Below, in pieces: positions 1-64,000 of a stretch of DNA of 64,000 nt. Origin of the DNA: Dehalococcoidia bacterium. GTDB taxonomy: Bacteria; Chloroflexota; Dehalococcoidia; Bin125. A model generated the notes under the pieces. It searched no databases. It was not told the DNA's origin and saw only the letters and a program-made list of their open reading frames with translations. Made by a program: the position numbers and the translations under genes. Each line of letters opens with the position of its first letter. Position 1 is the first letter of the stretch. The stretch is from the NCBI GenBank assembly GCA_022825855.1, contig JAJDWB010000013.1:248001-312000 (forward strand), written 5' to 3'.

Positions 1-169
1 AACGCAATCCATCTTGAGACAACACCTGAATGTGCCTTCCCCCCAACGCACGAATAGCCCTGCCACTATCCACATTGTACACATAACTACTTGACAACGT
101 GATCTGCCCCTCACTCGGCGTCGACCTGCCGGTGTGATGCTTCGTCGTCTGGCTCAATGCTGCAGTCAT
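1..169 (-). CDS. Partial unknown ORF running off the window edge
   Basis: An open frame of 56 codons on the minus strand begins at ATG 169-167 and continues past base 1 without a stop. The peptide starts MTAALSQTTKHHTG and contains a stretch SSSYVYNVDSGRAIRALGG. I do not recognise it. It has no clear ribosome binding site, and its base composition is visibly less GC-rich than the downstream genes. It follows the START-like gene on the same strand by 6 bases, so it could be the last gene of that operon or unrelated DNA of lower GC. Only the N-terminal part is visible. Confidence 0.35.
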   Translation of the reverse strand, partial: MTAALSQTTKHHTGRSTPSEGQITLSSSYVYNVDSGRAIRALGGRHIQVLSQDGLR

Positions 170-175
170 GATTGA

Positions 176-532
176 TTAGGCGGCACCTGAGTCGCTTGAC
201 TCCGCAGCCTGGCACAGATTCAACAGTCCCTGGTGGGCAGCAGCCTCGAGCGGACGCATACCGCGTCCGAACAGGAACACATTGCTCAGCCTCCAGCGCC
301 AGCCCAGCGGCCGCAATTGGTCGGATACCAGACAGCGATCGCCGCGCCGTTCAATCCGGTACGCATGCTGGACCCGGAAGCCGACACCCATCCGCACTTC
401 AATCAACAACTCGCGCGGCGGATGCTCCACCAATATCTCCGCCTGTCCATCCGCCTCGCCCTCGCCTGCCTCATCGCGCAGCAGTCTCCACAGACGCTCG
501 GCCGATGCTGCCGTCTCAATCGGTTCAATCAT
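176..532 (-). CDS. START/SRPBCC-like small protein
   Basis: This 118-residue protein has the layout of the SRPBCC (START-like) fold: an N-terminal IETAASAERLWRLLRD segment, alternating beta strands in the middle (AEILVEHPPRELLIEVRMG, then RCLVSDQLRP) and a C-terminal helix with LLNLCQAAE. Such proteins bind lipids or other hydrophobic ligands, or help cyclise polyketides. The start ATG overlaps the 3' end of the upstream HAD gene by 8 bases, indicating translational coupling. The run of tightly packed minus-strand genes with a serine-palmitoyltransferase-like enzyme at its head suggests a lipid ligand. The fold assignment is by eye and uncertain. Confidence 0.5.
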   Translation of the reverse strand: MIEPIETAASAERLWRLLRDEAGEGEADGQAEILVEHPPRELLIEVRMGVGFRVQHAYRIERRGDRCLVSDQLRPLGWRWRLSNVFLFGRGMRPLEAAAHQGLLNLCQAAESSDSGAA

Positions 533-1103
533 CGCGAGCCACCCCCTCGATCAATCCCCGAACCGCGTCGAGGTCCTCGCATCGGGTCACCAGTTCCGGA
601 TAGGCCAGACTCCGGTTCCGAGGCCAACTCACCAGACCGACGCGGATCCCGTTGCGTGCCAGCACCGCCGCGGTCGCGGCATCGTCATCGATGTGCAGCG
701 CTGCGTCGATCCCGCCCAGGTACGCCTCCTTGTATCGCGCAGACGCGAGCGACGTGCCGTTCATCACGAGTTCCTCGATCATCGGGTCAAAGCCGTGCCG
801 TTCCAACCACGCCTGCGTTTGTGTCCGCCCGCGTTCATGACGTCCCGTCAGGACAATCACTCGGCCATGGTTCGATGCAGCCTGAAGCGCCTCCCTGGCG
901 CCCCGCCGTGGCGGACGCAAGACATACCGGAACCGATACCAGGTCCCTTCCAGCGCCCGGTCGACGAATCCACGCTTGCGTCGCGGCGCCGGCATCCCCT
1001 GTGACGCAGGCGCCAGCGAGACATCGCGATTGATCGCCGGATTCCAGCCGAACGGCGGCTCGGCCAGCACGCCGTCGAGATCGAACGACCACACTCGAGT
1101 CAT
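525..1103 (-). CDS. HAD-superfamily hydrolase-like protein
   Basis: The 192-residue product begins MTRVWSFDLDGVL, which contains the HAD motif I DxD (Asp8, Asp10). Later it has VIVLTGRHE (motif II region) and ALHIDDDAATAAVLARNGI (motif IV acidic cluster). It is therefore a HAD-fold phosphatase or nucleotidase-like enzyme of unknown substrate. ATG 1103 is chosen because GGAG lies 6 bases upstream; a TTG at 1121 overlapping the upstream stop is an alternative. It is the third gene of a minus-strand operon after the SPT-like and epimerase-like genes, so a phosphorylated lipid or headgroup is a possible substrate. Confidence 0.7.
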   Translation of the reverse strand: MTRVWSFDLDGVLAEPPFGWNPAINRDVSLAPASQGMPAPRRKRGFVDRALEGTWYRFRYVLRPPRRGAREALQAASNHGRVIVLTGRHERGRTQTQAWLERHGFDPMIEELVMNGTSLASARYKEAYLGGIDAALHIDDDAATAAVLARNGIRVGLVSWPRNRSLAYPELVTRCEDLDAVRGLIEGVARDD

Positions 1104-1117
1104 CGCCGCTCCAGTCG

Positions 1118-2095
1118 TCAAACCCAGCCCTGGTCGCGATACCAGTTCATCGTCTCGCGCAGCCCGGCCTCCAGTGGCGTGCTCCGCCGCCAGCCGGTGT
1201 CCTCAGTCAACGGCAGCGAATCGCACAGCCACGCCCGCTGGCGCATCTCCAAGACTCGTGTCCGATCGAGCGCCGGCTCCGACCGGCTCAGCTTTGCCCA
1301 CCACTCGGAACAGCGGGCGATGCCGTGAAACGCCGCGGGCGGCAGCGACGCAAGCAACAACCGCCGGCCGACCGCATCGCCAAGCGCCGACAGCATGTCG
1401 TTCCAGCTGAACGGACCATCCGCATCGCTGACGTGGTAGCAGCGTCGGCTGTCGATCCTGGCGTCCAGCAGCGCGGCCACAGCGTCTGCCAGATCAGGAC
1501 CGTAGATCACGTCAACCAGGCGCGATCCGTCGCCCAAGCGAACCGAGAATCCGCGCCGCGCCATCCAGAAGAACGCCAGCAGGCCCGAATCGCGGGGACC
1601 ATAGACCAGCGGCGGGCGCAACATGATGACGTCGGTGCGGTCCGAGACTGCCTCCAGCTCTCGCTCGCCTTCCAGCTTCGACCGGCCGTACGCCGACACC
1701 GGGTGCGGCGTCCCTTCGGTCGATTCCACGGCTCCGCCCGGTGACGGCCCCTGCGCCGCCAGGGATGAGATGTAGACGATCCGCTTCACGCCAGCAGCCG
1801 CGGCCGCCTCTGCCAGATGACGCGTGCCCTCGCGATTGGCCCTCATGAACTCCTGCGGATTCGCGGCCCGTAGCACCGCCGCTGAGTGAACCACGGCCTC
1901 CACGCCCTGACAAGCCGCCCGCAACGACTCAGGTTGGCGCAAGTCGCCGCTCGCTCGCTCGAAGTCGATGTCGTCAACAAAGGATGTGTCGCTGGTCGGT
2001 CTGACCAGCAACCGCAACTCGTGCCCCGACGCCGCGAGCGCCCGCGCGATATGTCCGCCGACGAAACCGCTGCCACCGGTCAACAGGACGCGCAC
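1118..2095 (-). CDS. NAD-dependent epimerase/dehydratase family (extended SDR)
   Basis: This 325-residue extended short-chain dehydrogenase has the N-terminal dinucleotide motif TGGSGFVGG (residues 6-14), the VVHSAAV segment and the active-site YGRSK (Tyr and Lys of YxxxK). It acts in the cytosol on a sugar or a ketone; the substrate cannot be read from sequence. It lies 6 bases after the serine-palmitoyltransferase-like gene. From memory, bacterial sphingolipid loci pair SPT with a reductase of this same epimerase-like family (CerR in Caulobacter), so 3-keto-sphinganine reduction is a reasonable alternative to sugar epimerisation. Confidence 0.8.
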   Translation of the reverse strand: MRVLLTGGSGFVGGHIARALAASGHELRLLVRPTSDTSFVDDIDFERASGDLRQPESLRAACQGVEAVVHSAAVLRAANPQEFMRANREGTRHLAEAAAAAGVKRIVYISSLAAQGPSPGGAVESTEGTPHPVSAYGRSKLEGERELEAVSDRTDVIMLRPPLVYGPRDSGLLAFFWMARRGFSVRLGDGSRLVDVIYGPDLADAVAALLDARIDSRRCYHVSDADGPFSWNDMLSALGDAVGRRLLLASLPPAAFHGIARCSEWWAKLSRSEPALDRTRVLEMRQRAWLCDSLPLTEDTGWRRSTPLEAGLRETMNWYRDQGWV

Positions 2096-2101
2096 GGCCG
2101 G

Positions 2102-3388
2102 CTACTTGATCACTCCGTGACGCCGCCCTGCTTCGGCAAAGATCTCCAGCGCCCGATCAAGCTGCTCGTCTGTGTGCGTGGCGATGTACGACGTGCGCAG
2201 TATCGCTTGGCCCCGAGGCACGGCCGGCGCGATCACCGCGTTGGTGTAGACGCCGTGGTTCAACAGGTCGCGCCAGAATGCTGCCGTGCGCACCTCGTCG
2301 CCGACCCGGATCGGAATGATCGGCGTTGCCGAGTTGGCGATGTCGAAGCCCAGCGCCGTCAGACCCTGGCGCATCCGCTCGCCGATTTCCTGGACCCGCG
2401 CCACTCGCCAGTTCTCCTCGTCAATCAGCCTCAGCGCTGCCAGCGCCGCGGCCGCCGAAGCAGGCGGCAACGCCGCCGTGAACAGCATCGGACGCGAGAA
2501 GTGCCGGATGTACTCGATCACCATCCGCGGACCGGCGCAGAAGCCGCCCACCGACGCCAGCGTCTTGCTGAACGTCCCGATCGTCAGGTCGTCCGGCTCC
2601 TCAAGTCCGAAGTGCGATCGAGTGCCGCGGCCGGTCGGCCCCACTGTCCCAATCGCGTGCGCGTCATCCACCAGCATGCGCGTGTCGTGCCTGCGGCAGA
2701 CCTCGCGCAACTCCGGCAACGGAGCCAGGTCGCCGCCCATCGAGTAGGCGCCGTCGATCAACACCAAACGAGGCTGTTCGGGAGGCAGATTGCCCAGCAC
2801 GCGGTCGAGGTGCGCCGGATCGTTATGTTGGAATCGCGTGTACTTGCCCAGCGCCAGCCCGGCCGCGTCGTAAATCGACGCGTGCACGTCGCGGTCGAGA
2901 ACCGATACGCCGTGTCGGTCGACCAGTGCCGAGACCGCGCCCAGATTCGCCAGGTAGCCCGTCGAGAAGACAATCGCCGTCTCCATCCCGAGGAAGTCGG
3001 CCAGCGACTCCTCGAGTTCGAGATGCACGGGACTGGTTCCGTTGAGCAGGCGCGATCCGGTCATCGACGGTCCGAACCGTTCCAGAGCCTCCCGCGCCGC
3101 CTCCAACACCTTCGGATGCCTGGTCAGGCCCAGGTAGTTGTTCGACCCGAGCATGATCACGCGCTTGCCTTCCACGATCGCCTCGGGACCGTCGTTCACT
3201 TCGATCGGCTGAAAGAATGGATAGAGGCCGACCGCCCGCGCCTGATCGGCGAGCTGAAAGTGCGAAATCCGCGCGAAGATATCGGCCGAGCCAACCTCGC
3301 GTTGGTGACCGTCCATCTCCTCCATGCTCAGGCCGGCAGCCTGGGCCAACTCACTCAGCGACGGCGTGTCCGACTGCGTCTGGGTCAT
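2102..3388 (-). CDS. Serine palmitoyltransferase-like alpha-oxoamine synthase
   Basis: This 428-residue PLP enzyme belongs to the alpha-oxoamine synthase family (SPT, KBL, BioF, HemA). It shows NNYLGL (83-88), DVHAS with the PLP-stacking His169, DDAHAIG (241-247) and the Schiff-base lysine in TFSKTLAS (Lys275). These enzymes condense an acyl-CoA with an amino acid. The long N-terminal arm (about 75 residues before the NNYLGL motif, with the pattern GLYPFFQPIE) resembles bacterial SPT more than BioF. The start ATG follows a GAGGGAGAG ribosome binding site. It heads a minus-strand operon; a TACACT -10 box lies at 3476-3471. A BioF or KBL role cannot be excluded. Confidence 0.8.
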   Translation of the reverse strand: MTQTQSDTPSLSELAQAAGLSMEEMDGHQREVGSADIFARISHFQLADQARAVGLYPFFQPIEVNDGPEAIVEGKRVIMLGSNNYLGLTRHPKVLEAAREALERFGPSMTGSRLLNGTSPVHLELEESLADFLGMETAIVFSTGYLANLGAVSALVDRHGVSVLDRDVHASIYDAAGLALGKYTRFQHNDPAHLDRVLGNLPPEQPRLVLIDGAYSMGGDLAPLPELREVCRRHDTRMLVDDAHAIGTVGPTGRGTRSHFGLEEPDDLTIGTFSKTLASVGGFCAGPRMVIEYIRHFSRPMLFTAALPPASAAAALAALRLIDEENWRVARVQEIGERMRQGLTALGFDIANSATPIIPIRVGDEVRTAAFWRDLLNHGVYTNAVIAPAVPRGQAILRTSYIATHTDEQLDRALEIFAEAGRRHGVIK

Positions 3389-3470
3389 CGCCGTTCACTC
3401 TCCCTCGCACCGGGTCATCCACAGGTCTCGCGCATGATCGCGGAATGCCGCGTTTCGCGCGTTTCCCGCG

Positions 3471-3476
3471 AGTGTA
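3471..3476 (-). promoter_or_regulatory. -10 box of the SPT-like operon
   Basis: Read on the minus strand this is TACACT, about 83 bases upstream of the SPT-like ATG. TACACT and close variants recur as -10 candidates at other gene starts in this window. No convincing -35 hexamer is seen at 16-18 bases. Confidence 0.4.
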
Positions 3477-3598
3477 CGCGACCAGGTCCGACAACCCATC
3501 GCTGGCGCATCCATTTGGCTGCAGCTGATGTCTTCTCGGAGACCGTGGGTCGGCTAGAGTGAAATCGCAGACGCGTCGGCGGCGCGGCCATCAAAATC

Positions 3599-4432
3599 AT
3601 GCGAGTGCAAGCCAAGCCCGCTGCGGCCGCCGCGGCCGCGACATTCCTGCTACTGCTCCTGCTCAGCCTCACCTGGCCCGGACACGGTGTCTGGTTGTTG
3701 GTCGTTGGGATACCGCTCGCACTGGCCGCCGCCGCCCTCTGGTGGCATGGCCGACTCCAAACCCGGCAGGACTCATTCTCGGCCGCCCACGCTTCACCTT
3801 TCGAGCACGTCGGCGCTTACGGCATGACGGGCGCCTCGTTCGGCCCGGCGCGGCGCGAAGTCACAGGCGTGCCGCTCTCCATGCTGCTCGCGCCGGTCGG
3901 CGCGCTGGCCATCCTGCTCTTCATTGGCGGCGCGCTGGGGTCCTCCGAACCCACTCCCGCAGTATCCGAGACCTCCTTGCGCGACGATGTCAGCGCCATC
4001 GACCGCAGCGGCGACGGCGAGCCGACGGCGCCGCAGATCTCCCCGCAACGTCCGCAGCAGCTGGGGCAGACCAGCACCGGAGCGGGCATTGCATCCGCAT
4101 CCACCACGACAGCTCCCCTGGACGCGCAACAGTCCGAGTCCGCTGAATCCGCCGGTTCGGGCGCGGTAGTCAGGCCGATCGTCGTCGCCGCGCCCAGTCC
4201 GGCCTCGGCCGCCTCCGACGACACGCAGGAAGACGCCGTCGCGCTGCCGCAATCGACCAACACCTTTGAGTACGTCGTTGACGAGGGCGACACGCTCTAC
4301 GACATCGCCGAACGCTACGGAACCACCGTCGACGCGCTCATGGAGATCAACAGCCTGGACGGCTTCAGCTTCATCCACCCTGGCGATGTCCTGCTCATCC
4401 CCAGGAGCGAGGACGAGGGCGAAGATTCGTAA
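3599..4432 (+). CDS. Membrane protein with C-terminal LysM domain
   Basis: The 277-residue protein has two adjacent hydrophobic helices near the N terminus (about 8-47), a third helix (about 97-115, with LLAPVGALAILLFIGG), a long low-complexity Ser/Ala/Thr/Pro linker, and a C-terminal LysM domain (about 220-270, FEYVVDEGDTLYDIAERYG to HPGDVLLIP). LysM binds peptidoglycan, so the C terminus is probably outside and tethers the protein to the wall. A TAGAGT -10-like box at 3555-3560 would give a leader of about 30 bases without an obvious Shine-Dalgarno. It is convergent with lipA. The M23 protein at 32.6 kb also carries LysM domains. Confidence 0.75.
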   Translation: MRVQAKPAAAAAAATFLLLLLLSLTWPGHGVWLLVVGIPLALAAAALWWHGRLQTRQDSFSAAHASPFEHVGAYGMTGASFGPARREVTGVPLSMLLAPVGALAILLFIGGALGSSEPTPAVSETSLRDDVSAIDRSGDGEPTAPQISPQRPQQLGQTSTGAGIASASTTTAPLDAQQSESAESAGSGAVVRPIVVAAPSPASAASDDTQEDAVALPQSTNTFEYVVDEGDTLYDIAERYGTTVDALMEINSLDGFSFIHPGDVLLIPRSEDEGEDS

Positions 4433-4448
4433 CTCCCGTCGCTGCGGT

Positions 4449-5339
4449 TCAGGCGTGCAACTCGACGTTGACCAGCCGCGCCGCGCGAGCCTGCTCGTCG
4501 GCGTGATAGGAACTGCGGACCATCGGACCCGATTCCACATGGCGGAAGCCCAGGCTCAACGCCTCTTCGCGGATTGAATCGAACTCCTCCGGCGGCGCGT
4601 AGCGGCGAACGGGCAGATGTTTCTGCGAGGGCCGCAGGTACTGTCCCACGGTCAGCAGCTCGACGTTCGCTCCTCGCAAGTCGCGCAGCAACTCCGAGAC
4701 TTCATCGCGCTCCTCGCCGAGCCCCAGCATGAATCCGGTCTTTGTCGGAATCCGCGGCGTCCACTCCGAGGCGCGCTGCAGCAGTTCCAGCGAGCGCTCA
4801 TAGCGAGCCTGGTAGCGGACAGTGGGGTACAACCGTCGAACGGTCTCGACGTTGTGGTTCAGCACCGTCGGGTCGGCCGACAACACCGTCTCCAGAGCGT
4901 CCCGGTCGCCGAGGAAGTCGGGGATCAGGACTTCAACCGCGGTTTCTGGCCGCCGCCGCCGGATCAGCTCGATGCACGAGGCGAAAATCTGAGCCCCGCC
5001 GTCTGCCGCATCGTCCCGGTTGACCGACGTGATCACGACGTAGGCAAGATTTAGCCGTTCCACCGCTTCGGCCAGGCGTTGCGGCTCAGTCCAGTCGATC
5101 GGCGACGGCCTGCCCGATGTTACAGCGCAGAACCCGCAGGCCCGCGTACAGATGTCGCCCAGGATCATGAACGTCGCCGTGCCTCGATTGAAACACTCGC
5201 CGATGTTCGGGCAGCGCGCCTCTTCACAGACCGTGTGCAGCGTCTCCTCGCGCAGCAGACGCTTGATCTCGCCGTAGCGCATCCCCGACGGAAACTGCGC
5301 CCGGATCCAGTGCGGCTTGCGTGCTCGCAGGCTGCTCAT
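4449..5339 (-). CDS. lipA: Lipoyl synthase
   Basis: LipA is a radical-SAM enzyme that inserts two sulfurs into the protein-bound octanoyl group. The 296-residue product has the auxiliary cluster ligands Cys38, Cys43, Cys49 (VCEEARCPNIGEC) and the radical-SAM ligands Cys64, Cys68, Cys71 (CTRACGFC), plus the expected TVGQYLRPS and SGPMVRSSYHA segments near the C terminus. ATG 5339 is chosen over upstream starts because it overlaps the lipB stop by 4 bases (ATGA) and matches the family's N terminus. The lipB-lipA pair completes lipoylation of the E2 encoded divergently at 8.8 kb. Confidence 0.97.
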   Translation of the reverse strand: MSSLRARKPHWIRAQFPSGMRYGEIKRLLREETLHTVCEEARCPNIGECFNRGTATFMILGDICTRACGFCAVTSGRPSPIDWTEPQRLAEAVERLNLAYVVITSVNRDDAADGGAQIFASCIELIRRRRPETAVEVLIPDFLGDRDALETVLSADPTVLNHNVETVRRLYPTVRYQARYERSLELLQRASEWTPRIPTKTGFMLGLGEERDEVSELLRDLRGANVELLTVGQYLRPSQKHLPVRRYAPPEEFDSIREEALSLGFRHVESGPMVRSSYHADEQARAARLVNVELHA

Positions 5340-6046
5340 CGCTCGCTCCCTGGCGCGCCGACCGGAGACAGCCGCAAGCCGAACACCTCGCCGATCGCTC
5401 GGCGCATCAGCGGTTCGCATTCCGCAACCCCGACCGGGCGGCCAATCTCGGCTGTCAACGACGTAGCCGTGGCTCCCTCGATCCCGCACGCCCGGATGCC
5501 TTCGAACCAGGACAGATCGACATCGCAGTTGAGTGCCAGTCCGTGCCTGCTCACGCCCGACTGCAGCCGCACGCCGACGCTCGCCAGTTTGCGCTCGCCA
5601 ATCCAGACCCCCGGCCGTCCACGAACTCGTTCAGCCCGCAATCCAAGTCCACCTGCAGTCTGAATAGCGGCCCGCTCGAGACCGCGAACATACGCCGCGA
5701 TGCCAATGCCCCGTTCCCGCAACCTCAGACTCGGCCAGACCACCAGCTGCCCCGGTCCGTGAAACGTGATGTCGCCGCCGCGATCCGTGTCCACGATCGG
5801 CGCCGCGAGCTCGCCAAGCACGTGTTCACGCCCGCCCCGACGACCCTGCGTGTAGATCGGATCGTGTGCCACGAAGGTGACGATCTCGGGCAATGCGCCC
5901 TCCGCGACCGCCGCCGCTCGTTGCGCCTGCCAGGACAACGCATCCTCGTACGGCATCGCCGGCAGCCACCCGCACTGCACGATCTGCGAGCGTTCAATGC
6001 CGGGCTCGAGCCTGCGTGCCGCCGCCGTCGATGCCGAGATCGCCAT
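5336..6046 (-). CDS. lipB: Octanoyltransferase
   Basis: LipB moves octanoate from acyl carrier protein onto the lipoyl domains of E2 and GcvH. The 236-residue product has RGGDITFHGPGQLVVWP (89-105), the catalytic Lys153 in ERKLASVGV and the acyl-accepting Cys187 in ACGIEGATATSL, so it looks active. It is first in a two-gene operon with lipA. A plausible promoter lies upstream on the minus strand: TTGACG at 6103-6098 and TAGACT at 6082-6077 with a 15-base spacer. The ATG is preceded by a GAGGGGC purine-rich stretch. The region between lipB and aceE is shared with the aceE promoter. Confidence 0.96.
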   Translation of the reverse strand: MAISASTAAARRLEPGIERSQIVQCGWLPAMPYEDALSWQAQRAAAVAEGALPEIVTFVAHDPIYTQGRRGGREHVLGELAAPIVDTDRGGDITFHGPGQLVVWPSLRLRERGIGIAAYVRGLERAAIQTAGGLGLRAERVRGRPGVWIGERKLASVGVRLQSGVSRHGLALNCDVDLSWFEGIRACGIEGATATSLTAEIGRPVGVAECEPLMRRAIGEVFGLRLSPVGAPGSER

Positions 6047-6076
6047 GCCGCCCCTCGCCCTGTGTTCCTGTGGTTA

Positions 6077-6103
6077 AGTCTATTGATCACACCGTTTCGT
6101 CAA
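6077..6103 (-). promoter_or_regulatory. Promoter of lipB-lipA
   Basis: On the minus strand there is TTGACG (6103-6098), a 15-base spacer and TAGACT (6082-6077). The predicted transcript would have a leader of about 25 bases. The spacer is shorter than the usual 17, so the -35 assignment is less sure than the -10. Confidence 0.45.
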
Positions 6104-6125
6104 GGGACGCCGACTCGCGGTTGAG

Positions 6126-6131
6126 TAAACT
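6126..6131 (+). promoter_or_regulatory. -10 box of the pyruvate dehydrogenase operon
   Basis: TAAACT lies only 3 bases before the annotated aceE ATG (6135) and 9 bases before a second in-frame ATG (6141). A transcript starting 6-7 bases after this box would begin at about 6138, which would exclude the first ATG and make 6141 a nearly leaderless start. Confidence 0.45.
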
Positions 6132-6134
6132 GAC

Positions 6135-8837
6135 ATGGCGATGACCACCTCAGAGTCCCCCTGGCGAAAGGCCCTTGGCCGCGAAGTCGACCCTTCCGGA
6201 TCGGAAGACTGGCTGGAGACCAACGACTGGGTCGACTCTCTCCGCGATGTCGCCCGGCGACGAGGTCCGGAGCGCGTCTCCCGCCTGCTGCAGACCCTGC
6301 AGATCGAAGCCCAGCGTTCCGGCATCCGCCTGCCCGTCACCTCGCAGACGCCATACGTCAACACGATCCCTATCGAGAAGCAGCCGCCCTATCCCGGCGA
6401 TCTCGGTCTCGAACGGCGGATCAAATCCATCATCCGCTGGAACGCGATGGCGATGGTCGTCGAGGCCAATCAGAACAATCACGGCATCGGCGGACACATC
6501 TCCACCTATGCCTCCGCCGCCACCCTCTACGAGGTGGGATTCAATCACTTCTTCCGCGGACAGGACCATCCCAGCGGCGGAGACCTCGTCTACTTCCAGG
6601 GACACTCGGCTCCCGGCATCTACGCCCGCGGTTATGTCGAAGGCCGGCTCCCGCCCGACCAGCTCCACAAGTTCCGTCGCGAACTCTCCGGTGGTCTGCC
6701 CTCCTATCCACATCCCTGGCTGATGGACGACTACTGGCAGTTCCCCACCGTCTCGATGGGGCTGGGACCGATCCAGGCGATCTACCAGGCCCGATTCATC
6801 CGCTACCTCGAGAACCGCAACCTCCTCGAACCCACCGACCGCAAGGTCTGGTGCTTCCTCGGCGACGGCGAAACCGACGAGCCGGAAACCCTCGGCTCCA
6901 TCGCCCTCGCCTCACGCGAGGAACTCGACAACCTCATCTTCGTCGTCAACTGCAACCTGCAGCGGCTCGACGGCCCGGTCCGCGGCAACGGCCAGATCAT
7001 CCAGGAACTCGAGGCCGTCTTCCGCGGCGTTGGCTGGAACGTGATCAAGGTCATCTGGGGCTCCGAGTGGGACCAGCTCCTCGCCCGCGACGATCATGGA
7101 CTCCTGGTCCAGCGCATGGGCGAGGTCGTCGACGGCGAGTACCAGAAGTACACCGTCGCCGGCGGCAGCTACATCCGCAGCCAGTTCTGGGGCGTTGATC
7201 CCCGTCTGCGCCGCATGGTCGACGACATATCCGACGACGAGCTCTGGCGGATGAGACTCGGCGGCCACGATCCGCTCAAGGTCCACGCCGCCTACCAGTC
7301 CGCCGTCGACCACCGCGGCGCGCCCACCGTCATCCTCGCGCGAACGATCAAGGGCTACGGCCTCGGCGAGGCCGGCGAAGGCCGCAACATCACCCATCAG
7401 CAAAAGGAGCTCAACGAGCGCGAGCTGATGCAGTTCCGCGATCGCTTCGCGATCCCCCTGTCCGACGACGAAGTCGTCGGCGCTCCCCTCTACCGGCCCT
7501 CGCGCGACAGCCGAGAAGCCGCCTACATCTCCACCCGCAAGGAAGTCCTCGGCGGACACGTCCCCGAACGCCGCTCGCCGAAGTCCGATCTCACGTCACC
7601 GCCCGATGAGACCTTCTCCGAGTTCCACGAGGGCACCGGCGACCGTGAAGCGTCGACCACCATGGGCCTGGTCAGAATGCTCAGCCGGCTCATGCGCGAC
7701 CGAGAGCTGGGCGAACACGTCGTCCCGATCGTGCCCGACGAGTCCCGCACCTTCGGCATGGAAGGCATGTTCCGCGAGTTCGGTATCTACGCCTCCGCCG
7801 GTCAGCTCTACGAGCCGGTCGACTCTGATCGGCTGCTCTACTACAAAGAATCTCGCGACGGACAGATCCTGGAAGAGGGCATCACCGAGGCCGGCGCGAT
7901 GTCCTCCTTCATCGCCGGCGGCACCGCCTACTCCTCGCTCAAGGTGCCGATGATTCCCTTCTACATCTTCTACTCGATGTTTGGCCTGCAGCGCTTCGGC
8001 GATCTCGCCTACGCCGCCGGCGATTCACGCGCCCGAGGATTCCTGATCGGCGCCACCGCCGGTCGAACGACGTTGAACGGCGAAGGGCTCCAGCACCAGG
8101 ACGGACACAGCCACCTCCTCGCTTCGACCATCCCCAATCTCGTCGCCTACGACCCCGCCTATGCCTACGAGATTGCCGTCATCGTTCAGGACGGCATCCG
8201 CCGCATGCACGACGAAGACGAGAGCATCTTCTACTACATCACCGTCGAGAACGAGGCATACATCCAGCCACCGATGCCGGAGTCGGAAGTGGTGCGCGAA
8301 GGCATCCTGCGCGGCATCTATCTTCTGGTCCCCGACGATGCGCCCCAGGTGCGATTGCTCGGCAGCGGTCCGATCCTCAACGAGGTCCGCATCGCCCAGC
8401 AGATGCTCCGCGACGACTTCGGCATCCGCGCCGATGTCTGGTCGGTCACCTCCTACACCGAACTCCGCCGCGAGGCCCTGCAGACCGACCGCTGGAACCG
8501 CTTCCATCCCCTCGAAGCCCCCCGCCGCTGCTGGTTGGAGACGTCCCTCGGCCAATGTGACGCCCCAATCGTCGCCGCTAGTGATTACACCGCGTCCCTG
8601 CCCGACCTCGTCGCGCGCTGGCTGCCCGGTCCGCTGACCGCCCTTGGCACCGACGGATTCGGCCGCTCCGACACCAGGGAGGCGCTGCGCGACCACTTCG
8701 AGGTCGACGCCGGTCACGTTGTCTGGTCCGCGCTCAGCGCGCTCAACCGCCGCGACGAAATCGACGGCGACACGCTGCTGCGGGCGCGCGACCAACTCGG
8801 TATCGATCCGTCACGCCCCGACCCGATGATGCTCTAG
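6135..8837 (+). CDS. aceE: Pyruvate dehydrogenase E1, homodimeric type
   Basis: This 900-residue protein is the single-chain, homodimeric AceE-type E1, close to the family's usual length. It decarboxylates pyruvate on thiamine diphosphate and passes the acetyl group to lipoyl-E2. The N-terminal half contains GHISTYASAATLYEVGFNHFF in outline and the ThDP-Mg motif GDGETDEPETLG (about 239-250) ending in VVNCNLQRLDGP. Other E1 landmarks are NITHQQKELN and the phosphate-contacting GEGLQHQDGHSH region. It is followed 9 bases later by E2 and then E3. The start could be ATG 6135 or 6141: the -10 box at 6126-6131 favours the second. Confidence 0.96.
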   Translation: MAMTTSESPWRKALGREVDPSGSEDWLETNDWVDSLRDVARRRGPERVSRLLQTLQIEAQRSGIRLPVTSQTPYVNTIPIEKQPPYPGDLGLERRIKSIIRWNAMAMVVEANQNNHGIGGHISTYASAATLYEVGFNHFFRGQDHPSGGDLVYFQGHSAPGIYARGYVEGRLPPDQLHKFRRELSGGLPSYPHPWLMDDYWQFPTVSMGLGPIQAIYQARFIRYLENRNLLEPTDRKVWCFLGDGETDEPETLGSIALASREELDNLIFVVNCNLQRLDGPVRGNGQIIQELEAVFRGVGWNVIKVIWGSEWDQLLARDDHGLLVQRMGEVVDGEYQKYTVAGGSYIRSQFWGVDPRLRRMVDDISDDELWRMRLGGHDPLKVHAAYQSAVDHRGAPTVILARTIKGYGLGEAGEGRNITHQQKELNERELMQFRDRFAIPLSDDEVVGAPLYRPSRDSREAAYISTRKEVLGGHVPERRSPKSDLTSPPDETFSEFHEGTGDREASTTMGLVRMLSRLMRDRELGEHVVPIVPDESRTFGMEGMFREFGIYASAGQLYEPVDSDRLLYYKESRDGQILEEGITEAGAMSSFIAGGTAYSSLKVPMIPFYIFYSMFGLQRFGDLAYAAGDSRARGFLIGATAGRTTLNGEGLQHQDGHSHLLASTIPNLVAYDPAYAYEIAVIVQDGIRRMHDEDESIFYYITVENEAYIQPPMPESEVVREGILRGIYLLVPDDAPQVRLLGSGPILNEVRIAQQMLRDDFGIRADVWSVTSYTELRREALQTDRWNRFHPLEAPRRCWLETSLGQCDAPIVAASDYTASLPDLVARWLPGPLTALGTDGFGRSDTREALRDHFEVDAGHVVWSALSALNRRDEIDGDTLLRARDQLGIDPSRPDPMML

Positions 8838-8846
8838 GGAGCAGAT

Positions 8847-10262
8847 ATGACCACCGCTGCATCCGACCCCGGCATCGTCCTCTTGCCCGACCTCGGCGAA
8901 GACATCGAAGAGGCCGATGTCCTCCAGGTCTACGTCGGCGTCGGCGACCAGATCGCGCTTGAACAGCCGATCGCCGAAATTGAGACCGAGAAGGCCACGC
9001 TCGACCTCCCCTCCTCCGTCGCCGGCGTGGTCATCGAACTGCACGTCAAGCCCGGAGACACCATCCGCCCGGGCGACCCCGTCCTCAGCGTCGATCCGGC
9101 CGCAGCCCCATCGCCGTCTCCCCCCGCTCCTGCGGAAGCTGAAGCTCCTCTGCCAACCGATACATCCGGCACACCTCCATCGCCGCCTCAGCCGGTCGAC
9201 GTGGCTGCCGCAACTTCGGAGAACGGAGCCGATCCGTCGAGTCAATCGCTCGAGACCCTCGACACATCCGAACCCGAACGCGAGCCCGATGCGCCGAGCC
9301 CGCCGTTGCCCACCGCCGCGCCCGCGCCGTTGGTCGAGGGCGACCTCGAGACACGCCCGGTCTTCGCCTCGCCCTCCGTCCGCCGCTTCGCCCGGGAAAT
9401 CGGTGTCGACATACATGCGGTCCGGGGCTCCGGACCCGGCGGCCGCATCGACCTCGAAGACGTCAAGCGCCACTCGCGGGAGGTCCCCGATCCCGCCCCA
9501 GTCGGCCTCCACAACGCGCCCACGCCCGGGCCCCTGCCCGATTTCTCCGAGTTCGGATCCGTCGAGCGCGTCCCCATGAGCCGACTGCGACGCACGATCA
9601 AGCGGAACATGGCCACCTCCTGGCACGAGGTCCCCCACGTCACCCTCTTCCACACCGCCGACGTCACCGAACTCGAGCAGGTCCGCCGCGACTACCGCGA
9701 TCACGCCAAGGAAGCGGGCGGCCGCCTCACGATCACCGCCATCCTGCTCAAGATCACCGCCGCGGCGCTCCAGGAACATCCCCACGTCAACAGCTCAATC
9801 GACGCTGAGAACGACGAACTCATCCTCAAGAAGTACGTCCATCTCGGCGTCGCCGTCGACACCCCTCGCGGCCTCGTCGTGCCGGTCATACGCAACGTCG
9901 ACGAGAAGAACATCATCGAGATCTCGGTCGAGCTGACCGACATCTCCGAGCGCGCCCGCTCGGGCAGCCTGGGACTCCAGGACTTCCGCGGCAGCAGCTT
10001 CACCGTGACCAATCTCGGCGGCATGGGCACCGGACACTTCACCCCGATCATCCACCATCCCAACACCGCCATCCTTGGCATCGGACGCGCCGAGCGACGC
10101 CCGGTCTGGTCCGACGCACTCAACAGTTGGGAGCCGCGCAGCATCCTCCCGCTTTCCCTCACCTTCGATCACCGCGTCATCGACGGCGCCGACGGGGCCC
10201 GCTTCATGACCTGGATCGCCGACGTGATCCGCCAGCCGCTCGTGCTGGCGCTCGGGGGATAG
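8847..10262 (+). CDS. aceF: Pyruvate dehydrogenase E2, dihydrolipoamide acetyltransferase
   Basis: The 471-residue E2 has one N-terminal lipoyl domain (about 8-85) with the lipoyl-lysine Lys49 in ETEKATLDLPS. A long Pro/Ala/Glu-rich linker follows, then a peripheral-subunit-binding domain (about 170-207, FASPSVRRFAREIGVDIHAV). The catalytic CAT domain carries the active-site DHRVIDGADGARFM. A single lipoyl domain is at the short end for AceE-type complexes. GGGAGCAG precedes the ATG and spacing to aceE is 9 bases, so the genes are co-transcribed. Lipoylation is supplied by LipB/LipA encoded just upstream on the other strand. Confidence 0.95.
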   Translation: MTTAASDPGIVLLPDLGEDIEEADVLQVYVGVGDQIALEQPIAEIETEKATLDLPSSVAGVVIELHVKPGDTIRPGDPVLSVDPAAAPSPSPPAPAEAEAPLPTDTSGTPPSPPQPVDVAAATSENGADPSSQSLETLDTSEPEREPDAPSPPLPTAAPAPLVEGDLETRPVFASPSVRRFAREIGVDIHAVRGSGPGGRIDLEDVKRHSREVPDPAPVGLHNAPTPGPLPDFSEFGSVERVPMSRLRRTIKRNMATSWHEVPHVTLFHTADVTELEQVRRDYRDHAKEAGGRLTITAILLKITAAALQEHPHVNSSIDAENDELILKKYVHLGVAVDTPRGLVVPVIRNVDEKNIIEISVELTDISERARSGSLGLQDFRGSSFTVTNLGGMGTGHFTPIIHHPNTAILGIGRAERRPVWSDALNSWEPRSILPLSLTFDHRVIDGADGARFMTWIADVIRQPLVLALGG

Positions 10263-10264
10263 CC

Positions 10265-11698
10265 GTGGTCGCAAACGAAGCAGAACCCAACGGCAGCCTG
10301 CGCCTCGCCGTGCTCGGCGCTGGACCCGGGGGCTATCCGGCCGCCTTCCACGCCGCCGAACGCGGACTCGACGTCACCTTGATCGACACGCGGCCTCAAC
10401 CGGGAGGCGTCTGCCTCTACGAAGGCTGCATCCCTTCCAAGGCCCTCCTCCATGTCGCCAAGCTCATGCGCGAGGCGCGTCAGGCCTCCGAGTGGGGCAT
10501 CAGCTTCGGTGAACCGGACATCGATCTCGACCAGCTCCGCGACTGGAAGGACGGCGTCGTCCGCAAGATGACCAACGGCCTCGGGCTCCTGCGCCGCCAG
10601 CACAGCGTCCAGTACCAGCAGGGCTTCGGACGCATCCGCCACGCCTCGCAACTCAACATCGAGTCCAACGGCGAGGTCCTGCCGCTCGACTTCGACGCCC
10701 TGATCGTCGCCACTGGTTCCACGGCGGTGATTCCCCGGCCGCTGCAACTGGAGTCCGACCGCGTCATGGACGCCGCCGAAGCGCTCGAACTGCCCGACAT
10801 TCCCGCATCGCTCCTCGTTGTCGGCGGCGGCTACATCGGACTCGAACTCGGTACCGTCTACGCCGAGTTGGGCTCAGAGGTAACCGTGGTCGAGGCGCTG
10901 CCCGACATCCTCACCGGCGTCGAGCACGACCTCGTCCGCGTCCTCAAGCGCAGCCTGCGCTCGCGCTTCAAGGACACCCATGTCAATACGGCCGTCGTCT
11001 CCTTGACCGAAGTTGACCAGGGTATCGAGGCGGTCATCGCCGACAGCGCCGGCGTCGAACGCACCGAGACCTTCGAGCGCGTGCTGATCGCGACCGGCCG
11101 CCGGCCCAACAGCGGCGGACTGGGACTGCACCGCACCAGGGCGCACGTTGACGATCACGGCTTCATCGTCACCGATGAGCGCCGTCGCACGGCCGAGCCC
11201 TCGATCTTCGCCATCGGCGATGTCGCCGGCGAACCGATGCTGGCCCACAAGGCAACCGCCGAGGCCTCCGTCGCCGTCGAGGCAATCCTCGGCAATCCCT
11301 CGGCCTTCCGCCCTCTCGCCGTTCCCGCTGTGATCTTCACCGACCCCGAGATCGCCTGGTGCGGCCTCTCCCAGGCCGACGCCGCCGCGCTCGATATCGA
11401 GGCCGAGACCGTCAGCTTCCCCTGGGCTGCCCTCGGCCGCGCTTCCGCCTCCGGGCGCAACGACGGCCTCACCCGGCTGGTCATCGAGCGGGGCTCCGAG
11501 CGGGTCCTGGGCATGCAGATCGTCGGTCCCGGCGCGGGAGAGCTGATCGGGGAAGGTGTGCTCGCCGTGGAGATGGGCGCCCGCGTCTCCGACCTGGCCG
11601 AGTCGATCCATGCCCACCCGACCCTCAACGAGTCGATCATGGAGGCCGCCCAGCTCTTCTTCGGACGCAGCCCCCACTACGTGGCCAGGCGGCGCTGA
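10265..11698 (+). CDS. lpdA: Dihydrolipoamide dehydrogenase E3
   Basis: E3 reoxidises dihydrolipoamide and reduces NAD. From GTG 10265 the product is 477 residues, with the FAD motif GAGPGGY (18-24), the redox-active Cys50 and Cys55 in GGVCLYEGCIPSK, the NAD motif VVGGGYIGLELG, the second FAD contact FAIGDVAGEPMLAHKA and the C-terminal active-site HAHPTLNES. GTG 10265 is preferred over earlier in-frame starts because it follows the E2 stop by 2 bases and has GGGGGA just upstream, while earlier starts would lie inside E2. It is part of the aceE-aceF-lpdA operon. Confidence 0.95.
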   Translation: MVANEAEPNGSLRLAVLGAGPGGYPAAFHAAERGLDVTLIDTRPQPGGVCLYEGCIPSKALLHVAKLMREARQASEWGISFGEPDIDLDQLRDWKDGVVRKMTNGLGLLRRQHSVQYQQGFGRIRHASQLNIESNGEVLPLDFDALIVATGSTAVIPRPLQLESDRVMDAAEALELPDIPASLLVVGGGYIGLELGTVYAELGSEVTVVEALPDILTGVEHDLVRVLKRSLRSRFKDTHVNTAVVSLTEVDQGIEAVIADSAGVERTETFERVLIATGRRPNSGGLGLHRTRAHVDDHGFIVTDERRRTAEPSIFAIGDVAGEPMLAHKATAEASVAVEAILGNPSAFRPLAVPAVIFTDPEIAWCGLSQADAAALDIEAETVSFPWAALGRASASGRNDGLTRLVIERGSERVLGMQIVGPGAGELIGEGVLAVEMGARVSDLAESIHAHPTLNESIMEAAQLFFGRSPHYVARRR

Positions 11699-11708
11699 GG
11701 CCCCGGCG

Positions 11709-12584
11709 ATGCAGATCGAACTCGGAGGCCGTTCGCTCGACGCCACCGACCGCTGCCTGGTCATGGGCATCCTCAACGTCGCCACCGACTCGCCTGTCTC
11801 CGGCTCCGTCGTCCCCGTCGGCGACGCGCCGCGTCGCGCCGAGCGCCTGCGCGACGCCGGCGCCAGCATCATCGATGTTGGCGCCCAATCGACCAGCACC
11901 GGCGCCGCCCAGATATCCCCGGACGAGGAGATCGCGCGCGTCGCCCCGGTGGTCGAGTCGGTCGTCGCCGAGGGTCACCTGGTCTCCGTCGACACCTGGA
12001 CTTCGTCCGTCGCCCGCGCCGCTGTGCAGGCCGGTGCGCACCTGATCAATGACATCACCGGCGCCGATCCCGAGACGGTCTCGGTCGCCGTCGAGACCGG
12101 TACGCCGATCGCCATCATGCACATGCGCGGCCGCCCACAGCGGCATCGCGAAGCTGACCACGAGTATCACAACGTCGCGAGCGAGGTACGCCGCTATCTC
12201 GAACAGCGGGCCGGTGAGATCAAGACGGCCGGCGCGCCCGATGTCTGGATCGACCCCGGCTTCCAGTTCGGCCGCGGTCTCGAGGACAATCTCCGCCTGC
12301 TGCTCGATCTCCCCGACCTCGCCAACCTTGGTTACCCCGTCCTGATCTCCGCCTCGCGCAAGGGATTCCTCGCCGAGCTGCTGGGCCACGGCGAGCTCCG
12401 TTCGCACGACGCCCAGGGTCGTCCCGGTATGTTGGAGGCCACGATCGCCTTCAACGTCCTCGCCGCCTGGCTCGGCGCGCACGTGGTCCGCGTGCACGAC
12501 GTGGAGGAGGTCGCTTGGGCGCTCAACGTGTCGAGCGCGGCCCGCGAACTGCAACGCGCCGTTCTGTCCGCCCGGGCGCGATAA
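11709..12584 (+). CDS. Dihydropteroate synthase-like protein, divergent
   Basis: The 291-residue TIM-barrel protein follows the DHPS pattern: MGILNVATDSP (19-29), SVDTW (Asp95), INDITG (Asn114), IDPGFQFGRG (Asp182), SASRKGF (Lys218) and RVHDVEEV at the C terminus. The pterin-site residues are therefore present. The two mobile loops differ from canonical DHPS: TPDSFSDGG is replaced by ATDSPVSGS and GGESTRPGA by GAQSTSTGA, so the Arg of loop 2 is missing. It starts 10 bases after lpdA, so it shares the PDH operon. It may be a true but divergent FolP or a DHPS-like enzyme with another substrate. Confidence 0.75.
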   Translation: MQIELGGRSLDATDRCLVMGILNVATDSPVSGSVVPVGDAPRRAERLRDAGASIIDVGAQSTSTGAAQISPDEEIARVAPVVESVVAEGHLVSVDTWTSSVARAAVQAGAHLINDITGADPETVSVAVETGTPIAIMHMRGRPQRHREADHEYHNVASEVRRYLEQRAGEIKTAGAPDVWIDPGFQFGRGLEDNLRLLLDLPDLANLGYPVLISASRKGFLAELLGHGELRSHDAQGRPGMLEATIAFNVLAAWLGAHVVRVHDVEEVAWALNVSSAARELQRAVLSARAR

Positions 12585-12587
12585 ACT
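12582..12587 (+). promoter_or_regulatory. -10 box upstream of the first fmdB-like gene
   Basis: TAAACT overlaps the stop codon of the DHPS-like gene and lies 35 bases before the ATG of the FmdB-type gene, which also has a GGAG ribosome binding site. The same hexamer is used upstream of aceE and of the thiolase-like operon at 37.2 kb. Confidence 0.4.
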
Positions 12588-12622
12588 CGATCCGATCGCA
12601 CCACGCGTCAGGAGATGATCAG

Positions 12623-12823
12623 ATGCCTGTCTACACCTATCACTGCGAAGAGTGCAGCGAGAGCTTTGAGAAAATCCGTCCCATGTCCCAGGCTGCCGAG
12701 CCTCAGACCTGCCCGTCCTGCGACGAGAAGGCTGAACGTGTCATGGCCGGTATCTTCGAGAACAACTCCACCAAGAACCGCTCCGCCAACTTCCCCAAGC
12801 GCAAGCGGTACACCAACTGGTAA
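12623..12823 (+). CDS. FmdB-type zinc-ribbon protein
   Basis: This 66-residue protein has an N-terminal zinc ribbon with Cys8, Cys11, Cys30 and Cys33 (YHCEECSESF ... TCPSCDEKAE) followed by a short basic tail KRKRYTNW. The family (FmdB/putative regulatory protein) is widespread; its role is not established. ATG 12623 is chosen because AGGAG lies 8-12 bases upstream and the family N terminus MPxYxYxC begins there. A second member lies at 53.3 kb. The TAAACT box at 12582 suggests its own promoter. Confidence 0.85.
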   Translation: MPVYTYHCEECSESFEKIRPMSQAAEPQTCPSCDEKAERVMAGIFENNSTKNRSANFPKRKRYTNW

Positions 12824-12858
12824 CCACCTCGGTCACCCTGACTAGCCCGGAGACTCGA

Positions 12859-13944
12859 ATGACCCAGAGGCCGCCCGATCCGATCCCGTTCCCCGGCGAC
12901 CGAGTCCAGCGAGGCGCGCCGCCTCCGCCCCAGCAGCAGCAACCGTCCGGGCCGGTCATCTACTCAGCCTCCGGCCAGCCCATGCGCCGCGTGCAACAGC
13001 AACCCGCGCCGCCGCCCGAGCCGGTCCCGCTCCGCACCGCACCGCCTCCGGCCCAGCCGCCGGAGTCCGCGCCGGATGAAGAGCCTCTGGGTCTGCACGG
13101 ACACGTCGCCGCCGTGATCGACGCGACCGACGCCACCTTCAACCAGGACGTGATCCAGCGCTCACATGAGATTCCCGTCATCGTCGACTGCTGGGCCCCG
13201 TGGTGCGGCCCCTGCCGCGTCCTCGGACCCATCCTCGAACGGCTCGCCTACGAGCGCGACGGCCAGGTCCAGCTCGTCAAGGTCAACACCGACGAGAACC
13301 CTCAGGTCGCCCAGGCGCTCCAGGTCGAGGGCATCCCCGCCGTCTTCGCCTTCGTCGGCGGACAGCTCGTCAACCGCTTCGTCGGCGCAATCCCCGAGGA
13401 ACAGGTCCGCGCCTTCTTCGACTCCCTCATCCCCTCCGAGGCCGACATCAAGGCCGCCGAGGGCTACCGCATGCTCCAGGAAAACCAGATCCCCATCGCT
13501 CGCCTGCACTTTGAGGCCGCCCTCGAGGAAGACCCTGATCACGAACCGGCCGGCGTCGGACTCGCCGCCGTGCTCTCGCGCACCGGCGAGACCGATCGCG
13601 CCGCCGAACTGGCCCGCCGATGGCCCAACCATCCCATGAGCAAGAGCGTGCTCACCGCCATGGAACTCACCCAGGCACTGGACGGGCACGACCCGGACGA
13701 ACTCCGCCGCGCCGCCGCCCAGTCGCCCGACGATCCTCTGGTCCGCTACCGCCACGGATGCCTGCTCGCCGTCGAGGGTCAGTGGATGGAAGCGCTCGAC
13801 GAACTGCTCGAATCGGTCCGCATCGACAAGTCCGCCGGCGACGATGCAGCCCGCAAGACCCTGCTCGGCATCTTCGGCATGCTCGGAGACGATCAACCCT
13901 TCGTCGCCGAGTACCGCAAGCGCCTCGGCCGCCTGCTCTTCTAG
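12859..13944 (+). CDS. Thioredoxin with TPR-like C-terminal domain (YbbN/CnoX type)
   Basis: The 361-residue protein starts with a Pro/Gln-rich, probably disordered segment of about 80 residues. A thioredoxin domain (about 84-195) with the intact redox motif WCGPC (Cys116, Cys119) and the cis-proline GIPAVFAF follows, then about 160 residues of helical repeats (YRMLQENQIPIARLHFEAAL and similar). This order matches YbbN/CnoX co-chaperones, which protect clients from oxidation and hand them to chaperonins. The long Pro-rich N terminus is an addition. It follows the FmdB gene by 35 bases on the same strand. Confidence 0.88.
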   Translation: MTQRPPDPIPFPGDRVQRGAPPPPQQQQPSGPVIYSASGQPMRRVQQQPAPPPEPVPLRTAPPPAQPPESAPDEEPLGLHGHVAAVIDATDATFNQDVIQRSHEIPVIVDCWAPWCGPCRVLGPILERLAYERDGQVQLVKVNTDENPQVAQALQVEGIPAVFAFVGGQLVNRFVGAIPEEQVRAFFDSLIPSEADIKAAEGYRMLQENQIPIARLHFEAALEEDPDHEPAGVGLAAVLSRTGETDRAAELARRWPNHPMSKSVLTAMELTQALDGHDPDELRRAAAQSPDDPLVRYRHGCLLAVEGQWMEALDELLESVRIDKSAGDDAARKTLLGIFGMLGDDQPFVAEYRKRLGRLLF

Positions 13945-13981
13945 AGCCTGCATACGTTCCGGCATCGACACTCAAACGCGC

Positions 13982-14022
13982 CGTCATACCCGCGCTTGTC
14001 GCGGGTATCTCGCCGAATCCAG
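13982..14022. repeat. Intergenic palindromic repeat, copy 1
   Basis: The element begins CGTCATACCCGCG, has a CTTGT loop and returns with CGCGGGTATCTCGCC, forming a stable stem of about 9 base pairs. Closely similar copies lie at 22013-22054 and 44898-44937. It sits between convergent genes and is typical of small REP-like elements. It might also act as a terminator for one of them. Confidence 0.8.
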
Positions 14023-14096
14023 TACCAACGTCAATGCCTTGGCAGAAAGCCTGTCGCAGCCTGCCCCGTCATGAACACGAGATGCAAGCGTGAAGC

Positions 14097-14426
14097 CTAC
14101 CCGCCGTCCTCTTCCATCCCCCGCGTGTACCACTCCCGAGTCCGCCACCACGGCATCGGCTCCTCGTCGTCCTCCCGCCGCGCCCGGTTGCGAATCGCCC
14201 AGACAAACACCAGCAGCGTCGCCCCCACGAAACAGAACGGGATGAACAGCGACGTCGCCAGCGTCTCGTCCGAGACGTGCAGGCTGTCCTCTTCCTCGCC
14301 GCCCGCATCCGCAACCTGCAGCGGCTCCGACACGGCGTACTCACCCGCCGCCGCAACACCCAGCGTGAGCGCGCTCAGGCCGCCAACCACGACCAGCGCC
14401 AGCAGAAATCGGCGAAGCTGAGACAT
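14097..14426 (-). CDS. Small membrane protein with signal peptide
   Basis: The 109-residue product starts MSQLRRFLLALVVVGGLSAL, a good signal sequence ending at AAAGEY (about residue 28). An acidic extracellular stretch follows (VADAGGEEEDSLHVSDE), then a second membrane helix (about 59-80, LFIPFCFVGATLLVFVWAI) and a short polar cytoplasmic tail with PMPWWRTREWY. ATG 14426 is chosen because AAGGATG lies upstream at proper spacing and the signal peptide starts there. It is divergent from the thioredoxin-fused gene at 14.55 kb. I do not recognise the family. The aromatic WWRTREWY tail may be a recognisable signature for searches. Confidence 0.65.
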   Translation of the reverse strand: MSQLRRFLLALVVVGGLSALTLGVAAAGEYAVSEPLQVADAGGEEEDSLHVSDETLATSLFIPFCFVGATLLVFVWAIRNRARREDDEEPMPWWRTREWYTRGMEEDGG

Positions 14427-14541
14427 CGGATCACATCCTTCAACGATTCGCAATCGACTACACGCCATAGTGTCGCGCCAACCCGTGACACGGTCAATCA
14501 CAGTCGACCCTTCCGCAGGACAACCAAACACCGCTCGGCGC

Positions 14542-14547
14542 TAGAAT
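14542..14547 (+). promoter_or_regulatory. -10 box giving a leaderless start for the selenoprotein locus
   Basis: TAGAAT is followed by exactly six bases (ACGTCC) and then ATG 14554. Transcription starting 7 bases after the box would begin at the A of the start codon. No Shine-Dalgarno is present, which agrees with a leaderless mRNA. Confidence 0.6.
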
Positions 14548-14553
14548 ACGTCC

Positions 14554-16131
14554 ATGCACCCTCCCACGCAGTTCTCGCTCGCCAACGCTGAAGGCGAACA
14601 GATGCAGTTCCCGCCCGACGGGCCCGTCCTGCTCGCCCTCGTCAAGGAAGACTGCGACACCTGCAACCTCACCCTGCCGCTGCTCGAAGCCGTCCACCGC
14701 GCGACCGAGGACGGCCTCGACGTCTGGGTCGCCGTCCAGAAGCGCGACGACATCGCCGTGCTCAAGGACCGCCACGACCTCACCATGCCCTTGCTCGACG
14801 ACGACGCGCTCGACCTCTCCTACGAGACCGACATCGACACCGTGCCCACCCTCTTCCTCTACGACGAAGATCGAAACTGCACCCTGCAGACCTTCGGCTT
14901 CGACAAGCACGAGTGGCGCGAGATCGCCGGCGAATCGATGACCCTCGCCGGACGCCCCGGCGCCGACACCGCCATCGACTGGGCCTCCCTGCCCGAACAG
15001 CGCCCAGGTTGCGGCGCCCGCAACTACGAGCCGGGCGTCTACGAACGCCTCCAGGCGCTCAAGAGCGGCGATCTGCTCTCCCGCCTCGTTGACCTCGCCT
15101 CCAGCGACGACATCCACGAGTTCATGTACGAACAGGGCTACACCGACGGATTCCCCGTCGTCCCGCCCACCCGCGAGCGCGTCTGGAAGATGCTCCAGGG
15201 CACCCAACGCGACCCGCAGGAAGAAGTCGCGGTCGTGCCGCCCAACCTCGCCCCGATCACGGTCGAGAAGATCGCGATCAACGCCGTCATGGCCGGCGCC
15301 AAACCCGAGTACCTGCCCTCGATCATCACCCTCGTCGAGATAGCCTGCACCGAGTCCTTCAACATCCACGGCGTGCTCGCCACCACGATGGGCGCCACGC
15401 CCGTCGGCGTCTTCAACGGACCCATCCGCGACCGCATCGGCATGAACTACCTGCACAACGCGCTCGGCAGCGGCAACCGCGCCAACGCGGCCATCGGCCG
15501 CGCGCTCCGGCTCTGCGCCCGCAACGTCGGCGGCAGCCTGCCCGGCGGCACCGACCGCGCCACCCAGGGCGGTCCCCATCGCATGACCATGAACTTCGCC
15601 GAGAACGAGCAGGCCAGCCCCTGGGACTCCTTCGCCGTCGAGCGCGGCTTCGAGCCGACCGACGACGTCGCCACGCTGATGGCGATGTCCGGCGGCCCAG
15701 CGACGGTCGCCGACGAGCGTTCGCGCGACGGCCGCGCCCTGGCCGGAACTCTCGCCCTCTCCATGAGCTGCATGCAGGACCCCAAGTCGCCCATGGTCGA
15801 CACGCTCGTTGTGCTCTCGCCCGACCACGCCGGCATCTTCGGCCGCTCCGGCTGGTCCAAGGACGATGTCCGCGAATGCATCATGGAGCAGACCGCGATC
15901 CCCCTCAAGGACCGCCTGCGCTCCGCCGACGCCGGCTGCGGCCTGCCGCCCGAAATCGTCGAACGCTTCGGCGGCGAAGCCGCCCTCGACACGCCCGTGC
16001 CCAAGTTCCGCGAAAAGTCCAACATCATCCTCGTCGTCGCCGGTTCGCCGGCAGCCAAGTTCTCCACCATCCTCGGTGGCTGGGCCGGCGGTGCCTACTC
16101 CGTACCCACCAGCGCCAGGATCGGCGTCTAG
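14554..16131 (+). CDS. Thioredoxin domain fused to a UGSC-associated conserved domain
   Basis: This 525-residue protein has an N-terminal thioredoxin-fold domain (about 1-130) with the redox pair Cys34-Asp-Thr-Cys37 (VKEDCDTCNLTLP) and the cis-Pro segment DIDTVPTLFLYDE. A domain of about 360 residues follows, marked by YTDGFPVVPPTRERV, VEKIAINAVMAGAKPEYLP, SGNRANAAIGRALRL and SGWSKDDVRECIMEQTAIPL. The same large domain recurs without thioredoxin at 16940-18049. I know no established function for it. The selenoprotein gene starts 72 bases downstream on the same strand, so the three genes probably form a thiol/selenol redox unit. The enzyme is predicted cytosolic, as no signal peptide is visible. 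Confidence 0.75.
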   Translation: MHPPTQFSLANAEGEQMQFPPDGPVLLALVKEDCDTCNLTLPLLEAVHRATEDGLDVWVAVQKRDDIAVLKDRHDLTMPLLDDDALDLSYETDIDTVPTLFLYDEDRNCTLQTFGFDKHEWREIAGESMTLAGRPGADTAIDWASLPEQRPGCGARNYEPGVYERLQALKSGDLLSRLVDLASSDDIHEFMYEQGYTDGFPVVPPTRERVWKMLQGTQRDPQEEVAVVPPNLAPITVEKIAINAVMAGAKPEYLPSIITLVEIACTESFNIHGVLATTMGATPVGVFNGPIRDRIGMNYLHNALGSGNRANAAIGRALRLCARNVGGSLPGGTDRATQGGPHRMTMNFAENEQASPWDSFAVERGFEPTDDVATLMAMSGGPATVADERSRDGRALAGTLALSMSCMQDPKSPMVDTLVVLSPDHAGIFGRSGWSKDDVRECIMEQTAIPLKDRLRSADAGCGLPPEIVERFGGEAALDTPVPKFREKSNIILVVAGSPAAKFSTILGGWAGGAYSVPTSARIGV

Positions 16132-16142
16132 GAGCGCCGAAC

Positions 16143-16190
16143 ATGACACACTGCGCAATACGCGCCGCAACCCTGCAGACGGCGCGTTGA
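16143..16190 (+). CDS. Possible 15-residue upstream ORF
   Basis: A short frame MTHCAIRAATLQTAR starts 11 bases after the preceding stop. It has GGAG 8 bases before its ATG and ends 13 bases before the selenoprotein ATG. It might be a leader peptide or simply a chance ORF. Its main support is the ribosome binding site and its position immediately before a UGA-recoded gene. Confidence 0.2.
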   Translation: MTHCAIRAATLQTAR

Positions 16191-16203
16191 TCGAGAGGCC
16201 GCC

Positions 16204-16734
16204 ATGGTTACCCAGATCCTTGACCCCACCGACGAACGAGTGCCGATCAAGCGCTCCCTCACACCGCGCCCCGAAGCGCTGCATGGGACGATCGCCCTGC
16301 TCGACATCTCCAAGCCGCGCGGCGACGTCTTCCTCGACCGCCTCGAGCAACTCCTCCACGAGCGCGCCCCCGGCATCGAGACCCGGCGCTTCATGAAGCC
16401 CACCGTGGCCAAGCCCGCACCGCAGCCCATCAAGGACGAGATTCTGGAGGAGTGCGACTTCGTCATCGAAGCGCTCGCCGATTGAGGCTCCTGCACGACG
16501 TGCAGTGTGCACGACACCGTCTTCTTCGAACTGCAGGGCAAGCCCAGCGTCTTCGTTGCCACCTCCGAGTTCATCAAGGCCGCCAGCCATCAGGCTGAGC
16601 GCCTCGGACTCGAAGAAGTGCGCCGCGTCTTCATCCCGCATCCAATGCAGGACCGCACCGACGCCGAAATGCACGAACACGCCGAACGCTTCGTCGACGA
16701 AATCCTCGACACCCTCATGGCCCCCGTCGAGTAA
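16204..16734 (+). CDS. UGSC-family selenoprotein (in-frame UGA at codon 94)
   Basis: The frame reads 93 codons, then TGA at 16483-16485, then 82 more codons to TAA in the same frame, giving 176 residues. The sequence across the TGA is ALAD-U-GSCTTCSVHD: exactly the U-G-S-C motif that names this recognised (seleno)protein family, with further cysteines at 97 and 100. Coding character continues on both sides (FFELQGKPSVFVATSEFIK after it). A hairpin begins just after the TGA. AGAGG precedes the ATG. The family is of unknown function; its neighbours here are a thioredoxin fusion upstream and a paralogue of its large domain downstream. If UGA were read as stop, the product would lose its whole redox motif. 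Confidence 0.88.
16491..16513 (+). promoter_or_regulatory. Candidate bacterial SECIS element
   Basis: Directly after the UGA two mutually exclusive hairpins can form: CTGCAC-GAC-GTGCAG (16491-16505) and CGTGCA-GTG-TGCACG (16499-16513). Counting the U of UGA as 1, the apical loop of the second is G23-U24-G25. From memory, the E. coli fdhF SECIS also presents G23 and U24 in its loop to SelB. The bulged U17 of fdhF is not matched (C here). Confidence 0.6.
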
Positions 16735-16740
16735 CCCACC

Positions 16741-16903
16741 GATCCTCTCTCCCTCGGCGAGAGAGTGTGGACCGTCCGGTCCCCTCTCCCTGAGGGAGAG
16801 GGTTAGGGTGAGGGCCCTCCGCTCCCGCCTCCCTCTTCGAGTGAGTTAGGGCGGAGCCCCTCAGATCCCCTCTCCCCGAGGGAGAGGGTTAGGGTGAGGG
16901 CCC
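16741..16903. repeat. Two to three copies of a CCCTCTCCC/GGGAGAGGG palindromic repeat
   Basis: Copies at 16781-16817 and 16867-16903 share CCCCTCTCCC, a short loop, GGGAGAGGGTTAGGGTGAGG and GCCC. A degenerate fragment (CCTCTCTCCCTCGGCGAGAG) starts at 16743. The arms pair into stable hairpins. The block fills the gap between the selenoprotein and the next gene. Confidence 0.8.
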
Positions 16904-16939
16904 CTCCCTCTCCACCGCTCAACCACCGAAGGCGCCCCA

Positions 16940-18049
16940 GTGTCCGCCGACCCCGCAACCCCAGCGCGAATCATCGACATCGCCGAACACGACGACGTCT
17001 ACGAGTTCATGTTCGCCCAGGGCATCACCGACGGCCTTCCCGTCGTCCCGCCCACTCGCGAGCGCGTCGACCGCATGCTCGCCGGCGCGCCCGCCGACTG
17101 GAGCGACCCCCAGGCGACCGTCGCCGTCCTCCCGCCCAACATGGCCCCGATGACCGTCGAGAAAGCCGCCATCAACGCCGTCATGGCCGGCTGCAAGCCC
17201 GAGTACTTCCCCACCGTCCTCGCCTGCGTCGAGGCCGCCGCCGGCGGTCGGTTCCCCCTCCACGGCTCGATCGCCACCACCGCCGGACTTGCCCCGATGA
17301 TGCTCGTCAACGGACCCGTGCGCCAGGCAATCGGCATGAACTGGGGACTCAACGCCCTCGGCCAGGGCAACCGCGCCAACTCCACCCTCGGCCGCGCACT
17401 CCGGCTCATGCTCCGCAACATCGGCGGCGCCGTCCCCGGCGAGATCGAGCAGGCCATCCAGGGCGGCGGTCACAAGTGGACCCTCAGCTACGCCGAGGAC
17501 GAGGACACCTCTCCCTGGGAACCCTTCCACGTCGAGCACGGCTACGAACCCGGCGACAGCGTGGTCTCACTGCTGCCCACCACCGGCGGACCGCGCGTCT
17601 GTATCGACCAGACCAGCCGCGACGCCCGCGCCCTCACCGGCTCGATCGCCATGGCCTTCCAGCAGGTCGTCAAGCCGCGCGGCCAGGTCTCGCCGACCAT
17701 GTTCGTCGTCAGCCCCGAACACGCCGACGTCTACCGCGCCGACGGCTGGTCCAAGGACAACATCCGCGAAGCGATCATGGAGTTCACCGCGCTCCCACTG
17801 CGCGAGCGCCTCGCCTCGCCCACCATGGGCGGCGGCATCGGCGAGTTCCTGCCCGAGAAGTACGGTTGGACCGAGCAGGACCTCGACACCCCCATGTCCA
17901 AGGTCCCGCATCCGTCGTTCATCAACATCACCGTCGCCGGCAGCCACGCGGGCAAGTGGACCAGCATCTACCAGGGCATCTTCGGCGACGGCGACGCGAC
18001 CCAGCCCGCCCCGGTCTTCCGCCCGCCCTCCGCCAAAGTCCGTACATGA
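16940..18049 (+). CDS. UGSC-associated conserved protein, thioredoxin-less paralogue
   Basis: The 369-residue protein aligns by eye over its full length with residues about 165-525 of the 14554-16131 product: ITDGLPVVPPTRERV, VEKAAINAVMAGCKPEYFP, QGNRANSTLGRALRLMLRN, SPWEPFHVEHGYEP and GWSKDNIREAIMEFTALPLRERL. It lacks any thioredoxin domain. Translation starts at GTG 16940. Its function is not known to me; the conserved acidic, glycine-rich and N-R-A-N motifs look enzymatic. It is separated from the selenoprotein by about 205 bases of palindromic repeats and overlaps the next gene by 4 bases (ATGA). Confidence 0.75.
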   Translation: MSADPATPARIIDIAEHDDVYEFMFAQGITDGLPVVPPTRERVDRMLAGAPADWSDPQATVAVLPPNMAPMTVEKAAINAVMAGCKPEYFPTVLACVEAAAGGRFPLHGSIATTAGLAPMMLVNGPVRQAIGMNWGLNALGQGNRANSTLGRALRLMLRNIGGAVPGEIEQAIQGGGHKWTLSYAEDEDTSPWEPFHVEHGYEPGDSVVSLLPTTGGPRVCIDQTSRDARALTGSIAMAFQQVVKPRGQVSPTMFVVSPEHADVYRADGWSKDNIREAIMEFTALPLRERLASPTMGGGIGEFLPEKYGWTEQDLDTPMSKVPHPSFINITVAGSHAGKWTSIYQGIFGDGDATQPAPVFRPPSAKVRT

Positions 18050-18669
18050 CCACTTCGGCCGATCATCGCGCCGACCTCCGGGCGCAGCTCGCGACGCACC
18101 CGACAATCGAGATGGACACCGGCTCACGCAGCCTCAGCCTGCGCTCGCGCCACGGACTCTTCTCCGCCCGCGCGCTCGACGAGGGCACCGCCCTCCTCCT
18201 GCGCGAGCTCGAGCGGCTGCCGGCGCCGACGCGCGTCCTCGACCTCGGCTGCGGCTACGGAGCCATCGGACTCACCCTCGCCGCCCGCTGGCCCAACGCC
18301 CGCGTCGCTATGGTGGACACAGACATCCGCGCCGTCGAGGCCGCTGCCGAGAACATCGCCCGCAACCAACTGAGCAACGCACACGTGACACTCAGCGACG
18401 GCATCCGCGCACTCGAACGGCCGAGCGGCCAGTTCGATCTCGTCGTCTCCAACTTGCCCGCCCAGGCCGGCAACGACGCGCTCGATCAACTCCTGCTCGA
18501 CGCCCACGACGCACTTGCCGGCGGCGGCGCGCTGGCCGTCGTCGCCGTCAACGGGCTGCGCAAGTACCTCCAGCGCCGCTTGGTCGACATCTTCGGACCC
18601 GGACAGGCCGCCAAGGTCCGCCAGGGCTCGCGGCACACCGTGCTCGAAGCGGCGAAACTACCGACATGA
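18046..18669 (+). CDS. Class I SAM-dependent methyltransferase (MTS family)
   Basis: The 207-residue protein has an N-terminal SLSLRSRHGLFSARALDEG segment, the SAM-binding motif VLDLGCGYGAIGL (about 64-76), the acidic MVDTDIRAVE and the motif IV region VVSNLPAQAG, where many small methyltransferases have NPPF. This layout matches the RsmC/MTS group that methylates RNA or free N6 positions. The ATG overlaps the preceding stop (ATGA) and its own stop overlaps the next ATG, so three genes are translationally coupled. The substrate is not determinable here. Confidence 0.8.
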   Translation: MTTSADHRADLRAQLATHPTIEMDTGSRSLSLRSRHGLFSARALDEGTALLLRELERLPAPTRVLDLGCGYGAIGLTLAARWPNARVAMVDTDIRAVEAAAENIARNQLSNAHVTLSDGIRALERPSGQFDLVVSNLPAQAGNDALDQLLLDAHDALAGGGALAVVAVNGLRKYLQRRLVDIFGPGQAAKVRQGSRHTVLEAAKLPT

Positions 18670-20051
18670 GCGCCAAGCCGACTCCCACCCGACCGGGCAT
18701 GACCGAGCCCCTGCGCCTGCGCGAGTTCCGCCTGCTGCTCACCGGCTTCATCGTTGGACAGTCGATGATGCCGCTCCAGTTCGTCGCCTCCATCGCCTGG
18801 ATCCAGTTCGTCGCCGACGACAGCGTCGAGATCATCATGGTCGGCGCGATCGGCACGATTCGCGGTCTCGGCATGATCGGCTTCGGACTCTTCGGCGGCG
18901 CGCTCGCCGACCGCTTCGACCGCCGCCGCCTGCTGATGGTCACCCAGGCGGTCGCCTTCATCTCCAACATCCTGATCGCGGTCGTGATGTGGACCGGCTC
19001 CGGCACGACGACCGACCTGATCGTCTTCTTCGCCCTCACGGTGGTCGCATCCTCCGCGCACGCGATCGACGGCCCGACTCGCAACGCCATCACGCCCGAA
19101 ATCCTGGGACCGCGCCTGACCCCGTCCGGGATCGCGCTCAACGCCGCCGCCATGCAACTCGCGATGCCGATTTCGATCTTTGCCTCCGGTCTGCTGATTG
19201 ATCACCTCGGCCACGGCACCGTCTTCGCCATCTCCGCCTTCGGACACCTGGGCGAAGTCCTGATTCTCGCCATGATGTCCTACCGCACGGTCTTCTCCGC
19301 CGCTCACATCGCCGCGCGGCAGGGACAGGGAGCGGGACAGGCCGTCCGCGACATCGTCGCCGGCCTGCGCTATGCCCGTTCAAAGGCCGTCATCCTCTGG
19401 ACGGTCGTCATCGTCGTTCTCATGATGTCCCTGATCATGCCGCCCACCGGCACGCTCGGTCCGCAGTGGGTGACCACAGTCGTCGGCGCGACCTGGTCGC
19501 AGTTCAGCTACATCGCCGTCTTCTGGGGCGGCGGCGCGATGGTCGCCTCGCTCGTTCTTGTTCGCTTTTCCTGGATCGAGCGCAAGGGCATGCTCACCGC
19601 CCTCGGTGTGATTGTGATGGCGCTCGGCTTCGTCGTCTTCACCAATCCACCCACGGTCCTCAACGCGATGCTTGGCAACGCCCTGCTCGGCATCGGCATG
19701 TCGACCGCGATGGTCTCCGCCAACGCCACCCTCGCCCACGAAACGCCCAACGAGATGCGCGGCCGCATCATGGGCCTGGTCTTCCTCGGCATGGGCATCG
19801 CCCAGGCCGTCGGCCTGCCCCTCGGCGCAGTCGCCCAGTCGCTGACCATGGAAACCCTCTTCCCGCCCATGTCCTACGTCGTCCTCGCCTTCCTCACCGG
19901 CCTGATCGTCCTCCGCCCCGTCATCCTCCGCGCCCGCGTCCCCCAGCATCCCCTGGAAGCACCGCCCCAGCCGGCCCAGACCACCCGAACCGTCCTCAAC
20001 GGCGCCGCATCCTTCATCCTCCGCGCCGCCCCAAACAAAGCCCGCACCTGA
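18666..20051 (+). CDS. MFS transporter
   Basis: This 461-residue protein has about 12 hydrophobic segments, starting with LLLTGFIVGQSMMPLQFVASIAW. It carries the MFS loop 2-3 signature as FGGALADRFDRRRLLM. This is an export- or drug-type MFS member (the TMS6/Enterobactin-exporter-like group is a guess). The C-terminal 40 residues are Pro/Ala-rich and cytoplasmic. Its start overlaps the methyltransferase stop by 4 bases. The substrate is unknown. Confidence 0.88.
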   Translation: MSAKPTPTRPGMTEPLRLREFRLLLTGFIVGQSMMPLQFVASIAWIQFVADDSVEIIMVGAIGTIRGLGMIGFGLFGGALADRFDRRRLLMVTQAVAFISNILIAVVMWTGSGTTTDLIVFFALTVVASSAHAIDGPTRNAITPEILGPRLTPSGIALNAAAMQLAMPISIFASGLLIDHLGHGTVFAISAFGHLGEVLILAMMSYRTVFSAAHIAARQGQGAGQAVRDIVAGLRYARSKAVILWTVVIVVLMMSLIMPPTGTLGPQWVTTVVGATWSQFSYIAVFWGGGAMVASLVLVRFSWIERKGMLTALGVIVMALGFVVFTNPPTVLNAMLGNALLGIGMSTAMVSANATLAHETPNEMRGRIMGLVFLGMGIAQAVGLPLGAVAQSLTMETLFPPMSYVVLAFLTGLIVLRPVILRARVPQHPLEAPPQPAQTTRTVLNGAASFILRAAPNKART

Positions 20052-20098
20052 CCCTCCGATCCCCTCTCCCCTCCAGCCCGCTTTCGCCCATCAACTCG

Positions 20099-20168
20099 CT
20101 TCCCCCCTTGGGGGGAAGCTGCCGAAAGCCTGCCCCGCACTCGATGCAGGGGCTAAAGGGGGGGGCGC
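20099..20168. repeat. Compound palindromic repeat
   Basis: The element begins with CTTCCCCCCTTGGGGGGAAG (a near-perfect inverted repeat), continues through CTGCCCCGCACTCGATGCAGG (another inverted repeat) and ends with CTAAAGGGGGGGCGCC. The GGGGGGCGCC end is shared with the element at 20607-20664, so the two may be related. It lies in the 330-base gap between the MFS gene and the next small gene. Confidence 0.7.
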
Positions 20169-20180
20169 CCGCCTCAAATC

Positions 20181-20250
20181 CCGTCATCCCTGCACCCTCT
20201 CCGTCATTCCTGCACCCTCTCCGTCATTCCTGCGAAGGCAGGAACCACGA
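20181..20250. repeat. Tandemly duplicated half of the CCGTCAT repeat
   Basis: CCGTCATCCCTGCACCCTCT and CCGTCATTCCTGCACCCTCT (20 bases each) lie head to tail, followed by a third CCGTCATTCCTGCG with its inverted partner AAGGCAGGAA. The CCGTCAT start is the same as in the palindromes at 13982, 22013 and 44898. The rest of the gap (20251-20330) is C-rich with no recognisable feature. Confidence 0.75.
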
Positions 20251-20332
20251 TCCTCCCATCTCCGCCACCTGCACCCCCTTCAGCCGTCCCACCAACCACC
20301 GCAAACCCGATCTCCTCCCACCTCCACCAAAT

Positions 20333-20357
20333 CGCGCTACTATCAGAACATACGTAC
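20333..20357 (+). promoter_or_regulatory. Promoter with a LexA-like box
   Basis: CGCGCTACTATCAGAACATA contains a -10-like TACTAT. It overlaps GAACATACGTAC, one mismatch from the GAAC-N4-GTTC SOS box of Gram-positive-type LexA. A close copy (GCGCTACCATCAGAACATAT) occurs at 44968-44987. It lies 25 bases before the ATG of the small gene at 20382. Confidence 0.4.
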
Positions 20358-20381
20358 ACCGCACAGCAAAGGAGACCCGCA

Positions 20382-20708
20382 ATGCCCAACCCCTACCACT
20401 ACCGAGCACACATCGACCGACTCTGGCGCCAGGCCAACAGCGACATCCCCGCCTACAAGCAGCTCAAAGCCCTCAAGGCCCTCGTCCGCGAGATGTTCCC
20501 GCCCAACCCCAACGCCGCCCGCAACAACCGCCTCTACCACTCCACCGACCCCTACGACGTCGCCCGCCACCTCCTCCGAGACCTCTATGACCGGGACTCC
20601 GAGTCACTCTCTCCCCCCGCTTCCAGCGGGGGGAGATGTCACGGAGTGACAGAGGGGGGCGCCCCGCAAGCACACGAACCACCCGAAGAAGACGACGACC
20701 CCTTGTAA
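20382..20708 (+). CDS. Small hypothetical protein with repeat-encoded tail
   Basis: The 108-residue product starts MPNPYHYRAHIDRLWRQANS and is rich in basic and aromatic residues over its first 70 residues (KQLKALKALVREMFPPNPNA, DPYDVARHLLRDLYDRD). No family is recognised. GGAG lies 8 bases before the ATG. The last third (SLSPPASSGGRCHGVTEGG) is encoded by a palindromic repeat element at 20607-20664 that fits the pattern of intergenic repeats elsewhere. An upstream element resembles an SOS box, so damage-inducible expression is possible but unproven. Confidence 0.55.
   Translation: MPNPYHYRAHIDRLWRQANSDIPAYKQLKALKALVREMFPPNPNAARNNRLYHSTDPYDVARHLLRDLYDRDSESLSPPASSGGRCHGVTEGGAPQAHEPPEEDDDPL
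20607..20664. repeat. Palindromic repeat inside the 3' end of a gene
   Basis: It has two inverted repeats: CTCCCCCCGCT-TCC-AGCGGGGGGAG (20611-20635) and GTCAC-GGA-GTGAC (20638-20650), ending AGAGGGGGGCGCC. Such elements are usually intergenic; here it is translated as the tail of the 20382-20708 protein. Confidence 0.8.
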
Positions 20709-20834
20709 TCCCCCCAATCTCCTCCGCCCGTTTTTTTCTTTCCCGGCCGATCACCCGACCCCAGCCGCAGCGTGCCCGACACCCACGCTGCGGTAGCATT
20801 CAGGCCAACGCACAGACACTCTGGGAGCCGCAAA

Positions 20835-22001
20835 ATGGAGTACCGATTCAGCGACAAGGCCCTGGCCTTCGAGGCCGAGGTCAACGAATTCCTCGACCAG
20901 GAGTGGACGACCGAACTCCGCGCCACGATCGGCGATCCGACCACCGACACCATGGTCGAGGAGCGCGGCTTTCGCAAACTGCTCGCCGAGCGCGGCTGGC
21001 TGACCATGTCCTGGCCCGCCGAGTACGGCGGACAGGAACGCTCCCTCGAGGAGCAGTACCTCTTCTGGGAGGCGATGAACTACGTCGGCGCGCCCCAGGC
21101 CACCGTCGCCACCCAGCAGGTCGGCCCGACCCTGATGCGCTTCGGCACCGAGGAGCAGCAGGAGCGCTTCCTCCCGCCAATCGCCCGCGGCGAGGTCGAG
21201 TTCGCCTTGGGCTACACCGAGCCCGACGCCGGCTCCGACCTGGCCTCGCTCCAGCTCCGCGCCGTCAAGGACGGCGACGACTACATCCTCAACGGCATCA
21301 AGCGCTTCACCTCCGGCGCCCACCGCAGCGAGTACGTCTGGCTCGCAACCCGCACCAACCCCGACGCCCCCAAGCACCGCGGCGTCTCGATGATGCTGGT
21401 CGACATGCGATCGGCCGGCATCACCGTCAAGCCGCTCTGGACGATGGCCGGCTACCGCACCAACGAGGTTTACTTCGAGGATGTCCGCGTGCCGACCAAC
21501 GTCCTCGTCGGCGAGGAAAACCAGGGCTGGTACTACGCCGCCCACGCCCTCGACCGCGAACGCATCTCGATCTTCACCGTCTCCTCCGTCCGCGCCGTCT
21601 ACGACCGCCTGATGGACTGGGCTTGCTCCGACACGCCGATGGGCCGCCCCATCGACGACGCCGGCATCAAGCGCACGATGGCCGACTTCAAGGTCCAGCT
21701 CGAAGTCCTCCAGCACCTCAGCTACCGCATCCTCGACATGCTCAAGCGCGAGGAATCCCCCAACTACGAGGCCAGCCAGGTCAAGATCTTCTCCACCGAG
21801 ATGATGCAGCGCCTGCAGAACTTCTCGCTCCACGCCATGGGCCTCTACGGTCAGCTCAACGGCAACGACAAGCGCGCCCCAATCGAAGGCTCGGCCGAGA
21901 ACGGCTACCTCGCCGCCGTCATGCCCACCTTCGGCGCCGGCGGCAACGAGCTCCAGCGCAACATCATCGCCCAGCGAGGCTTCGGCCTCCCCCGCGCCTA
22001 G
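20835..22001 (+). CDS. Acyl-CoA dehydrogenase
   Basis: The 388-residue flavoenzyme has the ACAD layout: an N-terminal helical domain with LAERGWLTMSWPAEYGG, the middle beta domain with the FAD/substrate signature GYTEPDAGSDLASLQ and RFTSGAHRSEYVWLATRT, and a C-terminal helical domain ending RNIIAQRGFGLPRA. It dehydrogenates an acyl-CoA at alpha-beta using FAD, handing electrons to ETF. ATG 20835 is favoured over an earlier in-frame start because GGGAG lies 8 bases upstream and the family N terminus begins there. It stands alone between repeat elements. Confidence 0.92.
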   Translation: MEYRFSDKALAFEAEVNEFLDQEWTTELRATIGDPTTDTMVEERGFRKLLAERGWLTMSWPAEYGGQERSLEEQYLFWEAMNYVGAPQATVATQQVGPTLMRFGTEEQQERFLPPIARGEVEFALGYTEPDAGSDLASLQLRAVKDGDDYILNGIKRFTSGAHRSEYVWLATRTNPDAPKHRGVSMMLVDMRSAGITVKPLWTMAGYRTNEVYFEDVRVPTNVLVGEENQGWYYAAHALDRERISIFTVSSVRAVYDRLMDWACSDTPMGRPIDDAGIKRTMADFKVQLEVLQHLSYRILDMLKREESPNYEASQVKIFSTEMMQRLQNFSLHAMGLYGQLNGNDKRAPIEGSAENGYLAAVMPTFGAGGNELQRNIIAQRGFGLPRA

Positions 22002-22012
22002 GGTCAGATGTA

Positions 22013-22054
22013 CCGTCATACCCGCGCTTGCCGCGGGTATCTCGTCGAGTCCAG
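22013..22054. repeat. Intergenic palindromic repeat, copy 2
   Basis: CCGTCATACCCGCGCTTGCC and its inverted partner GCGGGTATCTCGTCGAGTCC form the same hairpin as at 13982-14022, differing at a few positions. It lies between convergent genes (acyl-CoA dehydrogenase and cofC) and could serve as a bidirectional terminator. Confidence 0.8.
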
Positions 22055-22092
22055 CTCCATCATCGGCAGTCGGGCGTCGATGTGAGCAAGCC

Positions 22093-22785
22093 CTAACTCA
22101 GCGCCTGCATGTGCGCCTCATGCGCAATCAACCAGGCTCGCGAGTTCGGCGCAATCGCTTCGGGCAACTGCGGCAGCGTCTCCCGCAGCCAGCGCAGGTC
22201 GGACGGCGTGTCCAGGTCGAACGCCCAGACATCGATCCGGGCCTCGCGGAACGGCACCCCCATCTCGCCCGCCGCCGCCGCCGACTGCTGATGCGCCCGC
22301 GCCGATGAGGGACCGAACTGCGGCGAAATCACGTCCGGCGGCCGCAGCAGCAGCCCGTTCGTCCCGCCGTCATGCGCCGGCGCCACCACCACCGCCGGAC
22401 CCTCCGGCGCAGTCGAGACCATCAAGTCAACCGCGTCCGGCGTAATCAGCGGCACGTCGGCCGGAACAATCAGCATGGCGTCCGACTCGGAAAGGGCCTG
22501 CTGGGCGAACTGTACCGCCCGGTTGTAGCCGAGCCGCAGATCGGTCTGGTCGAGGAAGCCGACGCCCAGCCGCGCCGCCTCGTCGCGGGCCGCCGCGTCC
22601 CGCGACGCAATCACCACCTCGTCGACCCGCTCGGCCGCAACCAGCGCCGCGACCACGTCGTCCAGCATCGCCCGAACCAGCGAGTTGCGCTCCTCAAGAT
22701 CAAGCAGCGCGGCCAGCCGCCGCTTGCCCGCCGGCAACCCCCGCACCGGCACGACGGCCACCACGCCGCTCGGCTCAGCCGTCAT
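22093..22785 (-). CDS. cofC: Phospholactate/phosphoenolpyruvate guanylyltransferase (F420 biosynthesis)
   Basis: CofC/FbiD activates 2-phospholactate or phosphoenolpyruvate with GTP for transfer to the deazaflavin Fo. The 230-residue product has the nucleotidyltransferase start VVAVVPVRGLPAGKRRLA, the IVPADVPLITPDAV metal site and HDGGTNGLLLRPP, all diagnostic for this family. Its ATG lies 11 bases inside the 3' end of cofD, so the pair is co-translated. Their presence shows that the organism makes cofactor F420. Possible users in the window include the PPOX protein at 54.6 kb. Confidence 0.93.
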   Translation of the reverse strand: MTAEPSGVVAVVPVRGLPAGKRRLAALLDLEERNSLVRAMLDDVVAALVAAERVDEVVIASRDAAARDEAARLGVGFLDQTDLRLGYNRAVQFAQQALSESDAMLIVPADVPLITPDAVDLMVSTAPEGPAVVVAPAHDGGTNGLLLRPPDVISPQFGPSSARAHQQSAAAAGEMGVPFREARIDVWAFDLDTPSDLRWLRETLPQLPEAIAPNSRAWLIAHEAHMQALS

Positions 22786-23716
22786 GGAGCGCCGCCTTCA
22801 GGGTCCCCGCAGCCAGCGCCATCTTCGCCTCGACATCCGTCATCAGCGTCGGCATCACGACCACCCGCATCCGCGTCTCAGCCTCAATCGCGTCGGCTAG
22901 CGGCGCATCTGTCTCGTCCAGCACAAACACCTCCGCCACATCCTCGTACAATCGTGCGACACCCAGCGCAGACACATCGTGTCCCAGTGATTGGAGAATG
23001 TCGGCCGCCGGACCCTTAACCGCCTCTCCCCCGATAATCGGGCTGATCGCTGCGACCGGGGCCCGGGAGTTGACCACTGCGTCCCTGATGCCTCTGACGC
23101 TCAGGATCGGCTCGATGCTCAGGAATGGGTTGGACGGCGCGATCACGATGACGTCGGCTTCGAGCAGCGCGTTGATGACCTTCGGCGTCGGCTGCGCGGT
23201 GTCGATGCCATCGAAGCGGATGCCCCGCACAGTGTCGGAGGCGCGCCGCCGCACGAAGTAATCCTGGAAGGCGAATTCACCCGCGTCGGTATCGACCATC
23301 GTGCGCAGGCGGTCGTCGGTGACGGGTGTGATGAACAGCTCCAGGCCCGCCCGTTTCGCGAGGTCGCGGGTAACGGTGGAAAGCGGATTGCCCTGGCCGA
23401 GCCAGTGCGTGCGGAACAGGTGCGTGGCGAGGTCGAGGTCGCCGATCATGAACCAGTCCGGCCCGCCCAGCTCGGACAGCCGGTCGAGCGTGCGGCGCGA
23501 CTCCCCACGCAAACCCCAGCCCGTCTCCGGATTGACCATGTCGGCCAGCGTGTACATGACCGTGTCGAGGTCTGGCGAAATGTGCAGCCCGGCCCACTCC
23601 ATGTCGTCGCCGACGTTGACAATCGCGGTCACGTCCTCGGGCGGCAGCACCCGAACGAGTCCGTCGAGGAACCGCGCCGCCCCGACGCCGCCGGCAAGCA
23701 CGGCCGCGCGGGTCAC
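22775..23716 (-). CDS. cofD: 2-phospho-L-lactate transferase-type enzyme (F420 biosynthesis)
   Basis: CofD/FbiA transfers the phospholactyl or enolpyruvyl phosphate moiety to Fo. The 313-residue protein has LAGGVGAARFLDGL (7-20), the NVGDDMEWAGLHISPDLDTV metal-binding signature, GDLDLATHLFRTHWL and the late IAPSNPFLSIEPIL segment. It starts at GTG 23716, which overlaps the stop of the preceding gene by 4 bases (GTGA). Downstream is cofC. No cofE, cofG or cofH is in the window. Confidence 0.94.
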   Translation of the reverse strand: MTRAAVLAGGVGAARFLDGLVRVLPPEDVTAIVNVGDDMEWAGLHISPDLDTVMYTLADMVNPETGWGLRGESRRTLDRLSELGGPDWFMIGDLDLATHLFRTHWLGQGNPLSTVTRDLAKRAGLELFITPVTDDRLRTMVDTDAGEFAFQDYFVRRRASDTVRGIRFDGIDTAQPTPKVINALLEADVIVIAPSNPFLSIEPILSVRGIRDAVVNSRAPVAAISPIIGGEAVKGPAADILQSLGHDVSALGVARLYEDVAEVFVLDETDAPLADAIEAETRMRVVVMPTLMTDVEAKMALAAGTLKAALHDG

Positions 23717-24039
23717 GGCTTGACCCCTCGCAACGCCAGGCGCATATCGAGATCTCCGTCCTGGCGCGACCGGGCCTCCAGCCTCACGGTCTCGGAGGTC
23801 AACCGGAATTCCAGGTCCTCCCAGTCGACCGCGTCGGGCTCGCCGTCCAGGGCAACCGACTCGGGTGCCCCGTCGAGCTCAAGCGTCATCTCGGCCTCCG
23901 CCAGATCGCCGTCGTGATCGACGACGACATGCAGCGCCGTCTCGCCGCCCGCGACTTCCCCGACAATCTCAAGATGCCGGCTGCCATCAAGCTGGCGCTC
24001 ATCCAACACGACGCTGCCGACGAATGTGAACTGTCTCAC
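23713..24039 (-). CDS. Small beta-rich hypothetical protein, first gene of the cofD-cofC operon
   Basis: The 108-residue product from GTG 24039 starts VRQFTFVGSVVLDERQL and is almost entirely short alternating beta strands rich in acidic residues (LHVVVDHDGDLAEAEMTLEL, then LEFRLTSETVRLEARS). I know no family. The GTG is selected because a TACCAT -10 box (24051-24046) lies exactly six bases before it, as expected for a leaderless start; an upstream in-frame TTG lies inside that promoter. It overlaps cofD by 4 bases. A regulatory or scaffold role in F420 synthesis is only a guess from position. Confidence 0.65.
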   Translation of the reverse strand: MRQFTFVGSVVLDERQLDGSRHLEIVGEVAGGETALHVVVDHDGDLAEAEMTLELDGAPESVALDGEPDAVDWEDLEFRLTSETVRLEARSRQDGDLDMRLALRGVKP

Positions 24040-24113
24040 GTGGCGATGGTACAAGCCGACACTGGATACCGGGCGGTTGACCGACTTGGCAGTTGCCGTG
24101 AGCCTTCAACGAG

Positions 24114-24707
24114 ATGCTCATCGACATGCACACCCACACGTCGGTCTTCTCGACCGACAGCAATCTGCTGCCGCATGAGTCCCTCGCGCGTGCGGCCGAG
24201 CGCGGACTCGACGGCGTCGTCCTCACCGAGCACGACGTGATCTGGGCGGCCGATCGGGCGGCGCGCCTGGCTGAGCAGGTGGGCATCCTCGTGCTGCCAG
24301 GCATCGAAGTGACGACGGAACTGGGACACGTACTGGTCTACGGCGTGACCGAGCCGTTCCCGCGAATCACCGACTCCAAGCGTCTGCGCGACTACTGCGA
24401 CGAGCGCGACGCCCTAATGTACCTCGCCCATCCCGCCCGCGACCCTGGACTGCGGGTTCCGCGCGAAGCGATGGAGCTGTTCGACGGCGTCGAAGGTCTG
24501 AACGGTTGCGATGGTCCGCTCCAGAATCAAAGCGCATCGTCACGGGGACGGACCCGGCCGCTGCCGCCGATCGGCGGTAGCGACTCCCACGCGCTGCACG
24601 AGGTCGCGACGGCCGCCACCGAATTCGAAGCCAGGATCCGCAGCCTGGACGACCTGATGAAGGCCCTGCGCAGCGGCGACTACCGGCCTGCAACGTTGCC
24701 CTACTAA
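24114..24707 (+). CDS. PHP-domain phosphoesterase
   Basis: The 197-residue protein has the PHP metal-binding motifs MLIDMHTHTSVFSTD (HxH, His6 and His8), VVLTEHDV, GIEVTTELGHVLVYG, LAHPAR and the final GGSDSHALHEV. PHP proteins hydrolyse phosphomonoesters or phosphodiesters using two or three metals. It is of the short stand-alone type (histidinol-phosphatase-like or nucleoside-diphosphatase-like) and no polymerase domain is attached. It is divergent from the cof operon. The substrate is unknown. Confidence 0.85.
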   Translation: MLIDMHTHTSVFSTDSNLLPHESLARAAERGLDGVVLTEHDVIWAADRAARLAEQVGILVLPGIEVTTELGHVLVYGVTEPFPRITDSKRLRDYCDERDALMYLAHPARDPGLRVPREAMELFDGVEGLNGCDGPLQNQSASSRGRTRPLPPIGGSDSHALHEVATAATEFEARIRSLDDLMKALRSGDYRPATLPY

Positions 24708-24731
24708 GCTCGAATTCAGGAGTGCAGCATC

Positions 24732-25430
24732 GTGGGTCGATTCGATCCTCTGCCGACCGATCCTTATCGGGACCAGCCTCGCGTCCATGGAGCGCTCTGC
24801 GCAGCATGCCGCGAGGTCACCAGGCTTGGCACGAAATTCTGCTCCAACTGCAGCGCCTTCCGCGACGATGCAGAGCGGGGCCACACGATTCGCTATGCCA
24901 CATCCCGCTGGATGCGCTTCGCCGCCCGCATCGTCGATAGCGTCATCGTTGTCGTCCTCTCAATCGTCGTGTTCTTCATCCTCGAGTCGGCAGGCGTCGT
25001 CGAGTTCGACGCAGCCGATGCGGAGTCAATTGCCGCTTCCGACCTGAATCTCAGCGTCTTGGTCGGTACGGCCATCTGGTTCCTCTGGTTCGCCATTGTC
25101 GCGCCGCGCGGTCAGACGCCGGGCAAGCAGATCGTCCGCACCAAGGTGATCACGGCCGAAGGTCAGGATGTCTCCACCCAACGAATCTGGCTGCGCGAGG
25201 GCTTGTTCCAGGGATTCCCGCTGCTTTCCTCACTGTTCGCCGAGCCGATCATGACCCCGCCCGAGGCCGTCACCCAGTTGCTCGCCATCGCCACGTTGTT
25301 CGTCCTGCTCGATGCGGTCGCGATCTTCTTCAGCTCGGATCGCCAGACGATCCACGATCGCGTCTTCGGCACGCTCGTGGTCAATGTCCGGCCGGTTCGG
25401 CAACCCAGCGCGGAGCTGCGAGCGCTGTAA
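24732..25430 (+). CDS. RDD-family membrane protein with N-terminal zinc ribbon
   Basis: This 232-residue protein has a zinc ribbon (Cys23, Cys26, Cys37, Cys40) followed by an RDD domain. Membrane helices are near 62-86 (IVDSVIVVVLSIVVFFIL), 105-120 and 175-195, with the RDD hallmarks RIVDS, GQTPGKQIVRTKVI and SSDRQTIHDRVFGTLVV. RDD proteins are poorly characterised; some act as ion exchangers. GGAG lies before the GTG start. The next gene encodes a second RDD protein with the same zinc-ribbon arrangement. Confidence 0.82.
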   Translation: MGRFDPLPTDPYRDQPRVHGALCAACREVTRLGTKFCSNCSAFRDDAERGHTIRYATSRWMRFAARIVDSVIVVVLSIVVFFILESAGVVEFDAADAESIAASDLNLSVLVGTAIWFLWFAIVAPRGQTPGKQIVRTKVITAEGQDVSTQRIWLREGLFQGFPLLSSLFAEPIMTPPEAVTQLLAIATLFVLLDAVAIFFSSDRQTIHDRVFGTLVVNVRPVRQPSAELRAL

Positions 25431-25527
25431 CCGTCCGGCGCGAGAGCCGAACGTGTCCGGACGCCTGTCGGAAGTCCGGCCCGTCGGCGCTAGCCTCCCA
25501 GCGAGCCACAAAGCATGCGAGCCAGTC

Positions 25528-26295
25528 ATGGCCGGCAGGAAACCCGGCGCGTTGCGCGCCGAACATTGCCCGATTTGCGACGAGTATCCCGGCGTCGGCG
25601 TGTTCTGCGCCAGGTGCGGCGTGCTCATGTCGCACCCGACATCCGGCGACTTTGCCGCTCCCTATCTGATGCGGCTGGGCAGCGAAATCCTGGATTTGCT
25701 GATCTTCCTGCTCCTGCCGATCTGGCTGTACATGATGTGGTTCACCTCGCGCGACGGTCAGTCGCCGGCCAAGTCGCTGCTCGACCTGTACGTGATCAAC
25801 GAGGCGGGACAGGAGGTCACGCCGCAACGCATGTGGATGCGCGAACTGGTAATCAAGCGCTTGCTGCTCGGCTTCATCGGCTACGCGTTCGGTCTGCTGG
25901 GGCCGGTGATCAATGCCGGTTGGATCTTGATGAATCCCGATCGGCAGTGCATTCATGACCGCATGGTAGGCACGCTGGTCGTAGTCCGGAGAGATGCGCC
26001 CAAGCCTGCCGTGAAGCCGTCCGAGTTCGCGCCAGATGATGTGCGAATGCCGCCACCGGCGCCACCCGGTCCGCGAGTCTCGCCGCCGGCGCCGGCTCCA
26101 ACCCTCCCCGCTGACGTGCCCGCTGACGTGAGAGCCGAGACCGCACAGCGGCGTCCGTCAAAGCCGGCGCCGAGTTCGCCGGAACTCGACGCGCTCGAGG
26201 CGCAGCGCAGCAGCCTCTCTCAGACCGAGTACGAACGCCGCCGCCGGGCGCTGCTCGCGGATGCGCGAGACTCCCGCGACAGTGCGGGGGAATAG
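25528..26295 (+). CDS. RDD-family membrane protein with zinc ribbon and coiled C-terminal tail
   Basis: The 255-residue product starts with a zinc ribbon (Cys14, Cys17, Cys27, Cys30: HCPICDEYPG ... FCARCG). An RDD domain follows, with helices near 52-67 (ILDLLIFLLLPIWLYMMW) and 108-128 and the motifs GQSPAKSLLDLYVI and NPDRQCIHDRMVGTLVVV. It then has a 90-residue Pro/Ala-rich, charged tail ending in a predicted helix (ALEAQRSSLSQTEYERRRRA). The last 30 residues resemble the short SHOCT-like oligomerisation tail of other membrane proteins. ATG 25528 is selected because it precedes the zinc ribbon. Confidence 0.75.
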   Translation: MAGRKPGALRAEHCPICDEYPGVGVFCARCGVLMSHPTSGDFAAPYLMRLGSEILDLLIFLLLPIWLYMMWFTSRDGQSPAKSLLDLYVINEAGQEVTPQRMWMRELVIKRLLLGFIGYAFGLLGPVINAGWILMNPDRQCIHDRMVGTLVVVRRDAPKPAVKPSEFAPDDVRMPPPAPPGPRVSPPAPAPTLPADVPADVRAETAQRRPSKPAPSSPELDALEAQRSSLSQTEYERRRRALLADARDSRDSAGE

Positions 26296-26313
26296 CGGCG
26301 AAGCGCGGTCCGT

Positions 26314-29193
26314 CTAGGAGCAGCCGGAAGTGGCTCCGCAGTTCATGCAGCGGAAGCAGGAGCCGGAGCGGACCATGATCGAGCCGCATTCCGCGCATGG
26401 CGGAGCATCGAGTTGGTTCTGGAATCCGCTCGTCCCGGTGTAATCGACCAGCGGGACTTCTGCCACAGATTGAGTCACCGGTGCGGGACCTGCCTCCTCG
26501 TCGGCCAGCTTGACTTCTTCCGGCGACATGACCAGTTGGCCCTGCTTGGCGACTGTGTCGGCCGAATCTGCCGCGAGGTACCTGGCCCCCATCCAGCGGA
26601 AGACGTAGTCGAGAATCGAGTCGGCATGAGGGATGTCCTGGTTACGGGTCCAACCCATCGGCTCGAAGCGCATGTGAGCGAACTTCTTGACCAGCGTTGA
26701 CAGCGGTACGCCGGACTGCAGCGCGACGGAGGTCAGCGTGCCGACCGCGTCCATCAGGCCGGAGACCGTCGAGCCTTCCTTCGAGATGTGGACGAACACC
26801 TCGCCGGGCCGGCCGTCCTCGAACTCGCCAATCGTCATGTAGCCCTCGTGCTCGCCAATCGTGAACTTGTGAGTCAGCGCCTGGCGCTCATCCGGCAATC
26901 GGTGCCGGCGATAGGCCGGCGGCGAGAGAGCGTTCTCGACGACGACCGGTGCATCGGTCGGCATGGACGGACCCGGCTGCTCAATCACCGCCGCGGCCTG
27001 CGCCGAGCCGGTTCGCTCGCCGGTCTCCAGCGGCTGAATCCGCTTGGAGTTGTCGCGGTAAATGGCGACGGCCTTGACGCCGAGTTTCCACGCGTCGACG
27101 TAGGTCTGCATGATCTCGTCAACGCTGGTCTGTTCGGGCACATTGACCGTCTTGGAGACCGCGCCCGAGAGGAACGGCTGCACCGCGCCGAGCATGCGGA
27201 TGTGACCGAGCGGGGCAATGCTGCGCTGTCCGGCCTGGGCCTTGAAGGCGCAGTCGAAAATGGCCAGGTGCTCGGTCTCCAGGTCGGCCGCGCCTTCAAT
27301 CGTGCCGGTGTCGTCGATATGCGCGCCGATCCGCTCGATCGCGTCTTCGGCGTAGCCCAGACGGCGCAGCGCCGCCGGCACCGTGCGGTTGACGATCTTG
27401 AAGTAGCCGCCGCCGGAGAGGTTCTTGTACTTGACCAGGGAAATGTCGGGCTCAACGCCGGTCGTGTCGCAGTCCATCATGAACGCGATCGTGCCGGTCG
27501 GCGCAAGCACCGTGGCCTGGGCATTGCGGTAGCCATGCAACTCGCCCAGCACGAGCGCCTGACGCCAGGCGTCCTCGGCGGCATCGCGGACCGCATCCGG
27601 GACCGTGTCCAGACCGTCGATCCGGCCGACCGCCGCCTGGTGCTTGCGCATCACCCGCAGGAACGGGTCGCGGTTGTCGGCGTAGCCCGAGAAGGCGCCG
27701 ATGCGCTCCGCAATCCGGGCCGACTGCAGGTATCCCTCGCCGGTCATCAGCGCCGTCACTGTCGCCGCCAGGGCGCGTCCCGCGACGGAGTCGTAGGGCA
27801 GCCCGCGAGCCATCAACAGCGCGCCGAGGTTGGTGTAACCCAGACCTAGCGGGCGGTACTTCTCCGAGTTCTCGCCTATCAGGGCCGACGGATAGGACGC
27901 GTTCGAGACCAGGATCTCCTGCGCCGTGATGATCACACGGCAGGCGTGACGGTACGCCTCGACATCGAACTCATGCGTCTCCAGGTCGTAGAACTTGAGC
28001 AGGTTCAACGACGCCAGGTTGCAGGCCGTGTCGTCCAGGAACATGTACTCGGAGCACGGGTTCGAGGCATAAATGCGGTCGGTATTGGAGCAGGTGTGCC
28101 AGTCGTTGATCACCGAGTCGAACTGCATGCCCGGGTCGCCGCACTGGTGCGTCGCCGCCGAGATCGCCCGCAGGATCTCGCGGGCTGGCATCTGCTCGAC
28201 CACTTCGCCGCCGACCACTTCGCGCGTGGCCCACATGCCGTTCGCTTCGACCGCCTGCATGAACTCGTCCGATACGCGCACCGAGTGGTTGGCGTTCTGG
28301 AACGAGACCGAGGAGTAGGCATCGCCGTTCAACGAGCCGTCGTAGCCGGAGTCGATCAGCGCCCACGCCTTGCGCTCCTCGTCGGCCTTGCAGTTGATGA
28401 ACTCAAGCACATCGGGGTGATCGGCATTGAGGATGATCATCTTGGCCGCGCGGCGCGTCTTGCCGCCCGACTTGATCACGTTGGCGAAAGCGTCGTATCC
28501 GCGCATGAAGGAGACCGGCCCGGACGCCTTGCCGCCGCCGGTCAGCGATTCGCGGCTGGATCGCAAAGTGGACAGGTTGGATCCGGTGCCGCTGCCCCAC
28601 TTGAACAGCAGGGCCTCGCGCTTGGCCAGGTCCATGATCGACTCCATCGTGTCCTCGACGGAGTTGATGAAGCAGGCCGAGCACTGCGGCGTCTCCTCAA
28701 CGCCGACGTTGAACCAGACCGGCGAGTTGAAGGCCGCATATTGATTGATCAGCAGATAGCGCAACTCCTGGGAGAAGGCCGAGGCCGCCGCGCCGTCGTT
28801 GAAGTAGCCGCCCGCGCGGCCCCAGCGCGTGATCGTCTCGACGACGCGGTCAACCAGCGTCTTCATCGAGGATTCGCGTTCGTCCGTGCCGGCCTGGCCC
28901 CAGAAGTACTTGGAAGCCACGATGTTGGTCGCCGTCTGCGACCAGAAGGCAGGCGTCTCGATGTCGGACTGCTCGAAGATCGTCTCGCCCGAGTCGGAGG
29001 TAATCGCCGCCGTGCGGTAGGTCCACTCGATCTGTCCGTAGACATCCTCGCCAGGCTGCGTGAAATGGCGTCCAATCAGCGGTTCGCGCACGGCTCGCGC
29101 CGCGGGTGTGGCCTGTTCCTCCTGACCGGCCTCGCTGGACAATGCAGCGGCCGCCTCTTCGGTGACATTGGTTTGTTCATCGGCGCGGGTCAT
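26314..29193 (-). CDS. nrdJ: Adenosylcobalamin-dependent (class II) ribonucleotide reductase
   Basis: The 959-residue enzyme converts ribonucleotides to deoxyribonucleotides. It shows the class II family's FNSPVWFNVGVEETPQCSAC, then SDxGGKTRRAAKM-like FANVIKSGGKTRRAAKM, the active-site NPCSEYMFLDDTACNLASLN, and LAPTGTIAFMMDCDTTGVEP. The C terminus is cysteine-rich (CAECGSIMVRSGSCFRCMNC), acting as the redox relay. ATG 29193 has GGGAG 8 bases upstream; a GTG at 29208 is an alternative. It is transcribed alone from a good promoter at 29340-29369. B12 dependence allows DNA precursor synthesis with or without oxygen. Confidence 0.97.
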   Translation of the reverse strand: MTRADEQTNVTEEAAAALSSEAGQEEQATPAARAVREPLIGRHFTQPGEDVYGQIEWTYRTAAITSDSGETIFEQSDIETPAFWSQTATNIVASKYFWGQAGTDERESSMKTLVDRVVETITRWGRAGGYFNDGAAASAFSQELRYLLINQYAAFNSPVWFNVGVEETPQCSACFINSVEDTMESIMDLAKREALLFKWGSGTGSNLSTLRSSRESLTGGGKASGPVSFMRGYDAFANVIKSGGKTRRAAKMIILNADHPDVLEFINCKADEERKAWALIDSGYDGSLNGDAYSSVSFQNANHSVRVSDEFMQAVEANGMWATREVVGGEVVEQMPAREILRAISAATHQCGDPGMQFDSVINDWHTCSNTDRIYASNPCSEYMFLDDTACNLASLNLLKFYDLETHEFDVEAYRHACRVIITAQEILVSNASYPSALIGENSEKYRPLGLGYTNLGALLMARGLPYDSVAGRALAATVTALMTGEGYLQSARIAERIGAFSGYADNRDPFLRVMRKHQAAVGRIDGLDTVPDAVRDAAEDAWRQALVLGELHGYRNAQATVLAPTGTIAFMMDCDTTGVEPDISLVKYKNLSGGGYFKIVNRTVPAALRRLGYAEDAIERIGAHIDDTGTIEGAADLETEHLAIFDCAFKAQAGQRSIAPLGHIRMLGAVQPFLSGAVSKTVNVPEQTSVDEIMQTYVDAWKLGVKAVAIYRDNSKRIQPLETGERTGSAQAAAVIEQPGPSMPTDAPVVVENALSPPAYRRHRLPDERQALTHKFTIGEHEGYMTIGEFEDGRPGEVFVHISKEGSTVSGLMDAVGTLTSVALQSGVPLSTLVKKFAHMRFEPMGWTRNQDIPHADSILDYVFRWMGARYLAADSADTVAKQGQLVMSPEEVKLADEEAGPAPVTQSVAEVPLVDYTGTSGFQNQLDAPPCAECGSIMVRSGSCFRCMNCGATSGCS

Positions 29194-29339
29194 GATTGTT
29201 GCTCCCACAAGGACAATTATGGCGCACTGGCTCCGGCTTGGGAGCGGTTCGTGCCCTCGATGATGTGGCTCAGACCGATGTCAGCCCTACGACCGCCGTC
29301 AGTCTTCAATTGCTCACCTGTGTGAACAGTTGGGCAGTA

Positions 29340-29369
29340 AGTCTAGTCACATGTGGCAACTCTTGGCAA
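29340..29369 (-). promoter_or_regulatory. nrdJ promoter with repeated TTGCCA
   Basis: Read on the minus strand: TTGCCA (29369-29364), an 18-base spacer and TAGACT (29345-29340). The spacer contains a second TTGCCA (29359-29354), forming a direct repeat with 10-base period that could be an operator. The leader to ATG 29193 is about 140 bases and shows no B12 riboswitch that I recognise. On the plus strand TACACT (29422-29427) is a candidate -10 for the next gene. The rest of 29194-29491 holds nothing else identifiable. Confidence 0.5.
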
Positions 29370-29491
29370 CTCAAGGCGACTCGGCACGCGTCTCGCACTC
29401 AGGAATCTACGACAACACAGGTACACTGGTCACCTCGGCTCCGTGAACGGCTCGGCGCCCTGCCCACATCTCCACAGGAGTCGTTGATCAA

Positions 29492-30553
29492 GTGGACGCA
29501 CCCATTCACCTGCCGCTGCTGCCCTGTGGCGTCGGCTCCACGCGGCACACCGACCCCGCCGAAGCGGTCTCGGAGATGCTCGAGGACTACTGGCGCCTGC
29601 CCTTCTGGCCCCAGCTTCCCAACCGTTCCGGCGAGGAACTGATGATCCCTCAGACCGGCCTTTCATTGCCCGGAGCGACATGGGACGGTCAGCACGTCAC
29701 CTGGAGCGGGCAGATCTCCGACGCCGACCTGGCCAACGCAGCACTGCCGCCGCGCGAGCGTGCCGAGGGGCTCTACGAGCTGCTCGAACGGCTGCCCGGC
29801 GTGCCCGAGGAGCGCAAGTCGCCCGTGGTCAAGGGTCACCTGGTCGGACCGATCACGCTGGCCCGCTGGACGCGCGACCCGTCCGGCGCATCACCGCTTG
29901 AGGACGTGCAGACGCTTGAACGTCTGGGCGCGTGGCTGGGCGCGGCGGCTGCCGAGCAAGCCCGAGTCTTCCAGCGCCAGGGATTCCAGGCGATCATCAT
30001 GTTCGACGAGCCGGAGCTGGCCTCGGTCGGCGAACCGTCGATCCCGCTGCCCTGGCGCGAAGTCATCCCGGTGCTGCGTGCAGCGATCGAGCCGCTCCAG
30101 CGACTCGGCGCGCTGGCCGGCATTCATTGCTGCGCCTCGCCCAACTGGACCCGGATCCTCGACGCGCGGCCTAACCTGATCCACTTCGACGCCCGCGAGG
30201 GCCACGTCGACGACGTGATCGAACATCACCGCGCCGTGCGCGAGCACGTCGCCCGCGGCGGCTATCTCGGCTGGGGTCTCTGGCCCACCGACGGTCGCGG
30301 ACCGCTGCCTTTCGACTCCAGGGAGATGCAGTACTTCCTCGCCAACAAGGCGCGTGACCTGTCCTTCGTCGACGCCTCTGTGGGGCTAATCTTCAAGCGC
30401 TCGATGCTGACCGGAGTCTGCGGAGGCGCAGGCCTCGACGCCGAAACGGAGCGACAGGTTGCCCGCGACCTGGAAGAACTGTCGATGGGCATCAGGCACC
30501 GCTATTGGATCGCTGCGACCACCGATGTCGACCCCGACGCGCCGCTGACCTGA
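29492..30553 (+). CDS. MetE/UROD-superfamily methyltransferase-like protein
   Basis: The 353-residue TIM-barrel protein resembles stand-alone cobalamin-independent methionine-synthase-like proteins. It has LPCGVGSTRHTDPAEAVSEM near the start, HLVGPITLARWTRDP in the middle, IIMFDEPELASVG (substrate Asp/Glu), the zinc-ligand pair in GIHCCASPNW and a third Cys late in TGVCGGAGL. It lacks the large N-terminal half of full MetE. Reaction and methyl donor are unknown. Translation starts at GTG 29492 with GGAG 11 bases upstream. Confidence 0.75.
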   Translation: MDAPIHLPLLPCGVGSTRHTDPAEAVSEMLEDYWRLPFWPQLPNRSGEELMIPQTGLSLPGATWDGQHVTWSGQISDADLANAALPPRERAEGLYELLERLPGVPEERKSPVVKGHLVGPITLARWTRDPSGASPLEDVQTLERLGAWLGAAAAEQARVFQRQGFQAIIMFDEPELASVGEPSIPLPWREVIPVLRAAIEPLQRLGALAGIHCCASPNWTRILDARPNLIHFDAREGHVDDVIEHHRAVREHVARGGYLGWGLWPTDGRGPLPFDSREMQYFLANKARDLSFVDASVGLIFKRSMLTGVCGGAGLDAETERQVARDLEELSMGIRHRYWIAATTDVDPDAPLT

Positions 30554-30568
30554 ATCGCAAACGCGTGG

Positions 30569-31594
30569 CTAGCCCGCCGGACTCTCGGCGTCGTGCCGGT
30601 AGCGCTCGAGGAACTCCAACATCAGACGGTTGACGTCCTCGGCGCCTTCCTGCTGCACCCAGTGACCGCTGTCGGGCAGATAGGTGAGCTCGAACGGTCC
30701 CGTGAACAGCTTCTGCATGTCGTTGGTCAGTTCCTTGCCCAGGGCCTTGTCGCGTTCGCCCCAGAGCAACAGCGTCGGCGCCGCAATGCGCGGATAGCTG
30801 ACCGGCTCCTCCGTCGACGCCCCGAAGATGCTGTCGAAGGCCTGCCCCAGACCGTTCAGGCGGCTGCTCAACCGCGTTCTGGAGTCCTGTGCGCCGGCCC
30901 GTACGGCCGCGCGATAGAAGTGGATCGGGCCGGTCAGCCCGTTTCGCGCCGCGGCCCGGCGGTACTCCTGCAGCACCTCCGGTGGAAATGCCTCCGGATG
31001 CGCGGCCGTGTCGCGGAAGATCAGGCCGATCCGCTCGTAATCGTTGATCGCAAGCCAGCGCTCGGGCAGCCACGGAATTTGGAAGACGAACATGTACCAG
31101 GATCGGCCGATCTGTCGGATGTTGGGCCGCCCGCCAAAGGCTTCCGCCATCCGCTCGGGATGCGGAGCGTTCATCACCACCAGCCGTTCGGTCCAATCCG
31201 GATAGTCCATGGCGAAACGCCAGGCCACCGCTCCGCCCCAGTCGTGGCCGACGATCACGGCGCGATCACGCCCGCTATGCGCGATCAGACGTTGCACGTC
31301 CTCGGTCAGCAGATCCAGCTCATAGTCCTCAATACGCGACGGCGCGTCGGACAGGTTGTAGCCGCGCAAGTCGGGCGCGATTGCCCAGTAGCCGGCGGCT
31401 GCGAGAGCAGGCAGTTGCAACCGCCAGGACCACCAGAACTCGGGGAATCCGTGCAGCAGGATCGCCAGCGGCGCCGAGTCGAGATCGCCCTCGGGACGGA
31501 CCTCGGCATAGTGCAGCCTGACGCCTCCCGCTCCCTCGGCGAACCCGTGACTCCAGTTGCCGGGCGGCTGCGACTCAATCGCGGGATCGGCCAT
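30569..31594 (-). CDS. Alpha/beta hydrolase, epoxide-hydrolase-like (second of a pair)
   Basis: The 341-residue enzyme has the oxyanion motif ILLHGFPEFWWSWR, the nucleophile elbow VGHDWGGAVAWRFA (nucleophile Asp118) and the catalytic His in LPDSGHWVQQEGAEDV. An Asp rather than Ser nucleophile with HGFPE fits epoxide hydrolases or haloalkane dehalogenases. Its ATG overlaps the stop of the upstream paralogue by one base (TGATG), so they are co-translated. The substrate is unknown. The N-terminal 25 residues add a short extension. Confidence 0.87.
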   Translation of the reverse strand: MADPAIESQPPGNWSHGFAEGAGGVRLHYAEVRPEGDLDSAPLAILLHGFPEFWWSWRLQLPALAAAGYWAIAPDLRGYNLSDAPSRIEDYELDLLTEDVQRLIAHSGRDRAVIVGHDWGGAVAWRFAMDYPDWTERLVVMNAPHPERMAEAFGGRPNIRQIGRSWYMFVFQIPWLPERWLAINDYERIGLIFRDTAAHPEAFPPEVLQEYRRAAARNGLTGPIHFYRAAVRAGAQDSRTRLSSRLNGLGQAFDSIFGASTEEPVSYPRIAAPTLLLWGERDKALGKELTNDMQKLFTGPFELTYLPDSGHWVQQEGAEDVNRLMLEFLERYRHDAESPAG

Positions 31595-32490
31595 CAGCCC
31601 GACTCCCCTGCATCCGGTGGCGCGAGGAAGTCGAGCATCGCCGCGGTCACCTGCTGGGGCTGCTCCTGCTGCACCCAGTGGCCTGCCTCGTCAATCAGGA
31701 CCGTGCGCAGATCGTCCACCTGCTCTGAGGCCTCCTCCATGAAGGGCAGCCGCACGGCCTGGTCGTCCCGGCCCCAGATGAACTGGGTTGGGCACGTGAT
31801 CCGCTTGTGCCGATCGGGCCAGGTCAGGAACCAGTTGGGCCAGTAAATCGAGCGGTAGTACTTCATCGCCGAGGACAACGCCTTGGGCTGCTTGAGCGCT
31901 TCCGCGAAGATCTCGATGTCGCGTTCGCTGAACGCGCCCGCGCGCGAGCCGACGCCGGTGAAGATGCGCTCGGTGGTCGCGTCGATGTCCGACCAGTTCC
32001 GCCGCTCCGCCAATCCCGGCACTTGCATCAGCAGCGCGTAGACGTTGTTCGGGTAGTTGCGCTTGCCCCAGTACCAGGAACGCACCAGGGGAGCGTTCAG
32101 CACGATCAGGCGGTCGCACGCCTTCGGGTAGTCGATCGGGAACTGCAGCGAAATCACGCCGCCCCAATCGTGACCGACGATCGTGGCCGACTCCTCGCCC
32201 ATGGCGCGGATCAGGCCGCGCACATCCTTGGTCAGGTTCTTGATGTCGTAGCCTCCGCGAGGCTTGTCGGAGAGGTTGTAGCCGCGCATGTCGGGTGCGA
32301 CCACCCGGAATCCCGCCTCGGCCAGCGGACCGATCTGGTAGCGCCACGAGTACCAGTGCTCGGGGAAGCCGTGCAGCAGGACGACCAGCGGCCCCTCACC
32401 CTGGCTCACGTAGTGCAATCGGACGCCGTTGGTCGTGGCGTATCCGTGCGTCCATTGCGATTCGTCGAATGCGGCGCCGTCTGTGCTCAT
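31594..32490 (-). CDS. Alpha/beta hydrolase, epoxide-hydrolase-like (first of a pair)
   Basis: This 298-residue paralogue of the next gene has VVLLHGFPEHWYSWR, VGHDWGGVISLQFP (nucleophile Asp108) and DEAGHWVQQEQPQQV with the catalytic His. ATG 32490 follows a GTGGAGGTTGTC ribosome binding site with 5-base spacing; an earlier GTG would remove that site. Both hydrolases keep the HDWGG and GHWVQQE motifs but differ over most surface regions, suggesting different substrates after an old duplication. Confidence 0.87.
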   Translation of the reverse strand: MSTDGAAFDESQWTHGYATTNGVRLHYVSQGEGPLVVLLHGFPEHWYSWRYQIGPLAEAGFRVVAPDMRGYNLSDKPRGGYDIKNLTKDVRGLIRAMGEESATIVGHDWGGVISLQFPIDYPKACDRLIVLNAPLVRSWYWGKRNYPNNVYALLMQVPGLAERRNWSDIDATTERIFTGVGSRAGAFSERDIEIFAEALKQPKALSSAMKYYRSIYWPNWFLTWPDRHKRITCPTQFIWGRDDQAVRLPFMEEASEQVDDLRTVLIDEAGHWVQQEQPQQVTAAMLDFLAPPDAGESG

Positions 32491-32569
32491 GACAACCTCC
32501 ACGCCGAACGGAGTTGCGACACGGCGCGGTCGGCAATCCTGGAAGGGAGTCGATCCGGCCGCTGTTCGG

Positions 32570-33877
32570 CTAGTTCAGCCAGGCGAGCGGATTGACTGCC
32601 TGGCCGTCGATGATGATCTCGAAATGCAGGTGCGCGCCCGAGGAGTTCCCGGTGTTCCCCACAGTGCCAATGTAGGCGTTGGATTGCACCCATTCACCCT
32701 CGCGCACCCAGATCTCGTCAAGATGCGCATAACGCGAGCGATATCCCCCGCCGTGATTGATCTCGACCCAGTTTCCGTAAGAGGGATCCCAGGTCGCCAC
32801 CGTCACCTGACCGCCCGCTGTCGCGCCCACGATCGTGCCCAGCGGAGCGAGGAAATCGACGCCCGTGTGATAGCCGAAGGCATTCGCCCGTGGAGTCCCG
32901 AAGGGATCGCTGATTCCGTCCGGTCCCAGCGGCCAGGCGAACGTCGGCACGGCCCAGACCTGGGCACTCTGTCCGCTGCTGCCTGTGGAAGTCGCGCTCG
33001 CCGTGGCGCCGGCCGGCAGCGACGCCGAGCCCTGAACCAGCAGCAGCTTCTGTCCGACTTGGATCTGTTCCGGCGTGGAGATCCCGTTCGATGTGAAGGC
33101 GATCGTTGCCTCAAAGTCGGCCTGGTAGTTCTCTTCCAACCGCGACAGCGTGTCTCCGGGCTGCACCGTGTAGACCAGTCCGTCCACCGGCGGAAGCTGA
33201 AGAATCTGGCCCACGGTCAGGTGATCCGGATCGTAGATGTCGAAGTTGTTGAACAGCACCGTCGCCTCTTCCAGGCCGAACCGCCTGGCAATGCTCGAGG
33301 CCGTGTCTCCCTCCTGGACCTCGTAGCCGAAGGAGACCGGCAACTGCGCGCCGGCCGAGAGCCCCAGGTACTCACGAATCCGCGAGGCAGGATCGCCCGC
33401 GGCAGCGCCTGTCGTATCGGCTGCGTCGCTGCTGCCGGACACGGCTGAGCTCGACGCTGCCCCGGCGGTCTGAACGGCCTCGCCGCGATCCGCGGCCGCG
33501 GTCGATCTGACTCCGGTGGCAGTCGAACCGAGCGTGCTCGGCGAGACGCCGGTCTCTGCGGTTGCGGTCGCCGCGGTCGTGGTCCGGGTGGCGCTCGTGA
33601 CCGGCTCCGGCGCCTCAATCGACGGCCGCGACTGAGTCCGATCGGTCAGCAACGACGCTCGGACGATCGCATCCTCGAACAGGGCTGCCGATCGGATCTG
33701 GGCTTCAGAGGCGATCCGCACATCAAAGACGACCGCCAGCATCGCCACCAGGCCTGCTGCAGCCAGAATCAACAGCGACCAATGCTGTCCGCCCGAGGCG
33801 ATCCGGCGGGGTGGGCTATCCACCACCGCCCATCCGCCCACGCGGCTGCTGAGCAGCGGCTCGGCCAGCCTCAGCAT
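32570..33877 (-). CDS. M23 peptidoglycan endopeptidase with two LysM domains
   Basis: The 435-residue protein has one membrane anchor (about 34-52, LLILAAAGLVAMLAVVF), then a Ser/Thr/Ala-rich linker. Two LysM domains follow (about 184-228, YEVQEGDTASSIARRFG; 232-277, YTVQPGDTLSRLEENY), and a C-terminal M23 domain has the zinc ligands of GYHTGVDFLAP (HxxxD) and SGAHLHFEI (HxH). It cuts cell-wall peptides outside the membrane. ATG 33877 is selected because a GAGGGA purine run precedes it and no signal exists in the upstream extension. A TACACT -10 box is at 33936-33931. Confidence 0.92.
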   Translation of the reverse strand: MLRLAEPLLSSRVGGWAVVDSPPRRIASGGQHWSLLILAAAGLVAMLAVVFDVRIASEAQIRSAALFEDAIVRASLLTDRTQSRPSIEAPEPVTSATRTTTAATATAETGVSPSTLGSTATGVRSTAAADRGEAVQTAGAASSSAVSGSSDAADTTGAAAGDPASRIREYLGLSAGAQLPVSFGYEVQEGDTASSIARRFGLEEATVLFNNFDIYDPDHLTVGQILQLPPVDGLVYTVQPGDTLSRLEENYQADFEATIAFTSNGISTPEQIQVGQKLLLVQGSASLPAGATASATSTGSSGQSAQVWAVPTFAWPLGPDGISDPFGTPRANAFGYHTGVDFLAPLGTIVGATAGGQVTVATWDPSYGNWVEINHGGGYRSRYAHLDEIWVREGEWVQSNAYIGTVGNTGNSSGAHLHFEIIIDGQAVNPLAWLN

Positions 33878-33972
33878 CGGCAGCGTCCCTCGGTCGTTGG
33901 GTGTTGCACGAGGACTCCCGTTACGTTCGAAGTGTATCCGAGATCGGCGATACCGCGGCTGCCCATTGACAG

Positions 33973-34001
33973 GTGACAAATCCTGCGCCATGCGATACCA
34001 T
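33973..34001 (+). promoter_or_regulatory. Promoter of a short leader-like unit
   Basis: GTGACA (33973-33978), a 17-base spacer and TACCAT (33996-34001) make a plausible promoter. It would start RNA at about 34008, before a 21-residue ORF with a strong ribosome binding site. Confidence 0.5.
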
Positions 34002-34032
34002 GACGGCGGTTGGGAACTGGAAGGAGGATTCG

Positions 34033-34098
34033 ATGCGCAAGCTGAACATTCACCTCCGTTACGGAGTCCTTCAAGTCGACAGGCTTGGCTCCCGCTAG
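34033..34098 (+). CDS. 21-residue small protein or leader peptide
   Basis: MRKLNIHLRYGVLQVDRLGS-R is encoded right after AAGGAGGA (34021-34028), one of the best ribosome binding sites in the window. CCTCC at 34053-34057, inside the ORF, can pair with GGAGG, while CTCCG-TTA-CGGAG offers a competing hairpin. The stop lies within the hairpin at 34087-34104. The next gene, the sirtuin, begins 68 bases later. It may be a small basic protein or a regulatory leader. Confidence 0.45.
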   Translation: MRKLNIHLRYGVLQVDRLGSR

Positions 34099-34141
34099 GG
34101 AGCCTGATGCACACAGGATGATGCGCCCCCGCAAGGGGGCG
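34087..34141 (+). terminator. Two consecutive hairpins before the sirtuin gene
   Basis: GGCTCCC-GCTA-GGGAGCC (34087-34104) is followed by CGCCCCC-GCAA-GGGGGCG (34124-34141), a GNRA-capped 7-bp stem. Downstream is TTCTCATATC rather than a clean T run, so intrinsic termination would be weak. Attenuation or RNA stabilisation is an alternative. Confidence 0.4.
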
Positions 34142-34166
34142 TTCTCATATCCGATGGATCCTCCCC

Positions 34167-34982
34167 ATGACCGAATCAATCGACCGCGACGAACAGAACG
34201 ACCTGCACCAGGAATCCATCGAACGCGCCGCCACACTGCTCGCGCAGTCGCACTACTGCATCGCACTGACCGGTGCGGGCATCTCCGCCGAGTCCGGCAT
34301 TCCTACCTTCCGCGGCAAGGACGGACTCTGGACCAAGCACGGCGAGCCGCCGCTCAATCAATACGAGCAGTTCTCGGACGACCCCGCCGCCTGGTGGCAG
34401 AAGGTCGCCGAGCGCCGCCGCAACCCCGACGAACTCACCGCAACCATCTCCCAGGCTCAGCCCAACGACGCCCACTTCGCCATGGCCGAGCTCGAGCGGA
34501 TCGGCGTGCTCAAGCACATCATCACCCAGAACGTCGACGGCCTGCACCGCGCCGCCGGCGCCGAGAGCCTGACCGAGATCCACGGCTGCACGACGCTGCT
34601 GCGCTGCATTGAATGCAACATGCGCTGGCCCTTCGATGAGATTCCCGAGGTCTTCCCGCCGCGCTGCGACGACTGCGGCGGCATCATCAAGACCGACACC
34701 GTGATGTTCGGCGAACCGATTCCCCCCGACTGCCTGCAACGTTGTTATGTCGAGTCGTCCCAGGCCGATTGCGTCATCCTCGTTGGCACGACCGCCGTAG
34801 TCTCGCCCGCAGCCGACTTTGCCTTCGCCGTCGGACAGCGCGGGCATCCAATGATCGAGGTCAACCTCGATCCCACCGTGATCACCAACTATTGCGCCGT
34901 CGCCATCCACGACCGCGCCGGCGAGTTGATGTCGCGCATCACCGCCGAAGTCAAGCGCCTGCTCGCCAACGCCGCGTCCTGA
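34167..34982 (+). CDS. cobB: NAD-dependent protein deacylase (sirtuin)
   Basis: The 271-residue sirtuin has GAGISAESGIPTFRG (36-50), QNVDGLH (121-127), catalytic His139 in TEIHGCT, and the zinc ligands Cys147, Cys150, Cys167 and Cys170. C-terminal motifs are LVGTTAVVSPAADF and INLD-like VNLDPTVIT. It removes acyl groups from lysines at the cost of NAD. The classic client is acetyl-CoA synthetase; a homologue of that enzyme is at 49.4 kb in this window and retains the target lysine motif. An extension of about 20 residues precedes the Rossmann fold. Confidence 0.93.
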   Translation: MTESIDRDEQNDLHQESIERAATLLAQSHYCIALTGAGISAESGIPTFRGKDGLWTKHGEPPLNQYEQFSDDPAAWWQKVAERRRNPDELTATISQAQPNDAHFAMAELERIGVLKHIITQNVDGLHRAAGAESLTEIHGCTTLLRCIECNMRWPFDEIPEVFPPRCDDCGGIIKTDTVMFGEPIPPDCLQRCYVESSQADCVILVGTTAVVSPAADFAFAVGQRGHPMIEVNLDPTVITNYCAVAIHDRAGELMSRITAEVKRLLANAAS

Positions 34983-35000
34983 TCCGAAGCGGTCGATACG

Positions 35001-35006
35001 TATACT
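35001..35006 (+). promoter_or_regulatory. -10 box giving a leaderless start for the M20 peptidase
   Basis: TATACT is followed by exactly six bases (CGCAGC) and then ATG 35013, with no Shine-Dalgarno. This is the clearest leaderless arrangement in the window. Confidence 0.65.
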
Positions 35007-35012
35007 CGCAGC

Positions 35013-36338
35013 ATGACCTCGACACCCCAACTCGGAATCAACTGGGACGACGTGACCGCCGAAGTCACCTCGGTGTTGCGCGATTATCTGCGCGTCAACA
35101 CCTCTAATCCGCCCGGCAACGAACAGGCCGCGGCGGAGTATCTGGCTCCCATCCTGGAGGCCGAGGGATACGAGTGCGAGTACGTCCAGGCCGGACCGGG
35201 CCGCGTCTCCATGCGCACACGGCTGCCCGGCACCGGCGACGAGCGGCCATTGATGCTGCTCAACCACACCGATGTCGTCCCTGTGCAGGAAGAGTTCTGG
35301 GACGTGGACCCGTTCGCCGCCGTCGAGAAGGACGGCATGCTCTGGGGTCGGGGCGCGCTCGACATGAAGGGCATGGGTGTGCTCGAGCTGCTCGTGATGC
35401 TGCTCTTCAAGCGGCTCAACCTCACCCCGAACCGGGACATCGTCTTCCTCGCCGTGGCCGACGAAGAAGCGGGCTCGATGTTCGGCATGGAGTGGCTCGA
35501 CCAGAACCGGCGCGAATGGATCACCGAGCCCGAGTACGCGCTCAACGAGGGCGGCATGGGCGCGCTCAACCTGCTCGGATCCAACCGCCCAGTCTTCGCC
35601 TGTGCCCCCTCCGAGAAGTCGCCGCTCTGGCTCAAGCTGCGTGCGGAAGGACAACCCGGACACGGCTCCACGCCCCACGCCGACAACGCAGTCGAGCGTC
35701 TGATTCGCGCGCTCTATGCGATCCAGAACTGGGATCGCGCCGTTACCGTCCAGCCGCACACGGCCGAGTCCTTGCAGCGCATGCGAGACGCCAACGCCTG
35801 GGGCAGCTCGGCGCCCAGCATCAGCAAGCTATGTCAGACCTATCCCGCCTTCGCCGCGGTCACTCGCGACACCATCTCCAACACCGGCGCGACCTCCGGG
35901 ATCAAGCACAATGTCATCCCGGCCGACGCCGAAGCCACGCTCGACTGCCGCCTCCTCCCCGGTGAGACATACGACCACTTCATCAAGGAGATGCGCAATG
36001 TGATCGACGACCCGAAGGTCGAGGTCGAGGTGGTCTTCGGCAGCATGGGTCCGCCCAGCAGCTTCGAGACCGAAATCGTCAGCGTGATCGAGGACGTCGT
36101 TCGAGAGCAGGTCGAAGGCGCGCTCGTCGTGCCCTCGACCTGTGTCGGCTTCACCGATTCCCGCGTCCTCCGACGACACGGCGTGCACTCCTATGGATTC
36201 GTGCCCACCTTGATGGATGCCTCGCTCGCCGCAGGCGTGCACGGTCACAACGAACGCACGCCGATCGAAGGACTCAACACCGGCGTCCAGATTCTCTTCG
36301 AGGTCGTGCGCCGCTTCACCAATGCCCAACGCCTGTAG
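35013..36338 (+). CDS. M20-family metallopeptidase
   Basis: The 441-residue protein has the M20/ArgE/DapE metal motifs LLNHTDVVPV (His, Asp), GRGALDMKGMG (bridging Asp), AVADEEAGS (catalytic Glu and metal Glu) and the late HGHNERTPIEGL segment with a metal His. It hydrolyses amide bonds of small peptides or acylated amino acids with two zinc ions. The carboxypeptidase or deacylase substrate is unknown. It follows the sirtuin by 30 bases but has its own leaderless promoter. Confidence 0.9.
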   Translation: MTSTPQLGINWDDVTAEVTSVLRDYLRVNTSNPPGNEQAAAEYLAPILEAEGYECEYVQAGPGRVSMRTRLPGTGDERPLMLLNHTDVVPVQEEFWDVDPFAAVEKDGMLWGRGALDMKGMGVLELLVMLLFKRLNLTPNRDIVFLAVADEEAGSMFGMEWLDQNRREWITEPEYALNEGGMGALNLLGSNRPVFACAPSEKSPLWLKLRAEGQPGHGSTPHADNAVERLIRALYAIQNWDRAVTVQPHTAESLQRMRDANAWGSSAPSISKLCQTYPAFAAVTRDTISNTGATSGIKHNVIPADAEATLDCRLLPGETYDHFIKEMRNVIDDPKVEVEVVFGSMGPPSSFETEIVSVIEDVVREQVEGALVVPSTCVGFTDSRVLRRHGVHSYGFVPTLMDASLAAGVHGHNERTPIEGLNTGVQILFEVVRRFTNAQRL

Positions 36339-36387
36339 TCGGGCAAGTCCTGACACCACAGATCAGACTGCAGCGAGGAGTCCGACC

Positions 36388-37200
36388 GTGCGACATCCGC
36401 AACTCGATGGACAGTGGGCGTTGATTCTTGGGGCCTCTTCCGGATTCGGCGGCACCACCGCCGTCGCCCTGGCCGAGGCCGGCATGAACATCGCCGGCGT
36501 CCACCTGGACCGGCGTTCGACGATGGCCAATGTGGATCGCATCGTCGGCGAGATCGAGGCCCACGGGCGTCAGGCGGTCTTCCACAACATCAACGCCGCC
36601 GACGCCGCCAAGCGCGGCGAGATGCTCGACAGCCTGCGCGATCAACTCGATGCCGCGGACGGTCCCGGAACCGTCCGCGTGCTCTTGCACTCGCTGGCCT
36701 TCGGCACCCTCGGACCGTACGTCGGCGAGAAGGAGGATCGGCCCATCACTCAGCGTCAAATGGAGATGACGCTCGACGTGATGGCCAACTCGGTCGTCTA
36801 TTGGACCCAGGACATGGTCGGCCGCGGCCTGCTCGGTCGGGGCAGCAAGATTTACGGCATGACCTCGGGCGGCGATGTGCGCGTCATTCCCCAGTACGGC
36901 GCGGTCTCCGCGGCCAAGGCCGCCCTCGCCGCCCATCTGCGCCAGCTCGCCGTCGAGCTCGCCCCGCAGGGCATTGCCGCCAACGCGATCAAGGCCGGCA
37001 TCACCCACACCCCCGCCCTGGAGAAAATCCCGGCCGGCATGCAACTGCTCGACTTCGCCCAGAATCACAATCCCTCCGGCCGCGTCACCGAGCCGGATGA
37101 CATTGCCCGCGCCATCATCGGCCTCAGCCTCGACGACTCCAACTGGGTCACCGGCAACACCATCAACGTCGACGGCGGCGAAGACATCACCGTGCTCTGA
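36388..37200 (+). CDS. SDR-family enoyl-ACP reductase-like protein
   Basis: From GTG 36388 (GAGGAG 7 bases upstream) the product is 270 residues. It has a Rossmann start ALILGASSGFGGTTAVALAE and the FabI/FabL-like HSLAFGTLGPYVGEKEDRP. The active site YGAVSAAK shows the Y-x6-K spacing of enoyl reductases, and GNTINVDGGEDI is at the end. It probably reduces an enoyl thioester in fatty-acid synthesis or acyl-CoA metabolism. Classical ketoreductases have Y-x3-K, so the spacing is the main evidence for the enoyl assignment. Confidence 0.75.
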   Translation: MRHPQLDGQWALILGASSGFGGTTAVALAEAGMNIAGVHLDRRSTMANVDRIVGEIEAHGRQAVFHNINAADAAKRGEMLDSLRDQLDAADGPGTVRVLLHSLAFGTLGPYVGEKEDRPITQRQMEMTLDVMANSVVYWTQDMVGRGLLGRGSKIYGMTSGGDVRVIPQYGAVSAAKAALAAHLRQLAVELAPQGIAANAIKAGITHTPALEKIPAGMQLLDFAQNHNPSGRVTEPDDIARAIIGLSLDDSNWVTGNTINVDGGEDITVL

Positions 37201-37249
37201 ACCAACGCCCAGCCGACCCACCCGGCCCGGGGCAGCCTCAGTCCACTGC

Positions 37250-37255
37250 TAAACT
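37250..37255 (+). promoter_or_regulatory. -10 box of the thiolase-like/CaiB operon
   Basis: TAAACT lies 26 bases before ATG 37282, and a GAGGAG ribosome binding site (37270-37275) lies between. It is likely the promoter for the genes from 37282 to 42776. Confidence 0.45.
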
Positions 37256-37281
37256 GAGCCCGCATTCGCGAGGAGTTTCAC

Positions 37282-38472
37282 ATGAGCGATCCGATCAGGG
37301 GACAGACCGCCATCTGCGGGCTTGGCATCACCGAAATGGGCAAGGTCTACGGACACGACGCCTCGTGGTTCGCCGGTGAATCGATCCGACTCGCAATCGA
37401 AGACGCGGGTCTCGAGAAGGACGACATCGACGGCCTGCTCGTCAACCCCGGCATCACCGGAATGATGGGCACCGGCATCAGCATTCCCCTGCAGGGATAC
37501 CTCGGGCTGCGCAACCTGCGTTTGCTCAACCACATGAACTCGTTCGGCGCGACCGCCTCGGCGATGGTCCAGTACGCGGCTCTCGCCGTCCACCACGGCA
37601 TGGCCAACTACGTCGCCTGTATCTTCGCCGACGCGCCGCTCCAGCAGGGCGGGTCGGCGGGCGCCGCCTACGGTGGCGCCGGTCGCCGCGGACCCACCGG
37701 CATGGCCTCGCTCATGCCCGCCTTCGGCTTCTACGGCGCCAACACCTCGTACGCCCTCGCCGCCCGCCGCTACATGGAGCGCTACGGCATCACCAACAAC
37801 GACCTTGGCCGCGTCTCCGTCGCCCAGCGCCGCTACGCCGTCGACAATCCGCACGCCACCATGCGCCAGCCGCTCACGCTCGAGGATTACCACAACTCGC
37901 GCTGGATCGTGGAGCCGTTCCACCTGCTCGATTGCTGCCTCGTCTCCAACGGCGCGGTCTGCACCATCGTCACCACCGCCGAGCGCGCCCGCGACCTCAA
38001 GTCCTCGCCCGCCTACGTCTGGGGCATGGGGCAGGGACACCCCGGCAACTTCCCGCACGCCGAGATCGAGGTCGGCACCACGTCCGGCGCAACCGTATCC
38101 GGCGAGACCGCCTACCGCATGGCCGGCGTCGGCCCCGAAGACGTCGACGTCTGCGAGTTCTACGACTGCTACACCTACACCGTGCTCCGCACGATCGAGG
38201 ACTACGGCCTGGCCAAGCCAGGCGAGGCGATCGGACTCTACCCGGACGATCCCGCCGATCCCGAGGCCGAATTGCCCACCATCAACACCGGCGGTGGCCA
38301 GCTCTCCTCCTACTACATGTGGGGCATGACCCCGATCTCGGAGGGCGTCATCCAGGCCCGAGGCTCGGGCGGCGACCGCCAGGTCGAGAAGCACGACATC
38401 GTGCTTTGCTCCGGCAACGGCGGCACCCTCGACACCCACGGCACCCTCATCCTCTCGCCCAACGCCAACTAG
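37282..38472 (+). CDS. Thiolase-like protein lacking the thiolase nucleophile (Ltp2-like)
   Basis: The 396-residue protein has the thiolase/SCP-x fold outline (CGLGITEMGK, ALAAR-rich helices, VLCSGNGGTLDTHG at the end). Where thiolases have the nucleophilic Cys (CASG), it has HMNSFGATAS, and where they have GHP it has NTGGGQLSSYYMWG. It cannot be a normal thiolase. Tyr294 (CEFYDCYTYT) and Tyr344 fall where, from memory, the actinobacterial retro-aldolase Ltp2 has its catalytic tyrosines, also numbered 294 and 344. The next gene is a DUF35 protein, which Ltp2 also requires as a partner. An acyl-CoA aldolase is the best inference. Confidence 0.82.
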   Translation: MSDPIRGQTAICGLGITEMGKVYGHDASWFAGESIRLAIEDAGLEKDDIDGLLVNPGITGMMGTGISIPLQGYLGLRNLRLLNHMNSFGATASAMVQYAALAVHHGMANYVACIFADAPLQQGGSAGAAYGGAGRRGPTGMASLMPAFGFYGANTSYALAARRYMERYGITNNDLGRVSVAQRRYAVDNPHATMRQPLTLEDYHNSRWIVEPFHLLDCCLVSNGAVCTIVTTAERARDLKSSPAYVWGMGQGHPGNFPHAEIEVGTTSGATVSGETAYRMAGVGPEDVDVCEFYDCYTYTVLRTIEDYGLAKPGEAIGLYPDDPADPEAELPTINTGGGQLSSYYMWGMTPISEGVIQARGSGGDRQVEKHDIVLCSGNGGTLDTHGTLILSPNAN

Positions 38473-38484
38473 GACCTCTCGCAT

Positions 38485-38889
38485 ATGGCCTACGACAAGC
38501 CGCTCCCCAACCCCGACGAGAACACGCAGCCCTTCTTCGACGGCCTCCGGGAGCACAAGCTGCTGCTCCAGTACTTCCCCTCCGCCGACCATTACCAGTA
38601 CCCCTACAGCGACCGCTGCTACAAGGACTGGTCGACCGACTGGGAATGGCGCGAATCGACGGGCAACGGCGAGGTCTACACCTGGGTCCGCATGCACCAG
38701 CTCTACCATCCGTCCTGGAAGGAAGAGATTCCCTACACGCTCGCCGTGGTCCAGCTCGACGAGGGGCCGAGGATGAACACCAATCTCGTCAACGTCGATG
38801 TCGACGAGATCCGCGTCGGCATGCGAGTCAAAGTCCTCTTCGACGATGTCACCGACGAGCACACCCTGCCCAAGTTCGAGCCTGTCTAG
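38485..38889 (+). CDS. DUF35 OB-fold protein with degraded zinc ribbon
   Basis: The 134-residue protein has the DUF35/ChsH2 pattern: an N-terminal helix (NPDENTQPFFDGLREHKLLLQ in outline), a rubredoxin-like segment and a C-terminal OB fold ending VGMRVKVLFDDVTDEHTLPKF. In most members four cysteines bind zinc between helix and OB fold; here only one (SDRCYKDW) remains. It follows the thiolase-like gene by 12 bases. DUF35 proteins act as acyl-CoA-binding partners of thiolase-like enzymes. A second DUF35 protein is truncated at the right edge of the window. Confidence 0.82.
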   Translation: MAYDKPLPNPDENTQPFFDGLREHKLLLQYFPSADHYQYPYSDRCYKDWSTDWEWRESTGNGEVYTWVRMHQLYHPSWKEEIPYTLAVVQLDEGPRMNTNLVNVDVDEIRVGMRVKVLFDDVTDEHTLPKFEPV

Positions 38890-38904
38890 GCCGCCGCCTC
38901 GCCA

Positions 38905-40161
38905 ATGTCCGACTCCGAGCCCAACACGCGACCGCCGCTCGACGGCGTCCGGGTGATCGATTTCACCTGGATCGTCGCCGGACCCACCTGCACCCGACTC
39001 TTGGGCGATCTCGGCGCGGAGGTGATTCGCGTCGAGAACGAGCAGACGCTCGACTCCATCCGCTTCGGCCGGCCGCATCCCAACGGCTTCCAGCCGCCCA
39101 ACTCCAGCGGCATGTTCAACTGGCTCGACCGCAACAAGCGCTCCGTCACGATCAACGCCCGTCATCCCGACGGCCTGGACCTGATCAAGCAGTTGATCCG
39201 CGTCTCCGATGTCCTCGTCGAGAACTACTCCTCCCGCATCCTCGAGAACTGGGGGCTGAGCTACGAGGAACAGCGCGCCGAAAACCCCGAGATCATCTAC
39301 GTCTCGCTCTCCGGATTCGGACACTCGGGACCCCGTCGCGATTACTCGACCTGGGGCCCAACCGCTCAGGCGCTCAGCGGGCTGACCTCCATGTCCGGTC
39401 TGCCCGAAGCGCCTGAGCCCGCCGGCTGGGGCTACTCCTACCTCGATCACATGGCCGGCTTCACCGCCGCCGCCGCCATCACGGCGGCCCTGCGGCATCG
39501 CCGCGAAACCGGTCAGGGCCAGTGGATCGACCTCTCCCAGGTCGAGACCGGCATGGCCCTCACCGGACCCGCCACGCTCGACTTCACCGTCAACGGCCGC
39601 CGCTATCGCGACACCGGCAATCCGCCCGGCAATCGCTCGGTCTGGCCTCAGGCCGCGCCGCACAACACCTACCCCACCGCCGGCGACGACAACTGGATCA
39701 TGATCACCTGCACTTCCGACGCCGAGTGGGAAGCCTTCTGCGAGATCAGTGATCACCCGCACTGGCGCACCGATGCTCGCTTCGCCACCTTGCCTGCCCG
39801 CCTCAGGCATCAGGACGAGCTGGACGAAAACATCGGCTCCTGGACCGCCGGCCAGGACGGTCGCGCGCTGATGCAACGCCTGCAGAGCGCCGATGTCCCC
39901 GCCGGCGTCGTCCAGAACGGCGTCGAACTCGTCCTCAACGACCCCCAGATGAAGGCCCGCGAGTGGACCGCAACTCGCGACCACCCCGTCATCGGACCGC
40001 ATCTGACCGACGGCCTCCAGATCCGCCTGTCGCGCACGCCCGCGCACCGCGATCGCCCTGGACCCGTGTTGGGCGAAGCCAACCAGTACGTGTTCGGCGA
40101 GCTGCTCGGACTCAACGGAGCGCGGATCGACGAGCTGCAGGCCAACGGAGCGATGGGCTGA
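38905..40161 (+). CDS. CaiB/BaiF-family CoA-transferase (first of a pair)
   Basis: The 418-residue class III CoA-transferase starts GVRVIDFTWIVAGPTCTRLLG and has the conserved ENYSSRILENWGL helix and GHSGPRRDYSTWG. The catalytic Asp209 lies in GQGQWIDLSQVE. It moves CoA between carboxylic acids via a mixed anhydride and aspartyl thioester. The substrate is unknown. It is followed after one base by a paralogue, and such pairs may work as heteromers. Upstream is the thiolase-like/DUF35 pair, suggesting activation of a hydroxyacyl or keto acid degraded by the same operon. Confidence 0.92.
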   Translation: MSDSEPNTRPPLDGVRVIDFTWIVAGPTCTRLLGDLGAEVIRVENEQTLDSIRFGRPHPNGFQPPNSSGMFNWLDRNKRSVTINARHPDGLDLIKQLIRVSDVLVENYSSRILENWGLSYEEQRAENPEIIYVSLSGFGHSGPRRDYSTWGPTAQALSGLTSMSGLPEAPEPAGWGYSYLDHMAGFTAAAAITAALRHRRETGQGQWIDLSQVETGMALTGPATLDFTVNGRRYRDTGNPPGNRSVWPQAAPHNTYPTAGDDNWIMITCTSDAEWEAFCEISDHPHWRTDARFATLPARLRHQDELDENIGSWTAGQDGRALMQRLQSADVPAGVVQNGVELVLNDPQMKAREWTATRDHPVIGPHLTDGLQIRLSRTPAHRDRPGPVLGEANQYVFGELLGLNGARIDELQANGAMG

Positions 40162-40162
40162 C

Positions 40163-41404
40163 ATGGGAGCGCTCGACGGTATCCGTGTCTTCGACTGCTC
40201 CGATCCGAAGGGCCACTTCGCCGGCAAGCTGCTCGCCGGACTCGGCGCGGACGTGATCAAGATCGAACCCCCCGACGGCGACATCGGCCGGTCCTATGGA
40301 CCGTTCCTCGACGATCAGCCCGGACCCGAGCGCAGCCTCTATTGGTGGCACTACGCCGCCGGCAAGCGATCGCTCGCGCTCGATCTGCACAGCGCCGACG
40401 GACTCGAACTCTTCCTCCCGCTCGCCGAGCAGGCCGATGTCGTCCTCGAATCCTGCCAGCCTGGCCGCGGCCGACCGTTCGACCCCGTCGCCCTGTCCGA
40501 GCACCTCCCCGAGCTCATCGTCCTCAGCCTGACGCCCTTCGGCCAGACCGGTCCCTGGCGCGATTACGCCTGGTCCGACGCCGTCGGACTCGCCCTCGGC
40601 GGACCGATGGGCAGTTGCGGTTACGACAACATCCCCGGCACGCCGCCGATCCGCCCGACCGAGCATCACGCCGGACACATCTCCGGATACTTCGCCGCCA
40701 CCGGTGTCTGCGCCGCCATCTACGAGCGTCAGCAGAGCGGACTCGGCCAGCACATCGATATCGCCATGCACGAGTGCATGGGCTTCACCATCGAGTCCTC
40801 CGCTCCCTGGGCGCTCTACGAACAGCATCCCTTAATCCGCCAGGCAGGCCGCCACGCCGGTCCCCAGCCGACCGAGCCCTGGCAATACCCCACCGCCGAC
40901 GGCCGCCTGATCAACATCTTCGGCATGCCCCGCTCCGAAGCGAGCTGGCTCGCACTGGTCGGCTTCATCCAGGAGCACGGCATGGGCCCGAACCTGTCCG
41001 CTCTCGAACTGCTCGACGGCCGCAAGCGTCAACTCGGACTCCAACAACCCACCGTCGCCATGATGCTCGCCGACATCGCCGAGTTCATCGCGGCGCATGA
41101 CGCGCAAGAGATATACGCTGGCGCACAGGCCGCCGGCGCAGCCTGGAGCATCATTCGCACCCCCGACGAGTGCCTCGATGATGAACACTGGCACGCACGC
41201 GGCTTCTTCGTCGATGTCGAACACGAGGAACGCAACCGAACCGTGACCTTCCCCGGCGCTCCCTACATCCTCAGCCGCACGCCCTGGACTCATGGCCGCC
41301 GCGCGCCCATGCTCGGCGAGCACACCGCCGAGATCCTCTGCGGCGAACTCGGACTCAGCCGCGACGAACTGGGCGCGCTGATCGCCGCCGGAGTCGCCCA
41401 ATGA
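40163..41404 (+). CDS. CaiB/BaiF-family CoA-transferase (second of a pair)
   Basis: This 413-residue paralogue has GIRVFDCSDPKGHFAGKLLAG at the start, LTPFGQTGPWRDYAWSD and the catalytic Asp199 in GLGQHIDIAMHE. It differs markedly from its neighbour (for example TEHHAGHISGYFAATGVCAA replaces DHMAGFTAAAAITAA), so the duplication is old. The ATG lies one base after the preceding stop. A two-subunit transferase is possible, as is a pair of enzymes of different substrate range. Confidence 0.92.
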   Translation: MGALDGIRVFDCSDPKGHFAGKLLAGLGADVIKIEPPDGDIGRSYGPFLDDQPGPERSLYWWHYAAGKRSLALDLHSADGLELFLPLAEQADVVLESCQPGRGRPFDPVALSEHLPELIVLSLTPFGQTGPWRDYAWSDAVGLALGGPMGSCGYDNIPGTPPIRPTEHHAGHISGYFAATGVCAAIYERQQSGLGQHIDIAMHECMGFTIESSAPWALYEQHPLIRQAGRHAGPQPTEPWQYPTADGRLINIFGMPRSEASWLALVGFIQEHGMGPNLSALELLDGRKRQLGLQQPTVAMMLADIAEFIAAHDAQEIYAGAQAAGAAWSIIRTPDECLDDEHWHARGFFVDVEHEERNRTVTFPGAPYILSRTPWTHGRRAPMLGEHTAEILCGELGLSRDELGALIAAGVAQ

Positions 41405-42210
41405 GCCAGCAATCCGGACGCCGCCGACGCCGCAGACGACGCCCCGCCCGACCCGTCGGGCAGGACGGCGAGTCCGAGGTCGGACAGCGCTCCGAGTCCG
41501 AGCCGGCGTCGGATCGCGGAGACCGCAGCGATCGCGGCCGCGGCGGCGGCCGCCGATCCGGCAGCGGCTCCGAGCCGCAGCAGCGGCCCCGCACCTTCCT
41601 CGGCATGCCCCGCATGACCGTCGCATTGCTCGGTGGTCTGCTCGTCGCCATGATTGCTGTCTTCGCCATGCAGCTCATCTTCCCGCCCGAGGAAGTCCTC
41701 GACGTCGAGGGCGTCCAGGTCTTCCCCGACCAGGGACGCCGCCACCTCGAACCCGGCGACTCGTTCGACGCCTACAACTCGTTCCCGCCAACCTCCGGTC
41801 CCCAACCGGCCGAGGGCGCGGCGGTCGAGGTCTACCTGCCCGACGACGACGCCATTCCCGATCCCGTCGACATGCTCCCGCTGCTCGAACGCGGCGGCGT
41901 AGTCGTCTACTACGACCCCGGGCAGTACACCAGCGCCGACGATCCCAGCGGCTTGCTCGGTGCAATGCAGAGCCTGCGTCAGTTCCGCGAGCGGCTCGCC
42001 GTGGTGCCCATTGAGGACCTCTCCGATCAACACGACGGCGCGACCATCGTGCTCGCCGCCTGGCGGACCCTGCTCGCGATCGCCGCATGGGATGCCGAAG
42101 GCAACGATCAACTCACCGCCTTCCTCCAGAACGCGCCCGACGGCTACTACGACCGCTACCGGCTCGAACGCGGCGACTCCGCGATCTCTGTGGGAGCGGC
42201 GAGCGAATGA
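41401..42210 (+). CDS. DUF3105-like membrane-anchored protein, degenerate
   Basis: The 269-residue product has an extremely Arg-rich cytoplasmic N terminus (RRRRRRRRPARPVG and a second RSDRGRGGGRRSG), one membrane helix (about 76-93, VALLGGLLVAMIAVFAMQLI) and an extracellular DUF3105-like domain. The domain's HxxPPxxGxH core is reduced to FPPTSGPQPAEG, and the VHxLEHG motif to MLPLLERGGVVVYYDP, so conserved histidines are lost. The ATG overlaps the CaiB stop by 4 bases. The intact sister domain is encoded next. The function of the family is unknown. Confidence 0.7.
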   Translation: MSQQSGRRRRRRRRPARPVGQDGESEVGQRSESEPASDRGDRSDRGRGGGRRSGSGSEPQQRPRTFLGMPRMTVALLGGLLVAMIAVFAMQLIFPPEEVLDVEGVQVFPDQGRRHLEPGDSFDAYNSFPPTSGPQPAEGAAVEVYLPDDDAIPDPVDMLPLLERGGVVVYYDPGQYTSADDPSGLLGAMQSLRQFRERLAVVPIEDLSDQHDGATIVLAAWRTLLAIAAWDAEGNDQLTAFLQNAPDGYYDRYRLERGDSAISVGAASE

Positions 42211-42776
42211 ACCGCCAACTCGCCGCCTGCGCCGCGCTCGTCCTGACCGGCCTCTCCGCTTTGCTGCTCGCAGCCTGCGGCGGATCGGGCGACGGCGGAC
42301 CCTCGGGCGGCATCTACGACCATCCCGCGCTCGAGCTGTACGACAACGAGCACACCACCGACGCCCAGTTGCACCTGCCCTCCGGCGCGTCCGCCGACTA
42401 CACCGTGATCCCGCCCTACGGCGAGGAGCACTCTCCCATCCCCCAGCCTTGCGGCGCTTACGAAGCGACCCCCACGTTCGAGATGGTCGTCCACGCCATG
42501 GAGCACGGCGCGGTCGTGATCTGGTACTCCCCCGATGACATCAGCAGCGACCAGAAGCAACAGCTCACCGGGATCACGGCCAGACACTTCGAAGACGGTG
42601 ACTACGTCATTCAGGCGCCCTACGGCGGTCTGTCCAGCCCGATCATGCTCGTCGCCTGGGGTGTCCGCCTGCCCCTGGACGGCATCGAGGAACGAACCAT
42701 TGACCAGTTCTTCGACGAGTTCCACGACGAAGCCCCGGAGCCCCTCGCTGCCGGCGGCTGCTCGACAGCGGGCTGA
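42207..42776 (+). CDS. DUF3105-family lipoprotein
   Basis: The 189-residue lipoprotein has a signal peptide with lipobox LLAAC (Cys24) and a DUF3105 domain. Its conserved histidines His75 (PPYGEEHSP), His96 and His100 (VVHAMEHGAVVIWY) and Cys82 are retained, consistent with metal binding at the outer face of the membrane. The ATG overlaps the stop of the degenerate paralogue by 4 bases, so the two are co-translated and may form a complex. Position at the end of the CoA-transferase operon is unexplained. Confidence 0.78.
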   Translation: MNRQLAACAALVLTGLSALLLAACGGSGDGGPSGGIYDHPALELYDNEHTTDAQLHLPSGASADYTVIPPYGEEHSPIPQPCGAYEATPTFEMVVHAMEHGAVVIWYSPDDISSDQKQQLTGITARHFEDGDYVIQAPYGGLSSPIMLVAWGVRLPLDGIEERTIDQFFDEFHDEAPEPLAAGGCSTAG

Positions 42777-42790
42777 AACCCGTCACCTCG

Positions 42791-42796
42791 TACACT
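42791..42796 (+). promoter_or_regulatory. -10 box giving a leaderless start for the CoA-ligase gene
   Basis: TACACT is followed by seven bases and GTG 42804, without a Shine-Dalgarno. It starts a new two-gene unit after the DUF3105 genes. Confidence 0.55.
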
Positions 42797-42803
42797 CTCA
42801 ACC

Positions 42804-44240
42804 GTGACCGAACCTCACCCCCTCGACCCCATCTTCTACCCGCGCGGCGTCGCCGTCGTCGGCGCGTCTCGCGACAGCCGCAATCCACGCGGTCCCGGAG
42901 ATTGGATCCACTCACTCAAGGACGCCGGTCAGCCCAACATCTATCCGGTCAATCCAAGGGCCGACGAGATCGATGGTCTGACTGCCTACGCGCGGCTGAC
43001 CGACATTACCGGTCCAGTAGACCACGTGATCAGCGCCATCCCCGCCGCCTACGTCCTCGAGATGCTCGAGGATGCCTCCGCCAAGGGCGTCCGCTCCATC
43101 CATCTCTTCACCGCCGGCTTCGCCGAGACCGGCATCGAGGACCGGCTGCAACTCCAACAACAACTCAAGTCGCGCGCCGCCGAGCTTGGCATCCGCCTGA
43201 TCGGTCCCAATTGCTTGGGGCTCTATGTGCCCGAGGGCAGAGTCTCGTTCGCACAACAATTGCCGACCGACGCCGGGCCCGTTGCCTTCTTCTCCCAATC
43301 CGGCACCAACGCCAGCGACGTCACCTACAACGGCGCAGTGCGCGGCCTGCGCTTCTCCAAGGTTGTTTCCTTCGGCAACGCCATTGACGTGTCGGGCGCC
43401 GAGCTGATCGACTACGCCGCCGGCGATCCCGGCACCGAGATCATCGGCGCGTACATCGAAGGCATGACGGACGCGCGGGACTTCTTCGCCTCGCTGCGCC
43501 GCGCCTCGCGCCTCAAGCCCGTTGCCCTGCTCAAGGGCGGACTGCTGCCCTCCGGCGGGCGCGCCACGCAGTCGCACACCGCGTCGCTCGCTGGTTCCGG
43601 CGACATCTGGGCGACCGCCGCCCGCCAGACCAACACTGTCCTAGTGCACAACATGCAGGAGATGATCGACGTGCTGGTCGGCTGGAGATTCGGCGCCGTG
43701 CCGGCCGGTCCGAGGCTCGGTCTGATAGTGGGCGGCGGCGGGGTCTCCGTGCAAGGCGCAGATGACGTTGAGCGCGAAGGACTCGAACTGCCCGCATTGG
43801 GCGAACACACGCTTTCACGGCTTGCCGAGGTCACGCCGGTCGCCGGTACCGGCATTCGCAATCCCGTCGACACGATGTCGCTCTGGGACGGTCAGAGAAT
43901 CCGTCCGACCCTCGATGCCGTCGCCGAGGACCCTCGGGTCGACGCCGTCATCGTGCAGGTGGGCATGAGCTGGGGCGTCGGCTTCTTCGGAGGCGAGCAA
44001 ACCGATGTGCGGCAACGGATGGTTGATGAGATTGCCGAAGCGAGACGGAGGCACGGCATGGCCATTGCGATGGTCGTGCCCTTCAACATGGATCATCGGC
44101 ACGGACAGTCCAACGCTGCGCTCGCGCGCATGATCTCCGAGGCGGGTCTGCCGCTCTACTACAGCATCCGCGACGCCGCTCGGGCGATGAAACGCCTCCA
44201 CACCTGGCACACCCGCCGAATCGAAAGGTCCGCGACATGA
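42804..44240 (+). CDS. CoA-binding succinyl-CoA synthetase-like ligase (ADP-forming acyl-CoA synthetase alpha-like)
   Basis: The 478-residue protein starts with a CoA-binding Rossmann domain (FYPRGVAVVGASRDSRNPRG). It continues with the ligase domain: GPNCLGLYVPEGRVSF, FFSQSGTNASDV and the phospho-His motif QSHTASLAGSGDIW. A third domain begins GLIVGGGGVSVQGADDVE. It lacks the ATP-grasp beta domain of full-length ADP-forming acyl-CoA synthetases, and no beta subunit lies next to it. It may act with a beta subunit encoded elsewhere. The start GTG overlaps no other gene and follows a leaderless-type promoter. A nitroreductase is co-translated after it. Confidence 0.8.
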   Translation: MTEPHPLDPIFYPRGVAVVGASRDSRNPRGPGDWIHSLKDAGQPNIYPVNPRADEIDGLTAYARLTDITGPVDHVISAIPAAYVLEMLEDASAKGVRSIHLFTAGFAETGIEDRLQLQQQLKSRAAELGIRLIGPNCLGLYVPEGRVSFAQQLPTDAGPVAFFSQSGTNASDVTYNGAVRGLRFSKVVSFGNAIDVSGAELIDYAAGDPGTEIIGAYIEGMTDARDFFASLRRASRLKPVALLKGGLLPSGGRATQSHTASLAGSGDIWATAARQTNTVLVHNMQEMIDVLVGWRFGAVPAGPRLGLIVGGGGVSVQGADDVEREGLELPALGEHTLSRLAEVTPVAGTGIRNPVDTMSLWDGQRIRPTLDAVAEDPRVDAVIVQVGMSWGVGFFGGEQTDVRQRMVDEIAEARRRHGMAIAMVVPFNMDHRHGQSNAALARMISEAGLPLYYSIRDAARAMKRLHTWHTRRIERSAT

Positions 44241-44863
44241 GCAACCGAACCACCGACATCTACGAAGTCATGCAGACCCAACGCGCCATCCGCCGCTGGA
44301 CCGACGAATCCGTCGACCGCGAAACCATCGAGCGCATCATCCAGGCCGGTTGCTGGGCCCCCAGCGGCAGCAACTCCCAGCCCTGGGGATTCCTCGTCGT
44401 CACCGACGACGGCATCCGCGAGCGACTCGCGGCGGCAATCCGCGAGTCCTTCGCCTCGCGCTTCGGCGCAGACCGCCCCAACCCCGACGAGATCGAAGAT
44501 CCGACCACCCGCCGCATGCTGCGCGGAGCCTTCAACCTCTTCGACAACTTCGCCGCCGCCCCCGTCTGGATCATCCCCTGCCTCGTCCGCCCCGAGTCGC
44601 CCGCGCCGACCGGCCTGCTCGCCGGCAGCAGCATCTATCCCAGCATCCAGAACATGATGCTCGCCGCCCGCGCCGAAGGACTCGGCACCGTCCTCACCAC
44701 CCCGCAGGACGGCATCATCGACCAGCTCCGCGCCGAACTCAACCTGCCCGACAACGCCACCCCCGTCGCCGTCATCCCCATGGGCCACCCAAACGCCAAC
44801 TTCGGCCCCGTCACCCGCAAACCCCTCTCCGACTTCCTCCACTGGAACGGCTGGAACGCGTAA
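44237..44863 (+). CDS. Nitroreductase-family flavoprotein
   Basis: The 208-residue FMN enzyme starts with TQRAIRRWTDESVDRETIER, followed by GCWAPSGSNSQPWGFLVVTDD (FMN phosphate site). It has the late SIYPSIQNMMLAARAEGLGTVLTT and VAVIPMGHPN motifs. It reduces nitro, quinone or enone groups with NAD(P)H. The ATG overlaps the ligase stop by 4 bases. The physiological substrate is unknown; coupling to the CoA ligase suggests an enoyl or aromatic acid pathway. Confidence 0.88.
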   Translation: MSNRTTDIYEVMQTQRAIRRWTDESVDRETIERIIQAGCWAPSGSNSQPWGFLVVTDDGIRERLAAAIRESFASRFGADRPNPDEIEDPTTRRMLRGAFNLFDNFAAAPVWIIPCLVRPESPAPTGLLAGSSIYPSIQNMMLAARAEGLGTVLTTPQDGIIDQLRAELNLPDNATPVAVIPMGHPNANFGPVTRKPLSDFLHWNGWNA

Positions 44864-44897
44864 TCACGTTGGCCACGAGTTGCTCGTCGCGATGGAT

Positions 44898-44937
44898 CCG
44901 TCATTCCCGCGCTTGCCGCGGGAATCTCGCCGAATTC
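44898..44937. repeat. Intergenic palindromic repeat, copy 3
   Basis: CCGTCATTCCCGCGCTTGCC with inverted partner GCGGGAATCTCGCCGAATTC, the same element as at 13982 and 22013. It lies 34 bases after the nitroreductase stop, at the start of a 425-base gene-free stretch. Confidence 0.82.
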
Positions 44938-44967
44938 TGCTCAGACCTTTCGCCGCGTTCCGAATTG

Positions 44968-44990
44968 CGCTACCATCAGAACATATGGGC
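44968..44990 (+). promoter_or_regulatory. Promoter-like copy of the GAACAT element
   Basis: GCGCTACCATCAGAACATAT repeats the sequence at 20335-20354 with two differences. It contains a TACCAT -10-like hexamer and half of a GAAC-N4-GTTC LexA box. No clear gene follows at once; the AlkA-like gene is about 300 bases downstream. Confidence 0.35.
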
Positions 44991-45086
44991 GCGCAGCGAC
45001 AATCACAGCACTCCATCCTGCCGTTCGCTGCACTCCGCACAGCACCGCACACCGCCGCTCCAGACCGCACAACATCGGTCGAATCC

Positions 45087-45133
45087 CGCACAAAATCCGT
45101 CCAAAATCGAACACAGTCGAACAAAACCGAACA
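45087..45133. repeat. Helically phased CGAACA repeats in low-GC gene-free DNA
   Basis: CGAACA occurs at 45108, 45118 and 45128, an exact 10-base period with four-base spacers; degenerate copies lie at 45098 (CGTCCA) and 45087 (CGCACA). The whole stretch 44985-45260 is A-rich and unlike the surrounding genes. An open frame of 90 codons crosses it but has no ribosome binding site and no protein-like composition. Confidence 0.6.
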
Positions 45134-45288
45134 AACACGGCTGGCAAAACCTGGCAAGAATTGTTCAAAACTGTCCCAAATTGATCCCCCCGGATCACGC
45201 GATCCCCAGCAAAACACTGGAGACCACGCGTTTTTCGGCACCGGAGAAAAAATCTGACCCGACCACCTGAATCCGCGAGAACTCCACC

Positions 45289-45936
45289 ATGCCAACACCC
45301 CGACGCAGATTCTCAATCCGCCAGGCCAGCGCCCATCTCCGCGACGCCGACCCAATCCTCGCGCGCCTGATCGACGAGCACGGTTCCTACCAGCCGCGAC
45401 CGTCGCCCGACCCCTGGTCCGCCCTTGTCCGAGCCATCCTCTTCCAGCAGCTCGCCGGCGCGGCAGCCTCCGCCATCCAGCGCAAGTGGTACGGCTTCTA
45501 CGGCGATGAAGAAGCCACCCCCACGCCCGAGCAAATCCTTGAGACCTCCGACGAGGACTTCCGCGCCTGCGGCATCTCCCGCCAGAAAATGTCGTACCTC
45601 CGCGACCTCGCGCTCCACACCTCCGACGGCCGGCTCAAGCTCACGCGCCTCAGTCGCATGTCCGACGACGACGTGATCAAGGCGCTCACCGCGGTCAAGG
45701 GCGTCGGCGAGTGGACCGCCCACATGCACCTCATGTTTCATCTCGGCCGGCCCGACATCCTGCCCGTCGGCGATCTTGGCGTGCGCAAGGGGATGCAGGT
45801 GGCCTACGCACTCTCCGAGATGCCGACTCCGAAGGAAGCGATCGGGATTGGCGCGAAGTGGGCCCCGTTCCGTTCGGTCGGCAGTTGGTACATGTGGCGC
45901 GCCGCCGATACCTTCACCCCGGAACAATCAATGTGA
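45289..45936 (+). CDS. DNA-3-methyladenine glycosylase II-like (AlkA/HhH-GPD)
   Basis: The 215-residue glycosylase has the helix-hairpin-helix LTAVKGVGEWTAHM (133-146) and the catalytic Asp162 in ILPVGDLGVRKGM. The earlier SALVRAILFQQLAGAAASAI (44-63) is also typical. It lacks the N-terminal domain of E. coli AlkA and is the short form. It excises alkylated bases in base-excision repair. The gene-free region upstream holds GAACA half-sites similar to LexA boxes, so damage-responsive control is possible. Confidence 0.9.
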   Translation: MPTPRRRFSIRQASAHLRDADPILARLIDEHGSYQPRPSPDPWSALVRAILFQQLAGAAASAIQRKWYGFYGDEEATPTPEQILETSDEDFRACGISRQKMSYLRDLALHTSDGRLKLTRLSRMSDDDVIKALTAVKGVGEWTAHMHLMFHLGRPDILPVGDLGVRKGMQVAYALSEMPTPKEAIGIGAKWAPFRSVGSWYMWRAADTFTPEQSM

Positions 45937-45946
45937 GGACTCCGAA

Positions 45947-46879
45947 ATGGCAGATGCTTCCCGCGACCAACTGATCGGCTTCATCGGCGTCGGCAACATC
46001 GGCAATCCGATGGCCCGCAACCTGATCGAGGCCGGCCATCAACTGGTCATCTTCGATCTGCGCTCCGAGGTCATGGAGAACCTGCTCGAACTCGGCGCGG
46101 AATCCGCCCAGAGCGGCGCCGAGGTCGCCTCCCGTTGCTCAATCGTCTTCAGCTCGCTGCCCGGCCCGCCCGAGATCGAAGCCGCGATCACCGCCGCCGA
46201 CGGCATCCTCGCCGGCGCCGGCCGCGGCGACATCCACGTCGACCTGAGCAGCAACTCGATCACCACCGTGCGCCGCTTGGCCCAGCTCGAGGCCGATGCC
46301 GGAGTCAGCTTCATCGACGCCCCGGTCACCGGCGGCGTGCCCGGCGCTGAAGCGGGAACGCTCACCGTGCTCGGCAGCGGCGACGCCGACGCATTCGAGC
46401 GCGTCCGTCCCTTGCTCGACCACATCGGCGCGAACATCTTCCATCTCGGCGAGGCCGGAGCCGGCTGCCTGTTCAAGCTGCTCAACAACGTGATCATCCT
46501 CTGCGGCAATCAAATCGTCCAGGAAGCGCTGGTCCTCGGGACCAAGGCCGGACTCGATCCTGAGGACCTGGTCGAGAAGCTGCGCCTCGGCACCGCCCGA
46601 CCCTACATGGGACTCGCTCCCTACCTGCTGGGCAAGCGCTTCGACAATCCCTCCTTCACCCTGCGCCTGGCCGAGAAGGACGTGTCGCTCGCCCTCGAAG
46701 CCGCCCGTGTCAACCAGGTCCCCATGCCCGTCGCCAACGCCGCCCATCAGACTTTCCTCCGAGCGCTCAGCGCCGGACACGGCGAGCAGTCCTTCCTCGC
46801 CACTCTCCAGGCCCTCGAAGCCGCAGCCGGAACCGAAATCCCCACCGTCCAGATCGAGGGCGGCGGAGCGTCGTTGTAA
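45947..46879 (+). CDS. 3-hydroxyisobutyrate dehydrogenase-family oxidoreductase (first of a pair)
   Basis: The 310-residue protein has the Rossmann motif IGFIGVGNIGNPMA (10-23), the substrate loop FIDAPVTGGVPGAEAGTL (122-139) and the catalytic Lys177 in GCLFKLLNN. These enzymes oxidise beta-hydroxyacids with NAD(P). ATG 45947 has GAGGA upstream; longer in-frame starts fall inside the glycosylase gene. It is followed after 22 bases by a close paralogue. The substrate may be a branched beta-hydroxyacid, but the clues are only contextual. Confidence 0.9.
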   Translation: MADASRDQLIGFIGVGNIGNPMARNLIEAGHQLVIFDLRSEVMENLLELGAESAQSGAEVASRCSIVFSSLPGPPEIEAAITAADGILAGAGRGDIHVDLSSNSITTVRRLAQLEADAGVSFIDAPVTGGVPGAEAGTLTVLGSGDADAFERVRPLLDHIGANIFHLGEAGAGCLFKLLNNVIILCGNQIVQEALVLGTKAGLDPEDLVEKLRLGTARPYMGLAPYLLGKRFDNPSFTLRLAEKDVSLALEAARVNQVPMPVANAAHQTFLRALSAGHGEQSFLATLQALEAAAGTEIPTVQIEGGGASL

Positions 46880-46901
46880 TCGCAGGACCGGAGACCTGGC
46901 C

Positions 46902-47831
46902 ATGAGCAGCAGAGACCAGCGCATCGGATTCATCGGCGCCGGCAACATCGGCAATCCCATGGCCTGCCAGCTAATCCGCGGCGGACATCAACTCGTCGTC
47001 TTCGATCTGCGGCCCGAGGCCATCGAAAACCTGCTCGAACTCGGCGCAGAACCCGCTGACAGCGCCGCCGAGGTCGCCTCACGCTGCGCCATCGTCTTCA
47101 CCTCGCTGCCCGGACCGCCTCAGATCGAAGCGGCCACCGCCGGTCCCGACGGCATCCTCGCCGGCTGCTCCCCCGGCGACATCCACATCGACCTCAGTAC
47201 CAACTCACGACGCGGAGTGCAGCGCATCCTCGAACTGGAGACGCAAGCCGGAGTCACGCACATCGACGCGCCCGTCACCGGCGGCGTCGTCCGCGCCGGC
47301 CAGGGCACGCTCACCGTGCTCGGCAGCGGCGACCCCGACACGTTCGAGCAAATCCGTCCGCTGCTCGATCACATCGGAGAGCACGTCCTCTATCTCGGCG
47401 AGGCCGGCATGGGCTGCCTCTACAAACTGGTCAACAACGTGATCGTGCTCTCCGGCCACCTGATCGTGCAGGAGGCGTTGGTCGTCGGCGCTAAGGCCGG
47501 ACTCGACCGCCAGGACTTGGTCGACAAGCTGCGCAGCGGCACCGCCCGCCCGTTCATGGGTCTCGCCGATCAATTCCTGGCCAAGCAGTGGGAGGATCCG
47601 ACCTCCACCACCTACATCGCCGAAAAAGACGTCGCGCTGGCGCTGGAGCTCGCCCGCGAGCTACAGGTCCCCATGCCCGTCGCCAACGCCGCCCACCAGA
47701 CCTATCTGGCAACCATGGCAGCCGGATTCGAAGAGCTGCATCACTACAGCACGCTCGACATGATGGAGGCCGCCGCGGGCGTCGACGTGCCGCCTGCCGC
47801 GCCTACCAGGCGTCCACCGGATGCTTCTTGA
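46902..47831 (+). CDS. 3-hydroxyisobutyrate dehydrogenase-family oxidoreductase (second of a pair)
   Basis: This 309-residue paralogue aligns with the preceding protein over its whole length: IGFIGAGNIGNPMA, HIDAPVTGGVVRAGQGTL and catalytic Lys175 in GCLYKLVNN. Identity looks roughly 60 percent by eye in the first half and lower at the C terminus, where it ends in a Pro/Arg-rich tail. GGAG precedes the ATG. The last 29 bases overlap the convergent carboxyltransferase gene tail to tail. Confidence 0.9.
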   Translation: MSSRDQRIGFIGAGNIGNPMACQLIRGGHQLVVFDLRPEAIENLLELGAEPADSAAEVASRCAIVFTSLPGPPQIEAATAGPDGILAGCSPGDIHIDLSTNSRRGVQRILELETQAGVTHIDAPVTGGVVRAGQGTLTVLGSGDPDTFEQIRPLLDHIGEHVLYLGEAGMGCLYKLVNNVIVLSGHLIVQEALVVGAKAGLDRQDLVDKLRSGTARPFMGLADQFLAKQWEDPTSTTYIAEKDVALALELARELQVPMPVANAAHQTYLATMAAGFEELHHYSTLDMMEAAAGVDVPPAAPTRRPPDAS

Positions 47832-49326
47832 CCGGCGACAACGGCGCGCGCGGCGTCATCCGCAACATCGCGATCAGCCGTTCGCGCGTCTCCTCCGGCG
47901 CAATCACGTCGTCGAAGTCGTACCGCTTGCCCGCATTGATCGCCGAGTTCCGCTCGCGCATCTCGGCCGCCCACTCGTCCCGCAACCGCTTCGCCTCCGC
48001 CGGATCGTCCCGTTCCACTACGCGGATGAGATCGCGGTTCACCAGCAGCGACGCGCCCTCAAGTCCCATGCCGCCCGACTCGGCCGTCGGCCAGGCCAGC
48101 CTCAGGTCGCGGTTCGCATACGAGTTGCCCATCGCCGCCGGACCGAGTCCGTAAGCCTTGCGCAACTGGATCGTGTAGAGCGGAACCGTGCGGTTCTGGT
48201 GCGCGATGATCGGCCGCGCGTGATGCCGCGCGATGCCCGCCTCTTCTGCCGGCCGCCCGACCATGTAGCCGGGATTGTCGATCAACGAGACCATCGCGAT
48301 CTCATAGGCGTCGCAGAGCTGGATGAAGCGCGCGATCTTGTCCGACGCGTCCGAATCGATCGCCCCGGCAATCACCGAGAGCGGCTGGTTGGCGATGATC
48401 CCCACCGATCGCCCGCCCAACCTGGCCAGCGCCGTCACCAGTTGCGGCGCCCACTTGGGCCGCAGCTCGAACACCGTGTCACGATCCATGATCGCCCGGA
48501 TCACTCGCCGTATGTCGTAAGCCCGCCGTCGATTCGAAGGCACGATCGAGCGGATCCGTTCAGCCCACGGATCGATGTCGCCGTCGGGCAGGTCGTAGAG
48601 GAAGTAGCGCAGATACCTGCCGGCCGCATCGATCGCCTCCGCTTCGCTCTCGACCATCAGGTCGATCCCGCCGACCCGCTCGTGCATCTCGGCCGGGCCA
48701 ATCTCGTCCGGCGTCAGCTTCAGTCCCATCGCGCCCTCGACCAGCGGCGGTCCGCCCATGCCGATCGCCGAGTCGCGGGTCGCCACGATGAAGTCGGACA
48801 GTCCGGCGATCGAGGCATTGCCGGCGAACGACCGACCCGACACCACCGAGACGGTCGGCACCCAGCCCGAGAGCTGCGCCATGCCGTCGAACGTGCCCCA
48901 GCGGCCGGTCAGGCCCATGCGCGATCCGGCCAGATCGTGCGCCCGCGCGCCGCCGCCGTCGGCGAACGTGATCATCGGCCAGCGGCGCTCATGCGCCAGC
49001 TCGATCAGCCGGTCGAACTTGCCATGATTCAGCGCCGTCTGCGTGCCGCCCTGCACTGTGTAGTCGTAGGACGCAATCGCCACCGGATGCCCGTCGACCG
49101 TGCCGAAGCCCTGCACCAGGCCGTCCGCCGGCCCCTGCATCGACTGGTTCGCGGGCACGGCCAGCACGCCGTACTCGACAAAGCTGTCCGCATCGAGCAT
49201 CATCCCAATCCGCTCGCGAGCCGTGAACTTGTCCCTGGCGTGCACCTTCGCCGAGGCCTCCGGGCGCGCCGCGTCCATGGCCCGCGATCGCGCGTCCAGC
49301 ACTTCCTGGATGATCGCTTCGTCCAT
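47803..49326 (-). CDS. Acyl-CoA carboxylase carboxyltransferase (beta) subunit
   Basis: The 507-residue protein has the two crotonase-fold halves of acetyl/propionyl/methylcrotonyl-CoA carboxyltransferases: DGLVQGFGTVDGHPVAIASY, FADGGGARAHDL and GRSFAGNASIAGLSDFIVAT in the first, SVGIIANQPLSVIAGAIDSD and LIDNPGYMVGRPAEEAGI in the second. It transfers CO2 from carboxybiotin to an acyl-CoA. No biotin carboxylase or biotin-carrier gene is adjacent, which is unusual. ATG 49326 is chosen over 49359 because the latter abuts the -10 box TACCGT, while GGAGGGG precedes 49326. Confidence 0.9.
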   Translation of the reverse strand: MDEAIIQEVLDARSRAMDAARPEASAKVHARDKFTARERIGMMLDADSFVEYGVLAVPANQSMQGPADGLVQGFGTVDGHPVAIASYDYTVQGGTQTALNHGKFDRLIELAHERRWPMITFADGGGARAHDLAGSRMGLTGRWGTFDGMAQLSGWVPTVSVVSGRSFAGNASIAGLSDFIVATRDSAIGMGGPPLVEGAMGLKLTPDEIGPAEMHERVGGIDLMVESEAEAIDAAGRYLRYFLYDLPDGDIDPWAERIRSIVPSNRRRAYDIRRVIRAIMDRDTVFELRPKWAPQLVTALARLGGRSVGIIANQPLSVIAGAIDSDASDKIARFIQLCDAYEIAMVSLIDNPGYMVGRPAEEAGIARHHARPIIAHQNRTVPLYTIQLRKAYGLGPAAMGNSYANRDLRLAWPTAESGGMGLEGASLLVNRDLIRVVERDDPAEAKRLRDEWAAEMRERNSAINAGKRYDFDDVIAPEETRERLIAMLRMTPRAPLSPVKKHPVDAW

Positions 49327-49358
49327 CGGTCCGTTCCCCTCCGCTGGTACCCTCCGCA

Positions 49359-49365
49359 TACGGTA
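49359..49365. promoter_or_regulatory. Overlapping divergent -10 boxes
   Basis: TACGGT on the plus strand (49359-49364) and TACCGT on the minus strand (49365-49360) occupy the same bases. They would drive the acyl-CoA synthetase and the carboxyltransferase in opposite directions. Both predicted leaders then contain a purine-rich ribosome binding site. Confidence 0.4.
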
Positions 49366-49413
49366 TCCGCTGATCAGAATCGCCCGCCTTGCAGCAGGAG
49401 TTGGAGTTGATCC

Positions 49414-51348
49414 ATGGCCTCAGACATCGATCTCGTCGGCCCAATCGTGCGAGAGATCCAGCGCCGCGCGTTGGACGAGCCCGACGCCTTCTGGTCCGAG
49501 GCCGCCGCAAGAATTCCCTGGTTCCGCGAGTGGGACGACGTCTTCGAGTGGAATCCGGGCGACGTGCCGGCGTTCCGCTGGTTCATCGGCGGCGAGACCA
49601 ATCTCGCCTACGCCTGCCTCGACGCCCAGGTCGATAGCGGCAACGGCGGCCGCGCCGCGCTGATCGCGCTGGACGAGAACGGCGGCCAGCGGGTCTACAC
49701 CTACGCGCAACTGCTGCGCAATGTCGAGCGCATGGCCGCCTCCCTGCGCGCCATCGGAATCGAGCGCGGCGACCGCGTCGCGGTCTACATGCCGACCAAC
49801 TACGAGGCCATCGCCCTGATGCTCGCCTGCGCCCGGATCGGCGCCGTGCACCTGGTCATCTTCGCCGGCTTCGGCGCGGGCGCAATTGCCGAGCGGGTCA
49901 AGCTGGCTGAAGCCAAAGCGATCTTCTGCACCGACTCCACCTACCGGCGCGGACGCAACGTGCCGCTCGATCACTTCGTGCGCGGCGCGCTCGAGAACGA
50001 GGGCGCCGCAGAGATCGTCGAAACCGTGGTCGTCGAACGCCGCCTTGAGGACAGCCCCAACATCGGCGGCGACAAGGAGATGAGCTGGCAGGACTTCCTC
50101 GCCGCCGGAGCGGACGGCGACGGATCCGTCGCCGCCATGGAAGCCAACGACCCCGCCTACATCCTCGCCACGTCGGGCACCACCGCCCGCCCCAAGCTCT
50201 GCGTGCACACCCACGGCGGCTATCCGGTCTGGGTCGCCAGCCAGGCCGATTGGGTCTTCGACCTACAGCCCGAGGATGTCTGGTGGGCGACCTCGGACAT
50301 CGGCTGGGTCGTGGGACACTCCTACATCGTCTATGGCCCGCTGCTGGCCGGCGCGACCACGATCGCCTTTGAAGGCGCGCTCGATTATCCCGATGTCGGC
50401 ACCTTCTACAAGATCGTCGAGGACCACGGTGTGACCGGCATGTTCACTTCGCCGACCGCGATCCGCCTGCTGATGCGCTCCGGCACCGAGCCCGCCGAGG
50501 CCGTCGACATGTCCTCGTTGACCCGCGTCTTCTCAGCCGGAGAAGTGCTCAATCCGCCCGCCTGGGAGTGGTTCCAGCACGAGATCTTCGGCGATCAGAT
50601 TCCGGTCCTCGACCACATGTGGCAGACCGAGACCGGCGGCCCCATCATCGGCAATCCGTATGGCGTGCAGATGCTGCCGATCAAGCCCGGCTCGGCCGGC
50701 GTGCCGCTGCCCGGCATCGAGGGCACGGTGCTCGACACCGACGGCGAGGAACTGGCGGCCGACGAGAAGGGCATCTTCGCCATCACCCGCCCGTTCCCCG
50801 GCCTGACCGCACGGCTTTGGGGCGAGCCCGAGCGTTACCAGACCGACTACTGGGGCAAGGTGCCGGGCAAGCAGGTCTACTTCACTGGAGACGCCACCTC
50901 GGTTGACGAGGACGGCTACGTCTGGTTCTCGGGTCGGGCTGACGAGATCATCAAGATTGCCGCGCACCGGCTCGGCACAATCGAGGTCGAGTCGGCGATC
51001 CTGCGTCACCCCGGCGCGGCCGAGGCCGGCGTGACGGGCCGTCCCGACGAACTGCGCGGGGAGGTGATCTCGGCATTCGTCGTGCTCAAGGCCGGCTACG
51101 GGCCGGGCGACGAGCTCAAGACCGAAATCCTGCAGACAATCCGTGGCGAGCTCGGCCCGGTCGCCGTGATCGGCGAACTCAACTTCGTCGACGCGCTGCC
51201 CAAGACCCGCTCGGGCAAGATCATGCGCCGCGTGCTCAAGGCCGTCACGCTCGACACCGACCCCGGCGACATCTCGACAATCGAGGACGAAGGCTCAGTC
51301 GAAGACGCCCGCTCGGCCTGGGAAACCATGAAGGCCAGCATTCGGTGA
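49414..51348 (+). CDS. AMP-forming acyl-CoA (acetyl-CoA-like) synthetase
   Basis: The 644-residue ligase has the length and motifs of acetyl/propionyl-CoA synthetases: YILATSGTTARPKLCVHTHGG (AMP-binding P-loop), WWATSDIGWVVGHSYIVYGP, MWQTETGGPIIGNPYG and YVWFSGRADEIIKIAAHRLG. The C-terminal PKTRSGKIMRR has the acetylatable Lys at about 602. It converts a short-chain acid, ATP and CoA to acyl-CoA. Reversible acetylation of this lysine is known in the family, and a sirtuin is encoded at 34.2 kb. The gene is followed by an ion channel that overlaps it by 4 bases. Confidence 0.92.
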   Translation: MASDIDLVGPIVREIQRRALDEPDAFWSEAAARIPWFREWDDVFEWNPGDVPAFRWFIGGETNLAYACLDAQVDSGNGGRAALIALDENGGQRVYTYAQLLRNVERMAASLRAIGIERGDRVAVYMPTNYEAIALMLACARIGAVHLVIFAGFGAGAIAERVKLAEAKAIFCTDSTYRRGRNVPLDHFVRGALENEGAAEIVETVVVERRLEDSPNIGGDKEMSWQDFLAAGADGDGSVAAMEANDPAYILATSGTTARPKLCVHTHGGYPVWVASQADWVFDLQPEDVWWATSDIGWVVGHSYIVYGPLLAGATTIAFEGALDYPDVGTFYKIVEDHGVTGMFTSPTAIRLLMRSGTEPAEAVDMSSLTRVFSAGEVLNPPAWEWFQHEIFGDQIPVLDHMWQTETGGPIIGNPYGVQMLPIKPGSAGVPLPGIEGTVLDTDGEELAADEKGIFAITRPFPGLTARLWGEPERYQTDYWGKVPGKQVYFTGDATSVDEDGYVWFSGRADEIIKIAAHRLGTIEVESAILRHPGAAEAGVTGRPDELRGEVISAFVVLKAGYGPGDELKTEILQTIRGELGPVAVIGELNFVDALPKTRSGKIMRRVLKAVTLDTDPGDISTIEDEGSVEDARSAWETMKASIR

Positions 51349-52136
51349 GTCAAGTGCTCAGGTGGCGTAGGGAGCAGTTCGATCGGTTACTGAAGTCTGC
51401 CCGGAATGACGAACTGCGGCTCAACTGGGAGAAGCGCTTCGAGCCGGTTCTGTTAGCCCTCGCCGCGGCCATGGTGCCGCTCATTGTTGGGCCGTACGTC
51501 AGTGAGCTCTCTGTTGCCGTTGAGCGCTGGTTTCTCATTGGCGATCTGATCATTTGGGCGATCTTCGTCATCGATCTGCTCGTCAGGCTTTGGCTGGCTG
51601 AGAACCGAACGGGCTTCCTGAAGTCGCACTGGCCTGAGGTGCTCATTGTGGTTGTGCCCATCTTCCGACCGTTGCGGCTGCTCAGGCTCGCGCTGTTAGT
51701 CCCTCGAGTGGCGGAGATTCTCAAGCGGCGTGCCGTCGGCGGCGCGCTGATTGGTGCCGTAGTTGCCATCGCCGTAGCCACGATCGCCGTTGCGCTCGTC
51801 GAGCAGACCGCCGACGGACAAATCGGCGATTGGGGCACAGCTCTCTGGTGGGCGCTAGCGACCATCACTACAGTCGGCTACGGCGACGTTGTACCTGAGA
51901 CTTTGGTCGGTCGCATTATCGGTTCCCTGTTGATGATCGTGGGCATCGGTGTGTTCGGCGTCTTTACTGCCAATGTCGCCGCTTGGTTCGTCGCTGGCGA
52001 TGATCGAACCCAGGAACAGACACTGGCCGAACTCAAGTCGTCCCAGGAGCAGATACTGGTCGAGCTCAGGTTGTTGAGAGAGGAAGTCGAATCGCTCCAC
52101 GAGGATTTCGAGGATGGCGATCAAGATTCCGAGTGA
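51345..52136 (+). CDS. Voltage-gated-type potassium channel
   Basis: The 263-residue protein has about six membrane segments in the voltage-sensor plus pore order (VLLALAAAMVPLIVGPY; LIIWAIFVIDLLVRLWLAE; RLLRLALLVPRVAEIL as an S4-like segment). The selectivity filter TITTVGYGDVVPET lies before the last helix. A C-terminal coiled coil (QEQTLAELKSSQEQILVELR and onward) probably tetramerises it. GTG 51345 overlaps the synthetase stop by 4 bases (GTGA). Its codon choice includes more T- and A-ending codons than its neighbours, hinting at a separate origin. Confidence 0.9.
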   Translation: MSQVLRWRREQFDRLLKSARNDELRLNWEKRFEPVLLALAAAMVPLIVGPYVSELSVAVERWFLIGDLIIWAIFVIDLLVRLWLAENRTGFLKSHWPEVLIVVVPIFRPLRLLRLALLVPRVAEILKRRAVGGALIGAVVAIAVATIAVALVEQTADGQIGDWGTALWWALATITTVGYGDVVPETLVGRIIGSLLMIVGIGVFGVFTANVAAWFVAGDDRTQEQTLAELKSSQEQILVELRLLREEVESLHEDFEDGDQDSE

Positions 52137-53126
52137 CTAGAAGGGACGGCCGATTTCCTCGCCGATCTTGCGCAGGCGTTCGACTCGCTGCTCGGTTGGT
52201 GGGTGGGTCGAGAAGAAGCGGCCCGCGCCGCCAGCGAGAGGGTTGACGATGAACATGTGGTTGGCAGCCTCGGCGGTCTTCATCTCCTCGGCCGCGTAGC
52301 GCGACTCAGGCGTCCTCACCCCTTGCTCCAGCTTCATCAGCGCGTAAGCGAGCGCCTCGGGATCGCCGCAACGCCGCGCGCCGGTGTCGTCGGCCTTCAG
52401 TTCGCGCTGCCGGCTCACCGCCATCTGGATCACCATCGCGACGAAGGGCGCGAGAATTGCCACAATCAGCGCGCCGGCGAGATGTCCCGCCCCGCCTCCT
52501 TCGCCGTCGCGGCCGCCCATCCCTCCGAAGAGGAAGGCCATGAACAGCGACCACTGGGCGATCATGCCGATGAAGGAAATCACCATCGCCATCGAGGCGA
52601 CGATCGTTGACCAGAGCGTGTCGCGGTTGGTCACGTGGGCCAGTTCGTGGGCCATGACACCGGCCAGCTCGCGCTGCGTGAGCAAGCCCATGATCCCGGT
52701 CGTGGCCGCCACGGCGGAGTGGTTCGGATGGCGTCCGGTGGCAAAGGCGTTGGGGATCGGCGTCTCAATGACGTAGACCGAGGGGATGTGGCGGGGGCAG
52801 TCGCCGGGCCGGCAGTGTCCGGTGCAGCGGGCCTCCAGGTGTTCAACGGTGAACTGCGAGAGCAGTTCCTTCTTCAACGGCATCTGCGCCTGGCAAGCGG
52901 CGCGCTCGACGATGCGGTAGAGCTCGGGCGCCTCCTGGGCAGTGACGAGCTGTCCGCCCATCATCTTGGGCACCATCGAATGCGAGTTGTAGTAGCTGTA
53001 CAGGTTGATGCCCAGGGCGACCACGGCCATGATGATCAACCCGATCTGGCCAGCGACCGCGAGACCGACCACCATCATCAGCCCCGCCATGAGCACCACG
53101 AGGAACATCGTGCGTAATCCGTACAC
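52137..53126 (-). CDS. htpX: HtpX-like M48 membrane metalloprotease with cysteine insert
   Basis: The 329-residue protein has two N-terminal membrane helices, the zinc site HELAH (His160, Glu161, His164), two central membrane segments and the downstream ELKADDTGARRCGDPEALA with the third ligand. It is an integral membrane protease for misfolded proteins. Between residues about 83 and 116 there is an insertion absent from typical HtpX, ending EARCTGHCRPGDCPRH, with Cys101, Cys105, Cys110 and two His. GTG 53126 is preceded by GGGGGAG. It is tail to tail with the channel gene with no spacing. Confidence 0.9.
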   Translation of the reverse strand: MYGLRTMFLVVLMAGLMMVVGLAVAGQIGLIIMAVVALGINLYSYYNSHSMVPKMMGGQLVTAQEAPELYRIVERAACQAQMPLKKELLSQFTVEHLEARCTGHCRPGDCPRHIPSVYVIETPIPNAFATGRHPNHSAVAATTGIMGLLTQRELAGVMAHELAHVTNRDTLWSTIVASMAMVISFIGMIAQWSLFMAFLFGGMGGRDGEGGGAGHLAGALIVAILAPFVAMVIQMAVSRQRELKADDTGARRCGDPEALAYALMKLEQGVRTPESRYAAEEMKTAEAANHMFIVNPLAGGAGRFFSTHPPTEQRVERLRKIGEEIGRPF

Positions 53127-53204
53127 GGTTCAACTCCCCCTCATCGCAATCATGTTCACCGATTTCGCCGATGCCGAACACGTGCGGCAGTTACGTCGAG
53201 ATCG

Positions 53205-53210
53205 TACCAT
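53205..53210 (+). promoter_or_regulatory. -10 box of the second fmdB-like gene
   Basis: TACCAT lies 46 bases before ATG 53257, which also has a GGGAG ribosome binding site. Similar TACCAT boxes are found at 24046 and 33996. Confidence 0.35.
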
Positions 53211-53256
53211 CGGGAGAGGCGGATCGACCCTCTGCCACAGCCGCCGGGAGCACGCC

Positions 53257-53553
53257 ATGCCAATCTACGAATACGCCTGCCGAGCCTGCGGCAAGGAGTG
53301 GGAGCACTTTACCCGCAAGATCGACGCGCCCGCGCCCGATTGCGAAGACTGCGAGGCTGGTGGACCGGTCGAGCGGTTGATTGCCCGATCGGCGTTCATC
53401 AAGGACGAGAATACGAAGATGCGCGAGATGCATCCCAAGTACGCGAAGATGGTCGATGCAGCCTGGGACAAGGCCTCTCGCAACGATCCGCTCAGCAAGA
53501 CCCGCTTCGCGCCCCTCGTCGACTCGGGCAAGCGCGTCCAGGACATGACCTAG
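53257..53553 (+). CDS. FmdB-type zinc-ribbon protein, longer form
   Basis: This 98-residue protein begins MPIYEYACRACGKEWEHF and has the zinc ligands Cys8, Cys11, Cys29 and Cys32, followed by a 60-residue charged helical tail (KYAKMVDAAWDKASRNDPLS). ATG 53257 matches the family N terminus and has GGGAG upstream; longer in-frame starts fall in the htpX promoter region. It is a paralogue of the 66-residue protein at 12.6 kb. The exact role of this family is not established. Confidence 0.83.
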   Translation: MPIYEYACRACGKEWEHFTRKIDAPAPDCEDCEAGGPVERLIARSAFIKDENTKMREMHPKYAKMVDAAWDKASRNDPLSKTRFAPLVDSGKRVQDMT

Positions 53554-53574
53554 CCGCGCTTGCGGATCGACGCC

Positions 53575-54519
53575 TTACTCCGCCGGAGCGGGCGCAAACA
53601 CCGCGCCGACCCCAACGCCGTTAGCCGAGGCCCAGTCCGCGGCGGGCTGACGGTTGCGGCCGACCGCGAGCGTGTCGACGCGGACCGACCCGCCGTCGCC
53701 GCAGACGACGCTCATGCCGTTGCCGTCGATGGCGGCGATTTCGCCCGCTGCGCCGCCCGAGTGATCGGATCTGGTCGAGCCGAGCAGGGTGACGCGTTCG
53801 CCGTTGATCTCGCTCCAGGCGCCGGGAGCGCGGTCGGAGCCGCGGATGAAGTTATGCACGGTCTGTGCCGGCTGCGTCCAGTCGATCCGCGCGATGTCGC
53901 CCTCCCAGGGACCCTCGTAGGTCATGTCGTCTTCGTTCTGGACATGCCGCGGAGCCTGACCGGCCTCGACCAGCTTGACGGCCTCGGACATTGCCTCGAC
54001 GCCGAGCGGGAAGAGGTATTCGCGGTAGACCTCGTTGAGGGTGGCGTCGGGTCCAATCGGACAGGATCGCTGCAGCAGGATCGGACCGGTGTCGATGCCT
54101 TCGTCGACCCAGAAGATCGTGACGCCGGTCATCGTGTCGCCCTGCAGGATGGCGTGATTGATGGCAGAGCGTCCGCGGTGCCTGGGCAAGATCGAGGGGT
54201 GGTACTGAATCGTCTTCCGCGCGGGGAAGTCGAGCACGCGAGTGGGAATGATCTGGGTAACGAAGGCCATCACGTTGAGGTCGGGATTCGTGGCCTCGTA
54301 CTCGGCAACGACATCCTCGTCGACGACGCCTCGCCGCTGCCAGCGGCGCGGCTGGACCAGGGTGATGTCGGCATCGCGGGCCGCCTGGGCGAGCGGGTCG
54401 GGCCGGCCGCCTTCGCGCTCGGGAGGAGTGAAAACGCCGACGATCTCGTGACCATCGGCGACCAGCCGCTCGAACACGGAAGCGCCAAAAGGAGCCTGTC
54501 CAATCAGGGCGATACGCAT
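53575..54519 (-). CDS. 10-formyltetrahydrofolate hydrolase-like / formyltransferase-family protein
   Basis: The 314-residue protein has the formyltransferase fold: MRIALIGQAPFGASVFERL, YHPSILPRHRGRSAINHAIL (catalytic His and Asn) and VDEGIDTGPILLQ (catalytic Asp). The later segments NEVYREYLFPLGVEAMSEAV and WTQPAQTVHNFIRGSDRAPG strongly recall the N-terminal hydrolase domain of 10-formyl-THF dehydrogenase, more than methionyl-tRNA formyltransferase. The aldehyde-dehydrogenase domain is absent. It may release formate or CO2 from formyl-THF, or transfer a formyl group to an unknown acceptor. AGAGGA precedes the ATG. Confidence 0.82.
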   Translation of the reverse strand: MRIALIGQAPFGASVFERLVADGHEIVGVFTPPEREGGRPDPLAQAARDADITLVQPRRWQRRGVVDEDVVAEYEATNPDLNVMAFVTQIIPTRVLDFPARKTIQYHPSILPRHRGRSAINHAILQGDTMTGVTIFWVDEGIDTGPILLQRSCPIGPDATLNEVYREYLFPLGVEAMSEAVKLVEAGQAPRHVQNEDDMTYEGPWEGDIARIDWTQPAQTVHNFIRGSDRAPGAWSEINGERVTLLGSTRSDHSGGAAGEIAAIDGNGMSVVCGDGGSVRVDTLAVGRNRQPAADWASANGVGVGAVFAPAPAE

Positions 54520-54569
54520 CGGTTCATCCTCTCGTCTGCAACGCTGGCAGGTCTACGGCGTGCACAAGG

Positions 54570-55040
54570 TCATGGAGACGCGCGCCAGATGCGCGGCCGC
54601 TTGTTGGCGATGATGTCGTTGAACGTGGTGATCGAGACCCGCTCCAGACGCACCTTGAGCATCGCCGGAGCTCGCAGGTCGGGCCCGAAGAAGTCGTCAA
54701 CGGTGTAGGGGAAGTGGGGCGCGATCTCGGCGATCTCGTCCGCGTCGTCGACCACAGCCGCCGACCCGGCCAGATTGAGATGACGGAAGTCGGAGGTCCA
54801 ATGCAGCAGCTCGACCAGCGCGTTGGCCTGGACCTGTTCGGCCTTGGGAGAACCGGAGGAAGTGAGCACGTAAGCAATCATGTCAACGTACGTCGGGACG
54901 ACCGGTCGCACGTGAGGCTGACGGCCCTCCACCGTCGCCAACAGCGCGATGGGGGCACTGTGGACGACATCGAGCGCCTCCGGCCAGAAGTCCGGAGCGT
55001 CTGCTGAGACGAGCTTGCCCGGCGTAGTTTCCGACGTCAC
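54570..55040 (-). CDS. PPOX-family flavin/F420-binding protein
   Basis: The 156-residue split-barrel protein has IALLATVEGRQPHVRPVVPTY near the N terminus, KAEQVQANALVELLHWT in the middle and RIWRASP at the end. This matches the pyridoxamine-phosphate-oxidase-like group, whose members bind FMN, F420 or heme. It may use the F420 made by CofC/CofD, but no residue proves this. GTG 55040 has GGAGG 4 bases upstream. It is the last gene of a minus-strand group following an ABC transporter. Confidence 0.75.
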   Translation of the reverse strand: MTSETTPGKLVSADAPDFWPEALDVVHSAPIALLATVEGRQPHVRPVVPTYVDMIAYVLTSSGSPKAEQVQANALVELLHWTSDFRHLNLAGSAAVVDDADEIAEIAPHFPYTVDDFFGPDLRAPAMLKVRLERVSITTFNDIIANKRPRIWRASP

Positions 55041-55082
55041 AGATCCTCCGAGCCGCTTGATGCGCCTGGACGCAGGTTAAGG

Positions 55083-55805
55083 CTAGTCCAGCGCTTGGGG
55101 ATCCGAAGGATCGACTTCGCGCATGCGGCCGTCGCGCATGAGGAAGAGCCGTCCGGCGCGCCTGGCGATCTCCAGGTTGTGGGTGACCATCACGATCGTC
55201 TGACCGGCGCAATTCAGGTCTTCCAGCAGGCGGACGATTTCGTGCCCGGTCTGAGAATCAAGATTGCCGGTCGGCTCGTCGGCCAGGATCACATCTGGAT
55301 CGTTGGCGAGCGCCCGGGCGATGGCCACGCGCTGGCGTTCGCCGCCGGAGAGTTGCAGCGGGCGGTGCTCGAGCCGTTGTCCCAGTCCCACCGACTCCAA
55401 CAGCTCCCTGGCGCGGGCGCGGCGTTTGCGCCGCGGCCAGCCGGCCAGCGCGAGCGCAATCTCGACGTTCTGGCGCGCGGTCAGCATCTGCAAGAGGTTG
55501 AACGCCTGGAAGACGAAACCTAGCGTCTTTAGCCGCAGCGCGGCGCGTTGCTCGCCGCCCAGGCCCTGCGCGGCTTGATCCTGAACCCGTACTTCGCCCG
55601 AGGTTGGCGAGTCGATCAGGCCGAGGAGTTGCAGCAGCGTCGATTTGCCCGAGCCCGACGGTCCCGCGATGGCGATGAAGTCGCCTCGGTGGATGTCCAG
55701 ATTGAGCGGTTCCAGGGCGTGGATCGTCTGTCCGCCAAGGCGGTAGATGCGGGCCAGATTGCGGGCCGACAACAGCGGGGGGTGCTCTTCCGGTTTCGAT
55801 CCCAC
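55083..55805 (-). CDS. ABC transporter ATP-binding protein (LolD/MacB type)
   Basis: The 240-residue ATPase has Walker [10 protein letters not shown], the signature [15 protein letters not shown], Walker [15 protein letters not shown] and H-loop MVTHNLEIA. The order and the GNLDSQTG stretch are typical of the LolD/MacB/FtsE class that works with FtsX-like permeases for mechanotransmission. It starts at GTG 55805, 10 bases after the permease stop. No adaptor gene is attached to this system, in contrast to the second system at 58-63 kb. Confidence 0.92.
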
Positions 55806-55815
55806 GACTGCCGCC

Positions 55816-57027
55816 TCACTCGTAGCGCAGGGCGATGATCGGGTCGACCTGCACCGCGCGCCAGGCGGGCATCACGGCGGCCAGCATCGAGCAGAAGCTG
55901 AGGATGCCGGCCGCGCCGTACTCGATTTCCCTGGAGCGCAATCCGGCCGCGTCGGGACCCAGGGCCTGGCGGATCACGACCCGCGACATCGGGACGCCAA
56001 CCATGGAACCGGCGAGGGCGAATCCGGCCGACTCGGAGAGAATCAGCGAGAGCAACGCGCGCCTCGGCGCGCCGATGGCCCGGAGCGTGCCCAGCTCGCG
56101 CGTCCGTTCGAGGACCGACACGAACATCACGATCGCGATCAACAGGGCCGCCACCGACACGGAGGTCCAGCGCACAACGTTGAAGAGCTGGTTGACGCGG
56201 TCTAGCAACTTGCGGGCGTTCTCGGCGAGTTGTTTGTCCGAGATCACCATCAGTTCGGCGTGATCGGACTCGATCAGGGACTGCAAGGGTTCGATGTCGG
56301 ATGCCCGCCTGGGCGAGAGCAGCATGGCCGAGACTGCGTCCGGCTTCTGCAGCACCGTCTGGGCGCTCTCCAGAGGGACCAGCACCGCCGAGCGCAGCAA
56401 CTGATTGGTCTCGGGCTCGATGATTCCCTGTACTTCGAACTCGTGACCGCGCACCGAGATGGTGCTACCCAGCGCGGCCAGGGCGATTGGTCCGACAGGA
56501 GAAGGCACCTCGGTGGTCGCGGTGGCCGCCGAGGCGAAGTGCCGCGCGGCGAGGACGCCGAGGATCGCCGGCGGGGCTGCGGTTGCGCCGTTGGGTTGGG
56601 GAAAGTCGATTCGTCCAGCGACTGCCTCGGCACCGCCGAGAAAGACATCCTCTTTGCCCTGTTCGATGCCGACCAGCAGCGCCTCGGGCGGCGCGGTCGG
56701 ATAGGGCGGCGGCGCCAGCGAAGCGAACGCCACCCTCGTCGAGCGTTCCGGATCGACGGCGGGCTGGGCGAGGACGGCCCGCGCCTCGGCGTTCGAGATG
56801 GTCGAGGAGATCGGAGGCCACTCGATGCCGGACATGCCCGCCAAGCCGCGCGACTGGACGAACAACACGCCGGTGAAGCGTTGGACCTGGAGATCGAGGT
56901 CATCGGTAATGAACCGCATCACGGTCGTGACCACGATGTAGAGGTTGACGCAGACGCCGAAGCCCAGCACGGTCAGTGCGCTGCGGAGCTTCTTGGTGAG
57001 GAGTTGTTGAATGGCCAGCGTGAGCAT
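55816..57027 (-). CDS. FtsX/MacB-type ABC permease
   Basis: The 403-residue permease has one N-terminal membrane helix (about 17-38), a large extracellular domain of about 230 residues and three C-terminal helices (VRWTSVSVAALLIAIVMFVS; ALLSLILSESAGFALAG; GILSFCSMLAAVMPAW). It ends with the VDPIIALRYE motif of this family. ATG 57027 is chosen because a TACGCT -10 box lies 7 bases upstream, as in other leaderless genes here; the earlier TTG falls in the promoter. With the downstream ATPase it makes a complete MacB-like exporter or lipoprotein-handling unit. Confidence 0.85.
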   Translation of the reverse strand: MLTLAIQQLLTKKLRSALTVLGFGVCVNLYIVVTTVMRFITDDLDLQVQRFTGVLFVQSRGLAGMSGIEWPPISSTISNAEARAVLAQPAVDPERSTRVAFASLAPPPYPTAPPEALLVGIEQGKEDVFLGGAEAVAGRIDFPQPNGATAAPPAILGVLAARHFASAATATTEVPSPVGPIALAALGSTISVRGHEFEVQGIIEPETNQLLRSAVLVPLESAQTVLQKPDAVSAMLLSPRRASDIEPLQSLIESDHAELMVISDKQLAENARKLLDRVNQLFNVVRWTSVSVAALLIAIVMFVSVLERTRELGTLRAIGAPRRALLSLILSESAGFALAGSMVGVPMSRVVIRQALGPDAAGLRSREIEYGAAGILSFCSMLAAVMPAWRAVQVDPIIALRYE

Positions 57028-57068
57028 CGGACGTAGCGTATCGCGCAATCGCGCTCGGGCAGGCCAAC

Positions 57069-57908
57069 TCAGCTTCCGACGAAGATGCCGCCGTCGGGGT
57101 GGAGGATCTGTCCGGTGATGTAGCTCGACTGGTCGCTCAGCAGGAAGAGGGCCGCCTCGGCGATGTCGGAGGGTTCACCGAGGCGGTTCAGGGGAATGCC
57201 CTCGATGCGCCGCTGACGGCGTTCTTCGTCGGTGGTCACGGCCAGCGTCATCGGCGTGTCGATCAGGCCCGGCGCGACCGTGTTGACGCGGATCTGGTTG
57301 GGCGCGAGTTCCAGCGCAAGACAGCGGGTCATCATCCAGACGCCGGCCTTGGACACGCAGTAGTCGGCCATGCCGCGGATTGGCGCCTTGGCTGCGCCCG
57401 AAGAGATGTTGACGATTGCGCCGCCCTCGCCCTGGTCGATCATCCGCCGGGCGACGGCGCGGTTGGTGAGCATCACGCCGGTCAGGTTGACCGCGAGGAC
57501 TTTCTCCCAGTATTCGACCGGCTTGTGAATCACATGCCGTTGCGCGCCGCCGAGCAGGGGCTCGCCTTCGGTTACTTCGCCCGAGATGTAACCCGCGTGG
57601 GAGATGCCGGCTGCGGCGATGCACAGGTCGAGCCGGCCGAAATGTTCCAGCGCGGCCTCGGCCACGACGTCGCAGTCGGCTTCCCTGGTGACGTCGACGC
57701 CGACGTAGACGGCCTGTCCGCCGGCCGCTTCGACCATGGCCACGGTCTCTGCCCCGCGATCGTCGTCTGGCAGGCCGGCCACGATCACCGACGCGCCCTC
57801 GCGTCCCAGGCGGATCGAAGACTCGCGGCCCATGCCGCTCGCGCCTCCGGTGACCACGGCAACCTTGCCCTGGAAGCGATCCAGCGACTCTTCGGGTGGC
57901 AACGGCAT
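57069..57908 (-). CDS. Short-chain dehydrogenase/reductase with central insertion
   Basis: The 279-residue SDR has the cofactor motif VTGGASGMGRESS, NISSGAAKAPIRGM and the active-site YCVSK (Tyr and Lys). TGQILHPDGGIFVG lies at the end. A 25-residue insertion (GEVTEGEPLLGGAQRHVIHK) lies between the NAG-like AAAGIS and the catalytic Ser, longer than in common SDRs; similar insertions occur in tightly NAD-binding SDRs such as mycofactocin-linked ones, but no mycofactocin gene is seen here. GGGAG precedes the ATG. A close paralogue is at 62925-63752. Confidence 0.9.
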   Translation of the reverse strand: MPLPPEESLDRFQGKVAVVTGGASGMGRESSIRLGREGASVIVAGLPDDDRGAETVAMVEAAGGQAVYVGVDVTREADCDVVAEAALEHFGRLDLCIAAAGISHAGYISGEVTEGEPLLGGAQRHVIHKPVEYWEKVLAVNLTGVMLTNRAVARRMIDQGEGGAIVNISSGAAKAPIRGMADYCVSKAGVWMMTRCLALELAPNQIRVNTVAPGLIDTPMTLAVTTDEERRQRRIEGIPLNRLGEPSDIAEAALFLLSDQSSYITGQILHPDGGIFVGS

Positions 57909-57978
57909 GACTTGACTCCCTGAATCCGAAGGCGCGGCGTCCTACGCCGGCTGTTCGCCGACAAGATATCTGCTGACG

Positions 57979-59232
57979 CTATTCGTTGCGCAGAGCGGCG
58001 ATCGGATCGACGATCGTGGCTCTCCAGGCTGGATAGAGTCCGCTGAGCAGACCGATACCGGCCGCCACGCCGAACGCGGCCGCGATCGACCAGGCCTGGA
58101 TCACGGTGGTCATCTCCTGATCACCGACCGTGCGTCCGTCGACCAGCAGCGACGCAACCACGCCCAGCACGATGCCGATCAGGCCGCCGATCACGCTGAG
58201 CGCCAGGGCCTCGGTCACAAACTGATTGACGATGTCGCGCGCCGTTGCCCCGACTGCACGCCTGATGCCGATTTCCCGCGTGCGCTCGGTGACAGAGACG
58301 AGCATGATGTTCATGACGCCGATGCCACCCACCAGGAGGGAGATTCCGGCGATGCTTCCCAGGAGGATCGAGAGTGTGTTAGCCACTTCCGAGGCAGCGT
58401 CGAGCAGGTCGTCCTGGCTTTCGACCGTGAAGTCAGGTTCGGTGCGGTTGTGTCTGATGAGCAGCAGGTCGGTGAGCTGCTGCTTGAGTTCCTCGGTGTC
58501 GGCCCCGGGCGTCGCCTGTATGTCAATCTGCGTGACGCGCGCCTCTCCGGTGGGCGTGTAGAGGAAGCGGAATCGGTTGGCGAGACCGAGCAAGGGGATG
58601 AAGACCTGATCGTCGGCCTCTGCCGCGCCGCCGACCGGCTCCAGCACGCCGATCACGGTGAAGGCGAATACGATCCGGCCGGCAAGGAAGGAGAGCCGCA
58701 CTTCCTGACCGATCGGATCAACGCTGGGATAGAGCGTTTCGGCGACGCGCGAGCCGAGCACGGCGACCAGGCTTCCCGCCTCTTCGTGCAACGGCGCGAT
58801 GAACGAACCGGTCGCGACTTCGAGGTCGCGGACTTCCGCGTAGTTGGAGAAGGTGAAGACCGACTGCGCGCCTACGTTGTTTGCGCCGGCGATCGCCTGG
58901 GTTTCCCCCGTGATGTGCGAGGTGACGGCCGAGATCGCAGGATTGCCGTTGGCGGCGATCGCCTGAGCGTCGGCGTGAGTCAAGGTGGTCGTCAAGACCG
59001 CCGCGCCGCCGCCCTGCTGGGTGGTCGCGGCCGCCGACGGCTCGATGAAGATCAGATCGGTGCCGAGGCCGCGGATCTGATCGCTGACGCCCTTCTGGGT
59101 GCCCTGCCCGACGGCGATGAGCGCGATCACGGAGCTGACGCCGATCACGAGTCCAAGCAGCGTCAGCAGGCTGCGCAACCGATTGGCGACGATGGCCCGG
59201 ACAGCGATTCGGATGGCATCGAAGAGGCTCAT
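57979..59232 (-). CDS. MacB-type ABC permease
   Basis: The 417-residue permease has an N-terminal membrane helix (LLTLLGLVIGVSSVIALIAVG), a large extracellular domain with QTGGG-like and SxxAETLYP segments, and three C-terminal helices (IAGISLLVGGIGVMNIMLVS; SVIGGLIGIVLGVVASLLV; AAFGVAAGIGLLSGLYP). It ends with the family's IVDPIAALRNE. The REIGIRRAVGAT stretch is the classical MacB signature. It overlaps the ATPase stop by 4 bases (ATGA) and is the last gene of a three-gene efflux operon. Confidence 0.93.
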   Translation of the reverse strand: MSLFDAIRIAVRAIVANRLRSLLTLLGLVIGVSSVIALIAVGQGTQKGVSDQIRGLGTDLIFIEPSAAATTQQGGGAAVLTTTLTHADAQAIAANGNPAISAVTSHITGETQAIAGANNVGAQSVFTFSNYAEVRDLEVATGSFIAPLHEEAGSLVAVLGSRVAETLYPSVDPIGQEVRLSFLAGRIVFAFTVIGVLEPVGGAAEADDQVFIPLLGLANRFRFLYTPTGEARVTQIDIQATPGADTEELKQQLTDLLLIRHNRTEPDFTVESQDDLLDAASEVANTLSILLGSIAGISLLVGGIGVMNIMLVSVTERTREIGIRRAVGATARDIVNQFVTEALALSVIGGLIGIVLGVVASLLVDGRTVGDQEMTTVIQAWSIAAAFGVAAGIGLLSGLYPAWRATIVDPIAALRNE

Positions 59233-59939
59233 CGGATCGGCGCGCTTCCCTCGGCGTTTGCCGCGCCGCTCCGGCCCGTGTCCTCGATGATCTGGCCGTC
59301 TCGCATGCGCACGCTGCGATGGGCAAAGGCCGCGACTTCCGGCTCATGCGTGACAAGGATCAGGGTCATGCCTTGCTGATCGACGAGATCGCTGAGCAAG
59401 GTCATGACTTCGTGGCCGGTGGCGGTGTCCAGCGCGCCGGTCGGCTCGTCGGCGAGGACGACCAACGGATCGACCACTAACGAACGCGCGATCGCGACTC
59501 GCTGTTGCTCGCCTCCCGAGAGCTGGGTCGGCGTGTGTCCGATCCGATCGGCCAGGCCGACCCGGACCAGCGCCTCCGCCGCCCGGCGGCGTCTGTTTCG
59601 CACGCCCTGGTAGATCAACGGCAGTTCGACCTGTTCGAGTGCGTTCATTCTGGGCAGCAGCGAGTAGGACTGGAAGACGAAGCCGAAGGCGGAGCCGCGC
59701 AGCCGCGCCCGCGCGTGTTCGTCCAGCGCTGCCACGTCCCGACCTGAGAGCAGATAGGCGCCTTCGTCTGGCCGATCGAGCAAGCCGATGATGTTCATCA
59801 TCGTGCTCTTGCCCGAGCCGGATTGGCCCATGATCGCGACGAACTCGCCGCGTTCAATCTCGAGATCCACGCCATCGAGCGCGTGGATTGCGGACTCGCC
59901 CGCGCGAAACGTCTTACGCACTCCCTGCAGGCGGATCAT
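59229..59939 (-). CDS. MacB-type ABC ATP-binding protein
   Basis: The 236-residue ATPase has Walker [13 protein letters not shown], the signature [15 protein letters not shown], Walker [16 protein letters not shown] and the H-loop [10 protein letters not shown]. It energises the permease that overlaps it downstream by 4 bases. Its own ATG overlaps the adaptor stop by one base (TGATG), so all three genes are translationally coupled. In canonical MacAB the ATPase and permease are fused; here they are separate. Confidence 0.93.
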
Positions 59940-62785
59940 CAGCCGCCTCCGGCTCTGCCCGCGCCACCGGCTCCGGGAAGTCCGCCGCCGAGGCCGCCAG
60001 CCGCGCCGCCCGACGGGAGTTGCGTCGCGCTGTAAGCGATGCCGTCCGAGTCGACCCCGACCAACACCGTGTCTCCCGAGGCCAGGCCCGAGAGGATCTC
60101 CACGTCGGTACCGTCCGACTCGCCGATCTGGACTTCAATCCGTTCCCAGCCCGGCGGTTCGGATGTCGACACGGCCACAAAGAGCGCGCCCTCGATCTGT
60201 CGAACGGCTGAGGTCGGGAGCAAGACGGACTCGTCGCGCACGGCCGTGAGGAGGATGACGGTGGCGCTCATGCCGTCCACGGGAAGCTGCCGATCGTCGT
60301 CAATGGCTGCGCGTCCACCGGCCGCCGAAGCGCCGCCGCCACCGGTGAATCGCTCGAGCACGGCCCGCAACTGGGCTCGCTGTTCGTCGGTGATCTCAAA
60401 CTCCTCAGGCAATTCGACGCCTTCGGGCAAGGGATCATCGTTGGCGATTGCCTGCACGACTTGCAAGACGGTCACGCCCTCCGGTAGATCGAGCGACTGG
60501 AGGAAAGCCTGGAATCGCGCCGCCTGCTGGGGATTCGCGCCTGCTCCGCCTCCCTCGCCCCCTGCTTGTGCGCCCTGCGCAGCTGCCGGTCTGGGTTCTG
60601 GAACCGTCACGCCCAGCGCCGTCAACTCGTCCCGAACCTGCTGGATCTCGGGCGGACTGAGCACCGTCGCCTCGACGGCGTAGGTCACCACGCCCTGCTC
60701 CACGTTGGGCACCCTGCTGATCGTCGTAATCTGCACCGGATACTGGACGCCCTCGATCGCATCGAACAGGGCAACCCCGACCTGCAGGTCGGCGAGCTCG
60801 AAGATCTCCGCCTCGGTGACGGTGAGAGAGACGATCACCTGGTCCGGTGTGCTGATTACGATCGCTGTGGCGCCCGAGCCAACGCGATCGCCGGGATTGA
60901 CGTTGATCTGTTCGACCACGCCGGCGAACGGCGCCTTGATCAATAGATCGTCCATGGCCGAGCGCGCCTGCTCGACCGAAATCTCTGCCAGCCGAACGTT
61001 CTCTTGCTGCTGGGCGATCGCGTTGCCGGTCGCGCCGGTCATCAACTCGTCATGACGCGCTCGGGCTTCGTCCAGCGACGATTGCGCGCCGAGCAAGGCC
61101 AACTCCGCTTCCAGGACATCCTCCTCGGTGGCCGGGGCCAACAGTTCGTCGAGGGTCGCCTGGGCGGCATCCTGGTGCGACCGCGCCGCTGTAAGCGACT
61201 GCTGCGCCTGGAAGACATCATCGGGATCGGCATCGCCGAGCAGGTCGTCGAGTTCGGCCTGGGCGGCGTCAAGGCCGGCCTGCGCCGCAGCGACCGCCTG
61301 CTCGGCCCGGAACACGTCGTCGTCTTCCGCTGGCGAGAGGAGATCGTCAAGGTGTCCTTCGGCGACTTCGAGCGCACCACGCGCGGCGGCCACGGCCTGT
61401 TCCGCACGGTACAGCTCGGCGTCGGTCGGCGGCGCCACGAGTTCATCCAGTCTGGCCCGGGCTGCCGCGTGGGACGCCTGGGCTGCTTCGAAGGACTCTC
61501 TGGCCTGTTCGACTGCATCCGGGTCCGGATCCAGCAGCGCGTCCAACCGAGCCTCGGCGGCCGCCAAGGCCGACACGGCTGCTTCGTAGGAGTTAGACGC
61601 CGTTTCCCAGCCGAGTTGGGCGCTGATCAGCTCGCGGGCACGGCGTTCGAGCGTTGATCCGCTGTTCTCGGTCTTGGATTCAAGCAGTTCAATTTCCGAC
61701 TCGGGCAATGGTGGAGGCGCGTCGCAGATCTCCGGCAGGACCACGATGTCGTCGCAGAAATCCTCGTGGGCGCGCTCGAGGCGATACTCGGCGGCAGTGA
61801 GCGTCTCCTCGGCGTTGCTGACAGGCACGCGGGCCTGGAGGGCGTTGGATCTCGCCGTCTCCAGTTCGGCGACGCTCGGCTCCTCCGTCAGCGCCGAGTA
61901 CGCCTGCTCGGCGCTGAGCAGTTGCGACGCAGCCGACGCGACTGCCTGCTCGGCGGTTGCGATCTCGGCAGCGCTCGGTTCATCGCTCAGCGATTCCAGC
62001 GATTCCTCGGCTTGCGACAGTTGTCCGCGCGCATTGGCGACTGCCTGCTCAGCCGAGGCGAGTTCCGTCGCAGTGGGCTCGCCGATCAGGTCGGCCAAGG
62101 CCTCCCGCGCGGCAGACAACTGTGATTCCGCGTTCGCGACCGCCTGGGTGGCTCGTGCGATCTGGGCGGCGGAGGCGTCCTCGGTCAGGTCGGCCAGAGC
62201 CTGGGCGGCATTCGAGACCTGGACCAGCGCATTGGCGAGCGCCTGTTCGGCGCCGGCGATGTCGCCCGGGTCAGGAGGGTTCTGCAGTTCGTCCAGCGCC
62301 GCGGCGGCGCTGACGAGCTGCGCCTCGGCGTTGGCGAGGCTGCGCTCGGAGGCGGCGATCTCCGCTGCCGATGCGCTCTCAAGCAGGTCTTCAAGCCGGA
62401 GCTGGGCCAGACGGAGCTGAATCTCGGCCGTCTCGAGTTGACGTTCGGCGTCGCTCGTATCCAGCCGTGCCAGCACATCTCCCTGAGCGACTTCGTCGCC
62501 GACTTGAGCCGCCACCTCCGCGACCTCGCCGCCCGCGGCGAAGCTGAGCGATGCCGTCTGTGCGGCCTCGGCCGAACCGGACAACTCGAGCGTGGTGGTC
62601 AGCCGACCGGAGGTGGCAGTGACGCGCTGGGGTTCGAAGACTGCTTCCTCTTCCTCGCCTTGAGTCAGGAACCAGGCCAGCACCGCGATCACGGCAACAG
62701 TAGCCAGCACCAGCAGGTAGAGGACACGCCGGGGCCTGCGTCGTCCCCGCACGAGGGCATCGATATCAACGTCTTGTGTGCTCAA
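59939..62785 (-). CDS. Giant MacA/HlyD-type periplasmic-adaptor-like protein with 33-residue repeats
   Basis: The 948-residue adaptor has a cytoplasmic basic N terminus, one membrane helix (about 21-40) and a split barrel-sandwich domain (about 65-110 and 618-650). A huge central helical hairpin lies between. Six units with anchor residues at 143, 176, 209, 242, 275 and 308 go up; six at 425, 458, 491, 524, 557 and 590 go down. All are spaced exactly 33 residues. The tip holds Cys344 and Cys354. The C-terminal barrel carries a Gly/Ala-rich insertion. Usual adaptors are 350-450 residues. The start is probably TTG 62785 (STQDVDIDALV). It is first in the adaptor-ATPase-permease operon. Confidence 0.9.
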   Translation of the reverse strand: MSTQDVDIDALVRGRRRPRRVLYLLVLATVAVIAVLAWFLTQGEEEEAVFEPQRVTATSGRLTTTLELSGSAEAAQTASLSFAAGGEVAEVAAQVGDEVAQGDVLARLDTSDAERQLETAEIQLRLAQLRLEDLLESASAAEIAASERSLANAEAQLVSAAAALDELQNPPDPGDIAGAEQALANALVQVSNAAQALADLTEDASAAQIARATQAVANAESQLSAAREALADLIGEPTATELASAEQAVANARGQLSQAEESLESLSDEPSAAEIATAEQAVASAASQLLSAEQAYSALTEEPSVAELETARSNALQARVPVSNAEETLTAAEYRLERAHEDFCDDIVVLPEICDAPPPLPESEIELLESKTENSGSTLERRARELISAQLGWETASNSYEAAVSALAAAEARLDALLDPDPDAVEQARESFEAAQASHAAARARLDELVAPPTDAELYRAEQAVAAARGALEVAEGHLDDLLSPAEDDDVFRAEQAVAAAQAGLDAAQAELDDLLGDADPDDVFQAQQSLTAARSHQDAAQATLDELLAPATEEDVLEAELALLGAQSSLDEARARHDELMTGATGNAIAQQQENVRLAEISVEQARSAMDDLLIKAPFAGVVEQINVNPGDRVGSGATAIVISTPDQVIVSLTVTEAEIFELADLQVGVALFDAIEGVQYPVQITTISRVPNVEQGVVTYAVEATVLSPPEIQQVRDELTALGVTVPEPRPAAAQGAQAGGEGGGAGANPQQAARFQAFLQSLDLPEGVTVLQVVQAIANDDPLPEGVELPEEFEITDEQRAQLRAVLERFTGGGGASAAGGRAAIDDDRQLPVDGMSATVILLTAVRDESVLLPTSAVRQIEGALFVAVSTSEPPGWERIEVQIGESDGTDVEILSGLASGDTVLVGVDSDGIAYSATQLPSGGAAGGLGGGLPGAGGAGRAGGG

Positions 62786-62823
62786 TGCAGCGCCGCCTCT
62801 TCCGTCTGTTCGTGCCGAGGGTC

Positions 62824-62829
62824 AATCTA
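62824..62829 (-). promoter_or_regulatory. -10 box of the giant-adaptor efflux operon
   Basis: TAGATT on the minus strand lies about 40 bases before TTG 62785. No good -35 is visible at 17 bases. The rest of the 139-base gap holds nothing else that I recognise. Confidence 0.35.
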
Positions 62830-62924
62830 GTGATGCGGCTGATGCCGCTCCAGCGAACGCTAGGGACCGTGCGTAATGTCGCAGTCAAGCGAGCGTGATT
62901 TCTGCTCAAACCGGACGGCGGGGA

Positions 62925-63752
62925 CTAGCCGGTGAACAGTCCTCCGTCGGGATGGAGGATCTGTCCACTGATGTAACTGGCGTGGTCGCTGAGCAGGAAG
63001 AGAGTGGCCTCGGCGATATCTTCGGCTTCGCCGAGGCGGCCGAGCGGGACGAAGCGCTCGAAGGCCGCGCGGCGCTCCTCGTCCTGCGAGAGTCCGAGCG
63101 CCATTGGCGTGTCGATCACGCCGGGCGCGACGGTATTGACCCGGATCTGGTGCGGCGCGAGTTCGAGCGCCAGGACCCGGGTGAGCATCCAGACTCCGGT
63201 CTTGGAGACCGAGTACTCGGCCGAGCCGGGCATCGGAATCTTGGCCGCGCCGGAGGAGATGTTGACGATCGCGCCGCCGTCGCCCTGGGCAATCATGTAT
63301 CGAGCGACGGCGCGATTGGTCAGCATCACGCCGGTCAGATTGACGGAAAGCACCTTTTCCCAGAACTCAACCGGCTTGTTGATGATGTGTCCGGCTCGGC
63401 GATCGGCGGCCAGAGCATCGTCCGGGACTTCGCCCGACACATAGTGGGCGTTGAGGATGCAGGCCGCGGCCATGCAGAGGTCGATCCGGCCGAAGGCGTC
63501 GACGGCTGCCTGCGCGGCGGCGTCGCAGTCGGCCTCACGCGACACGTCGGCGCCGACGTAAATGGCGTTGCCTCCGGCATCGGTGATTTGCGCGACGACA
63601 TCTGCGCCGCGCGGGTCGTCGGGCAGTCCGACGACGGCGACCGACGCGCCTTCCCGGGCCAGGCGGATCGATGTCTCCGCGCCCATGCCGGAGGCGCCGC
63701 CTGTGACCAGGGCGACCTTGCCCTGGAATCGCTGGATGCCGGTTGAGGCCAT
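62925..63752 (-). CDS. Short-chain dehydrogenase/reductase, paralogue of the 57 kb gene
   Basis: This 275-residue SDR has LVTGGASGMGAETSIRLARE, VNISSGAAKIPMPGSAEYSV and the active-site YSVSK. ISGQILHPDGGLFTG is at the end. It carries the same central insertion (AADRRAGHIINKPVEFWEK) as the 57069-57908 product and aligns with it from end to end. The pair flank the giant-adaptor operon. It is followed upstream on the same strand by a DUF35 gene cut by the window edge, so it may belong to a thiolase/DUF35-type degradation cluster that continues outside. Confidence 0.9.
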   Translation of the reverse strand: MASTGIQRFQGKVALVTGGASGMGAETSIRLAREGASVAVVGLPDDPRGADVVAQITDAGGNAIYVGADVSREADCDAAAQAAVDAFGRIDLCMAAACILNAHYVSGEVPDDALAADRRAGHIINKPVEFWEKVLSVNLTGVMLTNRAVARYMIAQGDGGAIVNISSGAAKIPMPGSAEYSVSKTGVWMLTRVLALELAPHQIRVNTVAPGVIDTPMALGLSQDEERRAAFERFVPLGRLGEAEDIAEATLFLLSDHASYISGQILHPDGGLFTG

Positions 63753-63767
63753 CTGTGGGATCCGTCT

Positions 63768-64000
63768 CTAGACGCCGTTGACTTGCTGGGGATAGCGCCA
63801 GGGCGTGTCCGGCTGCTCGGCGTCCTCGTCGAGGGTCCACTGCGGCAGCGACAGGCCCTCGGCGACGTCGGCGAAGACCATGCGCATGCGGGAGCCGATG
63901 CCGACCTGTTTGACCAGGTCAGGGCCGGCGAAGTTTCCGTCGGCGTCGACCAGGTTGCCGGCGACGCGCAGGGCCTCGTGCTCGGTCGGCTCGCCGGCCT
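63768..64000 (-). CDS. DUF35 OB-fold protein, 3' part only
   Basis: The last 77 codons of a minus-strand gene are visible, ending WRYPQQVNGV at the TAG 63770-63768. The segment VGIGSRMRMVFADVAEGLSL followed by PQWTLDED matches the C-terminal OB-fold of DUF35 proteins (compare VGMRVKVLFDDVTDEHTLPK at 38.8 kb). The zinc-ribbon half lies outside the window. It sits 15 bases upstream of the SDR gene on the same strand and likely forms an operon with it. Confidence 0.75.
   Translation of the reverse strand, partial: AGEPTEHEALRVAGNLVDADGNFAGPDLVKQVGIGSRMRMVFADVAEGLSLPQWTLDEDAEQPDTPWRYPQQVNGV

Follow-up and report, generated by a model that had tools for sequence, protein, structure and literature searches.

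The exporter operon and its adaptor gene

The window (the whole stretch of DNA that was analysed, 64,000 nucleotides from a Chloroflexota bacterium) carries on its minus strand an operon consisting of an adaptor gene, an ABC ATPase gene and a MacB-type permease gene. The following features were assigned to this region.

59939..62785, minus strand: adaptor gene encoding 948 amino acids, with HlyD_3 and Biotin_lipoyl_2 above the Pfam cut-offs
62666..62731, minus strand: N-terminal transmembrane helix (residues 19-40), inner-membrane anchor, from the sequence and an AlphaFold helix at 19-40
62456..62608, minus strand: first half of the lipoyl domain (residues about 60-110), with a Biotin_lipoyl_2 match at 80-109
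61763..62455, minus strand: ascending arm (arm A, residues 111-341), with seven 33-residue rows and six capped breaks
61631..61762, minus strand: 44-residue tip (residues 342-385), holding both cysteines of the protein, C344 and C354
60938..61630, minus strand: descending arm (arm B, residues 386-616), with seven 33-residue rows and six capped breaks
59939..60937, minus strand: second half of the lipoyl domain, beta-barrel and membrane-proximal region (residues 617-948), with an HlyD_3 match at 616-712
59229..59939, minus strand: ABC ATPase (PF00005), operon partner, overlapping the stop of the adaptor gene
57979..59232, minus strand: MacB-type permease (MacB_PCD and FtsX), from Pfam/NCBIfam matches

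The open reading frame at 59939-62785 is real and starts with TTG, while relatives from the same genus use GTG or TTG in the same place. The repeat array lies between matches to Biotin_lipoyl_2 (32.5 bits for a cut-off of 29.8) and HlyD_3 (39.8 bits for a cut-off of 22.2), and a lipoyl (barrel-sandwich) domain split around a helical hairpin is present. In the AlphaFold model of the window protein, the region 617-948 could be aligned structurally to MacA, BesA and Spr0693. The first-pass annotation had described the protein as an efflux adaptor, which is borne out by the HlyD_3 and Biotin_lipoyl_2 domains together with the MacB-type operon: it is a HlyD/MacA-type adaptor of a MacAB-like ABC exporter. 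The NCBIfam model RND_mfp (TIGR01730) scored 91.1 bits, just under its cut-off of 94.9, and matched in three pieces, as is expected for a profile interrupted by a long insert.

Sequence relatives with solved structures were ordinary adaptors only, none of them with arrays. The window protein found no match among plasmid records, and the relative L075, which carries three pairs of helix breaks, matched only ordinary adaptors there, over about one third of its length. A single scan of genome contigs found two loci, and the nearest named records were genomes from Chloroflexi metagenomes.

Downstream of the adaptor and on the same strand, an ATPase gene was found in 81 of 95 relatives and a permease gene in 75, and for several of those lacking one the edge of the contig is reached; the order adaptor-ATPase-permease is widely conserved. 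The host genome (96% complete) gave no match to TolC/OEP (PF02321) and none to Omp85, both of which were positive in seven diderm control genomes. A classical outer membrane is therefore unlikely, as the first-pass annotation had suspected. Two FtsW/RodA genes were identified in the same genome, which therefore probably makes peptidoglycan.

The exporter operon is flanked by two genes for short-chain dehydrogenases (57069-57908 and 62925-63752, both on the minus strand), whose products share 69% identity over 270 residues, as if one were a duplicate of the other. At 55083-57048 (minus strand), the ATPase and permease genes of another ABC transporter of the FtsX/MacB type have no adjoining adaptor gene, and this permease shares only 29% identity over 154 residues with that of the exporter operon.

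The 33-residue unit

A six-plus-six array with a spacing of exactly 33 residues had been described for this protein, and its anchors are present at I143, I176, I209, L242, I275 and L308 and again at V425, L458, V491, V524, V557 and I590, each being a hydrophobic residue five positions after a helix break. At a lag of 33, arm A is 42.6% identical to itself and arm B 33.5%, while the highest values at any lag in 500 shuffles were 24% and 22%, respectively. In the protein itself, lags of 66 and 99 were also prominent. Units of the window protein are about 45% identical within an arm, and the pattern of the array is kept in relatives from the genus and the family.

The break follows the motif G-P-[TSD]-x-x-[DE]-[ILV]. 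Glycine precedes it, proline or alanine stands at the break, threonine, serine or aspartate serves as N-cap, an acidic residue follows at +3 and then comes the hydrophobic anchor; these caps account for five non-heptad residues per unit, in which one helix stops and the next one starts. In 338 units of exactly 33 residues, the core positions are 5, 8, 12, 15, 19, 22, 26 and 29 counted from the break and alternate between large residues (I/L/V) and alanine, except at the last. The core spacing of 3-4-3-4 is purely heptad, and the periodicity calculated for the helices only has its peak at 3.45-3.5. The unit consists of four heptads and a five-residue cap. Deviating units have 26 or 40 residues, being one heptad shorter or longer, and no units of 22 or 44 residues were seen among the arrays of relatives.

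The period had earlier been interpreted as three hendecads, a reading that was rejected: the peak is not at 3.667, the core spacing is that of heptads, and the variants of 26 and 40 residues change the length by 7 residues at a time rather than by 11. The nearly straight coiled coil proposed along with it is not supported either, as the arms are not single straight helices and carry a capped break every 33 residues. The alanine at alternate core positions recalls the Alacoils, which are antiparallel.

Mirror symmetry of the two arms

For the break, a position-specific profile was derived by iteration and then used to score relatives at the level of class and phylum; on shuffled hairpins no position exceeded 4 bits with this profile. 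About 100 relatives from the Chloroflexota carry between one and eight pairs of breaks per hairpin. With the mirror axis set by the outermost pair, the mirror residue itself scored as a break for 84.6% of the 429 inner breaks, compared with about 1% at one residue to either side and a background of 1.9%. Part of this match is expected from the common period and the fixed distances to the base of the hairpin. The equal number of units and the mirrored odd units are not explained by these two factors. Odd spacings are mirrored in L027 (26,26,33,33,33,33 / 33,33,33,33,26,26), L107 (26,33,33 / 33,33,26) and L128 (26,97,40 / 40,97,26), and five members of the phylum with eight pairs, L130 among them, have one spacing of 26 followed by six of 33 on the way up and six of 33 followed by one of 26 on the way down. 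Both the exact mirror partners and the mirrored odd spacings support the antiparallel hairpin with equal arms that had been proposed from the window protein.

Arms with unequal numbers of units, which the first-pass annotation had named as the evidence against such a hairpin, were looked for and make up a minority only. When a tolerance of a few residues was allowed and weak partners were included, all breaks were partnered in 76 of 100 proteins and 39 of 755 breaks were without a partner, most being paired. In L017 the descending arm has more breaks than the ascending one, and in L049 the two arms have 4 and 5 breaks. No clear signal emerged for charge pairing or covariation of units that face each other.

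The tandem units of L051 are near-identical (95 of 99 DNA bases), and the relative L050 contains an N gap inside the array; assembly collapse is therefore likely for the 4 versus 5 breaks of L049. Short-read assembly may lose units in L049, L050 and L051, and unit counts for these proteins need care.

The distribution of cysteines follows the same division into arms and tip. None was found in 19,624 arm residues, while the tips contain no cysteine in 43 of 100 proteins, two in 56 and four in one, but never a single one. As the simplest reading, this pattern suggests a tip head closed by a disulfide. Tips with a cysteine pair related to [FY]C..C..P[LI] sit on hairpins with two to seven pairs of breaks. 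The TolC-binding motif at the tip of adaptor hairpins is RxxxLxxxxxxS, a pattern found in only 2 of 100 tips.

Predicted structure and length of the hairpin

The AlphaFold monomer of the window protein, calculated from an alignment of 12 sequences, reached a pLDDT of about 80-95 for residues 240-450. Beyond the arms the model was weak, with a pTM of 0.28 and values below 50 in the lipoyl half. Its helices are about 29-30 residues long with breaks of 3-4 residues. The structure prediction that had been suggested as a check gave paired helices, confidently only in the parts of the arms near the tip.

Since the full-length model of the window protein was too weak at the lipoyl domain, L075 was modelled as well (24 sequences, pLDDT 82.7, pTM 0.36). 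Its helices 129-154, 158-187, 191-220 and 224-272 face the helices 303-349, 353-382, 386-415 and 419-445 as a mirror set. The alignment of this model with MacA covered 327 of the 340 MacA residues at 5.0 Å (Z 20.6). With EmrA (8zal) the model aligned over 283 residues at 7.5 Å, and with CusB less well (Z 14-16). From its arms, 235 residues could be aligned with an SMC coiled coil at 16.7 Å. For the window protein, residues 229-486 of the model likewise aligned with extended hairpins or long coiled-coil structures, and residues 637-914 with MacA (Z 12.8, 152 residues, 8.2 Å). The rmsd to the SMC coiled coil amounts to 17-21 Å, and bends are therefore likely in the hairpin. Read from the structural alignments only, a hairpin that is extended and somewhat bent, and not folded in the manner of CusB, is favoured by the models. 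At 0.15 nm per residue, the 231 residues of an arm would span about 35 nm if extended, so that the long arms of near 30 nm proposed earlier agree with the predicted range of about 30-35 nm.

Paired gain and loss of units

The first-pass annotation had suggested a survey of homologues for steps of one unit up and one unit down, and such steps occur. L013, from the same genus as the window protein, is shorter by exactly 33 residues in each arm, and L061 exceeds L058 by exactly 33 residues in each arm. Compared with its close paralogue L117, L118 has gained 26 residues in the ascending and 33 in the descending arm, which leaves the number of units equal and the lengths unequal by one heptad. L117 and L118 are near-identical adaptors encoded in one genome (G047), and their difference could represent a very recent paired change.

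In a tree calculated from the domains other than the hairpin (60 clean rows, arms left out), made by a quick method and with many open forks, the number of pairs changed at least 17 times. It is clustered on this tree, with 17 changes compared to 35.8 in shuffles, and is nearly constant in the genus of the window protein. In 49 of 51 proteins the units resemble those of their own arm more than those of the other arm. The two arms therefore grew by separate local duplications, from which we infer that their equality must be kept by selection.

Comparison with known adaptors

With the same break profile, exactly two breaks were found in YbhG of E. coli (26.6 and 23.8 bits), one in each arm. One follows the first lipoyl half at a distance of 29 residues and the other precedes the second half by 33, a register common to the window protein and most of its relatives, and YbhG belongs to the HlyD_3 family like the window adaptor. 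Because of this shared register, the hairpin of the window protein looks like a YbhG hairpin with inserted pairs of modules. YbhG differs in having a single pair, where the window protein has six, with 71 residues separating its two breaks, and no tip cysteines; its host has an outer membrane and its partner is the YbhFSR ABC exporter, whereas a MacB-type permease is encoded here. Judged by its sequence, the window protein shares the hairpin type of YbhG but does not qualify as its orthologue under the NCBIfam cut-off (equivalog PRK03598, 64.6 bits against 393).

MacA of E. coli (MacAB-TolC) is similar in its MacB-type partner and in its lipoyl, barrel and membrane-proximal domains, but its hairpin is far shorter and it works with TolC, which is without a match in the genome of the window. 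The Spr0693-0694-0695 system of Streptococcus pneumoniae is a MacAB-like pump of a monoderm with a hexameric nanotube and no outer-membrane partner (PMC5768738); unlike in the window adaptor, the helical barrel of Spr0693 is only 5.6 nm high and contains no repeated modules.

According to a section of a review on adaptors (PMC4446572), their hairpins lengthen by the insertion of heptads in both helices. In contrast to such heptad steps, the step in the window adaptor is a self-contained, capped module of 33 residues, with up to eight per arm among relatives. The large hairpins of the Gram-positive adaptors MesE, ComB and YknX are described as hard to rationalise in the section dealing with them, which reports no 33-residue array (PMC4446572); going by this description, they resemble the window adaptor in having long hairpins in the absence of an outer membrane. 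Lengthening by heptads in both helices, unexplained large hairpins in Gram-positive bacteria and a TolC-free MacAB-like nanotube are thus already known. No report of such arrays or of Chloroflexota adaptors was found in the open-access literature searched, nor of the capped 33-residue paired module, the series of one to eight pairs, the mirror register or the cysteine rule of the tip.

Proposed mechanism and alternative explanations

The modules with their mirrored register, the changes made in both arms together, the operon and the missing TolC were shown by computation, and the following mechanism is proposed around them. The protein would serve a MacAB-like ABC exporter as its adaptor, in a bacterium of the Chloroflexota without TolC/Omp85 matches, its YbhG-type hairpin having been lengthened by 33-residue modules added to both arms. 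Since the modules are added on both arms, each outgoing break would face a return break at the same height. The extended antiparallel hairpin is predicted to reach about 35 nm, and six copies of it may form a tube by analogy with MacA and Spr0693. The modules would act as spacers that hold the putatively disulfide-closed tip, as docking end, far from the membrane, and export would proceed through a tube ending far from the membrane. Taken as a whole, the combination of YbhG-type hairpin, paired modules, extended tube and docking tip is probably the best explanation.

A strong rival holds that length drifts while the two arms stay matched: tandem duplication alters the arms, selection only matches them to each other and the absolute length is meaningless. 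This is quite possible, as the number of pairs varies from one to eight with at least 17 changes, the length shows no relation to peptidoglycan genes, and the paralogues L117 and L118 within one genome are one unit per arm apart. The clustering of pair number on the tree, its near constancy in the genus of the window protein and the retention of the tip cysteine pair in many members with two to seven pairs argue against a length without meaning. The hairpin could also be folded like a carpenter's rule, with two-helix segments folding back at the pairs of breaks into a compact, CusB-like bundle, so that no 35 nm rod would result. Such folding would equally need paired breaks at equal height, and a Gly-Pro-N-cap break resembles a helix corner, which counts in its favour. 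For CusB, part of the review cited above describes a hairpin that doubles back on itself to form a short bundle of four helices (PMC4446572). We nevertheless judge folding back to be unlikely, because the model of L075 fits the extended MacA (327 residues, 5.0 Å) and EmrA (8zal) better than CusB, and its arms, like residues 229-486 of the window protein, align to long SMC coiled coils.

Two further explanations carry little weight. In a one-directional helical solenoid or binding array, every unit would be a separately capped helix, and the units do contain such helices of about 29 residues; it offers no reason, however, for mirrored spacings and equal numbers on either side of the tip, and the array is flanked by both halves of the lipoyl domain, which makes this reading very improbable. 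An array created by misassembly of near-identical repeats is hardly credible: the 95 of 99 identical DNA bases in units of L051 and the N gap within the array of L050 would fit it, but the units of the window protein are just about 45% identical within an arm, and the same pattern was found in members of the genus from separate assemblies.

Hairpin length and the cell envelope

For the long hairpin, a role in spanning a thick wall had been considered in the first-pass annotation. In 78 genomes, the median hairpin length was 336 residues in the presence of FtsW/RodA and 396 in their absence (p = 0.53). Hairpins from genomes with and without these peptidoglycan genes thus do not differ in length, which leaves the wall-spanning role unsupported, and a ruler of peptidoglycan thickness was rejected on the same result.

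Cryo-tomography of Tepidiforma, a member of the Dehalococcoidia, revealed a periplasm of 40 nm and a peptidoglycan layer of 20 nm with an S-layer above (PMC10284905). These dimensions, although from a different organism, are close to the predicted reach of the hairpin. Tentatively, and with considerable doubt, the system could be viewed as a TolC-independent trans-envelope exporter, in which the number of paired modules would set the distance between tip and membrane and the disulfide-closed tip might meet a partner in an outer layer, e.g. the S-layer.

Part of a review (PMC4446572) raises the open question of why adaptor hairpins, which can be very long, are retained in bacteria that have no outer membrane. 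The graded series of one to eight pairs, found on one type of transporter and often with one type of tip, allows the role of hairpin length to be tested. It also provides a rule for antiparallel coiled-coil architecture, namely four heptads and a five-residue cap that are nearly always paired, and the count of mirrored breaks gives a readout of adaptor length from the sequence alone.
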